A DNA stretch of 64,000 bases from Luteolibacter flavescens (GTDB taxonomy: Bacteria; Verrucomicrobiota; Verrucomicrobiia; Verrucomicrobiales; Akkermansiaceae): the NCBI RefSeq assembly GCF_025950085.1, contig NZ_JAPDDS010000002.1, forward strand, positions 186,001-250,000, in the 5' to 3' direction. The first letter of the stretch is position 1. Each line of letters opens with the position of its first letter. Shown one piece after another: positions 1 through 64,000 of this stretch. The notes under the pieces are model-generated. The model saw nothing but the letters and a program-made list of their open reading frames with translations. It did not search any database and was not told where the DNA came from. The translations under genes were made by a program, and so were the position numbers.

Positions 1-288
1 CGCTTCGTGAAAGGCCTGGCACGTGGCGCGGGTTACGCGGGCGAGGTGACCAGCCCGACCTTCGCACTGGTGCATGAATACCGCGGCGGGCGGCTGCCGC
101 TCTTCCACTTCGACCTCTATCGTCTGAAGGACGAGGGCGAGCTGCTGGGAATCGGCTGGGACGAATTCTTCGACGAGCCGGGAATCGTGATCGCCGAGTG
201 GGCGGATCTCTTCCCGGATCTGCTGCCGCCGGAGACGCGCTGGCTACGCTTCGAGGTGATCCCGGAGGGCAGGCGCGTCAGCGGCTGA
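1..288 (+). CDS. tsaE: TsaE, tRNA t6A37 biosynthesis ATPase (5' truncated)
   Basis: The reading frame is open from the first base of the window, so the N-terminal part with the Walker A loop is missing. What remains reads RFVKGLARGAGY, then TSPTFALVHEY, FHFDLYRL and GIVIAEWADLFPDLLP. These are the hallmark segments of TsaE, the P-loop ATPase that works with TsaB and TsaD to form N6-threonylcarbamoyladenosine at position 37 of ANN-decoding tRNAs. The conserved TSPTF, the FDLYR aspartate and the EW motif are intact. The C-terminus ends normally for the family. Assignment is from family knowledge; the truncation is only a window edge. Confidence 0.93.
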   Translation, partial: RFVKGLARGAGYAGEVTSPTFALVHEYRGGRLPLFHFDLYRLKDEGELLGIGWDEFFDEPGIVIAEWADLFPDLLPPETRWLRFEVIPEGRRVSG

Positions 289-301
289 GCGGGAGGAAAG
301 A

Positions 302-595
302 TCAATAGATCGAGCGACCGACCGCGCCGAGGGCACGGCTGAGACTGCCCTGCGTGCGCTGCACGGTGCCGGGCGCATTGTTGTAGGTGCGCTGGGCGGT
401 GGAGGCGGTGCGACCCACCGTCTGGCCGGAGCGATTCACGGCGTCATAGGTGCGGGCCGTGGTAGGCGCGACTTCACCATAGGTCCGGTTCGCCGTCTGG
501 AGCGAGCGGCCGGCGGTGGCATTCGCGCTTCGATACGCATTGCTGCACGACGCGAGCAGGGCGACGGCGGCGGCAGCGGCAAGACGGGCTTTCAT
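302..595 (-). CDS. Small lipoprotein, Thr/Arg/Gln-rich repeats
   Basis: A 97-residue protein starting MKARLAAAAAVALLASC. The basic start, hydrophobic stretch and LLASC lipobox make it a likely lipoprotein with Cys17 as the lipidated residue. I chose the internal ATG because the signal peptide begins there; an upstream in-frame ATG would add 12 residues before it. The mature part is a degenerate repeat of short units such as TANRTYG, TARTYDA, VGRTAST and AQRTYNN, roughly every 11 residues, suggesting an elongated or helical surface protein. No function is recognised. It ends just after the convergent tsaE. Confidence 0.75.
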   Translation of the reverse strand: MKARLAAAAAVALLASCSNAYRSANATAGRSLQTANRTYGEVAPTTARTYDAVNRSGQTVGRTASTAQRTYNNAPGTVQRTQGSLSRALGAVGRSIY

Positions 596-641
596 GGGCG
601 CGTAACGTAGGGGTCCGGCGGAATCGGTCAATCCAGCATTT

Positions 642-1319
642 TCAGCCGATCCGGCTATCGAGCTGGAAAACCTGGCCGGAGGTGTGGGGGAGGTGCCGGT
701 GGAGGTGGACGAGGAAGGAGGACACCGCGTCCGGTGTATTGAAGTCGCCCAGCACGTGATCCCGCCGGACCTGCTCTCGCCGCTCCGCGGAGAGCGTGGC
801 GGTCATGCGGGTCTCGAGGAAGCCGGGCAGGATGACATTCGCGCGGACCCCGGCGGGGCCCAGCTCCCGGGCGAGGCTTTTCCCCAGGCCGATGAGCCCG
901 GCCTTTGCCGCGGCATAGGCTGCCTGCCCCGCGGGCGGATGGAGCGCGGAGTAGCTGGAGATGAAAACAATGTGGCCCCGACGTGCACGCACCATGGAGC
1001 GCGAGGCGGCGGCGGCGCAGCGTGCGGCCCCGCGGAGATTCACGGCGAGCACCTCATCCCAAGCTGCTTCATCGAGGCGGGCGAGGGGAGCATCCCGGGT
1101 AATGCCCGCATTGCACACCAGCAGCTCCGGCTGGTGACTGCGGAAGAAATCCCGGACCGCCTCCGGATCCGTCACGTCCAGCTCGCGGCGGCCGGGGGAA
1201 AGCACCTCATGGCCTGCCGCTGAAAATGCCGCGTGGAGGGACCGGCCCAGCCCGCCCTCGCCCCCGGTGATCACGACAAGTCCGCCCACGCCGTGCAGCG
1301 TGGGCGGACTCAGGGTCAT
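642..1319 (-). CDS. Short-chain dehydrogenase/reductase (FabG-like)
   Basis: A classical SDR of 225 residues. It has the cofactor motif TGGEGGLG near the N-terminus, NAGI after beta-strand 4, the catalytic Ser in FISSYSA, and YAAAK with the catalytic Tyr and Lys. The C-terminal segment GVRANVILPGFLETRMT is typical of FabG-type 3-oxoacyl reductases. A TTG six bases upstream could also start translation; ATG is preferred. The substrate cannot be told from the sequence and it is not next to other fatty acid genes, so it may be a general NAD(P)H-dependent ketoreductase rather than the housekeeping FabG. Confidence 0.85.
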   Translation of the reverse strand: MTLSPPTLHGVGGLVVITGGEGGLGRSLHAAFSAAGHEVLSPGRRELDVTDPEAVRDFFRSHQPELLVCNAGITRDAPLARLDEAAWDEVLAVNLRGAARCAAAASRSMVRARRGHIVFISSYSALHPPAGQAAYAAAKAGLIGLGKSLARELGPAGVRANVILPGFLETRMTATLSAERREQVRRDHVLGDFNTPDAVSSFLVHLHRHLPHTSGQVFQLDSRIG

Positions 1320-1347
1320 GGGCAAGGATAGCTGGAAAGGCCTGCTC

Positions 1348-1899
1348 CTACTTCTTGGCAGGCTCGACCGCCGGGGTGGACGTGCTCGCGGAGCTCCCGG
1401 GGCGGATGATAATGGCGTGCTCCTCGTACTTCACCACGGCGCCCACCTGCTTCACGAGCATGTCGAGCACGGCATTCGCAGGCACGCTTTTCACCTGCAG
1501 CGTCACGAGGGATTCGCCGAGTTTGTTCGAGGGATCCTGGACGATGAAGTTCGGCGAGAATTTCTTGTCCGACTTCTTCTCCACCATGATGCCGAGCGCG
1601 GCGAGTCCCTCGGAGAGCTCCACGCGGTCGAACTCCACCTGATCGATGGTGTATTCGGAGAGCTTCTTCGCACGGCCGCGCGCGACGATGGCGGTGCGGC
1701 GGTTCTTCAACTCGAGCAGTTGATAGCGGGCGTCGGCGTAGGTGGGGCGCAGCTTCAGCGCTGCGCGGAAGGAGGCTTCGGCCGTCTGGACGTCGCCATC
1801 GCGGATGGCGTCGATACCGGCCTGGTACATCTCGGACGCCTTGTCGGCGTGGGCGGGGATGGCGGTGATCGCTATGAGCGTGAGGATGAGTTTTTTCAT
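1348..1899 (-). CDS. Exported TPR protein with secretin/TonB-N-like domain
   Basis: A 183-residue protein starting MKKLILTLIAITAIPAHA, a clear signal peptide; this ATG was chosen over one 48 bases upstream because the signal begins here. Residues about 20-65 look like one TPR pair (GDVQTAEASFRAALKLRPTYADARYQLLEL). Residues about 85-165 resemble the short N-terminal (STN/secretin N1) fold, with the typical ending VLDMLVKQVGAVVKYEEHAIIIRP. This layout occurs in envelope proteins linked to secretin-type systems in Verrucomicrobiota. No secretin gene is adjacent, so partner and role are unknown. Confidence 0.7.
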   Translation of the reverse strand: MKKLILTLIAITAIPAHADKASEMYQAGIDAIRDGDVQTAEASFRAALKLRPTYADARYQLLELKNRRTAIVARGRAKKLSEYTIDQVEFDRVELSEGLAALGIMVEKKSDKKFSPNFIVQDPSNKLGESLVTLQVKSVPANAVLDMLVKQVGAVVKYEEHAIIIRPGSSASTSTPAVEPAKK

Positions 1900-2031
1900 A
1901 ACGCGGGTTGCAGGTTGGGAAGAGATGGCAATCCAGATGACTACCACTCATCTGAGAAACTGACGGTGAGAGGCATCCACATCAACTGTGATTCCAAGGG
2001 CTTGCGCAGATTTCCGGAAAATGGCCTTTCA

Positions 2032-3075
2032 ATGTCCATGCAAGGTGAAGACGTGCGGTGGATGCAGCGGGCGCTGGAGGAGGGGAGGAAGGGTGTCGGG
2101 CGCACTTCTCCGAATCCCCCGGTGGGCTCCGTTGTGGTGAAGGACGGGGTGGAACTCGGTGCGGGATGGCATCGCGGGGCAGGCCGGCCGCATGCCGAGC
2201 GCGAGGCGATGGCTGCCGTGAGGGCCACTCACGGGGACGACGCACTGGAGGGATCGACCGTCTATGTGACGCTGGAACCGTGCTCCACGCACGGGCGCAC
2301 GCCGCCCTGCACGGACGGCCTGATCGAGGCCGGGGTGGCCCGGGTCGTTTACGCGGCGGAAGATCCGAATCCCGCGCACGCGGGTCGCGCCGACTCGCTG
2401 CTGGAAAAGAATGGCATTGCGGTGACCCGCGGCGTGCTGGCGGAGGAAGCCGCCGATCTCATCCGCGCCTTTACCAAGGTGCAGCTCACCGGCCTACCAT
2501 GGGTGATGCTGAAGACGGCGATGAGCCTCGACGGACGCATCACGCTTCCGCCCGGCGAGGGCATGTGGCTCACGGGCGAGGAAGCACGCGCGGAAGTGCA
2601 GCGCCTGCGTGCCGAAGTGGATGCCATGGTGACCTCCGGCGAGACCGTGCGAAAGGACCGGCCGCGGCTCGACCTGCGTGATCCCGATCTGCTGGAAGGC
2701 AGGCTGCAGCCGTGGCGGCTGGTGCTGACCGCGGACCCAGCCAGCTTGCCGATGGATGCACCGCTCTTCACCGACGCTCACCGGGACCGCACCTTGATCG
2801 ACGATCGCAGCCATCCCGAGGAAGCACTGCGAAAGCTGGTGAGGGAATGCGGTGTCTCCTCCGTGATGGTGGAGTGCGGCGGGCGGCTCGCCGCGAGTCT
2901 GTTAGAAGCCGGCCTCATCGACGAGTGGGTGGCATTCCTCGCGCCGCTCGCCGCGGGCGGGCCGCTGCCTGCGGTTGCGGGCGTGGGCTTTCCCGAGGGA
3001 CTATCACTGAAGGATGCATCGTTCCGGAAATTCGGCCCGGATGTGATGCTGCGCGCGAGGATCGTGCGCGCGTGA
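2032..3075 (+). CDS. ribD: RibD, bifunctional riboflavin deaminase/reductase
   Basis: A 347-residue protein carrying out two steps of riboflavin synthesis: deamination of the diaminopyrimidine phosphate and reduction of the ribosyl side chain. The N-terminal zinc deaminase domain shows TSPNPPVGSVVV, the HAE motif (His54, Glu56) and PCSTHGRTPPC with zinc ligands Cys84 and Cys93. The C-terminal reductase domain contains WVMLKTAMSLDGRI, TSGETVRKDRPRL and VECGGRLAASLL. The common PCSHYGRTPPC motif reads STHG here, a mild variant. An ATG two codons further in is an alternative start. No other rib gene is adjacent. Confidence 0.95.
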   Translation: MSMQGEDVRWMQRALEEGRKGVGRTSPNPPVGSVVVKDGVELGAGWHRGAGRPHAEREAMAAVRATHGDDALEGSTVYVTLEPCSTHGRTPPCTDGLIEAGVARVVYAAEDPNPAHAGRADSLLEKNGIAVTRGVLAEEAADLIRAFTKVQLTGLPWVMLKTAMSLDGRITLPPGEGMWLTGEEARAEVQRLRAEVDAMVTSGETVRKDRPRLDLRDPDLLEGRLQPWRLVLTADPASLPMDAPLFTDAHRDRTLIDDRSHPEEALRKLVRECGVSSVMVECGGRLAASLLEAGLIDEWVAFLAPLAAGGPLPAVAGVGFPEGLSLKDASFRKFGPDVMLRARIVRA

Positions 3076-3167
3076 AATGGCTCTAACAGAAAGGATTTCA
3101 CACGCCTCTCATCAAGCCTTCATGCAAGCCGCGACGATGGGCGGCGCATGAGGTGTGATGGGGTGTG

Positions 3168-3207
3168 TGAAAGGAAAGCCCGGCCAAGGCGTGAGCCGTG
3201 GCCGGGC
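3168..3207 (-). terminator. Rho-independent terminator after the His-rich protein gene
   Basis: On the minus strand an 8-bp GC-only stem (GCCCGGCC with GGCCGGGC) encloses a 14-base loop and is followed by TTTCCTTT. It lies 28 bases past the stop codon of the histidine-rich exported protein. Confidence 0.75.
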
Positions 3208-3234
3208 CATCATGGTCATGACACCGGGGCGGGA

Positions 3235-3516
3235 TCAGCGGCAGCCGCGGCTGTAGCCGCCATGGCCGTGACCATGACCGTAGTGCACGACCCGCGGAGC
3301 AGGGCGATGATGGTGACGCACCGGCACCACGCGCTTGCGGAAGACGGGATGCCCGCAGTGGTCGTAGTAGGCGATGTAGGTCTCCACCCAGGCAGGCCCG
3401 CTGCACGAGCGGTGGAAGCTGACATAGACGCGCGAGTGATGGCCACGGGCTTCAGCGGCAGGAGCGGCAAACAGAGAAACCAAGGCAACTGCCAAGAGGA
3501 TGATCGGCTTTTTCAT
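3235..3516 (-). CDS. Small exported His/Tyr/Arg-rich protein
   Basis: A 93-residue protein with a clear signal peptide (MKKPIILLAVALVSLFAAPAAEA), which fixes the start although the frame is open 49 codons further upstream. The mature part is rich in His, Arg, Tyr and Gly, with a HGHGHGHGGYSRGCR tail and two further Cys, suggesting metal binding or envelope association. It resembles the short basic exported proteins often seen in Verrucomicrobiales but I cannot name a family. A terminator follows it. Confidence 0.7.
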   Translation of the reverse strand: MKKPIILLAVALVSLFAAPAAEARGHHSRVYVSFHRSCSGPAWVETYIAYYDHCGHPVFRKRVVPVRHHHRPAPRVVHYGHGHGHGGYSRGCR

Positions 3517-3665
3517 AGTGGTGAATATTCGATTCACGAGCTTCGACGGGAGCTTCCCGGATCTATTCAAAGTCGATTTGGCAAATTTCCCCGCGGGTCG
3601 AAATTGACCGCGGAATTCCCATCGCGCGCACGGCGCACATCGTGAATCATCACAGGCGAACAATC

Positions 3666-4019
3666 ATGAATGCATTCGAAGAATCTCCAGACACGTCCCA
3701 CGGCAGCGCCTCTTCCAGGACGCCACGCTACACCAGCTTTTCCCAGGCGTTCGACACTGCGCGTGACGATGCCAAATCTGTCGCGCGGGAGGCGGCCCCC
3801 AAGCTCAAGGAAGCCCTCTCCGGGGCAGCTCATGACCTGGCTTACGGGGCCGCCTTCGGCGCCTGCTTCGCGGCATGCTTCGCGAAGGAACTGATGCCCA
3901 CCAGCCTGCGCGAGACCCTGCGCCGCGGGGCGCGTGCAGGACGCACGGCAGCGGAAAAAGCCGCCGACCCGGTGACCGATCCAACTCCCGGCAGCGTGCC
4001 GCCGCCGCTGACGGCCTGA
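3666..4019 (+). CDS. Hypothetical protein with Ala/Gly-rich helix
   Basis: A 117-residue protein of unknown function. The N-terminus is polar; residues about 30-60 form a charged helix (FDTARDDAKSVAREAAPKLKEAL). Then comes a small-residue stretch, LAYGAAFGACFAACF, that could pack as an amphipathic or weakly membrane-associated helix. The C-terminus is basic and then proline-rich. The ATG of MNAFEES was chosen; the frame is open eight codons further upstream. The composition suits a small membrane-peripheral or stress protein, but no assignment is made. Confidence 0.55.
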   Translation: MNAFEESPDTSHGSASSRTPRYTSFSQAFDTARDDAKSVAREAAPKLKEALSGAAHDLAYGAAFGACFAACFAKELMPTSLRETLRRGARAGRTAAEKAADPVTDPTPGSVPPPLTA

Positions 4020-4280
4020 TAGCCCATCGCTACTTCCAGAAAGACGGCCGGCGGCACCGGATGAACTCCGATGCCGCCGGTGTGCTGTCACGCAAAGACT
4101 TAACAGAATCGTCTCACGCGGCGGCACCATGGGTGCAGGGCTCCTCAGCGGCAACCCGCCACCGGGACTATTGCCTTATCACCCGATAAACCGGCAAATT
4201 ATGCAGACCTTCATCTCGTCCCCTCTCTAACGACCGGAAACCGGCCTGCCACCGATCTAACGGAAAGCGGTCACTATGAC

Positions 4281-5213
4281 TCACGCGGCGCGATGCTGCT
4301 TCGCGTGGATGTCGCCGATGCGCATCGCGGTCTGGAGCACAAGCGGCTGCCTCTCGCCGACGCGGATGAAGATCGAGAAGCTGAAGGCATCCGGCAGCAG
4401 GAATTCGAAAGCCTTCACGATGCCGAGCCCCGTCTGCGTGAGGTTCATGCGCTGGTCGGCATCCCCGGGGAAAATCATCACGCCCAGCCCCGCGATGCAG
4501 GCATCCCTCGCGGAGGCCTCGTCATCGAAGGAGCGTATGTCAGGCGGGAGGAGGCCATAGGTCTCCAGGCACCATTTCTCCAGGAACGGGCGGTAACCCG
4601 GCACCAGGGAATCGCTGGGCACCAGGATGGCGGAGCGCAGCACCTCCGGGAACTGGAAGCGCGCGGGGTCGAAATCGAAGTAGTCGAGATTCCACGCGAG
4701 GGTGGAGCCGCTCTGCCGCTCCAGATCGTAGCGCTGGATCGAGGCCTGGTCGGCCGCGTGGAGGAGGAAGCTGCCGGTGATCACGAGGTCCACCACATGC
4801 TCGCGCAGTGCTGCATCCCACTCCTGCCCGGGAGAGGGGCGTATCACCTCCAGCTCCGTGGCAGACGGGCCGGCTTTCAAGGATGCCACCAGCCGGTCCC
4901 CGGCCTCGGAGCGGTCCACCATCACCCTCACCCGGCCGTGGGCCTCACGGAGGAAGTGGGACATGCGAACGCCGAGCGCGTCATGCTCGTGCAGGATCTT
5001 CCGCGCGTGCTCCAGCAGGGTGACCCCCTCCCGCGTGAGCTGGATGCCATCCTGATGACGCTGAAAGAGCCGGAGCCCGATCACGGACTCCAGCTTGGCC
5101 ACCCGGAAGGTCACCGCCGGCTGGGAGATCTCTTGGATTCGCGCCACCTCCGAGAAGCTGCCGCAGTCCGCCAGGCGGACGAAGGTCTCAAGACTCGCTA
5201 GATCGAAGTCCAT
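4281..5213 (-). CDS. LysR-family transcriptional regulator (second of a tandem pair)
   Basis: A 310-residue LysR-type regulator. The N-terminal winged helix-turn-helix spans about residues 1-65 (LETFVRLADCGSFSEVARIQEISQPAVTFRVAKLE in pieces, then GLRLFQRH). The rest is an effector-binding domain with the late glycine-rich turn GLGVMIFPGD. Its start overlaps the 3' end of the next LysR gene by 26 bases, so the two are probably translated from one message, this one second. The regulated genes are not obvious; the PEP-CTERM gene upstream of the pair is a candidate. Confidence 0.88.
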   Translation of the reverse strand: MDFDLASLETFVRLADCGSFSEVARIQEISQPAVTFRVAKLESVIGLRLFQRHQDGIQLTREGVTLLEHARKILHEHDALGVRMSHFLREAHGRVRVMVDRSEAGDRLVASLKAGPSATELEVIRPSPGQEWDAALREHVVDLVITGSFLLHAADQASIQRYDLERQSGSTLAWNLDYFDFDPARFQFPEVLRSAILVPSDSLVPGYRPFLEKWCLETYGLLPPDIRSFDDEASARDACIAGLGVMIFPGDADQRMNLTQTGLGIVKAFEFLLPDAFSFSIFIRVGERQPLVLQTAMRIGDIHAKQHRAA

Positions 5214-6099
5214 TCTCGGGGGATTTCAGCGCACGGTCCACATGACCGACCATCGTTTCCAGGAACTCGTAGGGGTGCTGCTTCAGATAGGAAACATTCA
5301 GGGGGTAACTCGCCTCCACGCCGAGCGGCAGGAAGGTCACCTGCGGCAGCCGACGGAAAGAAACCGGCCGCACACAGACGACCGCATCTTCTTCCGCGGA
5401 CTTGGCGTTCTCCGCCCAGCGCATGAAATGATGCTGCGAGCAAAGGTGGCCCTCGCCACCGCCTGACTTCCGGATGCGGTTCAGCGTATCCAGCGCACGG
5501 TTCTCGCCGGTGATGGTGGCCAGCGACCAACTCCAGTTCGAGAGTTCCTCCGGCTGGACCGGAGACGGGTCTTCCCGGTCGCGAAAGCACGCGACATCGA
5601 GCGCCATCGGCGGCAACTCACGCGACTCCAGGCGACGGCCTGGCACGCCCTCGATGGAGAAAAGCAGGTCGCACGCACCGGACTCCACGGCCGCCTTCCC
5701 CTCGTCCGCGCCCACTTCCAGGAAGGAGATCCGGAAGCGAGGGTCGTGGCGGAGGGTATTGAAGATCCGGCCGAAATGCCCGGTATTGAAGAGATTCCGG
5801 TCCGCACCCAGGCGCAGCACGCGGCCATTCTGGTGAATTTTCCGGATGGTGGCCTCGAAGCGGCGGACTTCTTCCAGGAGGGAATTCATCTCGCGGTCGA
5901 GACGGCGAGCGGCGGTGGTCGGCTCCGTCTCGCCATTGTCACGGGTGAGGAAGAGCGACTCACCCAGTTGCTCTTCAAGGTTTTGCCAGATACGGCGGAC
6001 ATTGGAACGGCTCGTCCGGAGCTCAAGGGAAGCCCGGGAAGTCGATCCTTCTGTCATCAGTGCCGAGAAGACACGCAATTGCTCAGGATCAAAGTGCAT
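5188..6099 (-). CDS. LysR-like transcriptional regulator (first of a tandem pair)
   Basis: A 303-residue protein with a LysR-like N-terminus (LRVFSALMTEGSTSRASLEL, then a recognition helix SRSNVRRIWQNLEEQLGESLF). It has a long linker helix and a periplasmic-binding-protein-like effector half containing LRLGADRNLF and VESGACDLLFSIE. The HTH is more divergent than usual (SRSNVRRI instead of SQPAVSRQI), so the DNA target may be unusual. It is read away from the PEP-CTERM gene across an AT-rich 279-base interval that probably holds both promoters, and overlaps the second LysR gene. Confidence 0.8.
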   Translation of the reverse strand: MHFDPEQLRVFSALMTEGSTSRASLELRTSRSNVRRIWQNLEEQLGESLFLTRDNGETEPTTAARRLDREMNSLLEEVRRFEATIRKIHQNGRVLRLGADRNLFNTGHFGRIFNTLRHDPRFRISFLEVGADEGKAAVESGACDLLFSIEGVPGRRLESRELPPMALDVACFRDREDPSPVQPEELSNWSWSLATITGENRALDTLNRIRKSGGGEGHLCSQHHFMRWAENAKSAEEDAVVCVRPVSFRRLPQVTFLPLGVEASYPLNVSYLKQHPYEFLETMVGHVDRALKSPENGLRSSES

Positions 6100-6378
6100 G
6101 GGGAAAGGGGAAGGAGAGGAGAGAAAGGGGAATGGGTGGGTTTACAGCGGTGCGGGGATTGCTCGTTTAATAGTTATTTAAATTTCATCCATCGGTAAAG
6201 TCGCAATCTAATTCTTCGGCAGAATCGTCGCCACTTTGTAATGGTACGAAAAATTCTGAATTCGTTGTCATCTAATACGGACGTGGGTCTGGGAATTTCC
6301 CTCAGAAAATTTATTGGGATTGCCAAATCGGTAGGAATCAGTCACTTCTGTCGAGTTCATTCTCCCCAACCTCCCCCG

Positions 6379-7188
6379 ATGAACACTCGTCTTGCCTCCG
6401 GCCTCGTGGCCGCGTTTACCCTCGTCTCGGCATCTCTCAACGCTGCCACCGTCACCACTTTTTCCTTCATCACGGACGTCTGGACCCATGAGTCCGGTTC
6501 ACAGACGGGCTACCAGAATGGTGCCACTTCCGGGTCCGTCACCAAGGACGGGATCACGATGAACTTCCACAGCAGCCTCTCCGGAGATGCCATGGTGGGA
6601 ACGAGAAACCTGACCCTGGTAACCTCTGGAAACCCCACGGGCTTCAATATCGCGACGAAGGAAGACGCGAACGACCTCGACGGCACGCTGCTTAACTACC
6701 AGCGTTGGGATTTCACCTTCTCACAACCGGTGATCCTGCGGAACCTGGGAATCGATGATATCGATTCGGACAAGCAGAACTTGTCTGTGGGAGATGGATT
6801 TCGTGATGCGCTCGCCGCAGAAGCCTTTGAGGGTCAATCCTTCGGACCTGTGGGCAGCGGCATTGATGCGGATTTCACCCAGAATCTCGGCTCCAGCCTC
6901 AGCATCCACACCATCGCGGCGGGCAGCGGGCAGTCATTGAATTACGTGCTCTCCGGCCCGGCGGGGAATCCGAACAACGCGCCCGCTTACCGCGCTTATA
7001 TCAACTTTGGGGACACACCGATCCAGTCCTTCAGCCTCTACTCCTTCTCCGACCGGGACAACGTCCACCGTGTCTCGCTCTTCCAGAGCATGTTCCAGGT
7101 CGAGGCCGCAGAAGTCGTGCCGGAGCCCTCGTCCGCCCTGCTCGGACTCGCCACCCTGCCACTGCTCCTGCGCCGCCGGCGTAAGTAA
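6379..7188 (+). CDS. PEP-CTERM sorting-signal exported protein
   Basis: A 269-residue secreted protein. It starts with a signal peptide (MNTRLASGLVAAFTLVSASLNA) and ends with a PEP-CTERM tail: VPEPSS, a hydrophobic helix LGLATLPLLL, then RRRRK. This tail is cut and anchored by exosortase systems in exopolysaccharide-making Gram-negative bacteria. The middle is rich in Ser, Gly, Asn and Thr, consistent with a beta-rich surface protein; no domain is recognised. The start is the ATG of the signal peptide, 46 codons inside the open frame. No exosortase gene is in the window. Confidence 0.85.
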   Translation: MNTRLASGLVAAFTLVSASLNAATVTTFSFITDVWTHESGSQTGYQNGATSGSVTKDGITMNFHSSLSGDAMVGTRNLTLVTSGNPTGFNIATKEDANDLDGTLLNYQRWDFTFSQPVILRNLGIDDIDSDKQNLSVGDGFRDALAAEAFEGQSFGPVGSGIDADFTQNLGSSLSIHTIAAGSGQSLNYVLSGPAGNPNNAPAYRAYINFGDTPIQSFSLYSFSDRDNVHRVSLFQSMFQVEAAEVVPEPSSALLGLATLPLLLRRRRK

Positions 7189-7203
7189 GGGCCGAGGGAT
7201 CGC

Positions 7204-8694
7204 TCAGCGGCGGAGGTCTTCCTCCGTGAAGCCGGGAATGGGCCGGGTGATCCAGATGAGATCACCCTCCTCGAAATCCTGGTGTGGCATGCCGCTATCG
7301 TCCGTGAAGTTTTCGCCTACTGACCAGACATGCGGCGTGCCATCGGCCTGCAGACGATAGCGCAACAGCTCACCGCTGAAGGGATCCATCGGGGCTGCGG
7401 GCAGGAAATCCGGCACAAGTGCCTCAAGTTTCGCCGGGTATAGGCTATTTCCCTCCCGAAGCCGGTGTCGCTCCAGAGCGATGCCCGTGCGTGCCAGTGC
7501 AATTCTGGCATCCATCAGGAGCCCTTCTTCGGCATACCGCTTCAGCAATAGAAATGCATCGGCGGAATGGGGAGAGTTGCGGTTGACCGATGATGCTCTC
7601 AGCTCGCGAAACGACTCGAAATCTTCCCGCGTGAAGTGGTCCTTCGATTCCCGGTCAAAAAGGATGGCGCGGTCGAGGAATTCACGGTGCGCCTTCGCTT
7701 TGGAGGCTAGCTCCAAGCCGGACGGCTGAAGGTCCGTCAGGATCTCCCTTGAATTCTCCCAGATCACGTCCCGGTCCCAACTCCAGCCGCTGAACCAGCT
7801 CCCGCTCACGCTCGGGAGGGCCTGTGGGTAATTAGAAATCATCCCTCGGATATCAGGCCGCAGATGGGCAATCTCTCCCAAAGGGCCCTTCACCGCCGCT
7901 TGCCTTGGTCGAAGTCCTGCCAATGCACGGTCAAACTCTCTCAATTGGTCGTCGGTCCAACTTCCACGTATCGTCCCCTCCCAGATGACCGCTATCGCGG
8001 CCTCCATGGAGAATCGGGCGAGAGTCAAAGAAAACAGATTGGGCTTTGGCTCCAGCATGAGGCGCGAGACGTCCAACATGGCTTTCACGGCTCCTGCGGC
8101 CTCATCGCTTTCTCCAAGGATGAGCTGGGCAAGGGCCAGTTGGCCTGCTGCCAATGACGATAGTCCCAAGTCCTGCATCGCCTTACTCACGCTGGGAAAA
8201 TCGACGTCAGGCCCCGCTGGCCACACTGCCTCCTTGCTCCGGGCGAGGACGGGCCGGAGCTCCTCCAGCCGCTCCACCGCTTCCTGCTGTCTGTGCAGAT
8301 ACAAGGCTGCAGCGGCGTCTTCATCGGCCATCCGGGGATCGAACCAACTTCCTACGTCAGACAGCCGGGCGAGAGCAGGCTCGGCTCCGTGCGGGAAACT
8401 GGCCAAGTCTGTAGGCCGGACCAGCTTCGGATCACGCAGCTCTTTCAGATATACGGGATCGCTGAAAAGGTCCTCCTGCGGGTTGATCGCGGGAACCCAA
8501 TATTTCACGGGATCGACAGCGTATCCTGCCGACTCCATGTCCCGGACGAGCCGCTCGGCCTGCGACCGACCCCACCAGCTCGCGGCGAAGTAGAAGAGCA
8601 ATACCGACAGACAGATGGCGAAGGGAGAAGAAAGCAGGACGACCCTCGTCTTCCGGCTCGCAAGGAATCTCCACAGCCAAGGCGGCAGTCTCAT
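7204..8694 (-). CDS. Large membrane-anchored hypothetical protein
   Basis: A 496-residue protein with one N-terminal membrane segment (about residues 17-40, VVLLSSPFAICLSVLLFYFA) after a basic start, so the bulk should lie outside the inner membrane. Near the C-terminus it has LYPAKLEALVPDFLPAAPMDPFSGELLRYR followed by VWSVGENFTDDSG (given in parts of one stretch). That motif recurs in many planctomycete and verrucomicrobial proteins of unknown function and resembles the end of type II pseudopilin-like sequences. The middle is alpha-helical. The function is unknown. Confidence 0.72.
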   Translation of the reverse strand: MRLPPWLWRFLASRKTRVVLLSSPFAICLSVLLFYFAASWWGRSQAERLVRDMESAGYAVDPVKYWVPAINPQEDLFSDPVYLKELRDPKLVRPTDLASFPHGAEPALARLSDVGSWFDPRMADEDAAAALYLHRQQEAVERLEELRPVLARSKEAVWPAGPDVDFPSVSKAMQDLGLSSLAAGQLALAQLILGESDEAAGAVKAMLDVSRLMLEPKPNLFSLTLARFSMEAAIAVIWEGTIRGSWTDDQLREFDRALAGLRPRQAAVKGPLGEIAHLRPDIRGMISNYPQALPSVSGSWFSGWSWDRDVIWENSREILTDLQPSGLELASKAKAHREFLDRAILFDRESKDHFTREDFESFRELRASSVNRNSPHSADAFLLLKRYAEEGLLMDARIALARTGIALERHRLREGNSLYPAKLEALVPDFLPAAPMDPFSGELLRYRLQADGTPHVWSVGENFTDDSGMPHQDFEEGDLIWITRPIPGFTEEDLRR

Positions 8695-8730
8695 GACCTA
8701 TCTCTGGCAAGCCAGTCGCCGGGAGGAAAC

Positions 8731-8767
8731 GAAAAAGCCCGCACCGGACGGAATCCGGGGCGGGCTC
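8731..8767 (-). terminator. Terminator of the ATP synthase operon
   Basis: On the minus strand AGCCCGC pairs with GCGGGCT, extended inside by CCGGA/TCCGG, and is followed by TTTTTC. It lies 29 bases after the atpC stop, closing the eight-gene operon. Confidence 0.85.
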
Positions 8768-8795
8768 TGAAGTTTTCTTGTCTCGCGGCGGGGCC

Positions 8796-9203
8796 TTACG
8801 GGCGGCGCTTGAGGCGGAGCTGGGCCAGCGACTTGGAGATGACGGCCTGGAGGTGGGCCACCTCTTCGGCGTCGTGGTCGTGGGAGATGCCCTTGAGCTG
8901 CTCTTCGGCACGCTTCATGGCTTCCTCGACCTTCGCCTCGTCCACCTGCTCCTCGCCCATGGCCATGTCGGTGAGGACATTGACCTTGTGCTCGGTGACT
9001 TCCGCGAAGCCGGTGCCGATCGCGAGGATGACGGTCTTGCCGTCCTTCTCGTAGCGGAGTTCACCGGGCTGCAGCGCCGTCACCAGCGCGGCGTGGCCGT
9101 CCAGGATGCCCAGCTCGCCATCGGCGCCGGGCAGGTAGACGTTCGTGACCGTGTCGGAAAAGATCTTCTTCTCCGGGGTGACGATTTCGAGGTGTAGAGC
9201 CAT
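8796..9203 (-). CDS. atpC: ATP synthase F1 epsilon subunit
   Basis: A 135-residue epsilon subunit, the central-stalk protein that contacts the c-ring and can inhibit ATP hydrolysis. The N-terminal beta-sandwich shows LEIVTPEKKIFSD and the conserved LPGADGELGILDGHAALVTAL. The C-terminal half is the helical hairpin (VDEAKVEEAMKRAEEQLKG). It is the last gene of the operon, 94 bases after atpD, and is followed by a terminator. Confidence 0.96.
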   Translation of the reverse strand: MALHLEIVTPEKKIFSDTVTNVYLPGADGELGILDGHAALVTALQPGELRYEKDGKTVILAIGTGFAEVTEHKVNVLTDMAMGEEQVDEAKVEEAMKRAEEQLKGISHDHDAEEVAHLQAVISKSLAQLRLKRRP

Positions 9204-9297
9204 GTTCGGAAGTCAGAGGTCAGAAGCCGGAACCCCGGAATTTCATGAAGCCGGGCAAAGGCACCCGGCTTCCGAAATCCGATGTCCGGTCTCCGGA

Positions 9298-10875
<1,578 letters not shown>

Positions 10876-10887
10876 GCCCTGCGGTTC

Positions 10888-11787
10888 TTACTGCATGGCC
10901 CTCATGGCCGTGGTGATTTCGAGAAGCTCGGCGGTGATGGCAGCCTGGCGGAGCTTGTTGTATTCAAGCGTGAGTTCCTTGATGAACTTCTTCGCGTTGT
11001 CGGTGGCGCCCTTCATGGCGACCATCCGTGCGGAGTGCTCGGAGGCGCGGCTCTCGACCAGCATCTGATAGACCTGGAAGTTGATGTAGAGCGGCAGCAG
11101 GGTATCGAGCACGTCCTTGCCGGTGGGCTCGAAGAGGTAATCCTTCGAGAGCGCGGCGGCGTGGTCCGTTTCCTTCACGGAGACGTCCTTGCCCATGCCC
11201 TCGTAGGCCTGCTTCTCGCCGAGGTCGGCGGTCGAGATCGGCAGGAGCTGCACGATGGTCGGCTCCTGGCGCATCACGGTGACGTAGTTCGAGAAAGCGA
11301 CGCTGACCTTGCTGTAGCCGCCCTCGAGGAAGGCCTTGGTCAGGAACTTCGCGATCGGGCGGGCCTCGGAGAAGGGCACCGGGTCCTTCACCTCGAAGTC
11401 GGCCACCATGTTGCGACCGGCCTTCGCGAATTGGGCGCGCAGCTTGCGGCCCACGGTGACGATGTCGGCGTCCTTCGAGACCTCGGCGCGGATCATCTTG
11501 CCGAGGTTCGTATTGAGGCCGCCGCAGAGCCCCTTGTCCGTGGAGATGATCAGCACCAGCTCCTTGCCGCTTTCCTTTGCCTGGAGGAGCGGGTGAGCTT
11601 CCTCACCCACGTTTTCCTTCAGGTTCACCAGGACCTTGTTCAGCAGGTCCGCGTAGTCGCGGCCTGCCAGCGCCTGGTCCTGCGCCTTCTTCATCTTGGC
11701 GGCGGCGACAAGCTGCATCGCCCGCGTGATCTGGGCGGTGTTCTTGACCGACTTGATGCGCCGGCGGATGTCGCGGAGGTTGGCCAT
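10888..11787 (-). CDS. atpG: ATP synthase F1 gamma subunit
   Basis: A 299-residue central-stalk subunit. The N-terminal helix MANLRDIRRRIKSVKNTAQIT and the C-terminal helix ending LEYNKLRQAAITAELLEITTAMRAMQ (cited in parts) form the coiled coil that turns inside the alpha/beta hexamer. The Rossmann-like middle has LVLIISTDKGLCGGLNT. Length and motifs are normal. It lies 67 bases after atpA and 126 before atpD. Confidence 0.97.
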   Translation of the reverse strand: MANLRDIRRRIKSVKNTAQITRAMQLVAAAKMKKAQDQALAGRDYADLLNKVLVNLKENVGEEAHPLLQAKESGKELVLIISTDKGLCGGLNTNLGKMIRAEVSKDADIVTVGRKLRAQFAKAGRNMVADFEVKDPVPFSEARPIAKFLTKAFLEGGYSKVSVAFSNYVTVMRQEPTIVQLLPISTADLGEKQAYEGMGKDVSVKETDHAAALSKDYLFEPTGKDVLDTLLPLYINFQVYQMLVESRASEHSARMVAMKGATDNAKKFIKELTLEYNKLRQAAITAELLEITTAMRAMQ

Positions 11788-11854
11788 TTCAGGAAGGAGC
11801 TAGGAGCGGAAAGCAGGGAGAAAAGGAGACGGATACCGGGGACCGGGGTCGGAA

Positions 11855-13396
<1,542 letters not shown>

Positions 13397-13455
13397 GGGA
13401 CGAGTTTGCTAGATTTTCAGAGTTTCAGTTTCAGCAATGGCGGAGATGCCGGTAA

Positions 13456-13848
13456 TCAGAATGCTTCAGCGAGGCGGTCGAGGCGGCCCTTCACGGAACC
13501 GTCGAAGACGTCGTTTCCGACGCGGATCTTGAGTCCACCGAGGAGCTCGGGGGTGACTCGGTATTCGAAAGTGAGGTCGTTCCCGTACTTCGCCTCGAGG
13601 CCGGAGACGACGCGCTGCTGCGACGGCAGGTCGAGCTGCGCGGCGCTCTCCACGATGACGTGGCGGCGCTGCAACTCGAGGCGGACGAGGCGCTGCAGTG
13701 CGGAGAGGATGCCGCGGTAGTCACGTGGCTTTTGCGCCACGATGATCTTGATCGCGTTGGAAAGCTTGGCCTCGTCAAAACGACCGTCCGTCTGGCAGAG
13801 CCGGAAAATGCGGCGGGCTTCGGCGTTGGCGACCTTGGAGATCTTCAT
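13456..13848 (-). CDS. atpH: ATP synthase F1 delta subunit (short)
   Basis: A 130-residue delta/OSCP subunit, which joins the peripheral stalk to the hexamer. The C-terminal hallmark is clear: VTPELLGGLKIRVGNDVFDGSVKGRLDRL. At 130 residues it is shorter than the usual 175-185, with an abbreviated N-terminal helical domain. Position between atpF and atpA and the C-terminal motif make the call firm. Short deltas are found in some deep-branching phyla. Confidence 0.92.
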   Translation of the reverse strand: MKISKVANAEARRIFRLCQTDGRFDEAKLSNAIKIIVAQKPRDYRGILSALQRLVRLELQRRHVIVESAAQLDLPSQQRVVSGLEAKYGNDLTFEYRVTPELLGGLKIRVGNDVFDGSVKGRLDRLAEAF

Positions 13849-13890
13849 GACGAGGTGGCGAGGGAATGAAAGGGTGGATCAGGGTCAGGA

Positions 13891-14445
13891 TCAGGCTTCG
13901 ACCGAAGCGAGGGCTTCCTGATTGATGCGGGACTGGTCGTCGGAGGTGAGCACCTTGCCGGTGACCTGCGCGGTGGTCGCGGTGACGAGGCGGCCGAATT
14001 CGGCCTTGAGCTCGGCCTTGATGGCGGCGCGCTCGGCGGCGGCGGCAGCCTCGGCCTTGGCGAGGATCTGCTGGGCGGAAGCGATGGCTTCCTGGGCCTT
14101 TTGCTCGGAAAGGGCGGCGGCGCTGGTCTTGGCTTCGTTCACCAGACGGGCGGCGTCTTCATTCGCCTTTGCGATGGCTTCGGCGGTGGTGCGCTCGGAC
14201 TCGGCGAGCTGCAGCTCGATCTGCTTCAGCTTTGCCTCGCCCTCGGCGATGCGACTGCGGCGCTGCTCAAGCATCGCGACGATCGGGCCGAACGCGAACT
14301 TCTTCAGCAGGAACAGCGTGATCGCGAAGCTGATCACCTGGGCGATGAAATTCGCCGTGTGAAGATGGAACGTCTGGCTGATTTCGGTCAGCGGATTGGC
14401 CGATGTTTCGGCAAGGATCGTGGTTCCAAGCAGCTCGGAGATCAT
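13891..14445 (-). CDS. atpF: ATP synthase Fo b subunit
   Basis: A 184-residue peripheral-stalk subunit. A membrane helix (about residues 32-52, NFIAQVISFAITLFLLKKFA) is followed by GPIVAMLEQRRSRIAEGE and a long charged, Ala-rich coiled coil to the C-terminus. The short polar segment before the helix is typical. It lies after a strong intercistronic hairpin that separates it from atpE, which may lower its expression relative to the c subunit. Confidence 0.95.
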   Translation of the reverse strand: MISELLGTTILAETSANPLTEISQTFHLHTANFIAQVISFAITLFLLKKFAFGPIVAMLEQRRSRIAEGEAKLKQIELQLAESERTTAEAIAKANEDAARLVNEAKTSAAALSEQKAQEAIASAQQILAKAEAAAAAERAAIKAELKAEFGRLVTATTAQVTGKVLTSDDQSRINQEALASVEA

Positions 14446-14500
14446 GAGCGGTAGCGGTGAGCGATGAAGGACAGACTGGCGGACGGACGGAAAGGGAAAG

Positions 14501-14531
14501 TCTCCCGGGAGCGACGGTCGCTCCCGGGAGA
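14501..14531 (-). promoter_or_regulatory. Strong intercistronic hairpin between atpE and atpF
   Basis: A near-perfect 31-base inverted repeat: TCTCCCGGGAGC (12 bases) pairs with GCTCCCGGGAGA around a 7-base GACGGTC loop. It starts 10 bases after the atpE stop on the message and has no following U-run, so it is not a classical terminator. It may protect the atpB-atpE 3' end after processing or slow transcription. Confidence 0.75.
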
Positions 14532-14541
14532 GAAGCGCGGA

Positions 14542-14772
14542 TTAGAGCGCGCCCTTGGTAAGGAAGATCGCGAAGATCACGATACCTTCGATAAGGGCGG
14601 CGAGAATGATCGAGAGGGTCAGGATGTTACCTGCGGCACCCGGGTTGCGGCCGGTGGCTTCAGCAGCCTTCGAGCCGAGGAGGCCGATGCCGATGGCAGC
14701 GCCGAGGGCGGCGAAAGCGACGGCGATGTGGTAGCTGTTGAAAGCAGCGAGGGTGGTGATGATGTCGTTCAT
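14542..14772 (-). CDS. atpE: ATP synthase Fo c subunit
   Basis: A 76-residue two-helix proteolipid of the rotor ring. Helix 1 is AFAALGAAIGIGLLGSKAAEA, the polar loop has TGRNPGAAG, and helix 2 carries the ion-binding Glu in ILAALIEGIVIFAIF. The residue after the Glu is Gly rather than the Ser/Thr of sodium-binding rings, and no Gln is seen at the matching helix-1 position, so proton coupling is inferred. It follows atpB by 83 bases. Confidence 0.96.
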   Translation of the reverse strand: MNDIITTLAAFNSYHIAVAFAALGAAIGIGLLGSKAAEATGRNPGAAGNILTLSIILAALIEGIVIFAIFLTKGAL

Positions 14773-14855
14773 GGTCGGTTATATGGACGGTTCTGGGGCC
14801 CCGGCCCCCACGCTCGCAATGGCATGGTCTGGCGCGGGAAATCTTTCTGGGCGCT

Positions 14856-15746
14856 TCAGTGGTGCGAGCCTTCGGAGTGTTCCTCGTCGTGGTGTTCGCA
14901 GATCAGCTTCAGGAAAACGGAAGTCAGGAGGGTGAAGACGACGGCCTGGATGAGGCCGACGAGCAGCTCCATGAAGTAGAAGGGGAGCGGCGGCAGCCAC
15001 ATGAGCCACTTCGGCACCACCATCTGCATGGACTCGAGGACGTTCTCACCGGCGAAGATATTGCCGAAGAGACGGAAGGAGAGGGCGACGGGGCGGACGG
15101 CGATCGAGATGAGCTCGAGGATACCCACGGCACCGAAGACGACGATCATGAAGATCTTCATGAGGCCGCCGAATTGACCCTTCGGCGAGAAGATGTGGCC
15201 GAAGAAACCACCGGCGCCGTTTTCGCTGAAAGCCCAGTAGAACCAAAGGACTGCGAAGGTCATGGCCATCGCGGCGGTCTGGTTCAGGTCCGCATTTGCA
15301 CCGCGGAGGAAGGGGATGAAGGAATCACCGGGCTTGTCCTGAGCGAGGCCGACAGTGCCCACGCCGGGAATGAGGCCGGCCCAGTTCGTGAAGAGGATGA
15401 GGAAGAAGAGACCGCCGAAGAACCAGAAGGTGCGCTTCACGAGGTGCGCGCCAAGGATTCCCTCGAGGAAGTTGTAGAGGCCCTCGACGATCGCCTCGGC
15501 GAAGTTCTGAAGACCGGCGGGGACCAGCGCCATCTTCTTGGTAGCGGCCTGGGCGAAGAAAATGATCACCCCGGCGACGATCCAGGTCATGACCATGGAA
15601 TTCGTGATCGGCAGCGGTCCGAGGTGGAAGATCGTCTCGGCGTGGAGCGGAAGCTCGTCGTGGCCACCATGACCACCGGCTGCGAATGCCGGCGCCGCGC
15701 CGCAAAGGAAGGCGAGAAGGGTAGGGATGAGTGGGCGAGAGGTCAT
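14856..15746 (-). CDS. atpB: ATP synthase Fo a subunit
   Basis: A 296-residue proton-channel subunit, first gene of the operon. It begins with an N-terminal signal-like segment (MTSRPLIPTLLAFLCGAAPAFA) and a His-rich stretch, then several membrane helices. The essential arginine lies in ALSFRLFGNIFAGE, and the last helix reads LIQAVVFTLLTSVF before a His/Glu-rich tail. The start at the signal-like segment is preferred to an ATG 14 codons upstream. No atpI gene is seen before it. Confidence 0.95.
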   Translation of the reverse strand: MTSRPLIPTLLAFLCGAAPAFAAGGHGGHDELPLHAETIFHLGPLPITNSMVMTWIVAGVIIFFAQAATKKMALVPAGLQNFAEAIVEGLYNFLEGILGAHLVKRTFWFFGGLFFLILFTNWAGLIPGVGTVGLAQDKPGDSFIPFLRGANADLNQTAAMAMTFAVLWFYWAFSENGAGGFFGHIFSPKGQFGGLMKIFMIVVFGAVGILELISIAVRPVALSFRLFGNIFAGENVLESMQMVVPKWLMWLPPLPFYFMELLVGLIQAVVFTLLTSVFLKLICEHHDEEHSEGSHH

Positions 15747-15773
15747 GCCAAGAAGCGTTTCGGCGGAAACGCG

Positions 15774-15833
15774 CGGCGGCTGTATCAAAGGACTTTGTAA
15801 TGGCGCAAGGGCTATTTGTGAAAAATTTCACAA
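15774..15833 (-). promoter_or_regulatory. Candidate atp operon promoter with Crp/Fnr-type palindrome
   Basis: TTGTGAAA-AA-TTTCACAA at 15816-15833 is a perfect palindrome and contains TGTGA-N6-TCACA, the consensus for CRP-family regulators. Downstream on the minus strand are TTGCGC (15808-15803), 16 bases, then GATACA (15786-15781), a weak -35/-10 pair that would start transcription near 15774. The palindrome would be centred near -50. Confidence 0.6.
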
Positions 15834-15872
15834 GCTCTCTGAAACGCTGGTTTCGTGCAAGTTACGACTGCT

Positions 15873-17219
15873 TCAAAGAGCACTCCGAACTGCATGTAAA
15901 ACAAGCTCGGCGCGGGTGCCCAGAACGATGCCCTCTTTCCCCACCCCGCAGGCCGCCACGACGCGGAATCCCTGGGCCAGCGATTGGGCGATGAGTTCCT
16001 CCGCGGGCAGGCAGATCCGGCCGCCGGTCTCCACAAGGGAAAAGGCGAGCGGGCCCGCCCCGTGGTAGGAGCGGTAGATGACCTCGGTGCAGACGAGCCG
16101 GTCGGAGTCGCGGAAGTCGAAGGCGAAGTCGTACGGCTTTCCCTCATGCCGCATCCCGCGGGCCAGCGAGGCGGCGATATCGCCCGCCTCCAGGGGTGGC
16201 CGCAGGATGACAAAGGCATCCACCTCCAGGGTATCCGTCACGGGCCGGAAGCGGACGCCGTCCTTCTTCGCCTCCAGGAAGACCACGGGGTCGCCCGCCC
16301 CGGCCGGGATCTCCAGGCCGATCTCCGCCCGCTGGGACTCGCTGCCGATGAAGAACGCGACGTGCGGCCAGTAGCCGGGGAGGAAGAGATTGGTCATCGC
16401 GTCATCGTGCCGGGTGACGAAGATATCGCCGGGCTTCGCGAGCCGCAGGATTTTCTCGCGGAGCTCCGGGGTGATGCGCTTCGGCGCGCCGGGTGGCTTC
16501 ACCCCCGGCTGGCGCAACTCCGAGATGGCGCGGCCGGACCACTCGAAGACGCCGAAGACGGACTGCTTCCACGCGGAGCGGTGGCGACGGATGAAGGAGT
16601 GCCAGCCATACGCGAGGCGGCGGCGCAGGATGTCCCGCTTCCTCCGCTCGATCCACTCGTCCTCAGTCTCTAACAGATCGATGGCGGATGCCAGCTCGGG
16701 ATCGCCCGCGAGGTCCGCGATGGAACTACGGTGCCTCTCGTAGAAGAGGACCGCCTCGCGGAACTGCATCAGCCGCGCGGGATCCGTGGTGGCGCGGAAG
16801 AGCGCGGTGAAGGTCTTCCGCGGGATGCCGTGCAGCGCGGACGGCTCGTCCAGCTTCTTCGCCAGCAGCGGATGGCCGCCCGCCAGCGCGGCCAGGCTCC
16901 GCGCCTGCCGCAGCAGCAGGCAGGCGGCGGCGAAGGCCACGGCGAATGCGGGCAGCCGCCTCTCCCACCCGCCCATGCGTGGCGAGCACGCCTGCTCCAG
17001 CTCCGCCACCGTGGAAAGCAGCGCGCCACGCACGCCCAAGTACTGCGCGTATCGTACTCGCAGCGCCTCGTCCTCGTCCGGCGTGAAGTAGCCTCGCGCC
17101 GACGCGGCATCGAGGAAGGGCACGGCAAGGCCGCCACGCGCCACGGCGGTGGCACCGGCCACGGTCCGCGCTCCCTCGCGGACAAGTGGATCACAGGCGG
17201 CATGACAAGCATCACTCAT
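15873..17219 (-). CDS. YiiX/YebB-like permuted NlpC/P60 cysteine hydrolase
   Basis: A 448-residue protein. The C-terminal third fits the circularly permuted papain-like YiiX family: LAKPGDIFVTRHDDAMTNLF, WPHVAFFIG with the candidate catalytic His, FLEAKKDGVRF, then GKPYDFAFDF and RLVCTEVIYRSY with the candidate catalytic Cys. The N-terminal 250 residues are helical, Ala/Arg-rich and unassigned. Family members act on amide or lipid-ester substrates in the envelope. It is adjacent to the ATP synthase operon but separated by its promoter. Confidence 0.72.
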   Translation of the reverse strand: MSDACHAACDPLVREGARTVAGATAVARGGLAVPFLDAASARGYFTPDEDEALRVRYAQYLGVRGALLSTVAELEQACSPRMGGWERRLPAFAVAFAAACLLLRQARSLAALAGGHPLLAKKLDEPSALHGIPRKTFTALFRATTDPARLMQFREAVLFYERHRSSIADLAGDPELASAIDLLETEDEWIERRKRDILRRRLAYGWHSFIRRHRSAWKQSVFGVFEWSGRAISELRQPGVKPPGAPKRITPELREKILRLAKPGDIFVTRHDDAMTNLFLPGYWPHVAFFIGSESQRAEIGLEIPAGAGDPVVFLEAKKDGVRFRPVTDTLEVDAFVILRPPLEAGDIAASLARGMRHEGKPYDFAFDFRDSDRLVCTEVIYRSYHGAGPLAFSLVETGGRICLPAEELIAQSLAQGFRVVAACGVGKEGIVLGTRAELVLHAVRSAL

Positions 17220-17380
17220 CTTTCACACAGCATTTCATGTACGATGCCTATCGTAAAGCGCGGGGCTCCGGGAGGGTGCCGGACAGCCGCCAGCCCCCGT
17301 GGCTCTAGGCGTGGCAAGGAATTGCACTGTTGTATTTTAGCTTGCCAAAACACGGAGTCACACGCAATACCGTCGTCGCC

Positions 17381-17656
17381 ATGAACAAAGCTGAACTTGT
17401 TGAAGCCATCCAGAAAGCCCTCGGCAAAGACGCGACCAAGCGCGCCGCCGAAGACTCCCTTGCCGCCGTCCTCGGATCGATCGAGAAGGGTATCAAGAAG
17501 GATAAGAAGGTCCAGATCATCGGCTTCGGCACCTTCGAAGTGAAGAAGCGCGCCGCCCGCCAGGGCCGCAACCCGAAGACCGGCGAAGCGATGAAGATCG
17601 CCGCGTCGAAGTCCGTGGGCTTCAAGGCTTCCTCGACCCTGAAGGCCGGCCTCTGA
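17381..17656 (+). CDS. HU-type nucleoid DNA-binding protein
   Basis: A 91-residue histone-like protein of the HU/IHF family. It starts MNKAELVEAIQKAL and has VQIIGFGTFEVKKRAARQGRNPKTGE, the beta-arm segment containing the conserved Arg-Asn-Pro that inserts into the DNA minor groove, and ends FKASSTLKAGL. It compacts and bends DNA as a dimer. The start is the internal ATG that gives normal HU length. A strong terminator follows. Whether it is HU or IHF cannot be decided; one subunit is present. Confidence 0.95.
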   Translation: MNKAELVEAIQKALGKDATKRAAEDSLAAVLGSIEKGIKKDKKVQIIGFGTFEVKKRAARQGRNPKTGEAMKIAASKSVGFKASSTLKAGL

Positions 17657-17722
17657 TTGGCACTGTCCCAGGCGCCGCTTCTTCTTGAAAAGGAATCGGC
17701 GCCACTTGCCTGAAAATCCAAA

Positions 17723-17763
17723 AACAACGACCCCGGCCGATCCGCCGGGGTTGTTGTTTTTTC
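17723..17763 (+). terminator. Rho-independent terminator after HU gene
   Basis: AACGACCCCGGC pairs with GCCGGGGTTGTT (one G-U pair) around a short loop, extended by A-T pairs and ending in a run of six T. Confidence 0.93.
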
Positions 17764-17787
17764 AAAGAATCGCTTTTCACCCGGTAA

Positions 17788-18465
17788 ATGAAACCGCGCA
17801 TCACCCTCGCCGAGACCACGCTGCCGGACGGCACCGTGCTCGGACTGCACGAACACGACGGCCGCCGCTACCTCCAGCATGGCACGAACCAGCTCGCAGG
17901 TCCCGTGACCCGCGTGAGCGAGCGCGAGCTGGGCCGCATCGGCTGCGCGCCCTTCAAGCCCGTGCGCCAGCCGAAGGTGTGGATCGTGGGCATGGGCCTC
18001 GGTGAGATCCTCGCCGGTGCGATGGAGAGCCTGCTCCAGAAGCGCGCCACCTTCCACATCGCCGAAGCATGGCCGGTGGTCGTGAAGTGGCACCGGGAAT
18101 TCATCTCCGAGAGCGCGGCCCTGACCGACTCACGCGTGGAAATCCACTCCGATCCGGGTCCGGAGGGCCTGCACGCCTTCGCTGGCGAGCTGCATGCCGT
18201 GCTGATTCATGCGGACACCTCGCCGCTCTGGAACAAGGAGAAGGGCCTGCACGAGAACACCCGCTGGCTCGCAGCGGTCCACGGAGCCCTGCAGCCCGGC
18301 GGCCTGTTAGCCGTGGCCTCTTCGCGTCCCGTTCCAGATATCGAGCGGAAGCTAAGCCGCGCCGGCTTTGAGACCGTACGTCACGAGATCGATGCCACTC
18401 CGAATGCGCGCCGCCCGCGCCGTCACTTCCTTTGGCTTGCCCGGAAAGGCAAATCCGAAGATTAA
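17788..18465 (+). CDS. Spermidine synthase-like methyltransferase fold protein
   Basis: A 225-residue protein. The N-terminal part (TLPDGTVLGLHEHDGRRYLQ) resembles the small beta domain of spermidine synthase-like proteins. The middle has VWIVGMGLGEILAGAMESL, a Rossmann SAM-binding glycine loop, and LIHADTSPLW at the place of the second acidic motif. The C-terminal RHFLWLARKG fits a fold end. Catalytic residues for polyamine synthesis are not clear, so the substrate is unknown. It follows the HU terminator and ends 23 bases before an HlyD-like gene. Confidence 0.65.
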   Translation: MKPRITLAETTLPDGTVLGLHEHDGRRYLQHGTNQLAGPVTRVSERELGRIGCAPFKPVRQPKVWIVGMGLGEILAGAMESLLQKRATFHIAEAWPVVVKWHREFISESAALTDSRVEIHSDPGPEGLHAFAGELHAVLIHADTSPLWNKEKGLHENTRWLAAVHGALQPGGLLAVASSRPVPDIERKLSRAGFETVRHEIDATPNARRPRRHFLWLARKGKSED

Positions 18466-18488
18466 AATCGCTAATCCCCACACCCCTG

Positions 18489-19904
18489 ATGAAATATCTT
18501 CCCCTCCTAGCAGCCACGCTCGCCGCGGCTCCCGCCGCCGAGGTCACTGTCGAGAGCAAGCCGCTTCGCATTGAACGGAGTTTCACCGCGACGCTCCTGC
18601 CCGCGAAGCCGCACCTGGTCTCCATCGATCCGGAGGGCTGGGCCGACTTCACCATCGAGTCCATCATTCCACATGGCACTGCCGTGAAGAAGGGCGACGT
18701 GCTGGTGAAATTCGACCGCGAATCCTATGACCGCAAGCTGGAAGACACCCGCCGCACGGTGCAGGCGCAGGCACTCTCGCTGGCCAGCCAGGAACTCGCT
18801 TTCCAGAAGCTGGAGGAGGAAACGACGCTGAAGCTGGCCGCCTCGAAGCGCGCGCAGCGCGTCGCCGCGGAAGAGCTGGCGTACTTCACCGCCACGGGTC
18901 GCAAGACCCAGGAGGAGGAAATCGCCGACAACTTCGAAGGCGTGAAGCGTCGCCTCGAAGCCGCGCAGGAAGAGCTGAAGCAGCTCAAGATGATGTACGA
19001 CGCGGACGATCTCACGGAGCAGACCGAGGAGATCATCCTCAAGCGCCAGGAGTATGCCGTGAAGTCCGCCGAGCTGGACCTGAAGCATGCCGAGCTGGCG
19101 ACCAAGCGTTCGCTGGAAGTGCTGATGCCACGCCGTGCCGAAGGCCTCGAGACCGATGCGAAGTCCACCGCGATCGATCTGGAGAAGGCGGAGAAGAACC
19201 TGCCACGCGCGCTTGAAAACGCGCGCCTCGATCTTGAGGCCGGTCGCATCGGTGCCGCCCGCGCGAAGCAGGATCTGGCTGAGATGGAAAAGGATGCCGG
19301 GCTGCTGGAGCTGAAGGCACCGGAAGACGGTGTCTTCTACTATGGCTCGCTGGACGAGGGTCGCTGGACGCTGGGCGAACTCGCCCGTTCGCTGGTGAAG
19401 GGTGGCAAGGTGCCCTTCGTCCGCCCTTTCGCCTCGGTGGTGCCTGCCGAGCCGGATCTCCAACTCATCGCCCACGTGGATGAGGCCACCGCACGCACGC
19501 TGGCCAAGCCGCTGAAGGGCAGCTTGACCGCTGCGGGTCGCGAGGATGTCGCGCTGACCGCCACGCTGGAGACCATCGCCACCATCCCGGCGGCCGATGG
19601 CAAGTACCGCGTGGACCTGACCCCGGAATGGCCGGAGGATGAGAAGCTGGAATTCCCCGCCGACCTGAACGTGGCCGCGGGCATGAATTTCGAGTGCCGC
19701 TTCGTCGTGTATCACGCAGACCAGGCGATCACACTGCCTGCAAAAGCCCTGCAGCCCGCCGAGGGTGGCGCATGGACCGTGCAGGTGAAGTCCGCCGATG
19801 GGAAGGCCACGCCACGCCCGGTCGTCCGCGGCCGTGTCTCCGGCGACAAGATCGAGATCACCAGCGGTCTCGAGAACGGCCAAGTGGTGGTCATCCCGGA
19901 CTAA
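18489..19904 (+). CDS. HlyD-like periplasmic adaptor protein
   Basis: A 471-residue exported protein with a signal peptide (MKYLPLLAATLAAAPAAE). Residues about 55-90 form half a lipoyl domain (IIPHGTAVKKGDVLVKFDRESYD). A long coiled coil rich in Glu/Lys/Ala covers about residues 80-260. The second lipoyl half (LLELKAPEDGVFYYG) and beta-barrel segments follow. This is the domain order of membrane fusion proteins of RND/ABC exporters. No transporter gene is adjacent, so it may be a stand-alone adaptor. It is 18 bases before the toroid protein gene, probably co-transcribed. Confidence 0.75.
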   Translation: MKYLPLLAATLAAAPAAEVTVESKPLRIERSFTATLLPAKPHLVSIDPEGWADFTIESIIPHGTAVKKGDVLVKFDRESYDRKLEDTRRTVQAQALSLASQELAFQKLEEETTLKLAASKRAQRVAAEELAYFTATGRKTQEEEIADNFEGVKRRLEAAQEELKQLKMMYDADDLTEQTEEIILKRQEYAVKSAELDLKHAELATKRSLEVLMPRRAEGLETDAKSTAIDLEKAEKNLPRALENARLDLEAGRIGAARAKQDLAEMEKDAGLLELKAPEDGVFYYGSLDEGRWTLGELARSLVKGGKVPFVRPFASVVPAEPDLQLIAHVDEATARTLAKPLKGSLTAAGREDVALTATLETIATIPAADGKYRVDLTPEWPEDEKLEFPADLNVAAGMNFECRFVVYHADQAITLPAKALQPAEGGAWTVQVKSADGKATPRPVVRGRVSGDKIEITSGLENGQVVVIPD

Positions 19905-19922
19905 CTTCTCACCGATCACCCC

Positions 19923-21074
19923 GTGAAACGGATTCTCCTCACCCTCGTGGCGCTGGCCACGACCGCCATCGCCCAGGAAAAGCCGGAGGCGGAGGTGAAT
20001 CCGTCCACCATTGCCGCATCGATCCGGCGCGGCGTGGATTTCCTCATCGCGGACCAGAATCCAAACGGTTCGTGGGGCGGCCCGACGCGGACGAAGGGCC
20101 TGAATATCTACGCGCCCCTGCCCGGTGCGCACCATGCCTTCCGCGCGGGCTCCAGCGGGCTCGCGCTGTCCGGACTCATCGACAGCGGTGACACGCGACC
20201 GGAGACCCTCGCCGCGATCGCGAAGGGTGCCGCCTGGATGGAAAGCGAGCTGCCAAAGCTGCGCCGCGCCGACCAGACGACGACCTACAATGCCTGGGGC
20301 CACGCTTACGGGATGCGCGCCTTCACCCGCCTCTATCAGACCGCGAAGGACGAGGCATCGAAGGAGAAGTGGAAGCGCCTCGCCCAGGAGCAATCCGACC
20401 TCGCGAACCGCTACATGGACATCAATGGCGGGTGGGGCTACCTCGATATCTACGATGGCCTGACCACGCAGAAGCCGACGGGCATCACCACCTGCTTCAC
20501 GACCGCCACAGTGATCCTGGCCATGCGCGAGGCCCGCGACGTGATGGGTATCAAGCTGGACGACAAGGTGGTGAAGGCATCGCTGGACAGCATCGAGCGC
20601 CAGCGCACTCCGGACTTCTCCTACGTGTACTCGCACAGCCACATCAACCGCCCGCGCACGCCGATCAACCGGCCCGCGGGATCGCTCGCGCGCAGCCAGG
20701 CGTGCAATGCGACGCTGCGTGCCTTTGGCGAGCAGAAGGTGACCGACAAGGTCATCGACGAGTGGGCAGTACGCTTCATCGATCGCGAGGGCTTCCTGAG
20801 CATCGGCCGCAAGCGCCCGGTGCCGCACGAGACGCACTTCCAGATCTCCGGCTACTTCTACTACTACGGCATCTACTACTTCACGGAGTCGGTGGAATTT
20901 CTGCCCGCGGCCCAGCAGCCGGCTCACGCCGAGCGGCTCGCCCGGGTGATCCTGCACCGGCAGGAGAAGGACGGCTCGTGGTGGGATTACCCGCTCTACG
21001 ACTACCACCAGCCCTACGGTACCGGCTACGCGCTCATGGCCCTCTCCTGGTGCCGCGAGAAGCTGCCGAAGTGA
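19923..21074 (+). CDS. Exported prenyltransferase/squalene-cyclase-like toroid protein
   Basis: A 383-residue protein with signal peptide MKRILLTLVALATTAIAQ. It has several alpha/alpha-toroid repeats of the squalene cyclase/prenyltransferase type, with QW-like motifs: GVDFLIADQNPNGSWGG near the start, DINGGWGYLD in the middle and QEKDGSWWDYPLYDY near the end. Members of this exported family are common in planctomycetes and Verrucomicrobiota; most lack the DxDD catalytic motif, and none is seen here. The role is unknown. GTG is the start codon; it lies 18 bases after the HlyD-like gene. Confidence 0.8.
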   Translation: MKRILLTLVALATTAIAQEKPEAEVNPSTIAASIRRGVDFLIADQNPNGSWGGPTRTKGLNIYAPLPGAHHAFRAGSSGLALSGLIDSGDTRPETLAAIAKGAAWMESELPKLRRADQTTTYNAWGHAYGMRAFTRLYQTAKDEASKEKWKRLAQEQSDLANRYMDINGGWGYLDIYDGLTTQKPTGITTCFTTATVILAMREARDVMGIKLDDKVVKASLDSIERQRTPDFSYVYSHSHINRPRTPINRPAGSLARSQACNATLRAFGEQKVTDKVIDEWAVRFIDREGFLSIGRKRPVPHETHFQISGYFYYYGIYYFTESVEFLPAAQQPAHAERLARVILHRQEKDGSWWDYPLYDYHQPYGTGYALMALSWCREKLPK

Positions 21075-21425
21075 AGCCTCGCGCTCGCGTCTGGTCCCGG
21101 AGATACAGGCCCAACGCCACGGTGAAGTAGGCGACAGTCATCAGTGCGATGGAATTCACGATCCATCGGAAGGCGAACGCGCGGATCTGGAAAAAGCCTG
21201 TCGAAGCCCGCGACCGAGTTCCACGAGGGCATCACCGCGAGAGCTGCCGCGACTCCTACCATATGGTCTTCACCTGCGAGGGCGAAACGGTGGAGGAAAT
21301 ACCCGAAGTCCGGAGCCATGCTTCCCACCACCAGGGCGAGCGGATCGAATCGACGCCAGCGGAGGAAGGGAAGGACCGCCGCGGGATGGCTGAGGATGAA
21401 AGGAACGGACCTCTCATGGATCCCC
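21034..21425 (-). pseudogene. Decayed DUF4184-type membrane protein gene
   Basis: One frame holds a DUF4184-like N-terminus (VPFILSHPAAVLPFLRW, then LALVVGSMAPDFGYFLHRF). The continuation in that frame is not hydrophobic. A second minus-strand frame, around 21040-21185, encodes an apparent membrane helix (IVNSIALMTVAYFTVALGLYL) and ends at a stop at 21034. No good start codon is in frame at the expected place. The pieces are far shorter than a normal family member (over 200 residues), so an internal deletion plus frameshifts is inferred. The 3' end overlaps the convergent toroid gene by 41 bases. Confidence 0.6.
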
Positions 21426-21983
21426 TTTTTCCGGAGGGAATGAAGGCACGGTGAATTCAGCCCGGAATTTGTCAGTGGAGTGTGAACATCTCGGGAGTTC
21501 TCCGCGAGCAATTCGGAAGCGTCCGATCGTCAGGTAGGCTTATGGCCAGATGCCCGGGAGTTCTTCGCATGATCTTGAAGCCGTGGAATCCCTGATCTAA
21601 TGCGGTGGAACAGGAGTTTTCCGGGGTTGTTCACAGGATTAAGACGATGAGTTTTTTAAGGTACCAAATAGATCCATACTCTAGCCGTGTGAAAAACTTC
21701 GGGACGTTCACCCGCACAGAGCCTTTCTCCCTTCCCTCCAGAGAAGATCGAATCACGCGCGAGCGACAGAGGAGCACAGAACGGGCAAGGAAGCGATTCA
21801 ACAGGTTGGATGGGCTGAGAGCCGCCCCTGATCCCCGGAAAGCCTCCAATGGGGTCGTGGACCATCAGGAGCTCGCCCTCTCCCCAACGGCCCGCAGATG
21901 CCACCGTAGTCGCACTGGTGACACCGTGGAACGATCTCTGGCGGCGGATTCCTCACCTCCAGCCCCGGTGTGTCATAGGACTC

Positions 21984-22287
21984 TTGAGGGCCAAAGGCCT
22001 GGCCATCCCTCAGCCGCGACCAACGGCCGGGGTTAGAGATCATGAATTGGTGGCCTGAAGGGCTACGATACGAGGTCGGTTTGCCACGATGAGGAAATGC
22101 AGTCGCTCACCTCTCACTCGCTCTTCTCACGCTTTGAGGATGAGCCTGGCATCTTATCGTCCATTTCATCGCCTCACGTCCAAGTCGGCCGGACACTTAT
22201 GGTGGGCCTTCAGCCCACGATAGTCCTAGGTCCACCCACCCCGGCCGTTGGCCGGGGCTGAGGGATGGTCAGGCCTTTGGCCTTCAA
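21984..22287. repeat. Inverted pair of 50-bp repeats (REP-like)
   Basis: TTGAGGGCCAAAGGCCTGGC... at 21984-22033 and the reverse complement of 22238-22287 agree at about 46 of 50 positions. Both contain the inner palindromes GGCCAAAGGCC and CCGG(C)CAACGGCCGGGG. The 204 bases between them contain no convincing gene; a hairpin GTGGGCCTTCAGCCCAC lies near the right copy. The layout is like REP/BIME pairs or a small non-autonomous element. Confidence 0.65.
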
Positions 22288-22295
22288 GAACTGAC

Positions 22296-22343
22296 GAGCT
22301 GGGGAGCTGGGGAGCTGGGGAGCTGGGGAGCTGGGGAGCTGGA
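22296..22343. repeat. 8-bp tandem repeat GAGCTGGG x6
   Basis: Five exact copies of GAGCTGGG plus a sixth ending GGA. A period of 8 cannot keep a reading frame, so this is non-coding. The surrounding 21.5-22.5 kb contains no gene I can support. Confidence 0.85.
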
Positions 22344-22509
22344 GAAGGTCCGCAATGTAATCTATGGTCGCACGGGCGACAGTGCGGGAGGGTCCCTTAT
22401 GCCAGACTTCCTCAGTGCCATGTCGGATTTCACCCATTGCTCCCGCGGTGCTCTCACCGATGACCACGATGATAGTGGCGGGGACGGCCAAAGGATCGCC
22501 ACCGGCAAA

Positions 22510-22547
22510 GAAAAAGGCGTGCAACCCGTGAGGGCGGCACGCCTTTT
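22510..22547 (-). terminator. Terminator after pyruvate dehydrogenase E2 gene
   Basis: AAAAGGCGTGC pairs with GCACGCCTTTT around a 14-base loop; on the minus strand it ends in a T-run. It lies 23 bases past the E2 stop. The stem is symmetric enough to work in both directions. Confidence 0.88.
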
Positions 22548-22569
22548 GAAAGGAGGGTCAGTCTCCGAC

Positions 22570-23895
22570 TCAGACCAGCATGAGGGCCGGCTGCTCGATG
22601 AGCTTCTTCACTTCCGCGAGGAAGCTTGCTGCCACGGCTCCGTCCACCACGCGGTGATCGCAGCTCACGCCGATATTCATGCGGAGGCCGGGAACGATCT
22701 GGCCGTTCTTGACGACGGGCTTCTCGATGGCGGCACCGACGGAGACGATGAGCGCCTGCGGTGGATTGACGATGGCGTCGAAGCTCTCGATGCCCCACGC
22801 GCCGAGGTTCGACACGGTGATGGTGCCGCCGTCGAATTCGCTGGGCTTGAGCTTCTTGTCCTTCGCGCGGCCGGCGAGGTCCTTCACTTCCTTCGAGATC
22901 TGCAGCACGGACTTGGTCTCGGCCTGCTGGATCACGGGGGTCACGAGGCCGTCTTCCACCGCGATGGCGACGGACAGGCCGACGTGCTTGAAGCTGACGA
23001 TGTGGTCGCCAGCGAAGGAGGCATTCACCGCCGGGACGGCCACGGAGGCATTGATGACGGCCTTCAGGACGAAGTCGTTCACCGAGTACTTATTGCCGTG
23101 GGTCTTCTCGGCCTGCGCATTGATCTGCTGGCGGAGAGCCATCAGCGGCGCGGCGTCGGCTTCGACGTGGAGGTAGAAGTGCGGGATGGTTTGCTTCGAC
23201 GCGAGCAGGCGCGAGGCGATGACCTTCCGCATGGAGGAAAGTTCGATGCGCTCGTCACCTTCCTTGGCGGTCGGCATGATGGCGGCGGACATGGCTCCGG
23301 CAGGTGCGGAAGCGGCGGTCGGTGCGGTGCGGGACTTCGCGGCGGCGGCGAGTCCGGCGGCGGCGCTGGCGTTGGCGGACTTGCCAGCGGGCTTAGAGGA
23401 ACCGGCGGCTTCCACGTCCGCCTTCACGATGCGACCGGCAGGACCGGTGCCGCTGACGGAGGAAAGATCGACGCCGAGGTCACCGGCGACCTTGCGGGCG
23501 AGCGGGGACGCCTTGATGCGGCTGCCATCGCCAGCGGTGGCCGGAGCCGGTGCGGCGGAAGATGCGGCAGGAGCAGATGCCGACGCGGGTGCGGCAGCAG
23601 CGGCGGGCGCGCTGGAGGACTCGGCGGCAGCAGGTGCCGGTGCGGAGGAGCCTGCGTCATCGCCATCGAGCACGGCGAGCACGGCACCGATCGCGGCCTT
23701 CTCGCCTTCCTGGATCAGGATTTCGGTCAGCGTTCCTTCATCGAAGGCTTCCATTTCCATGGTGGCCTTGTCGGTCTCGACCTCTGCGAGGATGTCACCG
23801 ATCTCGACGTTATCGCCGACTTTCTTGTGCCATTTGATGAGGGTGCCCTCGGTCATCGTGTCCGAGAGCTTTGGCATTTCAATTTGGGTGGCCAT
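22570..23895 (-). CDS. pdhC: Pyruvate dehydrogenase E2, dihydrolipoyl acetyltransferase
   Basis: A 441-residue core enzyme moving acetyl groups from E1 to CoA. Residues 1-77 are the lipoyl domain (MPKLSDTMTEGTLIKWHKK; lipoylated Lys43 in ETDKATME). An Ala/Pro-rich linker follows, then the peripheral-subunit binding domain (IKASPLARKVAGDLGVDL, GTGPAGRIVKADVE). The catalytic domain ends with SCDHRVVDGAVAASFLAEV, with the His and Asp of the active site. It lies in the same direction as pdhA and pdhB but is separated from pdhB by three lipoprotein genes and a terminator, so it probably has its own promoter. Confidence 0.95.
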   Translation of the reverse strand: MATQIEMPKLSDTMTEGTLIKWHKKVGDNVEIGDILAEVETDKATMEMEAFDEGTLTEILIQEGEKAAIGAVLAVLDGDDAGSSAPAPAAAESSSAPAAAAAPASASAPAASSAAPAPATAGDGSRIKASPLARKVAGDLGVDLSSVSGTGPAGRIVKADVEAAGSSKPAGKSANASAAAGLAAAAKSRTAPTAASAPAGAMSAAIMPTAKEGDERIELSSMRKVIASRLLASKQTIPHFYLHVEADAAPLMALRQQINAQAEKTHGNKYSVNDFVLKAVINASVAVPAVNASFAGDHIVSFKHVGLSVAIAVEDGLVTPVIQQAETKSVLQISKEVKDLAGRAKDKKLKPSEFDGGTITVSNLGAWGIESFDAIVNPPQALIVSVGAAIEKPVVKNGQIVPGLRMNIGVSCDHRVVDGAVAASFLAEVKKLIEQPALMLV

Positions 23896-23972
23896 GGATC
23901 TGGTTAAGAAAAGGGAGTGGGGCGCACGGAGATTGCGAATTCAGAAAGGCATTTCCAGTCTTTTCCGGGGGC

Positions 23973-24308
23973 TCAGCCTTGAGTGACGCGGATGACCTTG
24001 CCGTCCTTGATGGCGAAGTTCAGGCGCTCGGGATTGAAGTCCATCGTCACCGGTCGGGATTCACCGTCCACCTCGATGATCCGCCACTTCAGCGATGCCT
24101 TGTCCGCCATGTCCCCGGCGGCCTTTTCCTCCAGTCCGACGTAGCTTTCGGGCTTGGCGGGATTCGGCGTGGGGGCGGGTGCGGCAGGCTCCTCGACAGG
24201 TGTTGCGGGTGCCGGAATTTGAGCCTCGGCAGCGGGCTTTGGCTCCGGCTTGCAGGCGGCGAGCGAGAGGACGGTGGCGAGTGCGGAGACCGGGAGCAGG
24301 GCTTTCAT
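23973..24308 (-). CDS. Lipoprotein with I78-like C-terminal domain
   Basis: A 111-residue protein with a lipoprotein signal (MKALLPVSALATVLSLAAC, Cys19), a Pro/Ala/Glu spacer, and a C-terminal domain SYVGLEEKAAGDMADK ... VTMDFNPERLNF ... GKVIRVTQG. The spacing of YxG, TMDxxPxRLN and the final valine-containing strand matches the peptidase-inhibitor I78 fold; the usual terminal Cys-Gly reads Gln-Gly. It is 77 bases upstream of pdhC on the same strand. A role in inhibiting periplasmic serine proteases is possible but unproven. Confidence 0.65.
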   Translation of the reverse strand: MKALLPVSALATVLSLAACKPEPKPAAEAQIPAPATPVEEPAAPAPTPNPAKPESYVGLEEKAAGDMADKASLKWRIIEVDGESRPVTMDFNPERLNFAIKDGKVIRVTQG

Positions 24309-24347
24309 CCGTCACGAATCCAGCACTTGCGGGGATGGGGCAAGGGG

Positions 24348-24380
24348 AAAAAGAAAACGGAGGCCGTTGCGGGCCTCCGT
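24348..24380 (-). terminator. Terminator after 128-residue lipoprotein gene
   Basis: ACGGAGGCC pairs with GGCCTCCGT around six bases and is followed on the minus strand by TTTCTTTTT. It separates the pdhA-pdhB-lipoprotein transcript from the I78-like gene and pdhC. Confidence 0.88.
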
Positions 24381-24410
24381 CTCCAAAGTGTGATGTCGTC
24401 CGTTGAAGGA

Positions 24411-24797
24411 TTACTCGGCGAGTTTCTTCATGGTCGGGATCAGGCCCATGTGTGGGCTGCCGCTGCCGCCCTGCATGGAGGCTTCCTTGATCGCACCGTT
24501 GCCGGAGCCGCAGCAGCCGTCATCCGGGCAATAGAAGCGGACGCAGTCGCCGCACTTGATGCGGACCTTCTTCGTCACGGTCTTGTAGCGGGGCACCTTG
24601 GTTTCCTTCACCTCGGTCAGGCCGCTCTTTGCATCCACGACGACTTCCTCACGGACGACGTCATAGCCGCAGAGCTTGCGCTGATAGGTTTCTTCGGTGT
24701 AACCGGCGCTGCCAGCCTTGATGCCGAACATCGAGCAGCAGGAAGACAAGCCCAGCGACAGTGCGATGAGCGGAAGAATCAGGAGCAGGTTTTTCAT
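24411..24797 (-). CDS. Cys-rich lipoprotein
   Basis: A 128-residue protein with signal MKNLLLILPLIALSLGLSSCC; the first Cys of the pair is the probable lipidation site. The mature part has KLCGYDVVREEVVVDAKSG, VPRYKTVTKKVRIKCGDCVRFYC and DDGCCGSGNG, so six or more cysteines that could bind metal or form disulfides. The VREEVV ... RYKTVTKKV segment resembles short beta repeats in verrucomicrobial surface lipoproteins. The function is unknown. It follows a 24-residue lipoprotein gene by 17 bases. Confidence 0.72.
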   Translation of the reverse strand: MKNLLLILPLIALSLGLSSCCSMFGIKAGSAGYTEETYQRKLCGYDVVREEVVVDAKSGLTEVKETKVPRYKTVTKKVRIKCGDCVRFYCPDDGCCGSGNGAIKEASMQGGSGSPHMGLIPTMKKLAE

Positions 24798-24814
24798 GGG
24801 AGTCGTCTAATGTG

Positions 24815-24889
24815 TTAGAACAGGCAGCAGCAGGAGCTGGAGGCGAGGCAAAGGGCCACGAGGCCGACAGCAGCAAGGGCTTTGATCAT
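24815..24889 (-). CDS. 24-residue micro-lipoprotein
   Basis: A very short open frame encoding MIKALAAVGLVALC followed by LASSSCCCLF. It is almost only a signal peptide with a lipobox-like LASSSC and three consecutive cysteines, so the mature peptide would be about five residues. It lies between pdhB (55 bases) and the Cys-rich lipoprotein (17 bases) on the same strand, and its start and hydrophobic core match its neighbour's style. Entericidin-like toxins are similar in size but not in sequence. Real expression is unproven. Confidence 0.5.
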   Translation of the reverse strand: MIKALAAVGLVALCLASSSCCCLF

Positions 24890-24944
24890 GGTGCCAAAAT
24901 GCTAGGACGGGAACCTTTGCTGGCAATGAAAATCACCGTCCGGA

Positions 24945-25931
24945 TCAGCGCAAAGACAGGACTTTTTCCACGATCCGGCGGGGATTCGGGAGCTGTTCGT
25001 GCTCGATGTGCTGGGAGTATATCGCCGGTGCATCCAATGTGGTGACACGCTTGATCGGCGCGTCGAGGTAATCGAAGGCGTTGTCCTGGATGAGGTGCGA
25101 GACCATGGCGGAGACGCCGCCGAAGCCCTTCGATTCATCGACGAGCACTACGCGGTTCGTCTTCTTCACCGTCTTAATGATGGCGTCCACGTCAAGCGGG
25201 CGGATCGAGCGGAGGTCGAGCACGTCGGCTTCGATCCCGTGCTGCTCCTTGAGCGTCTCGGCAGCCTCCAGCGCGTGGAGCACCGAGCGGCCGTGGGCGA
25301 TGATGGAGACGTCCTTGCCCTCGCGCTTCAGATCGGCCACGCCGAGCGGGATCACGAAGTCACCATCGGCGGGATCCGGCACCTCGCCGGTGTTGCCGTA
25401 GAGCTTGGTGTTCTCCATCACATAGACCGGGTCATTGTCGCGGATCGCGGCCTTGATGAGGCCCTTCGCGTCTGCCGGGGTGGCAGGCGAGACGACCTTC
25501 AGGCCGGGGAATGCGGCGAAGAGGCCTTCCGGGATGTGCGAGTGGGTGGCTCCCACGCTGGTGCCGCCGTTGGCCGGGCCGCGCATCACGATGGGGCAAT
25601 TGATCAGGCCGCCGGACATGTAGCGGACGCAGGCGGCATTGTTGACGAGCTGGTCGAAGGCAACGGAGTGGAAGGACCAGAACATCAGCTCCATGACCGG
25701 GCGGACGCCGAGCATGGAGGCACCGATGCCCATGCCGATGAAGCCGGCCTCGGAGATCGGGGTGTCGACGATGCGCTTGTCGCCCCACTTGGCCCAGAGG
25801 CCTTCGGTGACCTTGTAGGCGCCATTGTACTGGGCGACCTCCTCGCCCATGAGGACGACGTTCGGGTCGCGGGCGAGTTCCTCGTCGAGGCCTTCGCGGA
25901 GAGCTTCGCGGTAGGTGAGCGTGCGGGACAT
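24945..25931 (-). CDS. pdhB: Pyruvate dehydrogenase E1 component, beta subunit
   Basis: A 328-residue transketolase-like subunit of the alpha2-beta2 type E1. It begins TLTYREALREGLDEELARDP and has VVLMGEEVAQYNGAYKVTEGL with the Glu that activates thiamine diphosphate. RGPANGGTSVGATHSH, KVVSPATPADAKGLIKAAI and LDLRSIRPLD are typical of the family. It lies 75 bases after pdhA and forms the decarboxylating enzyme with it. Confidence 0.96.
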   Translation of the reverse strand: MSRTLTYREALREGLDEELARDPNVVLMGEEVAQYNGAYKVTEGLWAKWGDKRIVDTPISEAGFIGMGIGASMLGVRPVMELMFWSFHSVAFDQLVNNAACVRYMSGGLINCPIVMRGPANGGTSVGATHSHIPEGLFAAFPGLKVVSPATPADAKGLIKAAIRDNDPVYVMENTKLYGNTGEVPDPADGDFVIPLGVADLKREGKDVSIIAHGRSVLHALEAAETLKEQHGIEADVLDLRSIRPLDVDAIIKTVKKTNRVVLVDESKGFGGVSAMVSHLIQDNAFDYLDAPIKRVTTLDAPAIYSQHIEHEQLPNPRRIVEKVLSLR

Positions 25932-26006
25932 GGAAATGATGCGTGTCGGGGATCGGGATCCGGGGAAATACTAGAGTTACCGTAGTTCGTTCTGCTCGGG
26001 CTCGGT

Positions 26007-27089
26007 TCAGTCGGTGAAGAAGTGCTGGCCGATCTTCGAGGCAGGGGTCTGGTTGTCGGTTTCCCAGTACACGTCATCCATGATGGACTCGATGGTCGGG
26101 ATGGGGGATTCCTCGGCGAACTTCACCGCGGCAGTGGCCTCGGCGGCAGCTTCCTTGTCGATGGCGTCGAGCTGCTCGTCCGTGATGATGCCTTCCGCGA
26201 CGAGGCGCTTGCGCCACAGGCGGATGGGGTCGAAGTTCGTCTTGTAGTCCTCGATCTCCTCGGGGGAGCGATATTTCTTGTGGTTCGCGTCGGCGATGCT
26301 GTGGCCGTAGTAGCGGTAGGTATTGATCTCGAGGATGGCCGGCTTGTGCTCCTTGCGTGCACGCTCCAAGGCGATGTGGGTCTTGGCGCGCACCTCGTAG
26401 AGATCGGAGCCGTCGATGACGTCCCACTCCATGTCGTAGCCCTCGGCGCGCTGGGCGAGGCAACCGCGGTAGGAAGAGGAGCGCTTCTGGGAGGTGCCCA
26501 TCGAGTAACCGTTGTTTTCGATCACATAGACGACCGGGAGCTCGAAGAGGGCGGCGATGTTCAGTGACTCGTGGAAGGCACCCTGGTTAACAGCGCCGTC
26601 ACCAAGGTAGCAGAGGGCGGCACCTTCGCGGCCCAAGTATTTGAGGCCGTAGGCGAGGCCAAGGCCGAGCGGGGTCTGGCCGCCGACGATGCCGTGGCCA
26701 CCCCAGAAGTTCTTGTCCGGAGCGAAGAAGTGCATCGAGCCGCCCTTGCCCTTCGAGCAGCCGGTGGCCTTGCCGAAGAGTTCCGCCATCAGCGGGTTCA
26801 TCTCCATGCCGGACATGATCGCGTGACCGTGGCAACGGTAGGCAGTGATGTTGTGGTCATTCTCGCCGCATAGCGAAAGGGTGCCCACGGCCACGGACTC
26901 CTGGCCGATGTAAAGGTGAAGGAAGCCACCGATGCGGCCTGCATTGTAGTACTTCAGGGCGATCTGCTCGAAGCGACGGATGCGGACCATCTTGCGGAAG
27001 AGCTCGATCTTCTGCTCGGCGGTGAGCGCCTTGTTGATCGGCGAGCCGGCGAAATCGAGACGGGGCGTATCGGCGGTGACAGAGGACAT
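26007..27089 (-). CDS. pdhA: Pyruvate dehydrogenase E1 component, alpha subunit
   Basis: A 360-residue subunit that binds thiamine diphosphate. Motifs: FLHLYIGQESVAVGTLS, YRCHGHAIMSGM, the GDG-N30 cofactor motif GDGAVNQGAFHESLNIAALF, VVYVIENNGYSMGTSQKRSS and TYRYYGHSIAD. The normal length and order leave no doubt about family. It is followed by pdhB; no lipoamide dehydrogenase gene is in the window, so E3 is encoded elsewhere. Confidence 0.96.
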   Translation of the reverse strand: MSSVTADTPRLDFAGSPINKALTAEQKIELFRKMVRIRRFEQIALKYYNAGRIGGFLHLYIGQESVAVGTLSLCGENDHNITAYRCHGHAIMSGMEMNPLMAELFGKATGCSKGKGGSMHFFAPDKNFWGGHGIVGGQTPLGLGLAYGLKYLGREGAALCYLGDGAVNQGAFHESLNIAALFELPVVYVIENNGYSMGTSQKRSSSYRGCLAQRAEGYDMEWDVIDGSDLYEVRAKTHIALERARKEHKPAILEINTYRYYGHSIADANHKKYRSPEEIEDYKTNFDPIRLWRKRLVAEGIITDEQLDAIDKEAAAEATAAVKFAEESPIPTIESIMDDVYWETDNQTPASKIGQHFFTD

Positions 27090-27133
27090 GGACGGGGCGG
27101 AGATAGGGTCGAAAACAGGTTTGGAGCAAGAAC

Positions 27134-27718
27134 TTATCTGATCTGTGCGACGGCAGGAGAAGGGGCCTCAGAGGCGGGTGCCCAGGAGCGGCGGGCGAGG
27201 AGGAAGAGAGCGGTGAAGACGACATTCGCAGCCACCAGATTCCGGAGGAAGACCCAGGTCGGCAGCACGTCCGTCGGGCGGCCGCTCCAGAGGGCCTGCC
27301 AGAGGCCCTCGCCCGACTTCGGATACATCGGGTCAACATACCAGACGGCACCATTCGTGACGAGGTGGAAGAGCAGCGCCGCAGCGAGGCCGCCACCGAT
27401 CACGACGCCCGGGGAAGGGGACTTCCGCAGCGGGAGGGCGAGTGCGCCGGTCAGTAGAAGGGTGATGAAGGCAACACTGACTCCGCCATGGGCAAAGGGC
27501 GAGTAGCCTTGGAGCATGCTCGCGAGGGGATTGCTGACGAGCCAAGCGATCACCGGCAGTGCCCAGGCTTTCGTGCCGCGCAGGAAGATGATGCTGCACA
27601 GGAACAGCGCGGGCAGCGGCTGGAAATTCGGCATCTCCATCGGATAGGCGGCCCCGAGGCACCGGAAAGCGATCAAGAGAGCCAGCAGCACGAGGGCTGG
27701 AATCCAAGGGCGTTGCAT
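27134..27718 (-). CDS. DUF6580-like membrane protein
   Basis: A 194-residue protein with five or six membrane helices. PNFQPLPALFLCSIIFLRG near the N-terminus and AALLFHLVTNGAVWYVDPMYP, then GLWQALWSGRPTDVLPTWVFLRN, match the DUF6580 layout (PNFSP near the start; FFxxTNxxVW and GLxxxYxxGLPFFRN later). The ATG before MQRPWIPALV is preferred because the membrane protein begins there; the frame is open 66 codons upstream. Function unknown; family members sit near cofactor or transport genes. It is 44 bases upstream of pdhA, possibly in its operon. Confidence 0.68.
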   Translation of the reverse strand: MQRPWIPALVLLALLIAFRCLGAAYPMEMPNFQPLPALFLCSIIFLRGTKAWALPVIAWLVSNPLASMLQGYSPFAHGGVSVAFITLLLTGALALPLRKSPSPGVVIGGGLAAALLFHLVTNGAVWYVDPMYPKSGEGLWQALWSGRPTDVLPTWVFLRNLVAANVVFTALFLLARRSWAPASEAPSPAVAQIR

Positions 27719-27827
27719 GCCTTTCCCTGCCTCATCAGGGGCACCCGGGCGAGCCGAAAATGCGCTAGCTTGCCAAGCTGTGGTCCGGGATTGCATCGCC
27801 CCGGTGATTGTAGGATCGTGGGGTTGC

Positions 27828-28137
27828 GTGGCAGGAGTAGAAGTCACTTCACCAGGCTTGGGCGTCGCAGGGAGGCTTGTTCCTTGGTCGGCGATCCTTG
27901 AGATTTTTGTCTTCAAGGAGGACCTCTATTCCGTGGATGAGATCTGCCTGTGTTTCCGCATTGCTGAGGATGGAAGCGTCATCAGGGTGTATGAGGATGA
28001 GGATCGGGAGGCCTACGAGCAGGTCATCGCCTTGCTGCCGGATCCATTTTCCCGGGGTTCGGACGGACTGGTTTTCGGAGGTGGCCTTTCCTGCCTTTGC
28101 CGTGAATCGGACGACCATCTGGGAGAGCAGCGTCTAG
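27828..28137 (+). pseudogene. Small conserved-looking protein gene with a single-base frameshift
   Basis: One frame encodes VPWSAILEIFVFKEDLYSVDEICLCFRIAEDG (read in parts) and AYEQVIALLPDPF. The frame +1 from about 28050 continues VRTDWFSEVAFPAFAVNRTTIW and stops at 28137. Joined by dropping one T of TTTTCCCGGGG (28047-28057), the product of about 100 residues looks like one small globular domain. Left as is, the first frame runs on into noncoding sequence. It may be a real pseudogene or a base-call error in the homopolymers. The GTG start is a guess. Function not known. Confidence 0.55.
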
Positions 28138-28144
28138 ATTGGCC

Positions 28145-28158
28145 GTTCCACGTGGAAC
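28145..28158. other. parS-like ParB binding site 1
   Basis: A perfect 14-bp palindrome GTTCCACGTGGAAC in the leader 69 bases before mnmG, flanked C/A. It fits the general bacterial parS consensus TGTTNCACGTGNAACA. Confidence 0.8.
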
Positions 28159-28226
28159 ATGAAGCGTTGTCATTTCTCCCTACTCTTGCCGCGCTGCATT
28201 CGCCCGGGTAGGGTGCCCGCCCTCGC

Positions 28227-30119
28227 ATGTTCCGCTATCCCAAGCGCTACGACGTCCTCGTCATCGGTGCCGGCCACGCCGGTGTGGAAGCCGCCCTCGC
28301 TGCCGCCCGTCTGGGCGCACAGGTGGCTGTGCTCACGCAGAATCTGGATACCATCGGCCAGATGTCCTGCAACCCCGCCATCGGCGGGCTGGCCAAGGGG
28401 CACATGGTCCGTGAGATCGATGCGCTTGGCGGAGCGATGGGCCTGAACACGGATGCGACGGGCATCCAGTTCCGCATGCTGAATGCGTCCAAGGGCCCCT
28501 CGGTTCGTGCGCCGCGCGCCCAGTGCGACAAGAAGGCCTACCAATTCCGTATGAAGTGGGTGCTGGAATCCACCCCCGGCATCGAGCTTCATCAGGGGAA
28601 TGTCGCGGACATTCTCGTCGAGAACGACTGTGTGACGGGCATTACCACGTCACTCGGCATGGAGATCCAGGCGGCGTCAGTGGTTCTCTCTGCGGGGACC
28701 TTCATGCGCGGACTCATGCACGTGGGTCTGCGGAATGAAAAGGGAGGTCGCATGGGCGATGCCACGAGCACGGTTTCCGACTCGCTGAAGCGTCTAGGGT
28801 TCCACGTGGAACGTTTTAAGACCGGCACACCCTGCCGTCTGAACGCCCGATCGCTCGATTTCACCAAGTGCGAGCCCCAGGATGGTGATACCCCGGCACC
28901 GCTCTTCTCCTACCTCGCGGACACCCTGACAAAGAAGCGGGATGACCTTTTCACGCTGAATCCATGGGGAGATTCTGAGTTCCACGTGGAACAAATGCCC
29001 TGCTGGGTGACTTACACGAACACTGCCACGCATGACATCATCCGCGGTAATCTCGACCAGTCCCCGATGTATTGCGGGGTGATCGAGGGGGTGGGACCGC
29101 GCTATTGCCCGTCCATCGAGGACAAGGTGGTGAGGTTCGCGGAGAAAGATCGGCATCAGGTGTTCCTCGAGCCGGAGGGCCGCCACACCCATGAATATTA
29201 CGTCAATGGGGTGTCCACCTCACTACCCTACGAGGTGCAGCTCAATTTCCTCCGCACTATTCCGGGGCTGGAGAAGTGCGAGATCCTGCGGCCCGGCTAT
29301 GCGGTGGAGTATGATTACTGCCCGCCGACCCAACTTCATCCCACGCTGGAGACGAAACTGGTCTCCGGCCTCTATTTCGCCGGCCAGATCAACGGGACTT
29401 CTGGCTACGAGGAAGCGGCAGGGCAGGGGCTTCTGGCAGGGGCAAATGCCGCGCTGAAGGTGGCTGGAAAGCCGGATCTGATCCTGCGCCGCGACCAAGC
29501 CTACCTCGGCGTGATGGTGGATGACCTCGTCACCAAGGGCTGCACGGAGCCTTATCGGATGTTCACCAGTCGGGCGGAGTTCCGCCTGCTGCTCCGTCAG
29601 GACAATGCCGACCTCCGTCTCACACCGCTGGCTGCCGATCTCGGCCTTGCCCATGGCGAGCGCGTGGAGCGCATACGCCACAAGCAGTCCGAGCTGGAGC
29701 GCGCCCTTCGCTGGGCCCGGCGGCAGGCGGTGAATGAGGGAGTGAAGCTCGATCACTGGTTCCGCCGGGTGGAGAATACCGCCGAAATGCTCCCTGATGA
29801 ACTACGTGGAGAGTTCCACGTGGAACTTTGGCCACTCATCGAGACCGAGCTGAAGTATGAGGGCCACCTCCAGCGCCAGCAGGTGCAGGTGGAACGCATG
29901 GCCCGCCATGAGGACAAGCGGATCCCGGCAGACCTCGATTACACAGCCATCCGGGGACTTAAGAAGGAGGCGCAGGTCAATTTCGGCCGCATCCGTCCGG
30001 CCACGCTGGGCCAAGCATCCCGGATCTCCGGCATCACCCCGGCTGACGTCGCGATCCTCGCCGTTTGGATGGAGAAGGGTGCCCGCAAGAGCGTTGCGAA
30101 GGCAGGGGAAGGGGAGTGA
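28227..30119 (+). CDS. mnmG: MnmG (GidA), tRNA U34 carboxymethylaminomethyl synthase subunit
   Basis: A 630-residue FAD protein which, with MnmE, modifies uridine 34 of several tRNAs. The N-terminus has the dinucleotide motif [20 protein letters not shown], then [20 protein letters not shown], and [41 protein letters not shown] (read in parts) and [21 protein letters not shown] are family signatures. Three parS-like palindromes are embedded in the coding sequence and all read Phe-His-Val-Glu. The classical neighbours rsmG, parA and parB do not follow; a thioesterase on the other strand does. Confidence 0.97.
28799..28812. other. parS-like ParB binding site 2 (inside mnmG)
   Basis: GTTCCACGTGGAAC, perfect palindrome, flanked G/G. 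It encodes the FHVE of LGFHVERFK in MnmG. Confidence 0.8.
28979..28992. other. parS-like ParB binding site 3 (inside mnmG)
   Basis: GTTCCACGTGGAAC, perfect palindrome, flanked A/A. It encodes the FHVE of SEFHVEQMP in MnmG. Confidence 0.8.
29813..29826. other. parS-like ParB binding site 4 (inside mnmG)
   Basis: GTTCCACGTGGAAC, perfect palindrome, flanked A/T (symmetrical over 16 bases). It encodes the FHVE of GEFHVELWP in MnmG. Confidence 0.8.
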
Positions 30120-30241
30120 CGGTAGGGACTGCCGGCACCGGCGAGAGGTGCCTGAATCTGCCGCTAGGACGACCCTTTACTGGCTTTCCTACCGGCCAAG
30201 CGAGCCGGTGGCACGCGCTCCCAAGGGGGAGCAGCGGAGCC

Positions 30242-30655
30242 TCAGGCTTCGCCTAGGCTCCACTCCGCCGGGAGGCGGACGGGCCTGCCTTCGGGCATTT
30301 GGACGAGGGCGAGGCACTGGCGGCAGGTGATGAGGAGGGCGTCGTCGCTTTCGCGGCGGACCTCGAAGGCACACCAGAAGCGGGCGCGCTGGACCTCGTC
30401 GAGGCGGCCGTGGATGACCAAGGCATCGCCGAGGGTGGCGGGACGCCGGTAGTCGATCTCCGTTCGGACGACGACGGGGAAGAGCTTGGTATCCGACATC
30501 CCCTTCAGGTCCATGCCCATCAGCCCGGCGAGCTTGGTGCGGCAGGTCTCGATCATCCGCAGGTAGGCGATGTTGTGGACCACGCCGCCGATGTCGGTGT
30601 CGAAGAACATGACTTCCTCGCGGGTGGTGTGGCGGAGATCGGCAGGCAGCGGCAT
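30242..30655 (-). CDS. Hotdog-fold acyl-CoA thioesterase (YbgC-like)
   Basis: A 137-residue 4-hydroxybenzoyl-CoA thioesterase-like protein. The motif MFFDTDIGGVVHNIAYLRMIE carries the catalytic Asp position (D-x-x-G-x-V-H-N-x-x-Y-x-x-x-x-E) of the YbgC/FadM group. VRTEIDYRRPATLGDALVIHGRL and FWCAFEVRRESDDALLITCRQCLALV (parts of one stretch) are the typical beta strands. The ATG at residue 13 of the open frame is chosen because the fold starts there. The acyl substrate cannot be inferred. It is convergent with mnmG. Confidence 0.82.
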   Translation of the reverse strand: MPLPADLRHTTREEVMFFDTDIGGVVHNIAYLRMIETCRTKLAGLMGMDLKGMSDTKLFPVVVRTEIDYRRPATLGDALVIHGRLDEVQRARFWCAFEVRRESDDALLITCRQCLALVQMPEGRPVRLPAEWSLGEA

Positions 30656-30863
30656 GCGGGAAGAAGGAATCACCAATCGCCGATCTTCCAATCACGAAGA
30701 ATGCGGACGATGGGACGGGCGGGGCAGGCCGGAGTGGCAGATCGGGCGGAATTGCAAATGCCTTCCATGCATGGCGATGGCGGCCTGCCGATCGGGAAAT
30801 TGATGATGAGTGACGCCTCCCGGCGCAATTCTCCCTCGCGGCACCCCGTATCGGGGGATTAAG

Positions 30864-32663
30864 ATGACTGCCATGCGATGCTTCTCGCGGGGGATTTTGA
30901 TGTGGAGTGCGGCGATGATGATGCCGGCGGTCGCGGACTTCGTGCCGCCTGCCGAGGGCCCCGTGCCTTTCCGACGGGACAAGCTGCCGGTGGACGTGGA
31001 CACCATGACGGCGCTCTCCCGGCAGATCTCGGTGCTGGCCGCTGCCGAGGAGGCGGAGAAGCCGGATGAACTGCGCTCCGTGGCCCAGATGGCCGCGCTG
31101 TCGCTGGCACTGGATCCGGCGAACCGCCAGGCGCGCGACCTGATCGCCGCCGCGGAGAAGGGCGACATGCCGGATTCCCCCGACAGCAAGGAGATCGAGC
31201 GCGCCCGCACCCGCGCTTGGCAGACGCTTTCCTGGCTGGAGATGCCGGAGGCCGGGGCGGACGCGAATGCGCTGGCAGCCTGCCTGGGTGACGTGCTGGC
31301 CGTGGCGGACCCCGGCCATCCGAAGTCAAAGGAACGCGTCAGCGAGCTTGGGGCGTGGAAGGACTGGGTGGCGACGAAGGAGGCCTTCCGCACGCCCAAG
31401 GAGGCCTTCCGCACGCCCAAGGAGGCCGTGAAGCCCGCCGATCCGGAGCCGACGGACACGACGCCCCCGGAGCCCGAAGACGGCGGCCAGAAGGCCGTTC
31501 TGGGCCTCGCATTGGCGGACCTGGAGGCAGCCATGCCCGTGTGGGTCCATGATGCGGAGACCGGCGTGGAGTCCCTGCAAGCGTTGAAGGTGACCTTTCA
31601 CGGTGAGATTTCCGGCAAGGGGCGCACGCAGCTCATGATCCCGGGCGAGGGCCTCACCCAACGGATGGCCAAGCCCTTCCAAGCACTGGAGAAGGCCATG
31701 GAGGCCCGCCACGGGACGCTGCCCGCCGGGCTGACCGTTTCGCTGGGATTTGGGAAGTCGTCCTACTCGCTGTCGCGGAATGGGACCGCTCTATCCGGCA
31801 CGGCGGCGTTGCTGCTGGAGGGCGCGCTGACGGGTGAGATGCCGACGGCGATCACGCTGGCTCAAGTGGGGGAGGGTGGAAAGCTGGAGCTGCCGCCGAA
31901 GTTCTGGAAGACGCTGCGAGCCCTGTCCGAGATGCCGGGCGGTGGCCGTCTGATCCTGCCGGACCAGGCCGCGGAATTCCTGCCTGCGCTGCTGACCATG
32001 AATGACGCCGCGTTCTTCATGAAGCGGGAGGTGGTGCTGGCGAGCACGGTGGACGAGCTTTGCAATCTGGCCGCTGCGGCTCCGCAGGGCCCCGCTGGCG
32101 ATGCGATGAAGCGCTTCGGGGAAATCCGCAAGGTGGGCGACGGCAAGCCGCTGGGGACCTTCGTGGCGCATCAGGCGACCCAGCAGCGGCTGAAGGAAGT
32201 GACGGACCTGATGCCGAAGCACGCCTCCGCCCGTATGCTGGCCTTGCAGGGGTCCGGAAACCGGGCGCGCTCGCTGGCCCGCCCGGTGCTCGCCCGCGAG
32301 ATTCGCAGGTCGCTGGAGCCCATTGCCGTGCTCATGACGCTGAAGCAGGAGGAACCGACCGCCGAGGCCCAGCTCGACAAGGCGCACGCCGCGAGCCGGG
32401 AGGTGCTGGATTCCCTGACCAGCTACATCGACATCCGCGACCGCGACCTCCACAAGGCAGCCATGGACGTGACCGATAGCGTCCGCACCCTTTCCCGCCT
32501 CCTTTCCAAGTCGGAGAACGAAAACAATACGATGGCCCCGAAGAAGAACCTCGCGGCCAAGGCAGCCCGCGAGGCCTACCTGAAAGCCATCCGTGAATTG
32601 ACCGCCGCCGCCGGTGACGAGGTGGACTATCCGTTGCCAAGAGGCGCGGGTGGTGGAAATTGA
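30864..32663 (+). CDS. Exported protein with Lon-like (S16) domain
   Basis: A 599-residue protein with a signal-like N-terminus (CFSRGILMWSAAMMMPAVADF). Residues about 60-180 are helical. A linker holds three copies of KEAFRTP/KEAVKP encoded by a 21-bp tandem repeat. Residues about 245-405 resemble the proteolytic domain of Lon: LSGTAALLLEGALTGE at the place of the catalytic-Ser loop, ITLAQVGEGGKLELPPKFWKTL at the Lys loop, and GGRLILPDQAAEFLP as the following strand. The usual GPSAG reads LSGTA, so activity is uncertain. The rest is helical. Its stop overlaps the frame before degP-like gene; both are probably co-transcribed. Confidence 0.55.
   Translation: MTAMRCFSRGILMWSAAMMMPAVADFVPPAEGPVPFRRDKLPVDVDTMTALSRQISVLAAAEEAEKPDELRSVAQMAALSLALDPANRQARDLIAAAEKGDMPDSPDSKEIERARTRAWQTLSWLEMPEAGADANALAACLGDVLAVADPGHPKSKERVSELGAWKDWVATKEAFRTPKEAFRTPKEAVKPADPEPTDTTPPEPEDGGQKAVLGLALADLEAAMPVWVHDAETGVESLQALKVTFHGEISGKGRTQLMIPGEGLTQRMAKPFQALEKAMEARHGTLPAGLTVSLGFGKSSYSLSRNGTALSGTAALLLEGALTGEMPTAITLAQVGEGGKLELPPKFWKTLRALSEMPGGGRLILPDQAAEFLPALLTMNDAAFFMKREVVLASTVDELCNLAAAAPQGPAGDAMKRFGEIRKVGDGKPLGTFVAHQATQQRLKEVTDLMPKHASARMLALQGSGNRARSLARPVLAREIRRSLEPIAVLMTLKQEEPTAEAQLDKAHAASREVLDSLTSYIDIRDRDLHKAAMDVTDSVRTLSRLLSKSENENNTMAPKKNLAAKAAREAYLKAIRELTAAAGDEVDYPLPRGAGGGN
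31377..31427 (+). repeat. 21-bp in-frame tandem repeat
   Basis: AAGGAGGCCTTCCGCACGCC(C) occurs twice without mismatch and a third time as its first nine bases. It encodes KEAFRTP KEAFRTP KEA in the linker of the Lon-like protein. Exact identity suggests recent slippage. Confidence 0.9.
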
Positions 32664-32782
32664 GCCATGCGCCGCGGCGCGTCTCCCACGGATCCGGGAG
32701 GCCGCCGCGTGAGGATTTCCTTGCTATTGCGGGTCCGTCCAAGTCCTGTATCACCCACACCCTCATCCCCTTACACGATCCC

Positions 32783-34333
32783 ATGCAGCAAGGCATTCGT
32801 CGGCTGATGGCATTGGCGGCCGTTTTCGCGGTCGCCTTCGGTGCCGTTTATCTCATTCGCAACGGCCCGGAGGGCTTCGCCAGGCTCGTGCCGGGCGGGA
32901 AGGGGAATGGCGGCGAGGATTTCCGTCCTGAAAGCTATACCTTGGCTGATCGTGCGCCTTTGAATCTGGGCGACGTGGAACTACTCGCGCGTCTGGATGC
33001 GGAATACATCAAGCTGACCGATGCGGTGGTCCCCTCGGTGGTCAGCATCGACACCACCGCCCTGCGGGAGCGGCGTCTTTTCGATGGCTACGGCCGCATG
33101 CGCTTCCAGTCCGTGCCGACGCAGGGGCAGGGCTCCGGGGTCATCGTGAGCCACGAGGGCCACGTGGTGACGAACTACCACGTAGTCGCGGACCAGCAGA
33201 AGATCCAGGTGACGCTGCCGATGGTGAATGGCAAGCCCGGCAAATCCTTCCCCGCCACGCTCATCGGCGAGGACCGCCTGCTCGACATCGCCGTGCTCAA
33301 GATCGATGGCGACGCCGACACGAAGTTCCAGCCGCTGAAGCTGGGCGACTCCAGTCAGGTGCGCCCGGGGCAGAATGTCTTCGCGATCGGCAATCCCTTC
33401 GGCCTGGGTGAGACCATCACCCGGGGAATCATTTCCGCCGTCGAGCGCTCGCTCTCCGACACGCAGAGGGATCTCTTCCAGACGGACGCGGCGATCAATC
33501 CCGGCAACTCCGGCGGCCCGCTGGTGAACCTGCAAGGCGAGATCATCGGCATCAACTCCGCCATTTTCACGCCGGACCGCGACAAGCCGGGCTTCCAAGG
33601 CGTGGGCTTTTCCATCCCGTCGAATGACGTGAAGGACACCCTGCACTCGATCCTCGAGCGAGGTCGCCCGGTACGCGGCTATCTCGGCGTGCGGATGCTG
33701 GAGGGCGGCGTGGTCATCGCTGTCGGCCCGGACTCGCCCGCGGAGAAGGCAGGGCTGAAGGAGAACGACGTGATCCTCACCTTTGACGACAAGGAGATCC
33801 GCAGCACGACCCAGCTTATCAATCTGGTGCAGCGCACCCGCATCGGCCAGGTGGTGCCGATGCGCGTGTGGCGCTCCGGCAGCGAGGTGACGCTGCAGGC
33901 CACCATCACAGAGAGCCAGCCGGAGACGATGCAGATGCCCCAGGTCGCACCGGGGAGGACGCGGGACACCGGCGAATCCCTCGCGGCGATCGGCTTGGAT
34001 GTGCGCGACCTCATGCCGCAGGAGCGCCTGCGCGGCTTCAGCGGCGTGGTGGCTACCCGGGTGCGTCCCGAGGGCTTGGCGGGCAACAGCATCCGGCCGG
34101 GTGACCTGATCGTCGGCGTCAATGAGAGCCGCATCTCGAATGCGACCGAGTTTTACCTCTACCTCTCCGCGTCCGCCGCGGTGCAGGCGACCACGGTGCA
34201 TCTCTTCCGGAATGGGGAGCACAGCACCGCGAGCCTGCCGGTGCTGCCGCGGAAGGAAGAGGAAGGTCCGGCTGACATCGACCCTGCGCCTCCTGCCCCC
34301 GCTCCGGAGGCTGCTCCTGTCCCGGAACGTTGA
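32783..34333 (+). CDS. HtrA/DegP-family periplasmic serine protease
   Basis: A 516-residue protease/chaperone with one N-terminal membrane anchor (about residues 8-25). The chymotrypsin-like domain has the triad His133 (TNYHVV), Asp168 (LLDIAVLK) and Ser243 (NPGNSGGPL). Two PDZ domains follow: about residues 290-380 (RGYLGVRMLEGGVVIA ... AGLKENDVILTFDD) and 415-500 (GFSGVVATRVRPEG ... IRPGDLIVGVNE). The C-terminus is Pro/Ala-rich. The ATG at MQQGIRR is taken because the anchor begins there. It degrades or refolds envelope proteins; gene order with the OmpA-like protein suggests an envelope-stress cluster. Confidence 0.93.
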   Translation: MQQGIRRLMALAAVFAVAFGAVYLIRNGPEGFARLVPGGKGNGGEDFRPESYTLADRAPLNLGDVELLARLDAEYIKLTDAVVPSVVSIDTTALRERRLFDGYGRMRFQSVPTQGQGSGVIVSHEGHVVTNYHVVADQQKIQVTLPMVNGKPGKSFPATLIGEDRLLDIAVLKIDGDADTKFQPLKLGDSSQVRPGQNVFAIGNPFGLGETITRGIISAVERSLSDTQRDLFQTDAAINPGNSGGPLVNLQGEIIGINSAIFTPDRDKPGFQGVGFSIPSNDVKDTLHSILERGRPVRGYLGVRMLEGGVVIAVGPDSPAEKAGLKENDVILTFDDKEIRSTTQLINLVQRTRIGQVVPMRVWRSGSEVTLQATITESQPETMQMPQVAPGRTRDTGESLAAIGLDVRDLMPQERLRGFSGVVATRVRPEGLAGNSIRPGDLIVGVNESRISNATEFYLYLSASAAVQATTVHLFRNGEHSTASLPVLPRKEEEGPADIDPAPPAPAPEAAPVPER

Positions 34334-34411
34334 TTTCGCGGGATAAAGCGGTTGTCCGCCGGACGTTGAAGGAGCATCCCTTTCCTTGCGCCCTCCCGCG
34401 CGCCAGCCGCC

Positions 34412-35740
34412 ATGCAAGACTCCCGCTTTCCAATCGCCTTCCTCGTCGGGGCGCTCGCCTTGGCCGCCGGTGTCGGTGGCCTCTACATGAATCGCGGGAA
34501 GCCTGCGGCACCGCGGCAGGCACCCGTGGTCGAGGAAAAGAAGCCCGTGGCTCCGGCAGCGGATACCATCCCTGCGAACCAGAAGGAGTCCGTGGTGGAT
34601 GGTCCGGTGGACCCCGAGGCCGCCATGGCAAATGCCGGCGTGGGCCTTTCCACGGTGGACCCGGCGCAATTGCTCGGCCAGATCGGCACGGCCCTGGAGA
34701 CGGGTGACTTCGAGAAGCTCGGCCAGCTCATCGGCAAGCAGGCGCTGGACGATGGCACGCGCAAACGGCTGGCCCAGCTCGCCACCCAGGAGCCGAAACT
34801 GCGCAAGCCGGACTCCGTGCAGGAGGTGGGCGAGCTGGAGCTGAACAAGCGCGCGCGCTGGGCGCTTTGGCTGGACGGTGTGGAGACCGGGCGCGATCGC
34901 ATCTTCTTCGACCTGCAGCAGGAGGCGGGCAAGTGGTCCGTGCAGTCCCTTATGCTGCCGCCTGCGCCCGGCGAGCCGGTGCCAAAGGCGGTGATGGTCG
35001 ATTCGCTGGGAATCGCGGATGCCTTCCTGCAGGCGCTGCTCCACCAGCAGTTCGAGCTCGCGAAGGAGTTCGTCGATTCCGCCACGGTTTCCGACGCGAA
35101 GATCGCGGGCCTGTGCATCCTCTTCGAGGACGGAAGCTACAAGTTTCGCGATGACAAGCCGCTGCGCGCGATGTTCCAGCGGCCGGATACCAGCGGCTAC
35201 CTCGCCCGCGTGGTGGCAGCGGACGGCAGCGATGCCGCCGAGTTTTCCATGGTGCTGCACCAGCCGGAGAACAGCGGCCACTGGCGCGTGACGGACCTGA
35301 ACCTGGACCAACTGCTCGCGGACTACGCGAAGCGCGTGGCGGGCGGAGACGTCTATTACATCCCGCTGGTGAAGAATCCGAAGGGTGGAGACACGCTGGT
35401 GCTCTATTTCGGCTTTGACGAGGACACGCTGCCCCCGCGCACGGAGCGGCAGCTCGATATCGTCGCGCAGATCCTGAAGACGGATCCGGAGAAGCAGCTC
35501 ACGCTTTCCGGCCATACCGACGCGCTCGGCACGGAGCCCTACAATGACCAGCTCTCACAGCGCCGTGCGAATTTCGTGAAGGAGTATCTGGTGAAGGTCG
35601 GCGTGGCCGAGGACCAGATCATCACGCTTGCGAAGGGCCAGTCGCAGCCGCGCCGGCCGAATTTCACCGAGAGTGGCGGGGACAATCCCGATGGCCGCCG
35701 CGCGAACCGCCGCGCCGAGATCTACCTCGACTTCGACTGA
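34412..35740 (+). CDS. OmpA-like peptidoglycan-binding protein
   Basis: A 442-residue protein with one N-terminal membrane helix (about residues 6-25, FPIAFLVGALALAAGVGGLY). A Pro/Lys-rich spacer and a large middle region without a recognised domain follow. The C-terminal OmpA domain is at about residues 325-442: LVLYFGFDEDTLPPRTERQL, LTLSGHTDALGTEPYNDQLSQRRA, VGVAEDQIITLAKGQSQPR, GRRANRRAEIYL. The Asp and Arg that bind meso-diaminopimelate are present in HTDALG and NRRAE. It tethers the envelope to the cell wall. It starts 78 bases after the HtrA gene. Confidence 0.86.
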   Translation: MQDSRFPIAFLVGALALAAGVGGLYMNRGKPAAPRQAPVVEEKKPVAPAADTIPANQKESVVDGPVDPEAAMANAGVGLSTVDPAQLLGQIGTALETGDFEKLGQLIGKQALDDGTRKRLAQLATQEPKLRKPDSVQEVGELELNKRARWALWLDGVETGRDRIFFDLQQEAGKWSVQSLMLPPAPGEPVPKAVMVDSLGIADAFLQALLHQQFELAKEFVDSATVSDAKIAGLCILFEDGSYKFRDDKPLRAMFQRPDTSGYLARVVAADGSDAAEFSMVLHQPENSGHWRVTDLNLDQLLADYAKRVAGGDVYYIPLVKNPKGGDTLVLYFGFDEDTLPPRTERQLDIVAQILKTDPEKQLTLSGHTDALGTEPYNDQLSQRRANFVKEYLVKVGVAEDQIITLAKGQSQPRRPNFTESGGDNPDGRRANRRAEIYLDFD

Positions 35741-35946
35741 TCCCGCCCGCGCTCGAAAGTGGCGCGTGGAGAAAAGAAGTGCTGCCAGGGAACCGCGGCA
35801 AGCACGGACAAACTACCGTTGCTCCGATTAAGGCCTAGCGGGATTCGCCTGCCGAACCTCCACGGCCCCTGACAGCAGGCGGAGGAAACAGCGTGGGGTG
35901 GCTTGTGGCAAGCGGTTTGTCCCGGTATGGTGGTCGAAGACTGATC

Positions 35947-36195
35947 ATGAGCGACTCTGTGAACCTCACCGGATTGAAGACCCGGTTGTGTAACATCATC
36001 CGAAGGGTAGAGACCGGAGAGGAGTTGATGATCTGCCGCCGTGATGTTCCCGTAGCCAGGTTGATTCCTCTGGAGGGACAGGCAAGTGCTTCGGGGAAGC
36101 TTTCCGAAGTTCGCGGCTGGTTGGATGATGATGACGATTTTCCAGATGTGGTTGAAGCCCGCCGGTATCGAGGTGAAAAGGCCCCCGTGATCTGA
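35947..36195 (+). CDS. Phd/YefM-type antitoxin, no toxin partner seen
   Basis: An 82-residue protein with the Phd/YefM fold: VNLTGLKTRLCNIIRRVETGEELMICRRDVPVARLIPL (read in parts). The C-terminal tail KLSEVRGWLDDDDDFPDVVEARR is the unstructured, acidic toxin-binding part. The ATG at MSDSVN gives the usual N-terminus. A PIN or Doc toxin normally follows directly; here the next gene encodes a small membrane protein. Either the toxin was lost or it lies elsewhere. The upstream bases include no obvious palindromic operator. Confidence 0.8.
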   Translation: MSDSVNLTGLKTRLCNIIRRVETGEELMICRRDVPVARLIPLEGQASASGKLSEVRGWLDDDDDFPDVVEARRYRGEKAPVI

Positions 36196-36238
36196 TAGAT
36201 ATGCTGGTCAAGTTTCCTTCGGGCCTCGCAGATATGGC

Positions 36239-36469
36239 ATGCAACCAATGAACCAGCTCGGCTTTCTCAATATCGGTGGTCAGGAACTGATCCTCATCTT
36301 CTTCCTGCTCAGTCCGATGATCCTGTCGATCATCGCCCTGATCCAGTGCCTTCAGGCGACTTTCGAGCAAGGAAGCGAGAAGTTGATCTGGGTGATCGTG
36401 CTCCTCGCCTTGCCGGTTGTGGGTCCGATCCTTTGGTGGACCATCGGCATCAAGAAGGCGAAGCGCTGA
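36239..36469 (+). CDS. PLDc_N-type small membrane protein
   Basis: A 76-residue protein with two membrane helices (LILIFFLLSPMILSIIALIQC and LIWVIVLLALPVVGPILWW). The second helix with PVVGPILWW(T/F) is the signature of the phospholipase D N-terminal domain (PLDc_N), often found alone as a small membrane protein or next to two-component and antitoxin genes. Start could also be the second ATG three codons in. The function is unknown. Confidence 0.75.
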   Translation: MQPMNQLGFLNIGGQELILIFFLLSPMILSIIALIQCLQATFEQGSEKLIWVIVLLALPVVGPILWWTIGIKKAKR

Positions 36470-36474
36470 CCCTC

Positions 36475-37473
36475 TCACACCAGCAGCATGCAGTCGCCGT
36501 AGCTGTAGAAGCGGTAGCGCTCCCGCACGGCTTCGCGATAGGCCTCCATCACGATCTCGCGGCCTGCGAAGGCGCTGACGAGCATGATGAGCGTGCTTTC
36601 CGGCAGGTGGAAATTCGTGAGCAGGCCGCCGATCACGCGGAATTGATATGGCGGGTAGATGAAGATGTCGGTGGCTCCTTCGTGGCTGCGGCACCTTGCA
36701 GCCAGCCCTTCCGCGTGCACGGTCCGGCCCACGTGCTCCAGCACGCGCGTCACCGTCGTGCCCACGGCGATCACGCGCGCGGCGTCGTTGACGCGTCCCG
36801 CGGTTTCCGGCGTGAGAACGTATCGCTCGGAGTGCATCTCGTGCTCCTCCGGAGTGTCCACCTGCACGGGCCGGAAGGTGCCGACGCCCACGTGCAGCGT
36901 GAGAAAGGCATGCGGCAGCTTTTCTAACAGCTCCGGCGTGAAGTGCAGCCCCGCGGTCGGCGCGGCGATGGCTCCCTCCTCACGGGCGAAGACGGTCTGG
37001 TAGCGGTCGCGGTCCGCCATCTCGTCATCGCGGCCCATGTAGTGGGGCAGGGCGAGGTGGCCGTGCCGGTCGAGGTCCACGGGCGCGTCCCAGCGGATGA
37101 GCCGGTCGCCATTGTCGAAGACATCTACTACGGTTCCAGTAGTTCCGCCCACCGTGACGGTCTTGCCGGTGCGCATCTTCTTGCCCGGCCGCACCAGGCA
37201 GCGCCATTCGAGCGGCGAGAGGCGGTCCAGGCACAGCAGCTCGATCTTCCCGTCGTCGGAGAAAACGCGGGCCGGGATGACCTTCGTGTCATTCAGTACC
37301 AGCAGGTCGTCGGGCCGCAGGTACTCCGGGAAGTCGCGGAACATCCGGTGCTCGATCTTTCCCGAGTCGCGGTTCACCACCATCATCCGCGAGGCGGCAC
37401 GCTCCTCCAGCGGCCGCGAGGCGATCAGCTCCGGTGGCAGGTCGTAGTGGAAGTCGCTCGTCCGCAAACCCAT
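36475..37473 (-). CDS. queA: QueA, S-adenosylmethionine:tRNA ribosyltransferase-isomerase
   Basis: A 332-residue enzyme that adds the epoxycyclopentane-precursor ribosyl group from SAM onto 7-aminomethyl-7-deazaguanine in tRNA, in queuosine synthesis. Signatures: FHYDLPPELIASRPLEERAASRM, LLVLNDTKVIPARV, GAIAAPTAGLHFTPELL, LHVGVGTFRPV, HSERYVLTPETA, VIAVGTTVTRVLE and LLTNFHLPESTLIMLVSAFAG (each from family knowledge). The start at MGLRTSDF gives the normal length. It overlaps nothing but ends only six bases from the convergent PLDc_N gene. Confidence 0.96.
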   Translation of the reverse strand: MGLRTSDFHYDLPPELIASRPLEERAASRMMVVNRDSGKIEHRMFRDFPEYLRPDDLLVLNDTKVIPARVFSDDGKIELLCLDRLSPLEWRCLVRPGKKMRTGKTVTVGGTTGTVVDVFDNGDRLIRWDAPVDLDRHGHLALPHYMGRDDEMADRDRYQTVFAREEGAIAAPTAGLHFTPELLEKLPHAFLTLHVGVGTFRPVQVDTPEEHEMHSERYVLTPETAGRVNDAARVIAVGTTVTRVLEHVGRTVHAEGLAARCRSHEGATDIFIYPPYQFRVIGGLLTNFHLPESTLIMLVSAFAGREIVMEAYREAVRERYRFYSYGDCMLLV

Positions 37474-37553
37474 GCCCCGGCTGTAGCGGCCCGGCGCGAG
37501 CGCTGCAAGGCCCGCCTCGACGGCGGCACAGCGGTCTGCTTGGGTATGGCACC

Positions 37554-38453
37554 ATGAAATCGCTGCTGTTCTCGCTATTGCTTTCACCTGCGCTCTTCGC
37601 CGGGTCCGCCGCGTTTTTGCCGGATGGCAAGCGGGTGGCCCGTCAGGGAGACAGCGGAGTGCTGCTGCTGGATCTGACGACGAAGGTGGAGACGGCGCTG
37701 GAGTTTCCAGACGACTTCCAAGTCGAATTCGTGGGTCTCTCCGCCGGAAAGGACGCGCTGATTTTGGCCGGTGGCCAGCGTGTGATGAGCTGGAACCCTG
37801 CCACCGATACGTGGACCGAACTCTGGAAGGCACCCGACGAACTGACCGTGGACGATGTCGCCTGCAATCCAAAGGACGGCCAGGTGCTCGTGACCACGAC
37901 GAAGGAAGATGGCGAGCCGGAGTGGTGGATTCTCGATCCCAAGCAGCCGAAGAAGGCAGGGGGCGTTTACAACCGCCGTGCAAACCATGCCACGAGTCCG
38001 GTCTTCGACACGGACGGAAATCTCTACTTCACGCTGAATGGCGATGTGTGGAAAGGCTCCATCGAGGCGGGCGACAATGAAGAGGTGCCCTATGTCCTCG
38101 CGGGGACGAGGATCTGGCCGCTCGCCACGCTTGAGACCAGTCCTGCGAACAGCTCCGGCACCGGGGCTCAGACGGTGCTTCCCCTCAAGGATCACCTTCT
38201 CGTGGAGCTCAGCCGCATCGGCGGCAGCGGATGGGGAAACATCGTTCGCGTGCCGAATGCGGACGCTTTCGAGAAGAAGCTCCCGCTGAAGTGGGACGAG
38301 CTCGCGGAGTGCGGCAGCGGATGCGGCGCCGCGCTCTCACCCGATGGCAAGAAGGCGATGATCCACATCAATGGCGAAGGCTGGTTCGAGGTGAATCCCG
38401 CGAACGGCGACCTCAAGAAGTTCGCGGGATCAGCCGCGAAGGACGACGAGTGA
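37554..38453 (+). CDS. Exported beta-propeller-like protein
   Basis: A 299-residue protein with signal peptide MKSLLFSLLLSPALFAGSAA. The rest consists of beta-rich stretches of about 45 residues with Trp/Asp-Pro turns such as VMSWNPATDTWTELWK, EWWILDPKQPKK, NLYFTLNGDVWKGS and LSPDGKKAMIHINGEGW, as in TolB/WD40-like propellers. Function not recognised. Its last 24 bases overlap the 3' end of the convergent hydrolase/glycosyltransferase gene. Confidence 0.7.
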   Translation: MKSLLFSLLLSPALFAGSAAFLPDGKRVARQGDSGVLLLDLTTKVETALEFPDDFQVEFVGLSAGKDALILAGGQRVMSWNPATDTWTELWKAPDELTVDDVACNPKDGQVLVTTTKEDGEPEWWILDPKQPKKAGGVYNRRANHATSPVFDTDGNLYFTLNGDVWKGSIEAGDNEEVPYVLAGTRIWPLATLETSPANSSGTGAQTVLPLKDHLLVELSRIGGSGWGNIVRVPNADAFEKKLPLKWDELAECGSGCGAALSPDGKKAMIHINGEGWFEVNPANGDLKKFAGSAAKDDE

Positions 38454-40535
38454 CTTGGGATCTCCCCACACCCGCACCAGAGTCCGCTTGCCGATGCCAT
38501 CGCCGCGTTCGGTGGCGAGCAGCACGCGCGTGCCGTTCTTCTCCACGTCCCATGCGTCGGTATCTCCGCCCGCCTGCCAGCCGTCGGCGAGGAGTTGTTG
38601 GAGGAAGTCATCGCGTGTCTTTCCTTCCGCGGACCAGAGGGCAAGTTCGTCGGTGGGAGCGGGAGGCTCCTGGGAAGCTGTGCCGTTGTTGGAAAGGAGC
38701 AGCCATTTCCCGCAGCGGAACCACGCGCGGAGGCGCGGCTGCAGCCACTCCAGCAGGCGCAGGCGCTCGCGGCTGGCGAAGTCATTGAATCCGGCATCCA
38801 GCGGGCGCAGCGGCTGCATGCGGTCCACCACGCCCTGGTAGCCCGCCTGGCCCATGCGGCCGTAGTAGATCACGGAGCCCTCGACCGCGCGCACCGGGCC
38901 GCCGGAGTAGACGAAGCCATCCCACCTCGCATCGCCCGCCGCGGTGAAGCGCTGCGGGTGCTTCGCGATGAGCAACGCCTCCGCCCTGCCGTAGCCGCGC
39001 TGCTGGCGGAGGAAGGCGCGGAGCGACGGACGCCGCCAGTGCCATACGAAGGCGGTCGGCGCGAAGCCGAGACGGAAGCCCTTGTCACGCAGACGCCAGC
39101 AGAAATCCACGTCGTCCCCCGCGGTGGTGAACTGCGGGTCGAAGCCGCCGGTCTCGAAGTACGCCGTCCGTAGTACCGCGATATTGCAGCCGGGAAGGTG
39201 CTCCGCTTCCACGTCGTCCAGCATCACGTGGCTCGGCGCGCCCGGGGCGGCGGTCACGATCGCCTCGGCGTCCGACTTCGGCGGGGGAGGGAGGTTCGGC
39301 CCGCCCGCGGCATCCCACCCCTTGTCAAAGGCATCGGCCAGCCCGGCCAGCCAGTCCGGGTCCGCCTCGCAGTCGTCATCGGTGAAGGCGAGGATTTCGC
39401 CCGTGGCCGCATCCGCGCCGGCATTCCGCGCCGCGCTCAGGCCGCCCGGCTCCAGCGTCAGCAGGCGCACCTCGGGAAAGCCGCGTGCTACTAGATCCGT
39501 AGTACCATCCGTCGAGCCGTCGTCCACCACGATCACCTCGTGGGCGGGCAGCGTCTGGTGCCGCAGGGACTCCAGGCAGGCAGCGATCCGGGACGCCCCG
39601 TTCCGCGTGCAGACGATCACGGAGAATCTCGAGTGCGGCGTGCGGCTGCCGACCTGCTGCCACGCCTCGCGCACGGCGGCCAGTGCCGGCTTGTCCCGGC
39701 CCTCGCGATCGATGAGGCCGAAGTCCCAGTCGAGCACCTCCATTCCGGCATTCCACCACCGGTCGCTCCAAGCATAGGCGGTGAAGCCTGCCATGCCCTC
39801 CTCGCGGGCGATACGGATCGCCCATGAGAAGGTGGTGGCCTGTTTCGCCACGCCATTCCGCTGCGAATCGAGGCCGAATTCCGAGAGCATCACCGGCCGG
39901 TCGCCCGCGATGTGGTGCAGCCGCCGGAGATAGCTGCGGAAGGCGGTCTCGCTCTCCAGATAGACGTTGAAGGCGGTGAAGTCGGCATTCTCCGGCTCCA
40001 GGTACTCGGTGCTTGGATAGTTGCCGTAGCACCACAGCACGTCGGGCCGCAATTCCTTCCCGAGTGCGATCAGGTCTTCCAGCGCGTGACGCACGGGGAC
40101 GGGGCCCATCCAGCGGACCAGGTCGGCGGGCACTTCATTCGCGATATAGACACCCGCAAGCGCCGGGTGGCCCTCCAGCCCGCGCAAGCTCTCCGCCAGC
40201 GAGACCCTTGCCTCGGCGATCACGCGGCCGTCCTTCAGGAAGTCCACCGCCTGCGGCCAGCGCAGCCCGCCGAAGACCCGCAGCCCGTGCGCCAGCGCGG
40301 CATCCAGCAGCCGCCGGTCCGGCATCTCATACAGCCGCAGCGCATTGAAACCGGTCGCTGTGATCCGATTAAAATCCGGGGCGAAGTCAGTTGGCCAGCC
40401 GCCGGGGAAGGGGCCGTAGGTCACCGCGCGGACGTCGCAGCGCCTTCCTCCGGACCGGAAGAATTTGCCATCGACGCTCAGGGGCTCCATCGCGCGCAAA
40501 CCTACGGGGCGGGCCGGAACTTCCAAGCCCGACAT
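38430..40535 (-). CDS. Glycoside hydrolase (GH-A clan) fused to family 2 glycosyltransferase
   Basis: A 701-residue two-domain protein. Residues about 16-295 form a TIM barrel of the GH2/GH5 (clan A) type: RAVTYGPFPGGWPTDF, GFNALRLYEMPD, GVYIANEVPADLV with the acid/base Glu134, and RPVMLSEFGLDSQ with the nucleophile Glu219. Residues about 303-560 are a GT2 domain: FSVIVCTRNGASRIAACLESL, VIVVDDGSTDGT, ILAFTDDDCEADPDWL and FTTAGDDVDFCWRLRDKGF. The C-terminus is unassigned. ATG codon 16 is a possible later start. Coupling of a hydrolase and a transferase in one chain suggests synthesis and trimming of one surface glycan; the sugar is unknown. It is not predicted to be membrane-bound. Confidence 0.82.
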   Translation of the reverse strand: MSGLEVPARPVGLRAMEPLSVDGKFFRSGGRRCDVRAVTYGPFPGGWPTDFAPDFNRITATGFNALRLYEMPDRRLLDAALAHGLRVFGGLRWPQAVDFLKDGRVIAEARVSLAESLRGLEGHPALAGVYIANEVPADLVRWMGPVPVRHALEDLIALGKELRPDVLWCYGNYPSTEYLEPENADFTAFNVYLESETAFRSYLRRLHHIAGDRPVMLSEFGLDSQRNGVAKQATTFSWAIRIAREEGMAGFTAYAWSDRWWNAGMEVLDWDFGLIDREGRDKPALAAVREAWQQVGSRTPHSRFSVIVCTRNGASRIAACLESLRHQTLPAHEVIVVDDGSTDGTTDLVARGFPEVRLLTLEPGGLSAARNAGADAATGEILAFTDDDCEADPDWLAGLADAFDKGWDAAGGPNLPPPPKSDAEAIVTAAPGAPSHVMLDDVEAEHLPGCNIAVLRTAYFETGGFDPQFTTAGDDVDFCWRLRDKGFRLGFAPTAFVWHWRRPSLRAFLRQQRGYGRAEALLIAKHPQRFTAAGDARWDGFVYSGGPVRAVEGSVIYYGRMGQAGYQGVVDRMQPLRPLDAGFNDFASRERLRLLEWLQPRLRAWFRCGKWLLLSNNGTASQEPPAPTDELALWSAEGKTRDDFLQQLLADGWQAGGDTDAWDVEKNGTRVLLATERGDGIGKRTLVRVWGDPKSLVVLRG

Positions 40536-40564
40536 TCACCGAATGGTGGCGATGGCGTGGGAAT

Positions 40565-40600
40565 GAAAAAGGCCGCCCGGTCTCCCGGGCGGCCTTTTTG
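40565..40600. terminator. Bidirectional terminator before desaturase gene end
   Basis: AAAAAGGCCGCCCGG pairs with CCGGGCGGCCTTTTT around a few bases, a near-perfect hairpin with A and T runs on both sides. It terminates the leftward desaturase gene 25 bases after its stop. Confidence 0.95.
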
Positions 40601-40624
40601 GAAAAACGGGGCGTGTCAGCCGGA

Positions 40625-41752
40625 TCAGGCCTGGGCAGGCACCGCGCGGCCGCGGCGGAGCTGGGACACGTTCTGGAGGAGTTCGCGGGTCTCCTTTTGC
40701 CAGCCGCGCAGGGCTTTCCGGGAGAGTTCCACGCGGTCGGCCATGGCCTTCTCCAGCTCGTGGTAGTTGGCGCTGAGGCGCTCGATCAGCGCGTTCATGG
40801 CCTCGAGGGTCTTGTCGCGCAGCGGGTGGTCGTTCTGGGCCTGCACGCGGGCGAGTTCCTGATTCGCATGGCGGCGTGCCTCGGCCATCTCGGCGAGCAG
40901 CACCTTGGTGGCCGGCACGCGGCGGAGGTCGCTGGTCAGGCCGACCTTTGACATTGCCCAGATCGCCCACTTGGTGGGGTCGAAGTTCCACGGCTTCACG
41001 CCATTGCGGTAGTCGTGCTGGAACTCGTGGTGGTAGTTGTGGTAGCCCTCGCCGAAGGTGACGAGAGACATCACGAAGCTGTCACGAGCGCTGCAGCGGG
41101 TCGAGTAGGGCTGGCGGCCGATGGTGTGGCAGAGCGAATTGATGAAGAAGGTGCACTGCTGGACGCAGAAGACCCGCAGCACGCCGACGATGAGGAAGCC
41201 ACCGAGGGCACCCATGGCACCACCCACGGCGAAGTAGCCGATGACGGCGGGGAGGATGAGGCCCACGACGAGGGCGATCATCTTGTCCCAGCGGTGCTGC
41301 CACATGACCAGCTTGTCCTTGCGGAGGTCATTCACGTTGTCGAGCGGCGGCTCAGGCAGGGTCTTGAAGAGGATCCAGCCGATGTGGGCCCAGATGAAGC
41401 CCTTCGAGATGTCGTACGGATCATCGTCGTGGTCCACGTGCTTGTGGTGGCGGCGATGGTCGGAGCACCAGTTCAGCGCGGAGTTCTCGAAGGCGCAGGC
41501 GCCGAAGACGAGAGTGAAGAGGCGCACCGGCCACTTGGCCTTGAACGAGAGGTGCGAGAATAGCCGGTGATAGCCGAGCGTGATGCTCATGCCAGTGGCG
41601 ATGCAGTAGAAAGCAAACAGGCTCCAGAGCACCGGACCGGCATCGTAATGCCAGAGGTAGATGGGAGCCGCGATGAGTGCGAGCAGGGTGATGACGCCGA
41701 GGAACGCCGTGTTGATCCAATCGACCCGCCCGAAGGGAATGCTCAATTTCAT
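40625..41752 (-). CDS. Acyl-CoA (delta-9-type) fatty acid desaturase
   Basis: A 375-residue integral membrane di-iron enzyme. The eight-His pattern is present: HRLFSHLSF, HRRHHKHVD and HNYHHEFQHDYRNG, as in stearoyl-CoA desaturases. There are about four membrane helices (for example NTAFLGVITLLALIAAPIYLW and IALVVGLILPAVIGYFAVGG). The C-terminal 85 residues are a charged helical extension (LLAEMAEARRHANQEL ... LIERLSANYHELEKAMADRV) beyond the usual enzyme, function unknown. The ATG at MKLSIPFG is chosen since the fold starts there. Confidence 0.9.
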   Translation of the reverse strand: MKLSIPFGRVDWINTAFLGVITLLALIAAPIYLWHYDAGPVLWSLFAFYCIATGMSITLGYHRLFSHLSFKAKWPVRLFTLVFGACAFENSALNWCSDHRRHHKHVDHDDDPYDISKGFIWAHIGWILFKTLPEPPLDNVNDLRKDKLVMWQHRWDKMIALVVGLILPAVIGYFAVGGAMGALGGFLIVGVLRVFCVQQCTFFINSLCHTIGRQPYSTRCSARDSFVMSLVTFGEGYHNYHHEFQHDYRNGVKPWNFDPTKWAIWAMSKVGLTSDLRRVPATKVLLAEMAEARRHANQELARVQAQNDHPLRDKTLEAMNALIERLSANYHELEKAMADRVELSRKALRGWQKETRELLQNVSQLRRGRAVPAQA

Positions 41753-42048
41753 GAAGTGGAACGCCCCGGAGGGCGGCGTCCCGATAGCCTGCCAATCCCG
41801 GCGGGTCAATGTCGCAGGTGCTTCCGGGCCGTTTCTTTTGGCCGAATGCGTGGAAACCCTAAGTATTCTTTTTGAAATTCCGCACTTGTGGAGTGTTTTA
41901 AAACGGTTAACTCTGCCGGGCGCTCGCCACCTGGCAGATTCAAGGCATGGAGGGTCATCAGACGGATGAATGCATCCGGTGGTGATCTGAAACCCGGTTC
42001 CTCGGGGACAGTCGAAGAAAAGTAGGATTTCGGGCCAATTGATTAGAA

Positions 42049-42498
42049 ATGAGCAAGATGTATGTGGGGAACCTCCCCTTTTCCGCCAGCGAAGACGATC
42101 TGCGCGACGCCTTCGGCCAATACGGCGAAGTGACCGATGTGGCCCTGATGATGGACCGTGAGACCGGCCGCCCGCGTGGCTTTGCCTTCGTGACCATGGG
42201 CAGCAAGGAAGCCATGGACGCCGCAATCAAGGGCCTCGATGGCCAGGATTTCGGTGGCCGCAACCTGACCGTGAATGAAGCCCGTCCGCGCGAAGAGCGT
42301 TCCGGTGGCGGTTTCGGCGGTGAGCGCCGCGGTGGCGGTGGTGGCGGCTACGGCGGTGAGCGTCGTGGCGGCGGCGGTGGTGGCTACGGCGGCGAGCGCC
42401 GCGGTGGTGGCGGCGGCGGCTACGGTGGTGATCGCCGTGGCGGCGGCGGCGGTGGTTACGGCGGTGGTGGTGGTGGCGGCGGTGGCCGTCGCTGGTAA
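42049..42498 (+). CDS. RRM RNA-binding protein with Gly/Arg-rich tail
   Basis: A 149-residue protein. Residues 1-80 are one RNA recognition motif with RNP2 MYVGNLPF and RNP1 RGFAFVTM. The tail is repeats of [14 protein letters not shown] (four or five units). Such RRM-Gly proteins are found in cyanobacteria, planctomycetes and Verrucomicrobiota and are often cold-induced RNA chaperones. It has an unusually clear own terminator. A leader of about 180 bases between the divergent desaturase start and this gene may hold its promoter. Confidence 0.92.
42319..42470 (+). repeat. Gly/Arg-codon tandem repeats in the RRM gene
   Basis: Imperfect units of about 36 bases encoding [12 protein letters not shown] repeat four times, varying only at third codon positions. 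They build the glycine-rich tail. Confidence 0.8.
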
Positions 42499-42532
42499 TC
42501 CTCGCTGACGACCCAGCCAATTATCTTTCCAG

Positions 42533-42563
42533 GGCGGACCTTCTCACGAGGGTCCGCCTTTTT
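42533..42563 (+). terminator. Terminator of the RRM gene
   Basis: GGCGGACC pairs with GGTCCGCC around ten bases, followed by five T. Confidence 0.93.
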
Positions 42564-42630
42564 CGTGCCCTGCACCGGGGAGCGGGTTGGAACGAAAGGT
42601 GTAGTGACGGCATTGCCCCCTAGCGCGGGT

Positions 42631-42805
42631 TTGACAGCCGGGCCGCACTTCGCTCATTCTCCGCCCCCGAACCCATGATCACCTTCCGCATGCCCTCTGC
42701 CATGGACGACCTTGTCGTTGTCCGCGGGGACATGTCGTGATGGATCGGAAGTAATCGCGATCGCCGCTTGTCCCCGCCCGCTTGGCTCCAGCCAGCGGGC
42801 TTTTT
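42631..42805 (+). ncRNA. Structured leader/attenuator candidate upstream of MATE exporter
   Basis: TTGACA at 42631, 17 bases, then TCATTC at 42654 is a possible promoter. The transcript would include a 21-codon open frame (42675-42740), a stem GCGGGGACA (42724-42732)/TGTCCCCGC (42769-42777) enclosing GATCG/CGATC, and directly after it a hairpin GCCCGCTTGGC/GCCAGCGGGC with five T (42776-42805). The last is a terminator 35 bases before the MATE gene and shares two bases with the preceding stem. This looks like an attenuator or riboswitch-like leader; no known class is recognised. Confidence 0.45.
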
Positions 42806-42839
42806 GTTCTCCACGTGTCTCGTTTTCCCGATCTCTTTC

Positions 42840-44192
42840 ATGACTCTTCCGCAGATCCTTTCCGAAAGCCGCACCACCATCCGGCTGGCGATACCGCTCA
42901 TCATCGGCCAGCTCGGCCAGATGCTCATCGGCCTGTCCGACACGCTCATGCTCGGGCGGTACGGCATCACCGAGCTCGCCGCATCGTCCTTCTCGAATAC
43001 GATCATCTACCTGCCGATGATGCTCGGTATCGGCATGTCGATGGCCGTGTCCATCCGCGTCTCGCAGGCGCGTGGTGCGGATGATCCCGCAGCGGCCCGC
43101 GCCGCGCTGCGTCACGGTATCTACATCACCGGGGTGCTCGGCCTCTTCACCGTTGCGCTTGCCCTCGCGCTTTTACCCTTCCTGCATCTCTTCAAGCAGG
43201 ACCCGGAGGTGGTGGCCATCGCGCCCACCTTCTTCGTGCTCATCGCGATCTCGATGATCCCGGCGATGATCTCGATGGCGGTGAAGAATCATGCCGATGC
43301 GATGAACCGCCCTTGGCCCGTCTTCTGGATCTCGCTGGGCGGCGTGCTCTTCGATATCTTCCTGAACTGGGTGATGATCTTCGGAAAGCTGGGCATGCCT
43401 GAGCTCGGGCTGGAGGGTGCCGCTATCTCCACCGTCATCGCCCGCGCCGTGGTGCTAGCGGCCATGATCTGGTGGTGCCTGCGCGACCCGGGCATCCGCG
43501 AGTGGGTGCCGCAGCGCTGGTTCCGCGCACCCGATTGGGTGGCCATGAGGAGCCTGCTGCGCACCGGCTTCCCCGCCAGCATGCATCTGCTCGCGGAGGT
43601 CAGTGCCTTCGTGATGGCGACCTTCATCATCGGAAACATGGGCAAGGCGGCACTCGCATCGCACCAGGTGGCCATCACCTGTGCGGGGACCATCTTCATG
43701 GTGCCCCTCGGGCTCTCGATGGCGCTGACCGTGCGGATGGGCGAAGCCTTCGGCGCGAAGAATCACGGCGCGATGCGAGCCATCGTCACCAGCGGTTGGG
43801 GAATGGGGATCGCCTTCACCGTGATCAGCGCGACCAGCTTCGTGCTCTTCAATCGCGAGCTGGCCTCCGCCTTCATCGAGGGCGATCGGGCCGCGGAAGT
43901 GCTGGAGGCGGCAGCGGCGCTGCTCATCGTCGCGGCGGCATTCCAGTTCTGCGATGCCTTGCAGATCATCTCCGCCGGGGCGCTGCGCGGGCTCGATGAT
44001 GTCCACACGCCGGCGTGGATCGCCTTCTGGGCCTACTGGGTGATTTCCATCCCGCTGGGCTGGTGCCTCGCTCATCCGCTGAAGTTCGGCGTCACCGGCA
44101 TGTGGTGGGGCATTACCGCGGGCCTCACCATTACTGCGGTGCTGCTCGGCCACCGCGTCTGGCGGAAGACCGCGGCCGGAGTCGCCGGTTGA
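42840..44192 (+). CDS. MATE-family multidrug/Na+ exporter
   Basis: A 450-residue membrane protein with 12 predicted helices, of the NorM-type MATE family. Typical stretches are LAIPLIIGQLGQMLIGLSDTLMLGRYG in the first two helices, NTIIYLPMMLGIGMSMAV, and the duplicated second half LRTGFPASMHLLAEVSAFVMA ... HQVAITCAGTIFMVPLGLSMALTVRMGEAFGA (in parts). It exports cationic drugs in exchange for Na+ or H+. The ATG of MTLPQILSES is taken. A terminator-like leader precedes it. Confidence 0.93.
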   Translation: MTLPQILSESRTTIRLAIPLIIGQLGQMLIGLSDTLMLGRYGITELAASSFSNTIIYLPMMLGIGMSMAVSIRVSQARGADDPAAARAALRHGIYITGVLGLFTVALALALLPFLHLFKQDPEVVAIAPTFFVLIAISMIPAMISMAVKNHADAMNRPWPVFWISLGGVLFDIFLNWVMIFGKLGMPELGLEGAAISTVIARAVVLAAMIWWCLRDPGIREWVPQRWFRAPDWVAMRSLLRTGFPASMHLLAEVSAFVMATFIIGNMGKAALASHQVAITCAGTIFMVPLGLSMALTVRMGEAFGAKNHGAMRAIVTSGWGMGIAFTVISATSFVLFNRELASAFIEGDRAAEVLEAAAALLIVAAAFQFCDALQIISAGALRGLDDVHTPAWIAFWAYWVISIPLGWCLAHPLKFGVTGMWWGITAGLTITAVLLGHRVWRKTAAGVAG

Positions 44193-44225
44193 CGCGTCTC
44201 TCCAAGACGCTATCCTGCATGTGTC

Positions 44226-44414
44226 GTGAGTCTGGAAAAAAAAGCAGTGCCACCGGTTTCAAAGCCGGTGCAGCCGATTCGCTTGAGGCCTTCCTCGAGC
44301 GACTACGCGACTGCTGCGCGGACCACGGCGGATGCCATGGGCCTGACCGGCACCGCTGCATCGAAGAGCAAGCCCAACGAGCGCGTGCTTTGGCTGACGA
44401 ACTCGGAGTCCTGA
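44226..44414 (+). CDS. Small hypothetical protein
   Basis: A 62-residue open frame starting with GTG. Most third codon positions are G or C, as in the neighbouring genes, which supports coding. The sequence has VPPVSKPVQPIRLRPSS and SDYATAARTTADAMGLTG and no recognised domain. It lies alone between the MATE exporter and a lipoprotein gene; the following 280 bases (44415-44691) show no further feature. Confidence 0.4.
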   Translation: MSLEKKAVPPVSKPVQPIRLRPSSSDYATAARTTADAMGLTGTAASKSKPNERVLWLTNSES

Positions 44415-44691
44415 AGCGGTCCTCGGTTTCACGGGAGATCCTTGATATCTTCTGTAGATCGGTGCACTTGGTTTGATTGGATCTCTAGCGATCTTCTCTA
44501 CTCGACGTGATCCTCTGCCGACCGGATAGGGAGATGGAGGACTACCTCGGCGTCTATCCGGGCACATGAGGGAACAGATGAGGAAAATAATTTCATGTCC
44601 CGTGTAACGCGGGCCGGGCGGCTGCCAGAGGACGGGCAGAAGGGCGGACAATCCAGTGCCGCCCGCGAAAAACAAAGAACCGCACGAAACC

Positions 44692-45195
44692 ATGAAAACC
44701 ATCGTCCTCCTCGCCGCCATCGCCCTCGCTTCCTGCGCCAGCGACTCCGGATACGGCAGCTACGGCCCGCCACGCCGCGTCGGCCCGGCACCGCTCGATC
44801 CTCCACCTGCCGCGCCGCCCGCAGGCGGTGGTGGCCACCTGGTGGGTCGCATCGATCCCGGCATCGCACGCCTGCTGCCGCCGGATCGCACCTATTTCGA
44901 CGGTGGCTACCGCGGTATTCCCGCCCCGGGTGCGGATGCTCCCCGTCTCGGAGATCCGCCGCGGCCCGCCGCTCCCGGCAGCCGCTTCGCCGATCCATCG
45001 CTCGCCGGCCGCATCGGATCCCTCCGCCCGGTCGCTCCCCGCCCCGGTGAGCGCTTCGTTCCGCCTGCCACCGGCCGCATCATCCCCATGCCGCGGCCTG
45101 CGGAGACCACGGCGAGGACCACGCGGGTCATTCCGCGCGTGCCGCTCGATCTCTCCACCGCCGCCCGTCTCGACCGCGCCGCGATCTCACGCTGA
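44692..45195 (+). CDS. Proline-rich lipoprotein
   Basis: A 167-residue protein with lipoprotein signal MKTIVLLAAIALASC (Cys15). The mature part is very rich in Pro, Arg, Gly and Ala, for example GPAPLDPPPAAPPAGGGG, and has RIDPGIARLLPPDRTYFDGG. It is probably an unstructured envelope protein. The internal ATG was chosen for the signal. No family is recognised. It is convergent with oxyR. Confidence 0.7.
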   Translation: MKTIVLLAAIALASCASDSGYGSYGPPRRVGPAPLDPPPAAPPAGGGGHLVGRIDPGIARLLPPDRTYFDGGYRGIPAPGADAPRLGDPPRPAAPGSRFADPSLAGRIGSLRPVAPRPGERFVPPATGRIIPMPRPAETTARTTRVIPRVPLDLSTAARLDRAAISR

Positions 45196-45234
45196 GTGAG
45201 TGAATGAGGTGCGAACAACGAACGCCACGAGGCA

Positions 45235-46116
45235 TCACGCCGACAGCATGCGCAGTAGCTCTGCCGCTGCCGGCGTGTCCTTGCTGCCACGGCGCTTCAT
45301 CAGCGCGATCACGCGGTGCAGGCCCTTCCCGGCGAAGGGGCGGGTGACGATGCCATCCAGCGCGCGATTCCGCGTGGCCAGCTTCGGGATCACGGTGATG
45401 CCCAGCCCGGCGGCCACCATCGAGAGCGCGGTGCCGAGCTGGTCGCACTGCAGCCCGGGGTCGGGCTCGCGGATGCGGCACAGGCGTAGCGTGCGGTCGG
45501 AGAGGCAATGCCCGCCTTTCAGATGGATCAGCTCCTCGGCCTTCAGGTCGGTGGGCAAGGGCGCGGCCTTGCGCGTGGCGAGCACGTGATTCGCGGGAGC
45601 TGCGAGGAGCAGCGGCTCGCGGAAAAGCTCGCGCACCTGGAGCGACCACTTCTGGCGATCGTGCTCCGGCACGTCGCTCAGCACGGCGAATTCGATGCGG
45701 CCCTCGACGACTTGAGCGATCAGCTCTTCCGTGCGCGACTCGGAGATCGCGATGGCGATGCCGGGGAAGCGCTCGCGGAAAGGCCCCAGCCACTGCGGCA
45801 GCAGGTAGGGCGCGATGGTCGGGATGATGCCGAGCGACACGCGCCCGTGCCGAAGCTCGCGACGGTCGGCGAAGGCATCGCGCAGCTTGTCGCGCTCGGC
45901 CAGCAGGCGCTGCGCGTGCTCGGCCACCGTTCGTCCCGCGGTCGTCGGCTCCACCCCGCGGGCACGGCGGATCAGCAGCGGCTCGCCGATCTCTTCCTCC
46001 AGCGCCTGGATCTGCTGGCTGATGGCTGGCTGGGAGAGGTGGCACTTCGCCGCCGCGGCCGTCAGCGAGCCGGACTCGATGACGCTCACGAGCAGCTCGA
46101 GCTGGCGGAGTTCCAT
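45235..46116 (-). CDS. oxyR: OxyR, hydrogen peroxide-sensing LysR regulator
   Basis: A 293-residue LysR protein. The N-terminal HTH reads [25 protein letters not shown]. The effector domain has [13 protein letters not shown], matching the redox-active pair of E. coli OxyR (Cys199 and Cys208): here Cys204 and Cys213, nine apart. Oxidation to a disulfide activates transcription of catalase and peroxidase genes. It is divergent from katA with 99 bases between, the standard place for an OxyR-controlled promoter. Confidence 0.92.
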
Positions 46117-46215
46117 GGAGCTATAAGAATTTCGAATGGATGCGTTTTCAACCGGCGATTTCACAAATGGCTCCCGATCCGGCATGATCGGAACCTGCAA
46201 CACCGACACGTTACC

Positions 46216-47715
46216 ATGGCGAAACCCCAAATGACCACGACCGGCGGCAATCCGATAGCCGACAACCAGAACTCCCTCTCCGCCGGACCACGCGGACCCC
46301 TGCTGCTGCAGGACTACCAGCTCATCGAGAAGCTGGCCCACCAGAACCGCGAGCGTATCCCTGAGCGCGTGGTGCATGCGAAGGGCTCCGGAGCCTTCGG
46401 CACGCTGACCATCACGCACGACATCACGAAATACACTAAGGCGGACATCTTTTCCCAGGTGGGGAAGAAGACCGACATGCTGCTCCGCTTCTCCACCGTG
46501 GCGGGCGAGCGCGGTGCGGCGGATGCCGAGCGCGACGTGCGCGGCTGGGCGCTGAAATTCTACACGGAGGAAGGGAACTGGGACCTGGTCGGAAACAACA
46601 CGCCCGTCTTCTTCGTGCGTGACCCGCTGAAGTTCCCGGACTTCATCCACACGCAGAAGCGTCATCCGCGCACGAACATGCGCAGCGCCACCGCAATGTG
46701 GGACTTCTGGTCGCTGTCGCCGGAGTCGCTGCACCAGGTGACCATCCTCATGTCGGACCGCGGCCTGCCACTGAGCTACCGCCACACGAATGGCTACGGC
46801 TCGCACACGTACTCCTTCATCAATGCCGCGGGCGAGCGCTTCTGGGTGAAGTTCCACTTCAAGACCCGCCAGGGCATCAAGACGATGACGAACCGCGAGG
46901 GCGAGCAGGTCATCGCAAAGGATCGCGAGTCCTCGCAAAAGGATCTCTACGAGGCGATCGAGGCCGGTGATTTCCCGCAGTGGGACATGCAGATCCAGGT
47001 CATGGCGGAGGAGGATGCGGAGAAGTGCGCCTTCAATCCCTTCGACCTCACGAAGGTGTGGCCGCATGCCGACTACCCGGTGATCCCGGTGGGCACGCTG
47101 GAGCTGAACCGCAATCCGGAGAACTACTTCCAGGAGATCGAGCAGTCCGCTTTCTCGCCGTCGAATATCGTGCCCGGCATCAGCTTCTCGCCGGACAAGA
47201 TGCTGCAGGCCCGCATCTTCTCCTACGCGGACGCGCACCGCTACCGCGTCGGCACCTGGTATGAGGCGCTGCCGGTGAACCGGCCGAAGAGCGCGGTGAA
47301 CCACTACCACCTCGATGGCTCGATGAATGCGGGCTACAGCACCTCGGCCAACGCCTATTATGAACCTAATAGTTTCAATGGCCCCGCCGAGAGCGACCGC
47401 TTCGCCGAGCCGCCGCTGAAGATCTCCGGCGACGCCGACCGGTGGAACCACCGCGATGGCAATGACGACTACACGCAGCCGGGGAATCTCTTCCGCCTGA
47501 TGAATCCGTCCCAGCAGCAGGCGCTCTTCAACAACATCGCGGAAGCGATGCAGGGCGTGCCGCAGGAGATCGTGGATCGCCAGCTCGCGCACTTCGACAA
47601 GGCGGATCCCGCCTACGGAGCCGGCGTCCGCGCTGCGCTGGCGGCCCATGGGGATGGGGTGACGAACAACATCTCCGTGCAGGAAGAGCCGCAGGCCGAG
47701 CCGGCCACGGCCTGA
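46216..47715 (+). CDS. katA: Catalase (clade 3, small subunit)
   Basis: A 499-residue haem catalase. The active-site His lies in [16 protein letters not shown], the Asn in [19 protein letters not shown], and the haem-ligating Tyr in [14 protein letters not shown]. Length, and lack of the C-terminal flavodoxin-like domain, place it with small-subunit NADPH-binding catalases. It removes hydrogen peroxide. Divergent oxyR and the following ankyrin gene form a peroxide-response cluster. Confidence 0.97.
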
Positions 47716-47803
47716 AGAAATCACCCGCGATGGAGCCCGGGCCGATGCACTGGGAGGGGCAGAGGCCCGGCTCCATCGCCATCCACCTCACAAACGCGCA
47801 GCC

Positions 47804-48319
47804 ATGATCACCGACGCCGAACAACAACGCTACGCCGAACTCCAGCAGATGGCGCTCGATGCCGCCCGCCAGGGAGACCCGGAGATGCTGCGCCCGATGC
47901 TCGAGGCGGGCATGCCCGTGGAGCTGAAGGACGGGAAGGGAAACACGCTGCTGATGCTCGCCGCGTATCATGGCAATGCCGGGACCGTGGAGCTTCTGTT
48001 AGAGAAGGGTGCCGTGCCCGATGTCCGCAATGACCGTGGCCAGACGCCGCTCGCCGGCGTCGCCTTCAAGGGCCACGCCGATGTCGCGCGGCTCTTGCTC
48101 GCCGCCGGAGCCGATCCGCTGGCCGATCAGGGAGGTGGCAAGACACCGGTGATGTTTGCCGCGATGTTCGGCCATCCCGAGATGGTAAAGCTGCTGGAAA
48201 GCGCCGCCGCCCCGTCCGGCAGAAGCAAGGCATCGCTCGGCTGGCTCGCCCGCATCATGGCCATCCCCCGCGCGCTCTTCTTCCGCAGGTCGCCGCGGCC
48301 TGTCATCGTCGGCCACTGA
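47804..48319 (+). CDS. Ankyrin-repeat protein linked to catalase
   Basis: A 171-residue protein with about three ankyrin repeats: GNTLLMLAAYHGNAGTVELLLEKGA, GQTPLAGVAFKGHADVARLLLAAGA and GKTPVMFAAMFGHPEMVKLL (parts of longer repeats). Ankyrin genes next to catalases (AnkB of Pseudomonas) help protect or anchor the enzyme; here the gene follows katA by 88 bases, with an inverted repeat GATGGAGCC...GGCTCCATC at about 47729-47777 between them. A basic tail (FFRRSPRPVIVGH) closes the protein. Confidence 0.85.
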   Translation: MITDAEQQRYAELQQMALDAARQGDPEMLRPMLEAGMPVELKDGKGNTLLMLAAYHGNAGTVELLLEKGAVPDVRNDRGQTPLAGVAFKGHADVARLLLAAGADPLADQGGGKTPVMFAAMFGHPEMVKLLESAAAPSGRSKASLGWLARIMAIPRALFFRRSPRPVIVGH

Positions 48320-48339
48320 TCTTTGCCTGAGTCTTTGTT

Positions 48340-50283
48340 TCAGCGGGGATTCGCGGTCCAGCGTGTGAAGCGCCGGGGTATCCCGAAGTGCTGCACGTTG
48401 TAGGCGTGGTTTCTCCCTTTTCCGTAACTTTCGACGGCTTGCCAGCTTCCCGGTTCCAGCGTGAAGCTGACTTCCAGGCCACACGTGACATCCTCCCTGC
48501 CCGGCGGGCTAGTGAAAGAATAGATGTCGTTCACCGAGTTCCGCGTGGATTGCGGTAGTTTCGAGGCATCCCTCATCGAGGGAGTGAGCCCGAAGGCGTA
48601 TTCGACCAGGTTGCTGACGCCGTCCCCGTCCGGATCGGCATCGTCCGCTGCGACGCCGGTATTCCCGGACATGCCGAAGTGGGCCATCCGCCAGTCCTCC
48701 CGCGTGTAGAGGGTGTCGAATGTTCCGGTGGAGATCCGACTGCCCTTCGTGCTCGTGGCGGTGATCCGGTAGTGGTAGGCCGATCCCGGGGACAGATCGG
48801 ACAGCGTGATTTCGACCGGTTGGAATTGATTGGCCACTTCGGTCCCCAGGGGAATCGTAACAGTGGTTCCGTAGGTTTCGGTCAGGCCATATTCCAGGGC
48901 GGCGGTGCTTGCGAAGCCGTTGCCATGGATCGCGGTGCTTACCTTCATGCTGGTCTTGGTCCTTTCGGTCAGCTCCGGCTTTGCAATCGAAGGCGGAGTG
49001 AGGTCGTAGGCGTGGAGTTCATGACCGGCTGGGGACAGGTTGGCGCTCACGTAGATCTTGTCACCAAGCAGCGCCCTCTGGCTGTAGCTTGAGGTCCAGT
49101 CCGCGACGGATCGCGTTCCGTCGGGCGTGCCATCGCTTTGCCATAGCTCGGAACTTCCGAAGTACCAGGTGGAGCCTCGCTTCAGGATGAAGCCCAGCCC
49201 GGTCTTCATTCCCGGCTTGAAAGGAAAGGTGCCGGCCACGGTGCCATTGGAGCGCCAGACCTCCGCCTTCCCATTGTAGTGGGCGGAAAACAGGATCTCA
49301 TTTCCCATGACCAGCATCTTGCTGTTGATGGGGTTGACGATGGGCAGCAGGGGAAAGGTTCCCGCCTCCGTGCCATCGCTGCGCCACACGGCGTAGCGAT
49401 CGTCCAGCCTCGCGCAGAAGTAGAGTAGCCCGCCCGCCTCGGTGAGCGAACCGGAGGAAATCCCGTTGTCAGGGCCCGGTGCCAGATCCTTCAGCATGAA
49501 GGTCCCGGCGGCGGTGCCATCGCTCTTCCACAGCTCATGGCCATGGATGCCATCGGAGGCCCCGAAGTAGAGATCATTACCGACAACGGTGAAGCCGGAG
49601 AAACCGCTCCCATTTGGCAGTGACTTTATCAGCGTGGTCCCCGCGCTTGTCCCGTCCGTGCGCCAGAGACTCACCGAGACTCCGCGGACATGGGAGACGA
49701 AGTAGTAGTAGCTCCCGACGCCGATCCCTGCCGTGAGGGAGGAACTCGCGGTGCCGGGTGTCAGATCGGAGACGATCATCGTGCCTGCCGCGGTGCCATC
49801 CGTTTTCCAGAGCTCGAAGCCGGATTCCACCGTGGTGTTATAGAAATAGAGCGTGTTGCCGACTGATCCGAAGAGCAGGGGATTTGTGCCCATGTTGCTC
49901 ATCTTCGTGGTCCCGGCTGCGGTACCATCGGTCTTCCAGATGCCCAAGGGGCTGCCGGACGAATTGCTCGTCTTGAAATACATGTGGTTCCCCGCCCCCA
50001 CGGGTCCCGATGGGTAAGATCCGGCCGCCCCGGAGACGATGTCTTTCAGAAGTCGCGTTCCCGCTGCGGTGCCGTCGCTTTCCCACAGTTCGTAGCCGGT
50101 TTTTCCGTCGTTTGCGGCGAAGATCAGTTTGTTCCCCAGCACGAGAGGCCTAGAAAAGTCGGGGATAGCTCCCACGCTTCCCGGCTGGATGTCTTTCACC
50201 AGATCGGGAGCAGGTTGCCCGCCGTAGAGGGAAGGCAGTGTCACTGCAAGGGGGAGGAGCACCAGCAGTTGAATGGGTTTCAT
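48340..50283 (-). CDS. Exported ELWxxDGT-repeat beta-propeller protein
   Basis: A 647-residue protein with signal peptide MKPIQLLVLLPLAVTLPSLYG. Eight ELW(R/K)(S/T)DGT-x-x-GT repeats (for example ELWESDGTAAGT and VWRSDGTEAGT) fill residues about 60-430. A fibronectin-III-like domain follows at about 445-535 (SPGSAYHYRITATSTKGSR), then a verrucomicrobial C-terminus, DADPDGDGVSNLVEYAFGL, with a calcium-binding-like DxDxDG. Such proteins are secreted or cell-surface; role unknown. Confidence 0.85.
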   Translation of the reverse strand: MKPIQLLVLLPLAVTLPSLYGGQPAPDLVKDIQPGSVGAIPDFSRPLVLGNKLIFAANDGKTGYELWESDGTAAGTRLLKDIVSGAAGSYPSGPVGAGNHMYFKTSNSSGSPLGIWKTDGTAAGTTKMSNMGTNPLLFGSVGNTLYFYNTTVESGFELWKTDGTAAGTMIVSDLTPGTASSSLTAGIGVGSYYYFVSHVRGVSVSLWRTDGTSAGTTLIKSLPNGSGFSGFTVVGNDLYFGASDGIHGHELWKSDGTAAGTFMLKDLAPGPDNGISSGSLTEAGGLLYFCARLDDRYAVWRSDGTEAGTFPLLPIVNPINSKMLVMGNEILFSAHYNGKAEVWRSNGTVAGTFPFKPGMKTGLGFILKRGSTWYFGSSELWQSDGTPDGTRSVADWTSSYSQRALLGDKIYVSANLSPAGHELHAYDLTPPSIAKPELTERTKTSMKVSTAIHGNGFASTAALEYGLTETYGTTVTIPLGTEVANQFQPVEITLSDLSPGSAYHYRITATSTKGSRISTGTFDTLYTREDWRMAHFGMSGNTGVAADDADPDGDGVSNLVEYAFGLTPSMRDASKLPQSTRNSVNDIYSFTSPPGREDVTCGLEVSFTLEPGSWQAVESYGKGRNHAYNVQHFGIPRRFTRWTANPR

Positions 50284-50311
50284 CGTTCCCGAGGATTGGG
50301 AGATGAAAAAT

Positions 50312-50338
50312 ACAATGTCAATACGGTAATTGCATTGT
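50312..50338. repeat. Inverted repeat upstream of the ELWxxDGT gene
   Basis: ACAATGTCAAT and ATTGCATTGT flank six bases and are almost perfectly complementary (one extra base). It lies about 30 bases before the start codon in an AT-rich patch; a candidate operator or promoter-linked palindrome. Confidence 0.45.
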
Positions 50339-50376
50339 GACTACATGGTTGCGGGGGGCTGAGTTAAACGAGCAGG

Positions 50377-51984
50377 CTATTCCGCGCGTTCGAGGATGAA
50401 GCGGATCTCCTTGGCGACCTCCAATCCAAGGTCCGCTTGGTCGGTCAGCTTGAGCAGGGTGACCCGGCGGTCGGCCTTCAGATTCACATAGGACTGGCCT
50501 TCACGCTGCATCCAGTGGCGCAGAGCTGCCGTGACTTCCCTGCGGGCAGCGCCGTCGATCCGCTGCCGCAGCAGGTATTCCAGCCCTTGCCACTTGCTGA
50601 AAAAGGGTGCGATCCGGATGAGCTGGATTTGCAGCGCGGCCGGAAATCCAGCGGTCGTATCCGGAGTCGAGAGCAAGTGAGCACCGACTTCGTAGGCGAT
50701 CTCGAGCAGCCGTCCGCGCGCCGCCTTCGATGGTCCCGGTTCGGGATCGACCGAGAGTTCCAGCAGCGCGGGAAGGTGATCTGCCAAGAGATCCTTCTCC
50801 AGCGACTCCACCGCGACCTTCCGGACGCGTGGGTTCGAGGACGAAAGGAGGGGGAGGGCTTTCCGATGTGCATCGGCAGGCGAGACTTCGGCGAGGCCGC
50901 AGAGCGCGGCTTCCTCCAGCTCCGGCCAATCCAGAAGCGCGGTGTAGTGCGCGGCGAAGTCGAGCGGGGCCAGCTTTCCCAGATGGTAGCGGGCATGGTG
51001 CCTCAGGCTGCGGCTGCGGTCGATGAGCATGTCCATGAGGAGCGGGATCGCTCTTTGCGGGTTGCCTTCCAGCAGGTGGTCGATCCAGGCGCGGCGCAGT
51101 GGGACCGCACGTGATCGTGACATCGCCTCGGTGGCTTCCTCCCTGTCCGCTCCCTCGAGAGTGGGGAGGATTCCCTTCAGGTACCAGAGGAGCGCCATGC
51201 GGTCGTTGCTCTTGAGTAAGGCATCCCGGATGGCTCGCGACGGTGGGATCCCGGAACTTTTCAGCACCGTCAGATAGACATGGCGGCCGCGGGTGTCCGA
51301 GCGATGCCACGCGGCGAGCCATGCCTCCTCGTGAAAGGGCATCGTCAGGGATCTCAGCCAGCCATCCAGTGCCATGGCCTTGTCATGCCTGCCGCAGCCG
51401 CGGAGCCGGTGGACCAGCGGCACCAGCTCCATCTTCTGCTGCGGGTCGAGGGAGCGGAGCAGGGGGTCCAGCTTCAACTCCGATGAATATCGTACTTGCC
51501 CGACCCAGTCATTGATCCGGACGAGCAGCAGGCTCGCCGCAATCGCAGGAGGCAAGAGACCGTGGAGATGGATCGCCTTTTCGCGGACGCGTCCGGAAGG
51601 ATGGCAAAGGGCGACGAGCACGACGCCCGGATCTGCCCGTGAAGGAAGGTCCACCGCTTCCCAATAGCCTCCGAGCGTGAGGCGCATCCACTCATCCACG
51701 CGGGGCCAGGCGCCCGAGGGCAGCCGGCCCGCCAGCGAAAGGATCAGCCGCGAGAGCGCCTCGCCCAGAGTGGCCGAGTATGCCCAGACGATCGGGGCGA
51801 TCTTCGGGATCGCCTCGGCAGGATCGGCGGCGGAAAGCAGGGCGACCGCGCGCTCCAGATGTCCGCCCGCGTGGTCCGGGTCGTTTCGCCCGCGTGACCA
51901 CGGCCACAGGGATTTGCGCACGGCACCGGAGCCTGTCGCATGTTGGCGCAGGGTCTCCAGCGCGGCTTCCTCGCGATCGGTCAT
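50377..51984 (-). CDS. Helical repeat (HEAT-like) protein
   Basis: A 535-residue protein with no signal peptide. It is composed of helical hairpins; motifs such as LSSSNPRVRKVAVESLEKDL and LMDMLIDRSRSLRHHARYHLGKLAP are HEAT-like. It ends with a charged helix, LGLEVAKEIRFILERAE. No enzyme motif is seen, so a scaffold or regulatory role is likely. It lies in the same direction as the CBM9-like gene but 34 bases apart. Confidence 0.6.
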   Translation of the reverse strand: MTDREEAALETLRQHATGSGAVRKSLWPWSRGRNDPDHAGGHLERAVALLSAADPAEAIPKIAPIVWAYSATLGEALSRLILSLAGRLPSGAWPRVDEWMRLTLGGYWEAVDLPSRADPGVVLVALCHPSGRVREKAIHLHGLLPPAIAASLLLVRINDWVGQVRYSSELKLDPLLRSLDPQQKMELVPLVHRLRGCGRHDKAMALDGWLRSLTMPFHEEAWLAAWHRSDTRGRHVYLTVLKSSGIPPSRAIRDALLKSNDRMALLWYLKGILPTLEGADREEATEAMSRSRAVPLRRAWIDHLLEGNPQRAIPLLMDMLIDRSRSLRHHARYHLGKLAPLDFAAHYTALLDWPELEEAALCGLAEVSPADAHRKALPLLSSSNPRVRKVAVESLEKDLLADHLPALLELSVDPEPGPSKAARGRLLEIAYEVGAHLLSTPDTTAGFPAALQIQLIRIAPFFSKWQGLEYLLRQRIDGAARREVTAALRHWMQREGQSYVNLKADRRVTLLKLTDQADLGLEVAKEIRFILERAE

Positions 51985-52018
51985 CGAATCGATGGGTGCG
52001 TGGCGGGTGTCGTGCCCG

Positions 52019-52801
52019 TCATTTCACGAAGACCAGCCGGCCCCACTGCTCGGGCACGTGCATGTTGATCACGCCCTGCGGGCTCCACACCCAGTTGTCC
52101 TCGGGGTGGCTGCCCTCTTGGATCTTCGCGCCGTGCTCGGGGATGCGGACGTACTTGCCGTCCTTCACGGCGTGGACCCACTGCACGCGCGAGAAATTGA
52201 TGCGCCAGGTATCGCCTGCATTCGGCGGCGAGGCGAGCTGGCCGGAGTGCTTCGCGAGGTCCTTCCACGGCAGGAAGATTTCCACGGACCATCCGGTGTC
52301 GTGATCGCTCGGGTCATTGAGCGTGCCGTCGATCTTCACCGCGCTCTTCAGCCCGGGGAGATTCGTGCCGTGCACCGCGGTGCCGCCCTTCGAGTAGGGC
52401 TTGTCCAGGGTCAGCTCCCAGATGGTGGCGAGCGCGTTGATCTCAAATTCGTAGTAGTTCAGCGTGTCGCCATCGGGATCGAGGAAGATCTCGAAGTCAT
52501 TGTCGTGGAAGATGATGGAGTTCTTTTCCGTCAGCGTGCCCCAGACGTGCGGCTCCTCCATCTCCGCGGCCACGTGCAGGCCCTCGGCCGTCCAAAGCAT
52601 CTTCGCGCGGGTGCGGTAGCGCGGCTTCGCGTGGTCCTTTCCCTGGATGTCGATGAAGTCGCTGGTCCACGCGATCTTTTCCCATGCGGGATCGGAGAGA
52701 TCGCCATCCACCTTCGGCGCGGTTTCGGAGAAGCGGCACTCGTAGGTCAGCGGCTCGGCGGTGGCGAGGACGGGGAGGAAAAGAGAAAGCAGGAAGCGCA
52801 T
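52019..52801 (-). CDS. Exported CBM9/DOMON-like carbohydrate-binding protein
   Basis: A 260-residue protein with a signal peptide (MRFLLSLFLPVLATAEP). The single domain starts PKVDGDLSDPAWEKIAWTSDF and contains AKMLWTAEGLHVAAEMEEPHVWG, DNDFEIFLDPDGDTLNYYEFEINALATIWEL and GWSVEIFLPWKDL (read in parts), the layout of family 9 carbohydrate-binding-like modules. It probably binds glycans or haem in the envelope. The start at the signal peptide lies 41 codons inside the open frame. It is the last host-type gene before the Mu-like element. Confidence 0.82.
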   Translation of the reverse strand: MRFLLSLFLPVLATAEPLTYECRFSETAPKVDGDLSDPAWEKIAWTSDFIDIQGKDHAKPRYRTRAKMLWTAEGLHVAAEMEEPHVWGTLTEKNSIIFHDNDFEIFLDPDGDTLNYYEFEINALATIWELTLDKPYSKGGTAVHGTNLPGLKSAVKIDGTLNDPSDHDTGWSVEIFLPWKDLAKHSGQLASPPNAGDTWRINFSRVQWVHAVKDGKYVRIPEHGAKIQEGSHPEDNWVWSPQGVINMHVPEQWGRLVFVK

Positions 52802-52924
52802 GATGACAGGTGAGGGAAGACGACCCGCGGCGGCAATCCCAATGTGGCCTGTGCATGGGTAGCGGAAGGACTGCGTCCTTCCGGCTGGGCGGGGGTGGAA
52901 GGGGGATCGGCGCTTTGATTCCAT

Positions 52925-53060
52925 AGGCTGACCTCGGCAAGCAGTCAGCGTAGATAAGAAAAGGCCGAACCAGGGGGAAGGAGGCCGAAGAAGCCCGAAA
53001 CAGAAGGGTTTCCGGGGCGGTGGGCAGGCCGAAAAGGGGGCCGGGCCGAAATGAGAAAAC
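52925..53060. other. Candidate element terminus with repeated GGCCGAA motifs
   Basis: Within 100 bases GGCCGAA occurs at 52963, 52983, 53027 and 53044, and GCCCGAA at 52993, mostly followed by A. There is no gene here. Spaced repeats of a short motif at the end of the element are expected for MuA-type transposase binding sites. TG at 52929-52930 could be the terminal dinucleotide, but without the other end it cannot be confirmed. Confidence 0.5.
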
Positions 53061-53112
53061 CGAGGCAGTGCGCCCCGGTTTCCTCCGATAGATTAGAAAA
53101 CTGGCCGGGGGA

Positions 53113-53925
53113 TCAGAAGGGATCGTCGGCGGAGGGCTTGGCGACGCGGGAAGCTGTCCCGGCGGGGGTGTCGAGGGCGCGCTCTGTTGCCTTCTTGCGC
53201 GCCTTGCGGCGGGCGGTGCCTGGGGCGCGCTTCCCGGCGTCGGCGCGGCCCTCGCGAGTGGCGATGCGGTTGCGGAGCGTGGAGAGGAGCTGGGTGAGCT
53301 GATCGACAGTGCAGCGGTCGGCCAGGCCTGCCTCCAGATCGCGACCGAGCGTGAGCTGAGGGCGGCGCGTTTTCTGGCGCGCCAGGAAGATCAGGTAGCC
53401 CTCGCGGATCGGGCCGTCCTTGTGAGCGCGGATCGCCTCGCGGGCGGCGCGCAGCCGCTGGTAGGTGCCGGTGTCGGCAGTCTCCGCGGCCAGATCCACG
53501 GCGGAAATCTCGCCGAGGCGGATGTGGGTGGCCAGCTCGGTGGCGATGAGGTGGGCGAGCTGGCGGCGGCGCTCGTGGGTGTCGTCTTGGTCGCGGGTCG
53601 CCGGACCGGTCTTCATGAGGCGAGCCAGCGCCTTGTCGTCGTGCCCGGCGAGGGTCGCGAAATGGGCCATCACCGGGTTGAAGTCGTCGTGATCCAGGGC
53701 GGTGAGGCCGGGCTTGCCGACCGCGGCCATTACCTGCTCCCGCCGCCAGTCGTCGAAGCTGGTCGTGTGGTCGAGGTTCGCCAGCTCGATCTGCATGTCG
53801 AAGGCGGCCTTGGCCTCCAGCACGAGCGGCTGGATCTCCGCACGGGAAATGTTCCCGCGGGGCTTCCGCGGAGCCTTTGCAGCGGTCTTGCGGGCGGCCC
53901 GCGGGGCAGTCGGTTTGGCGCTCAT
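53113..53925 (-). CDS. Element protein with basic Ala/Lys-rich ends
   Basis: A 270-residue protein. The N-terminus (PRAARKTAAKAPRKPRG) and C-terminus (GKRAPGTARRKARKKAT) are histone-H1-like basic tails, likely DNA-binding. The middle has TSFDDWRREQVMAAVGKPGL and DDFNPVMAHFATLAG, helical and perhaps related to Mu GemA-type early-late regulators, though I am not sure. It is the last gene of the element and overlaps the previous gene by 4 bases. Confidence 0.55.
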   Translation of the reverse strand: MSAKPTAPRAARKTAAKAPRKPRGNISRAEIQPLVLEAKAAFDMQIELANLDHTTSFDDWRREQVMAAVGKPGLTALDHDDFNPVMAHFATLAGHDDKALARLMKTGPATRDQDDTHERRRQLAHLIATELATHIRLGEISAVDLAAETADTGTYQRLRAAREAIRAHKDGPIREGYLIFLARQKTRRPQLTLGRDLEAGLADRCTVDQLTQLLSTLRNRIATREGRADAGKRAPGTARRKARKKATERALDTPAGTASRVAKPSADDPF

Positions 53926-54197
53926 GGGGTGGTATTGTCGGGTGAAAGGCTGGCCTCGATGTCGGCCACGATGCCGAGGGCGAGGGCTTGGAAATGCCGC
54001 ATGTGGGCGATGGCCGAGTCCGTTTCGGCGAGGATCTCGCGCATCATGGCGAGGCCGTGCCGCGGATTGCCGCGCAGGTAGGTGGCGGCGAAGACCTTGC
54101 GGAGCTTCATGTGGTAGCCGGAGGCCTCACACGCGGCGACCAGAGCGGCATTTGCTGCCGTCTGGAACGCGATGACTTCGGCCTCGGTGGCGATCAT
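53922..54197 (-). CDS. Small element protein, helical
   Basis: A 91-residue helical protein (VIAFQTAANAALVAACEASGYH, HGLAMMREILAETDSAIAHM). It overlaps the 270-residue gene by ATGA and has its own upstream gap of 65 bases shared with the divergent zinc-ribbon gene. Function unknown. Confidence 0.6.
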   Translation of the reverse strand: MIATEAEVIAFQTAANAALVAACEASGYHMKLRKVFAATYLRGNPRHGLAMMREILAETDSAIAHMRHFQALALGIVADIEASLSPDNTTP

Positions 54198-54204
54198 AGC
54201 GCTG

Positions 54205-54220
54205 ACAACCAGATTGTTGT
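54205..54220. promoter_or_regulatory. ACAAC-N6-GTTGT inverted repeat between divergent genes
   Basis: A perfect 5-bp inverted repeat with six bases between, located eight bases before one gene and 43 before the divergent one. It could be an operator for the last two element genes or for the zinc-ribbon gene. Confidence 0.4.
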
Positions 54221-54262
54221 TTCAGGGTTGAAGGAGCGGCGCGGCTTTCGTCCCATCGGGAG

Positions 54263-54487
54263 ATGGGAACTATCGATGACGTCACTTACGATTTTTCATG
54301 CCCCAAATGTGGGGAATCCGAGCGGGCCAAATTGTTTGATCGCGGCTCTGGATGGGGCGGATCGTCGTGGTCGAGCGGTGTGGTGCTGAAGAACTTCGAT
54401 GTATCCTGGAGCGGAGGCGACCGGGAAATGCCGAGTCCGACAAAGGCCACGTGTAAGGCCTGCGGAGGAAATGCAAAGTGGGTGTAA
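54263..54487 (+). CDS. Zinc-ribbon protein on the opposite strand
   Basis: A 74-residue protein with FSCPKCGES near the N-terminus and ATCKACGGNAKW at the C-terminus, two Cys-x2-Cys pairs that would form one zinc ribbon, with a Gly/Ser/Trp-rich loop between. It is the only gene in the element read rightwards, has a GGGAG-like site before the ATG, and has a more AT-rich base composition than its neighbours, like a separately acquired cargo gene. Function unknown. Confidence 0.6.
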   Translation: MGTIDDVTYDFSCPKCGESERAKLFDRGSGWGGSSWSSGVVLKNFDVSWSGGDREMPSPTKATCKACGGNAKWV

Positions 54488-54498
54488 TCCCGCCCGAA

Positions 54499-54690
54499 TT
54501 AGGGGAAGTCGTCTGGATCAACGTCTCCCATGAATTGATAGGGAACAGTCGGAAAGCCATAACCTTCCACTTCCTCTTGATGAACATCGCAGGCGTCAAA
54601 CCAGCCCGCCCCTCCATCGTAGCGACAGACAGCCGGAACAAGGTCGCCTTCGCCTTTGCATAGGTCACAGAAACAAGCGGAGATCCTCAT
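54499..54690 (-). CDS. Cys-rich small protein
   Basis: A 63-residue protein with CFCDLCKGEGD, VCRYDGG and WFDACDVH, a likely zinc-binding cluster (Cys-x-x-Cys ... Cys/His). Like the neighbouring zinc-ribbon gene it is less GC-rich than the rest. The frame is convergent with that gene. Function unknown. Confidence 0.5.
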   Translation of the reverse strand: MRISACFCDLCKGEGDLVPAVCRYDGGAGWFDACDVHQEEVEGYGFPTVPYQFMGDVDPDDFP

Positions 54691-54714
54691 TGGAGTGGGT
54701 GATCCGGTGGAGAT

Positions 54715-55119
54715 TTAGAGCAGCCGGAGCTGGGGCTTGGATTCGATGTCGCTGCCGTGGGTGCGGTTGTGGGACTCGGCGAAAGCGCGACCGCAGTGGG
54801 GGCAGGTTTCCTTCGGGGCGACGTGCGATTTCTCACAGATGCACATGATGCTGCCGCGCTTGGGCTTCGGGAGAGCCAGGGGCTTTGGCTTCTTTTCCTT
54901 CGCGGCATCGCGGAAGGGCTGATTCATCTTGAGGCTGACCTCGCGCTCACGCTGGTGCTGCCTCTCGTCCGGCGTGTAGTGCCAGCCGTCCGAATCACCT
55001 TCGGTGACGTAGCGGACCGGCGTGAGCTTCGCGAGCAGGGTGATGGCCGACGTGGCGGCGGCGAGGCTGTCCACGGCATAGTCCTGATAGCCGAAGGTGA
55101 TGATGTGCTTCTTGCTCAT
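54715..55119 (-). CDS. Element protein with C-terminal zinc ribbon
   Basis: A 134-residue protein. N-terminal half (HIITFGYQDYAVDSLAAATSAITLLAKL) is globular; the C-terminal part has CICEKSHVAPKETCPHCGRAF, a Cys-x-Cys and Cys-x2-Cys zinc site. GWHYTPDERQHQRER lies between. No family recognised; it follows the 104-residue gene by 12 bases. Confidence 0.65.
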   Translation of the reverse strand: MSKKHIITFGYQDYAVDSLAAATSAITLLAKLTPVRYVTEGDSDGWHYTPDERQHQREREVSLKMNQPFRDAAKEKKPKPLALPKPKRGSIMCICEKSHVAPKETCPHCGRAFAESHNRTHGSDIESKPQLRLL

Positions 55120-55131
55120 GGGTTCAGGCGG

Positions 55132-55446
55132 TCAGGAGTGCGTTTTCCACGCGGGGGGGGGGGTAAGCTCGGGGAACATATCGAGCTGGAGGCCGCTGGC
55201 CTTCACGTCGGCGGGACGGGCATTGCGGGCATTGAGCAGCCGGGCGATCTCGCGGAGGCGCTCGATGTCGCGCTCTGAAATAGCGGTCTGACGGCAGCGG
55301 CCATCGTAGCGCAGCGACCAGTGCTTGATGGTCGGTTGCTTGCCCTTCTTCCGCTCCTTCGCCGTGAGCTTGTGGAAGACGGGAATGACGGTCCATCGGG
55401 GGCATTCGCCGAGGGGCAGCTCCTTGTCGGGTTGGGATTGGGCCAT
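55132..55446 (-). CDS. Element protein ending in a poly-C tract
   Basis: A 104-residue protein, MAQSQPDKELPLGECPRW at the start, and a helix with AISERDIERLREIARLLNARNAR later. The 3' end crosses a run of 11 C (11 G on the plus strand, 55153-55163) that encodes the prolines of LTPPPAW. The gene is preceded by the ...CAACC-ATG start context. Function unknown. Confidence 0.65.
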   Translation of the reverse strand: MAQSQPDKELPLGECPRWTVIPVFHKLTAKERKKGKQPTIKHWSLRYDGRCRQTAISERDIERLREIARLLNARNARPADVKASGLQLDMFPELTPPPAWKTHS

Positions 55447-55546
55447 GGTTGGTTGGCGGTTCGGGGTGGATTGGCCGGGCGGGCGGGGTGCAAAGGGGCT
55501 CCTGTCCCTCACTCAAGGGAAGGCCTTCCGCCCGCCCGGCAAAGGA

Positions 55547-56038
55547 TCAGGTCGCTGAGGCGGTTGGCTCGGCCTCCTTCCAGGCGACGACGATGCGGGA
55601 CTTGGGAATGCCACCCTTCTTGATATCGAGGCAGGCCTTGATGAAGGCGGCATACTCATCGGGGGCGAATGCATTGCGGGCATCGCGGCGGAACTCGCGT
55701 CCGTCCGATTGGACGCGCTCAAACTTGTTCACGGGCTTGAAGAACAGGCCCAGCTTCTCGCCTGCAATCGTGACGAGCTTGGAGTGCGTGTCGGAGTTCG
55801 GCTTGAAGGATGCGATAAGGAGATCGCTTTCAAAGATGACAGGCAGCGAACGGCCAGCACCCCGGGCAACCCACTTTTTCCCTTCGCGGTCCTGCTCCTT
55901 CAGCGGCTCGTGCTGGCTGGACTCGGCGACGGCTTGGATGCGCGCATTGATCAGCTTCAGCTCCTCGGTGAGCCGCGCGATCTCTTCCTGAATCCAGGTG
56001 CCGCGGGCGATGTCTTCTGCGATGGATGGTGTGTTCAT
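55547..56038 (-). CDS. Element protein, N-terminal coiled coil
   Basis: A 163-residue protein. The N-terminus is a coiled coil (WIQEEIARLTEELKLINARI), followed by a mixed domain with LFFKPVNKFERVQSDGREFR and a final AFIKACLDIKKGGIPKSRIVV. It might be a Gam-like or recombination-related early protein by position, but no diagnostic motif is seen. Confidence 0.6.
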   Translation of the reverse strand: MNTPSIAEDIARGTWIQEEIARLTEELKLINARIQAVAESSQHEPLKEQDREGKKWVARGAGRSLPVIFESDLLIASFKPNSDTHSKLVTIAGEKLGLFFKPVNKFERVQSDGREFRRDARNAFAPDEYAAFIKACLDIKKGGIPKSRIVVAWKEAEPTASAT

Positions 56039-56052
56039 GATCGGGGGAAATG

Positions 56053-56325
56053 TCAGGAGTCGATGCGCCCGCGGAGGATGGCGATGCGGGTTTCAATCTC
56101 GCGAATGGTAGCGGGCAGGATCTTCGCGCGGCGGGCGGTGAAGCGGGCGAACTTGCGCTCTTCGGCTGCGAGTGCCTTCTGTGCGATGCCTAGTGCCTTG
56201 TGGCGCTGTCGCTGCTCGGCGACGAAGTCGGCATTCACCTTCTTCAGGGACTGCTCGTGCTGCTTGATCTCGGCCCTCCAGATCTTCTTCTGGGCGGCCT
56301 CGTGGCTTTTGGATTTGGCGGGCAT
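56053..56325 (-). CDS. Coiled-coil element protein
   Basis: A 90-residue highly charged helical protein (KKIWRAEIKQHEQSLKKVNADF ... KFARFTARRAKILPATIREIE in pieces). Predicted as one long coiled coil. Function unknown. It follows its neighbour by 20 bases and precedes the next by 14. Confidence 0.6.
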   Translation of the reverse strand: MPAKSKSHEAAQKKIWRAEIKQHEQSLKKVNADFVAEQRQRHKALGIAQKALAAEERKFARFTARRAKILPATIREIETRIAILRGRIDS

Positions 56326-56345
56326 CGTGATCGTAAGGTGGCGGT

Positions 56346-56555
56346 TCAGAGTTCGGTGTCGGTGACGTCGCCAGAGGCGGCGGCGATGGCGGGCTCGGCC
56401 CGTGGCGGGCGCTCGATCTCGCAGGAGCATTGGTGGCGGCCTATGATGACCGGGCAGTGGAAGACGTGGCGGTCCTCGCGGACTTCGCCGGTGGCCCGCA
56501 TGGGCGAGCGGTGGAGCGGGCAACGCGGTGCGGTCTTGTGATCGTCGGGGCTCAT
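56346..56555 (-). CDS. Small Cys/His protein
   Basis: A 69-residue protein with RCPLHRSPM, HVFHCPVIIGRHQCSC, suggestive of a zinc-binding knuckle (C-x2-H ... H-x-x-x-C ... C-x-C). The start is the ATG that overlaps the Lar-like stop by ATGA; the frame is open further upstream. Function unknown. Confidence 0.55.
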   Translation of the reverse strand: MSPDDHKTAPRCPLHRSPMRATGEVREDRHVFHCPVIIGRHQCSCEIERPPRAEPAIAAASGDVTDTEL

Positions 56556-56767
56556 GCCGGGGATTCGTCGGGGAAGGCCTTGCCGGCTTGCCATGCGGCG
56601 AGGGCGGCGGCGGGGGTTTCGTAGAGGTGGCCGGTGTGGGGCCAGAGGTGGCAGTCAAAGCCCTTGCTGCACTCGGCGGCCCACTTGTCCCTGGTGGTGA
56701 TGGTGAGGCCCTTCCGGGTGCGCGGCTGGCTCTTGCATTCCGGGCAGGGGCGGTAGGGCGCGGGCAT
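56552..56767 (-). CDS. Lar-like restriction-alleviation protein
   Basis: A 71-residue protein with YRPCPECKSQPRTRKG, AECSKGFDCHLWPHTGHLY and AALAAWQAGKAF. The layout CPxC, a second Cys pair and a terminal A-x-x-x-W matches Lar-family proteins, which many phages use to weaken type I restriction. The usual WN reads WQ. Assignment is tentative. It overlaps the next gene by four bases. Confidence 0.5.
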   Translation of the reverse strand: MPAPYRPCPECKSQPRTRKGLTITTRDKWAAECSKGFDCHLWPHTGHLYETPAAALAAWQAGKAFPDESPA

Positions 56768-56769
56768 CG

Positions 56770-57081
56770 TCAGGAGTCGGCGATCTCGGTGATTTCGAGA
56801 CGGCGCAGGCAGTTGAAGTTATCGACCCGCACGACTTCGCCGCGGCGGTAGTGCATCGTCTGTCCGTTGGACATGACCGTGGCGCGTCCAAATGGAGGGA
56901 CCGGCATGCCTGGAAGCTGGAGGGGCGTGACGATCTCCGTGACCATCACGATGATCTGAGTCGGCTTGCCGCCATTGTTGATCAACTGAGCCAAATACGG
57001 GGTCGGGGTCTGCGCATCCACGCGGCGGTGAATGCTCGCCGTGATGGCGGCTTTTTTGTGGGCTTTGCGAGTGGTGGCCAT
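56770..57081 (-). CDS. Element protein, unknown function
   Basis: A 103-residue protein starting MATTRKAHKKAAITASIHRR. The rest is beta-rich (QIIVMVTEIVTPLQLPGMPV, GEVVRVDNFNCLRRLEITEI). Start context CACAACCATG is shared with four other element genes. No family recognised. Confidence 0.6.
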   Translation of the reverse strand: MATTRKAHKKAAITASIHRRVDAQTPTPYLAQLINNGGKPTQIIVMVTEIVTPLQLPGMPVPPFGRATVMSNGQTMHYRRGEVVRVDNFNCLRRLEITEIADS

Positions 57082-57110
57082 GGTTGTGATGGGTCCGGGT
57101 CTGGAGGTTG

Positions 57111-57329
57111 TTAGAGCAGGTGGTCGGGGCGGAACTTGCGGAGCTGCTGCATGGCCTCGGCGCGTTCACGGTCGGTGAGGCCGCCGGTGGGGCTCAGGGT
57201 GTGGGGATTGAAGCTGCGCGTGGGGACGCGCGGCTTGCGGGGCTTGCGGGCGGCAGCTTTCTGGATCTCGCGCAGCGTGCGGGGGCTGCGATCTCCAGCG
57301 GAGGACTGGTGGTCGGTGCGGAGTTTCAT
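57111..57329 (-). CDS. Small basic element protein
   Basis: A 72-residue protein, basic in the first half (REIQKAAARKPRKPRVPTR) and with GLTDRERAEAMQQLRKFRPDHLL at the end. The ATG after the CACCCGGCACCTCC leader is chosen. Possibly DNA-binding; no family recognised. It lies 67 bases after the MuB-like gene. Confidence 0.55.
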   Translation of the reverse strand: MKLRTDHQSSAGDRSPRTLREIQKAAARKPRKPRVPTRSFNPHTLSPTGGLTDRERAEAMQQLRKFRPDHLL

Positions 57330-57396
57330 GGAGGTGCCGGGTGGGCGGTGAGTGGTGGTGAGGAGGCGTCCGGCTGGAAGCCGGAGCCACGGTGGG

Positions 57397-58485
57397 TCAG
57401 TCGCCGTTTTCGAGGCGGACGAGGGCGGCGTGGGATTGGATGACGTGATCCCAGGCGAGAGGGGCGGAATGCCTGCTGGCGACCTTCGACGCGCCTTCAA
57501 GGATCGAGATCCAGCGGCCCAATGAATCCTCGCGGAGGACAAGCGTCTGGAGGTCGAGCGCTTCGCCAGTGGCAGGCTCCAGGCCGAAGTGCTTGGCGAA
57601 GGCGGCGAGGCTCTTCTTCGTCGGAGAGTCCGGCAGGCGGGCCGTGATGAGCGTGCGCTGGAGCGTCTGCTTGAAGATGCCCGAGAAGAAATCGTTCTTC
57701 ATGGCGGCATCGAAGACCGGCGTGACCCCGTAGATGATGGCGAGGCCGGTCTCGTCGTGCAGCTCGCGGAGCCACTCGACGGTGTGATACACGGACGGGG
57801 CGACGCCATTGCGCTCCTTGCGGGTGGGCCGCGGCAGGCACTGGTGGAACTCATCGACGATGAGGAGCTGGCGCTCGTCGAAGACCGCCATGATCTTGTT
57901 GGCAATGGACTGGTCGTTGTGGTTCAGGCCCACGCCGACCCTCGGTGCCAGGGCGCGGAGGAATGCTCCCTTCGATCCGCCCGCAGGCATGCGGACGTAG
58001 GTGGTCGCGCCGTGGTTGTTGCGGACGGTGTATTCGACGAAGGCGGTAGTCTTGCCGACGTGGGTATTCCCGATGACGAGGCCCATCTTCCCGAAGTTCC
58101 GGGTGGAGTCGCAGACCTGGAAGATGCGGCGCGTGATGTCGGTCTCGACGAAACCGATGCGTGTGATCTTGGAGCGCTCGGTCTCGATCTTCCGCAGGTC
58201 GAAAATGGCGGCCAGCATGTTATCAAGCTGGTCGGAGGTGCGGCGGCCCGTGAGGAACTGATAGACCGAGTCCCTGCTGTAGGTGCCCTTGCCGTCCGGC
58301 TTCTTCAAGCGCTTGCCCAGTTCTTCCAGGTCGAGGTCCTGGGTGCGGGCGTAGTCATCGAGCCAGAAGACGAGCGCGCTCTGCTCCTCGCCCAGGGACT
58401 TCGTCCACTGCGCGATGTCGGTGCGGTCGATCTTGTATTTGCGGTGCTTGTGGCCGCGGCGGGGTGAGGTGTCGTCGGTGTCCAT
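57397..58485 (-). CDS. MuB-like AAA+ ATPase, transposition target regulator
   Basis: A 362-residue protein. The N-terminal 110 residues include a helix-turn-helix (LDLEELGKRLKKPDGKGTYSRDSVYQFLTGRRTS in parts), as in MuB/ExeA-type ATPases. The ATPase core has Walker A GNTHVGKT (about residues 139-146), Walker B LLIVDEFHQ (207-215) and a sensor region IIYGVTPVFDAAM. MuB binds target DNA and activates MuA. Its place downstream of the transposase, with a 61-residue gene between, is the Mu order. ATG of MDTDDTSPRR chosen. Confidence 0.85.
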   Translation of the reverse strand: MDTDDTSPRRGHKHRKYKIDRTDIAQWTKSLGEEQSALVFWLDDYARTQDLDLEELGKRLKKPDGKGTYSRDSVYQFLTGRRTSDQLDNMLAAIFDLRKIETERSKITRIGFVETDITRRIFQVCDSTRNFGKMGLVIGNTHVGKTTAFVEYTVRNNHGATTYVRMPAGGSKGAFLRALAPRVGVGLNHNDQSIANKIMAVFDERQLLIVDEFHQCLPRPTRKERNGVAPSVYHTVEWLRELHDETGLAIIYGVTPVFDAAMKNDFFSGIFKQTLQRTLITARLPDSPTKKSLAAFAKHFGLEPATGEALDLQTLVLREDSLGRWISILEGASKVASRHSAPLAWDHVIQSHAALVRLENGD

Positions 58486-58514
58486 GGTGATGGGAAAATT
58501 GCCGGGTGCCGGAT

Positions 58515-58700
58515 TCAGCGAGTGCGGTAGATGACGAGGGCGCGGCGGCCCGAGACGGAGAGGTGGCCGATCTCCGAGCCGGGCTCGCGGGTGTAGTCGG
58601 CGGCGAGCTGCGCGCGGTCGAAGGACGGGCCGTGCTTGCGGGTGAGGCGCACGTGGAGCCATCCGGCGGAGGCGGGGAACTTGTCTCTGAGGGTGTCCAT
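58515..58700 (-). CDS. Small protein between MuA and MuB
   Basis: A 61-residue protein, MDTLRDKFPASAGWLHVRLT at the start and RRALVIYRTR at the end, basic, no domain. Start context CACAACCATG. Its place between transposase and ATPase suggests a role in transposition or only a compact layout. Confidence 0.5.
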   Translation of the reverse strand: MDTLRDKFPASAGWLHVRLTRKHGPSFDRAQLAADYTREPGSEIGHLSVSGRRALVIYRTR

Positions 58701-58720
58701 GGTTGTGGTGGGCTTGAGGA

Positions 58721-60859
58721 TCAGGCGAAGGGGTTGAAGTCGTCGGCGGGCTTCGGCTCGGCGGCGGGTGCCGGGGGCTCTCCGGTGCGGGAGGAACTGG
58801 CCCAGGCATCGAGCGCGCCGGAGGTGTCCACGCTGGATGCGGTCTGCTGGACGCGGTTGCGGCGCTTCGTGTCGCTGGCTTTCTCGGCTGGCGTCTGACG
58901 GACGATCCCGGCGGCGGCATCGCGCAGGCCTTCGTTGTGCGCCTTCACCTCGCGGCGGCGCTCGGCCACGCCCTGGAAGGCGGCGCGCACCGGGGCATCG
59001 GCGTCGGCGGTCTGGAGGGCGCGGGCCGCAAGCAGGTCCTGCGCGAGGTCGGCATTGCTCGCGACATCGTCGGGGATGCGGGCGGCGATCCCGATGGGCG
59101 CGCCGTGCTGGTCGAGCACGATGAGACTGTCCGGCGCGAAGGGATTGAGGTGGCAGAGCACCTGGTCGCCCGGCGAGAGGCTGATGCGGTGGCCGCGTTC
59201 ATTCCGGCAGGCGGTGAAGTAGGTGAGGGCCTTCGTGCCCTTGATGAGCGGATCGCGGACAACAAGCGTGCGCTCGCGGGTCACCTTCAGCTCATGCGCC
59301 CACTCCAGCGGGAGGAGGTTGTGGAAGTCGTGGATGTCGAGCGTCCTGATCGCGGGGTCCATCTCGGACTGCCGCACCGCCTCTGCACGGCTCATGCGGC
59401 GGGTGCGCACGAGGCCGGGATTCTCCGCGCGCTGGAGATCGAAGGTGGCGGCGACGTGCGGGGCGGACTCGGCGAGGCGGGCCAGCTCGGCGCGGGGACG
59501 CCAGAGGCCGGTGGGGTCCTGCTCCCAGCGCCACTCGCGCATGACGAAGCCGAGCGCTTCCCAATCCTTCAGCGCGTGATCCGGGTCGGCATTGATACCC
59601 GCGTAGATCATGCGGTAGGCGCTGTAGTATTCCGCGAACGAGAAGAGGTTGCTCTGGACGGCCTCGGCGATGTGGGTCGGGAACTTGGAGGCGAGCTTGA
59701 GCCACTTCGTCTCCTCGCGCTCCAGGCCGTAGTTTTCGGCGGGCATGAGGTCGGCATTGCGACCGGTGGCACCGGGGATGAGCAGTCCGTGGGTGCGGAC
59801 CGCGCGGAACATCGATTCGATGGGGGCCTTGAAGCGGAAGTTACCCGCGCTCTTTGGCACGAACATCATCTCGCTCCACGTCGCCTGGTTGAACTTGCCG
59901 GAGCGGTCGATGGTGACCTTCCCGCCGGTGAAGGCGGAGAGCGCGGACTCGAAAGAGGCGTGCCCCGCGTGAGTCTTGAGGCGGCCGGATTCGCTGCTCC
60001 ACGAGTTCGCGGTGCCGTGCTCGAAAACGAGGCGCGTGCCCTTCGCGTCGCCGCGGTAGCCGACCGACGACAGCAGGCCGAGGACGAACCAGACGAACTC
60101 GCGCTGGGTCAGGCTGCGGTGGCTCTCGGAATTCTCGTCCCACCAGCGCAGGCGCATGTGGAAGTCGAGGAATGCGCCGGTGAGGTAATCCAGGGCATTG
60201 AAGCCGACCGGGCGCATGGGCTTCTCCCAGCCGGGCTGCTGGATCATGTGGTCATAGACCTGGTCGTCGAAGAAGATCCGCTCCAGGTAGGAGACGCCGA
60301 TGCGGCTGTCCGGGATGGAGGGCAGGAGATCGCTGGCGGCCTTCCGTCCCTGATGCGCGAGCGCGCGCTGATAGGCGTCCGGTCCGTAGCGGCGGATCGT
60401 CTCCTGCGAGAGTCCGACCGGGTAGCCCTTCGCCCCCATGGCAGGCGGCTCGACAAGACCAGGGATGGCATACTTCGGATTGCCGGTTTTGCCCCACAGC
60501 CGGGCGCGGTCGCGGATGAGCTTGTAGATCTCGACGCCGCTGTCCTCGCGCTGGAGGCGGAGGTATTCCTCGGTGATCCACCGCTGCGTGATCTCCGGCA
60601 GGCCGCGCTCCTTGCCCCGCTTGCGTCGGCCATCGACGAGGGCTTCCGCGCCGTGGGCGTTGAAGTCCCCCACCCATTTGTTGACCGCCTGCGTCGATAC
60701 GCGGAGATCGCGGGCGGCGGCCTTCACCACATCGCCCTTCGTGCCATAGCGCGCGGCGTTCACGGCCTGCACGGCTTCCAGCTTCTGGAAGAGGCCGGTC
60801 TTCTGCTCCGGCGTGAGGGTGCGGAGCAGCGACAAGGGAGCTAGGGAGAGGGCGGACAT
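58721..60859 (-). CDS. MuA-family transposase
   Basis: A 712-residue transposase. The N-terminal HTH is at about residues 40-75 (AARDLRVSTQAVNKWVGDFN). The RNase H-like catalytic core shows Asp198/Asp199 in YLERIFFDDQVYDH, an acidic residue Glu280 in LVFEHGTANSW, and Glu348 in FKAPIESMFRAVRTHG. A beta-barrel and a C-terminal helical region follow, ending in a Pro/Ala-rich tail. The second catalytic position is Glu rather than Asp of the classical DDE triad, if this alignment is right. It cuts and joins the element ends; the partner ATPase is downstream. Confidence 0.88.
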   Translation of the reverse strand: MSALSLAPLSLLRTLTPEQKTGLFQKLEAVQAVNAARYGTKGDVVKAAARDLRVSTQAVNKWVGDFNAHGAEALVDGRRKRGKERGLPEITQRWITEEYLRLQREDSGVEIYKLIRDRARLWGKTGNPKYAIPGLVEPPAMGAKGYPVGLSQETIRRYGPDAYQRALAHQGRKAASDLLPSIPDSRIGVSYLERIFFDDQVYDHMIQQPGWEKPMRPVGFNALDYLTGAFLDFHMRLRWWDENSESHRSLTQREFVWFVLGLLSSVGYRGDAKGTRLVFEHGTANSWSSESGRLKTHAGHASFESALSAFTGGKVTIDRSGKFNQATWSEMMFVPKSAGNFRFKAPIESMFRAVRTHGLLIPGATGRNADLMPAENYGLEREETKWLKLASKFPTHIAEAVQSNLFSFAEYYSAYRMIYAGINADPDHALKDWEALGFVMREWRWEQDPTGLWRPRAELARLAESAPHVAATFDLQRAENPGLVRTRRMSRAEAVRQSEMDPAIRTLDIHDFHNLLPLEWAHELKVTRERTLVVRDPLIKGTKALTYFTACRNERGHRISLSPGDQVLCHLNPFAPDSLIVLDQHGAPIGIAARIPDDVASNADLAQDLLAARALQTADADAPVRAAFQGVAERRREVKAHNEGLRDAAAGIVRQTPAEKASDTKRRNRVQQTASSVDTSGALDAWASSSRTGEPPAPAAEPKPADDFNPFA

Positions 60860-60892
60860 GGTAAATGCGGAGAGGTGCCGGGTGAGCGGTGA

Positions 60893-61222
60893 TCAGTGTT
60901 CTGCCGGGGTCGCTGGAAAGACGGCGATGTCGAGTTGGTGGATGAGGTAGGCAAAGACCTCGCGGGCGCTGTGGTTCATGGCGGCCATGTCGGCGACGAC
61001 CTCGGGAGGGAAGGACTCGCGGGCGCGGTCACTCACGCGGGTGAGCTCCACCACGCGCTGGCAGTGCATGAGCGCGAGATAAGCGTGGGTGACCGGCGTG
61101 TCCGCTTTGCAGCTCTGCGCGTCCGAAATTGCTTGGGCCTTGGCGGCGGCACAAATCATCGGTGCCTGATCCATGAGATCGCGCAGGCGATGGCCCGGGA
61201 GAATGGGCGGGATAGGGTCCAT
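60893..61222 (-). CDS. Element protein, helical, unknown function
   Basis: A 109-residue helical protein (PMICAAAKAQAISDAQSCKA, PEVVADMAAMNHSAREVFAYLIHQL in parts). It lies 33 bases upstream of the transposase start and three bases downstream of the next gene. No family recognised. Confidence 0.6.
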   Translation of the reverse strand: MDPIPPILPGHRLRDLMDQAPMICAAAKAQAISDAQSCKADTPVTHAYLALMHCQRVVELTRVSDRARESFPPEVVADMAAMNHSAREVFAYLIHQLDIAVFPATPAEH

Positions 61223-61225
61223 GGA

Positions 61226-61495
61226 TCAGAGGTGGAGCTGGCGGTTGAGCGAGAAGAAGGTGGCGGAGAAGCCGGTGTCGGTGCGGAGGAGTTCCTTGGC
61301 TCGCTCCAGGCACATGCGGTAGTCGACGAGCGAGAGGCCCAGCTCGCGGGCGAAGAAATCCTTGTCCCCTTCCAGTTTGGCATGGGCGAGGAGGGCGGAG
61401 AGTTCGTCGGGATGCTGCTTGTCGGCGACGGCCTCGCGGATGCGTTGCACGAGGCTGGCATTGCGGCGGACGGGTTGCGGGGTGGAGGTGTTCAT
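61226..61495 (-). CDS. Element protein, unknown function
   Basis: An 89-residue protein with VQRIREAVADKQHPDELSALL and YRMCLERAKELLRTDTGF, predicted helical. The start context has two CCACAACC copies before ATG. No family recognised. Confidence 0.6.
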   Translation of the reverse strand: MNTSTPQPVRRNASLVQRIREAVADKQHPDELSALLAHAKLEGDKDFFARELGLSLVDYRMCLERAKELLRTDTGFSATFFSLNRQLHL

Positions 61496-61532
61496 GGTTG
61501 TGGTTGTGGTTTGCTACGGGGGATCTAGTAGG

Positions 61533-62540
61533 TCAGGCGGCGGAGGTGCCCTTGGCGGGCTTGGCGTGGGCAGCGAGGGCGGCTTCCACCTCGGTGAGGA
61601 GGGCGGCGGCCTCATCACGCAGAAAGGTGAGCGACAGCTTGCCGGGCTCGTCCGCGATGGGCGGGAGCAGGTGCAGGAGCTTCACGCCCTGCTCGCTGCG
61701 GGCCTTGAGGATGGCGCTGGCCGGGCCGTCCCAATGGTGGAAGGCGAGTTCAAGCTGGTCCTCTTGCTGCTGGTCGCCGCCCTTGGCCGCCGGTGTCTTG
61801 GCGGGCATAACGGGCTTCGGCGTGATGCCAAACTCGGTCATGAGGCTGCCCTGCGTCTCGCCTGTGCAGAGGCTGGCAATGACATCGCGGACGTGCTCGC
61901 GCTGCTCGGGTGGCAAGGCGAGCGGGTTGCCCTGGGCGAAGATGGTGAGGGCGTTCTTCTCCTCGGGCTTCTTAGCCACACGCTTGAGCTTTGCCTTCGC
62001 GGAGTCGAAGAGTTCGATGAGGCGGTCCGCGGTGCGGCGCGTGTAGCCGGTGTAGTGGTGGACGAGATCGTCCCAGGTGCGAGGATCGGACAATTTGTCC
62101 GATCCGGCCTGATTGTTCCCCCGCTTCACGCCGTGGTCCTTCTTGAGCTGGGCGAGTTGCCAGCCGAGGAAGGCTTGGATCTCCAGGTAGGTGCGACCGG
62201 TTTCGCGGAGGCGACCGGCGGTTTCGCGCACGGCGAGCCAGCGCGGATCTTCGATCTCCGGGACCGGGCTGTCGGTGGTGACCTCGACCGGGGCGAGCGC
62301 GGCAGTCGGCAGCTTGGCGATGGCCGACTTGATCGCGTTGATCAGCGACTTGCGGTGGCTGCCGCGGATCTCATGGGCAAGGCAGCCTTCGAGGATCTGG
62401 CGCTTCGTTGTTTCGTCGATCTTTGGCTCACGCTCTTCCGGGCGCTCAAGCAGTGAACGGATGGAGGCCTTGCCGTCGTCAATGGACGTGCAGCAGATCC
62501 AACGGAGGTAATCATCAAGGGTGGGATTCTCTACGGACAT
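61533..62540 (-). CDS. Element protein with HTH-like central domain
   Basis: A 335-residue protein. Residues about 105-190 (TYLEIQAFLGWQLAQLKKDHG, DDLVHHYTGYTRRTADRLIELF, KAKLKR) resemble a small HTH or DUF3102-like domain seen in phage and conjugative-element regulators. The N-terminus and a C-terminal helical part are unassigned. Function unknown; a replication or regulatory role is possible. It is only two bases from the next gene. Confidence 0.6.
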   Translation of the reverse strand: MSVENPTLDDYLRWICCTSIDDGKASIRSLLERPEEREPKIDETTKRQILEGCLAHEIRGSHRKSLINAIKSAIAKLPTAALAPVEVTTDSPVPEIEDPRWLAVRETAGRLRETGRTYLEIQAFLGWQLAQLKKDHGVKRGNNQAGSDKLSDPRTWDDLVHHYTGYTRRTADRLIELFDSAKAKLKRVAKKPEEKNALTIFAQGNPLALPPEQREHVRDVIASLCTGETQGSLMTEFGITPKPVMPAKTPAAKGGDQQQEDQLELAFHHWDGPASAILKARSEQGVKLLHLLPPIADEPGKLSLTFLRDEAAALLTEVEAALAAHAKPAKGTSAA

Positions 62541-62542
62541 GG

Positions 62543-62746
62543 TCAGCGGGAGATGGGTTTGGAGAGCGGGGTGTCGTTGCGCTGGTCCTCAATGGCGCGG
62601 GCGCGCTGGAGGAATTCGATTTGCCGCCATGCGCCCTTCTCGGCGGCGCGTAGCTGGGCCGGGACGAAGAGACCGCGGGCGACGTAGCCGAGGACGGCTC
62701 CGGCGATGACGCCGAGACCGGCAATGAGCGGGGTGATTTCGGGCAT
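62543..62746 (-). CDS. Small membrane protein
   Basis: A 67-residue protein with one N-terminal membrane helix (TPLIAGLGVIAGAVLGYVA) and a charged, soluble C-terminus containing EFLQRARAIEDQRND. It is compactly packed between two element genes. Function unknown. Confidence 0.6.
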   Translation of the reverse strand: MPEITPLIAGLGVIAGAVLGYVARGLFVPAQLRAAEKGAWRQIEFLQRARAIEDQRNDTPLSKPISR

Positions 62747-62769
62747 GGCGGGAAAGAGGTGATCGGTGA

Positions 62770-63039
62770 TCAGTGGGCGGCTGCGATCTTGGCGGCGCGG
62801 ATCGCTTGCTTGGCGGCGCGCTGCTCGGGCGTTGCGTTGCCGGGAAGAAGGTCCGCGGCGGCGAGGACGCGATGGGCTTGCTGTTCGCGGAACTCGGTGA
62901 CGATGGCGGCCACGGTCTTGCCGGGCTGGTTCTCGACGAGGCCACAGATCCAGCCGACGAAGCGGTTGGTCGCTGCCTGGTCGAGGGTGGTGAGGTAGCC
63001 GGAGAGTTCTTCCCGGGCTGCGAGGGAGAGCCTTTTCAT
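62770..63039 (-). CDS. Element protein, unknown function
   Basis: An 89-residue helical protein (LAAREELSGYLTTLDQAATN, then GKTVAAIVTEFREQQAHRVL). Start context CACAACCATG. It overlaps the sigma-factor-like gene by four bases, so is translationally coupled to it. Confidence 0.6.
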   Translation of the reverse strand: MKRLSLAAREELSGYLTTLDQAATNRFVGWICGLVENQPGKTVAAIVTEFREQQAHRVLAAADLLPGNATPEQRAAKQAIRAAKIAAAH

Positions 63040-63332
63040 GGTTGTGATTCGGGATCGTGATCGGGAGTGAGTGCGGCCTTGGCGCGGGCGAGAAAGCGGG
63101 CTTCCAGGCGGCGGACGCGCTTGCGGCTGATGCCGTAGATGGCGGCGATGGTTTCCTGGCTGATCTGGCTGCCGGGGGGTGGCAGGAGGCCGGTCATCTG
63201 GAGGGCGGCGAGGCGGATGGGGCCGGGGGCTAACAGGGCCAGCTCGATGATGGCGTCCGCGAGGAGCTCGGCCTCGGCGTCGGCCAGGGCGTCATCGTCG
63301 GCGGTCGGGGAGGTGGCTGTTAGGTCGGGCAT
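63036..63332 (-). CDS. Sigma-70 region 4-like HTH protein
   Basis: A 98-residue protein. The C-terminal third, QISQETIAAIYGISRKRVRRLEARFLARAKAAL (in parts), has the spacing of region 4 of sigma-70 (compare GVTRERVRQIEAKALRKLR). The N-terminus is acidic and helical. It may be a small regulator that acts on late or early promoters of the element. The leader carries the CACCGCCCACCCGGCAC motif. Confidence 0.6.
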   Translation of the reverse strand: MPDLTATSPTADDDALADAEAELLADAIIELALLAPGPIRLAALQMTGLLPPPGSQISQETIAAIYGISRKRVRRLEARFLARAKAALTPDHDPESQP

Positions 63333-63360
63333 GAGGGAAGGAGTGCCGGGTGGGCGGTGA

Positions 63361-63534
63361 TCAGCGGTGGAAGTCGCCGCGGTCCTGAGCGTCCTGGTGA
63401 CGGCGGAGATGAGGGGGCAGGGCGTCGCGCTTGATGCGGACCGGGACGTGCTTGGGCTTCTCGTCGGCGCGGACCGCGAGGGCCGTGGCGATGGCGCAGA
63501 TGACGAGGCCGAGGAGGTAGAGGGTGGTGAACAT
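63361..63534 (-). CDS. Small membrane protein (57 residues)
   Basis: A short gene starting MFTTLYLLGLVICAIATALA, one membrane helix, then a basic polar tail with KPKHVPVRIKRDALPPHLRR. Start context CACAACCATG. Spacing fits the compact array (28 bases to the next gene). Function unknown. Confidence 0.55.
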   Translation of the reverse strand: MFTTLYLLGLVICAIATALAVRADEKPKHVPVRIKRDALPPHLRRHQDAQDRGDFHR

Positions 63535-63579
63535 GGTTGTGTCGGTTGGTGGTTGTCGGTTCAGGCCGGTGGGTGCCGG

Positions 63580-63798
63580 TCAGTGATTCAGTTGCGAGAG
63601 GAGGTCGGCTTCCGCTTCGGAGGCGGCGGAGAAGTGCTTGGCGGCGGCAGCAGCGGCCACGGACAGATCCGGGCAGTCGTCGTGCAGTGCGGTGGCAACG
63701 AGGGTGCAGACATCAGCGTGCTCCTTGGGTGGAGAGTCGGACGCGGCGTTCAGCGCGAGCCGGGCGAGCCGGGAGAGGGCCATCTGTTTTGGGGTCAT
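63580..63798 (-). CDS. Small element protein, unknown function
   Basis: A 72-residue Ala-rich protein (MALSRLARLALNAASDSPPK ... LSVAAAAAAKHFSAASEAEA). It overlaps the HTH gene by 86 bases in another frame; a later start would shorten it. Coding is likely from position but not certain. Confidence 0.45.
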   Translation of the reverse strand: MTPKQMALSRLARLALNAASDSPPKEHADVCTLVATALHDDCPDLSVAAAAAAKHFSAASEAEADLLSQLNH

Positions 63799-63976
63799 GG
63801 TTCAGGGCTTCGGCTATTGCTTGCGTGACGTGGGGGTAGCGATTGGAGCCGTTGATCGCGGCTGACGTGGTGGTCCGGGGGTAGTGGATGCGAGAGGCCA
63901 ACTCAGTGATGGTCCAACCGAGGTCGATGAGGCGCTTCTTTGCCCAAGCGGGAAACTGCTTGTGGGTCTTAGCCAT
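63713..63976 (-). CDS. HTH regulator (Ner/Cro-like)
   Basis: An 87-residue protein with WAKKRLIDLGWTITELASRI and TTTSAAINGSNRYPHVTQAIAEAL, a small winged or Cro-type HTH like Ner of phage Mu. It is the first gene of the leftward transcript. A perfect inverted repeat lies 9 bases upstream of its start codon, an evident operator. A C-terminal Arg/Ala tail is atypical. It probably controls the element's early genes. Confidence 0.75.
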   Translation of the reverse strand: MAKTHKQFPAWAKKRLIDLGWTITELASRIHYPRTTTSAAINGSNRYPHVTQAIAEALNHDPKTDGPLPARPARAERRVRLSTQGAR

Positions 63977-63985
63977 TTTGTTAGC

Positions 63986-64000
63986 GTCAACCGCGTTGAC
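63986..64000. promoter_or_regulatory. Palindromic operator before the HTH regulator
   Basis: GTCAAC-CGC-GTTGAC, a perfect 6-bp inverted repeat with a 3-base centre, ends exactly at the window edge. Placement directly before the regulator gene suggests autoregulation. It may extend beyond the window. Confidence 0.65.

Follow-up and report, generated by a model that had tools for sequence, protein, structure and literature searches.

The crowded leftward genes at the right edge of the window (the whole 64,000-nucleotide stretch of Luteolibacter flavescens DNA analysed here) are, we conclude with high confidence, the early arm of a complete Mu-type transposable prophage of the Verrucomicrobiota, which has the divergent layout of phage B3 and would operate by the steps proposed below. 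Gene content and order, both ends, a 4-bp flanking repeat, a predicted MuA fold in the transposase and the alignment of its invariant Glu with MuA Asp336 are all observed. The prophage measures 35,564 bp and runs from position 52936 of the window to contig-equivalent position 88499, past the window's right edge; positions above 64000 carry the window numbering on along the same 541-kb contig. An earlier note on this DNA had treated Mu-like early genes with no late genes ahead of them as an anomaly. That arrangement is ordinary because it is the layout of B3, and it is standard in B3-type transposable phages as described in PMC8705779; the puzzle of the missing late genes dissolves because the window edge cuts a complete prophage. 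The divergent layout itself is thus unremarkable. The interest lies in a Glu at the second catalytic position of the transposase and in the 4-bp duplication, in a family found across the Verrucomicrobiota.

52936..64000, no strand: left part of the 35,564-bp prophage, with ends set by repeats and duplication and the right arm read past the window

The array of about 23 packed leftward genes seen earlier is real: tightly spaced minus-strand ORFs, selected from the ORF list, descend from 63976 to 53113. The MuA transposase and MuB ATPase reported there are likewise supported by family and fold matches, and the recognizable members of the array are as follows.

53113..53925, minus strand: GemA-like last early gene, a weak match (PF06252, E 0.078, below the cut-off)
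57397..58431, minus strand: MuB-like AAA ATPase, the transposition target protein (PF13401 1.9e-10; TniB 5.4e-5; PHROG_296 'DNA transposition protein' 1.7e-20)
58721..60859, minus strand: MuA-type transposase, 712 aa (PHROG_310 1e-12; fold match to the MuA core)
61533..62540, minus strand: conserved early gene adjoining the transposase gene, with relatives in six of seven compared phages and no Pfam family above the cut-off
63036..63332, minus strand: small helix-turn-helix protein of the sigma-70 region 4 type (Sigma70_r4, 24.1 bits against a cut-off of 24.1; PHROG_351 4.6e-4)
63713..63976, minus strand: first early gene, a helix-turn-helix regulator called Ner-like by analogy (PHROG_1468 transcriptional repressor, 3.3e-7)

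Relatives of the GemA-like protein occur in four of the seven compared phages, at the same end. The absence of morphogenesis genes from the array also holds: among the proteins scanned between 53 and 64 kb, no structural family gave a match save the terminase-small-subunit PHROG at E 0.09. That match belongs to the small helix-turn-helix protein at 63036-63332. The labels once given to the small early proteins fared unevenly. The sigma-4-like label stands, with a Sigma70_r4 match exactly at the cut-off; the Lar-like and membrane labels find no support in the Pfam scan, with no match at E 0.5 for the other nine of the ten small proteins scanned, and the zinc-binding label is reflected in sub-threshold zinc-finger matches alone (54715-55119).

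The late genes are found on the right and run divergently from the early arm, one of the two possibilities that the earlier note had raised. From 64056 onwards the genes are mostly rightward, with the exception of an ORF at 65897-66466 on the other strand.

64056-64706, rightward: S24/HTH repressor (Peptidase_S24, 3.5e-15)
67673-68353, rightward: amidase endolysin (2.6e-43)
69313-69861, rightward: Mu gp27-like protein (8.7e-8)
within 69306-71387, rightward: terminase (4.4e-29)
71515-73563, rightward: Mu portal (1.7e-41)
73560-74573, rightward: Mu I-type protease (1.1e-16)
75116-76042, rightward: major head protein (1.4e-25)
76152-76625, rightward: head-tail adaptor (1.6e-5)
76876-77859, rightward: D12-class methylase (9e-22)

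Genes for lysis, terminase, portal, protease and capsid are thus present beyond 64 kb. Tail genes are placed less directly: those from the D12 methylase to 88290 are assigned to the tail from their position, and the protein at 83061-85106 carries the only tail-pointing family match among the proteins scanned, a weak one (E 0.0079). With the MuA catalytic core fold and a MuB-type ATPase beside the transposase, the head and packaging genes (portal, terminase, protease and head protein) are features of a Mu-type phage in the broad sense, and the 35,564 bp that hold them fit a genome of about 36-39 kb.

The second possibility had been a non-phage Mu-type transposon, considered here as an element of the Tn7 or Tn5053 kind carrying cargo genes. 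Within the window only transposition genes and genes without assignment are visible, and the ATPase also matches TniB (5.4e-5), both as such a transposon would have it. Head, packaging and lysis genes nevertheless lie between the two ends, in the order of phage B3. Because the right arm has been read, we reject the transposon, whose probability we regard as negligible, in favor of the prophage.

The ends of the prophage are defined by short motifs shared with related elements and by the repeat that flanks them.

52932..52935, no strand: CCTC, the 4-bp target duplication, in its left copy (right copy at contig-equivalent 88500-88503)
52936..53112, no strand: left end, a GG terminus followed by T(T/A)AGAAAA at 52955 and again at 53093 (motif count and related ends)
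88571-89446, right of the element: host gene, read by eye
89478-90575, right of the element: alanine-racemase-like host gene, read by eye

Three copies of the motif T(T/A)AGAAAA are present in the 35,564 bp: the plus strand has those at 52955 and 53093, the minus strand the one at 88480. The motif is thus confined to the ends and inverted between them. The right end begins with GGTAA in this prophage, in the two virome contigs G059 and G060 and in each of the two copies of a related phage that the closed genome G122 carries; the left end begins with GG in the prophage, in G059 and in both G122 copies. At all of these ends 19 nt separate the terminus from the first TTAGA or TAAGA. The termini are accordingly GG...CC and not TG...CA, a point against the Mu type for which phage KS10, also without TG...CA, offers a precedent (PMC2628397). 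Given GG termini, CCTC stands on both flanks. A 5-bp duplication, which the earlier note had proposed to look for, was not found: a comparison of 52840-53069 with 88430-88570 contains none bounded by TG...CA, and the supported duplication is of 4 bp. The longest equal flank in that comparison, CCAATGTG (8 bp), would give termini found in no relative and was set aside.

Host DNA does adjoin the array on the left, where a host gene occupies 52019-52924; the boundary itself lies at 52936, 11 bp to the right of the 52925 at which the array had been thought to begin. That flanking gene is matched in 11 of 18 genomes of the genus (the 18 including the query's own). In six of the ten others (G003, G007, G009, G010, G012 and G015) the homologue of the right flanking gene, 88571-89446, sits directly beside it with no phage between, an empty site; in the remaining four, the roughly 1.5 kb of flank searched did not contain the right flanking gene.

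A target duplication of 4 bp recurs in some other members of the family. Two related copies sit at different sites of the closed genome G122. They share 90.8% identity across 6.9 kb of the right arm and 86-95% across the six stretches of the left arm that exceed 300 bp. Their similarity ends within three bases of the termini predicted by the 19-nt rule, and a 4-bp repeat flanks each copy, GCCG in one case and CCCA in the other. Distant members with TG-type termini are flanked by CAGG (G115) and CCCG (G296), and the virome contig G074 has CCCA flanks with termini one base further out. In all six accepted elements (our prophage, G122a, G122b, G115, G296 and G074v) the match is of 4 bp and not of 5 or 6, with the limit that G115, G296 and G074 were chosen by a scan requiring at least four matching bases, among which chance matches are mostly of 4 as well. 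Four further resolved elements measure 33.4-41.2 kb.

Ends were set from the two related G122 copies and then by motif scans. Of 19 elements scanned, eight gave at least one match (nine matches in all) and six were accepted, the matches in G559 and G283 being judged chance; 11 gave none. A shifted control returned 10 matches in three of the 19 elements (eight in G122b, one in G296 and one in G339) against the nine real ones. Since the raw total of the scan is not above its control, the case for the duplication rests on the ends themselves, on the G122 pair and on a CRISPR-like array in G115. This array, recognized by its repeats alone, is split by the prophage into nine repeats on one side and eight on the other. 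Once one 4-bp copy is removed, 65 bp separate repeat from repeat over the junction, and the other 15 distances are 64-67; removing 5 also fits (64), and removing none (69) or 6 (63) does not. The length of 4 bp in G115 is thus set by the sequence match, and the array spacing is the best independent check on it. G059, which has clear termini and flanks without a match, counts against a 4-bp duplication. In a virion population such as that behind G059, two flanks need not derive from one insertion. Among other approaches to the ends, a general inverted-repeat scan and a TTTGA motif scan were too noisy, two exact left-end DNA patterns revealed no new left end in viral contigs, and the first of them revealed none in 144 other host-family genomes either.

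A decayed prophage, complete in outline with transposition or particle formation lost, would share much of this structure. It would account for the single copy in the genome, where a search for the same block at other sites, also suggested earlier, found none, and for tail genes that are only weakly recognized. We nonetheless think decay unlikely: the named genes have no internal stops, neither end nor the flanking repeat is damaged, and in G122 a related phage occupies two different sites. We therefore favor an intact prophage and infer that the element is active at present.

The transposase appears to combine an unusual active site with an unusually short scar. The MuA core is the best fold match of its predicted structure, and a profile comparison with MuA gives 98.4%; identity to MuA is about 12%. 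Asp198/Asp199, Glu280 and Glu348 sit at the positions of the MuA triad, and the profile alignment pairs Glu280 with MuA Asp336 and Glu348 with MuA Glu392. At the Asp336 position Glu is present in 88 of 88 rows of this family and Asp in 31 of 31 MuA-family rows, so the family lacks the Asp at the second catalytic position that marks the D-D-E enzymes of Mu and B3. Glu280 probably serves as a catalytic metal ligand. It is the sole fully invariant acid between Asp203 and Glu348 (family alignment A1), and in the predicted structure it directly follows the strand 275-279; the second acid of an RNase H fold is expected just after such a strand. One could instead suppose that Glu280 is not catalytic, that the alignment with MuA Asp336 misleads, and that a usual Asp-Asp-Glu triad is built with another residue, for example with both Asp198 and Asp199 or with Asp224. 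The low identity to MuA leaves room for this; in alignment A1 both adjacent Asp residues are invariant and Asp224 is at least 90% conserved, and residues 322-342, near the third acid, have pLDDT below 50. The invariance of Glu280, its place after the strand and the profile pairing make this a minority possibility, and we prefer a D-E-E triad.

The phage probably multiplies by transposition, as Mu does. In the lysogen, the S24-type repressor (64056-64706) would restrain the leftward early promoter. Its gene and the Ner-like gene (63713-63976) point away from each other across a short stretch, an arrangement also found in B3-like phages; no sigma-70 promoter consensus was found around this stretch between the two arms, and no Mor/C-type activator in the family scans of the prophage. 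Upon induction, the leftward operon would yield the Ner-like regulator, the MuA-like transposase and the MuB-like ATPase, by analogy with the B3-like phage Fc02, in which RNA-seq shows that the early genes ner, transposases A and B, gemA and mor, an operon on the reverse strand, come on when repression is lifted (PMC9936078). The transposase may then bind the T(T/A)AGAAAA repeats at both ends and join these ends to the target, cutting its two strands 4 bp apart, the genome being replicated by transposition. The rightward operon would subsequently yield lysis and virion proteins.

We lean slightly towards a broader proposal, that the Verrucomicrobiota are host to a large class of transposable phages, apparently uncultivated, with a MuA-fold transposase, a D-E-E triad and a 4-bp target stagger. 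By profile, 40 of the 387 genomes sampled from the host phylum contain the transposase family, and of 15 family loci in named genomes, 14 are labelled as Verrucomicrobiota groups and one as Acidobacteriia. Scans with a single protein as query recovered no relatives and were repeated with an alignment. A genome search with PF02914 (Pfam DDE_2) missed the transposase, a result that carries no information because its controls failed to match too. Among the matches listed from open-licence papers, none describes a D-E-E Mu-type transposase or a 4-bp stagger, and the only one to touch on Mu-type phages of Verrucomicrobiota is PMC6920513, which mentions two Mu-like proteins in a degraded prophage. 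If confirmed, such a class would probe the strictness of the D-D-E active site and the way in which stagger length is determined, and could provide insertion tools for a phylum poor in genetic tools.

The divergent layout is frequent in the family without being universal. Of 42 virus records searched for a portal, 15 gave no match; in 25 of the other 27 the Mu-portal match and the transposase lie on opposite strands, and in the remaining two, G063 and G064, they share a strand. Late-gene matches lie opposite the transposase in all seven relatives compared gene by gene (G012 and G057-G062). BcepMu is another divergent phage. The two-arm layout is typical of B3 (Beetrevirus, AF232233; PMC8705779), which shares with our prophage an early arm that reads leftward and has gemA close to the left end, the transposition ATPase, the transposase and a divergent repressor, followed by a rightward late order of lysis, gp27/gp28/portal, protease, capsid, Dam methylase and tape measure. 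The resemblance is one of layout and does not extend to the transposase sequence. A profile comparison of the two transposases gives 9.6% over 37 residues only, and a tblastn search with ours at E 0.01 returned no match from 50,697 phage records, a collection that includes B3 and against which the transposase and portal were tested. One distant family member likewise has no match there. Moreover, no Mor gene was found here, and B3 is reported to duplicate 6 bp (PMC8705779) against 4 bp in our prophage and the five other accepted elements.

Phage Mu (AF083977) shares the MuA fold, the MuB-type ATPase, the Mu-type portal, the I protease and a gp27-like protein. It differs in reading early and late genes in the same direction (first 12 kb viewed), in having Asp336 where this family has Glu, and in a duplication of 5 bp (PMC8705779) rather than 4. 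The transposable prophages of Leptospira, as described in PMC8705779, have B3-type arms, gemA near one end when present and a MuA-like transposase, also without Mor/C genes; a subset has non-canonical TA-TA ends, a precedent for unusual termini. Their transposases are, in contrast, reported to be D-D-E enzymes, with flanking repeats of 5 or 6 bp. Finally, 7 of 29 test proteins of the prophage match ORFs of the Akkermansia phage DTMo-2021a (CP084202), namely the endolysin, portal, protease, major head protein, 77850-79430, the tape-measure candidate and 85106-87007. HMM searches of this phage recovered neither a MuA-family transposase nor one of the family described here, and its first gene looks, by eye, like a tyrosine integrase. 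Because DTMo-2021a shares part of the structural module without this transposase, modules have probably been exchanged.

In the prophage, the S24-type repressor gene that opens the rightward arm is followed by a gene encoding a DUF4177 protein, which might be expressed in the lysogen.

Contig-equivalent 64725-65120 (L002:725-1120): DUF4177 protein (DUF4177 match 6.3e-12)

In one same-genus relative, an ORF located beyond the MuB gene (G012:C118, 55102-56163; L091) resembles a tyrosine recombinase on visual inspection.

A near relative of the prophage is present as two related copies, at different sites, within the single closed genome G122 (L133-L136).

G122:C1, 1407205-1441502: one copy
G122:C1, 3834724-3869084: the other copy

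A further related prophage, at about 2494734-2528169 in genome G115, interrupts a CRISPR-like array of 17 repeats (G115:C1; L137, L138), where it splits one of the spacers.

Two virus contigs that carry a transposase of the prophage's family, G063 (L030) and G064 (L031), have portal and transposase on the same strand, an arrangement that matches that of Mu. The other 25 portal-bearing records of the transposase family differ from these two in the strand of the portal relative to the transposase. Across its whole record, Akkermansia phage DTMo-2021a (CP084202; L100) is without a transposase of this family, and its first gene, judged by eye, looks like a tyrosine integrase. The head, lysis and tail-arm genes are common to this phage and the prophage.
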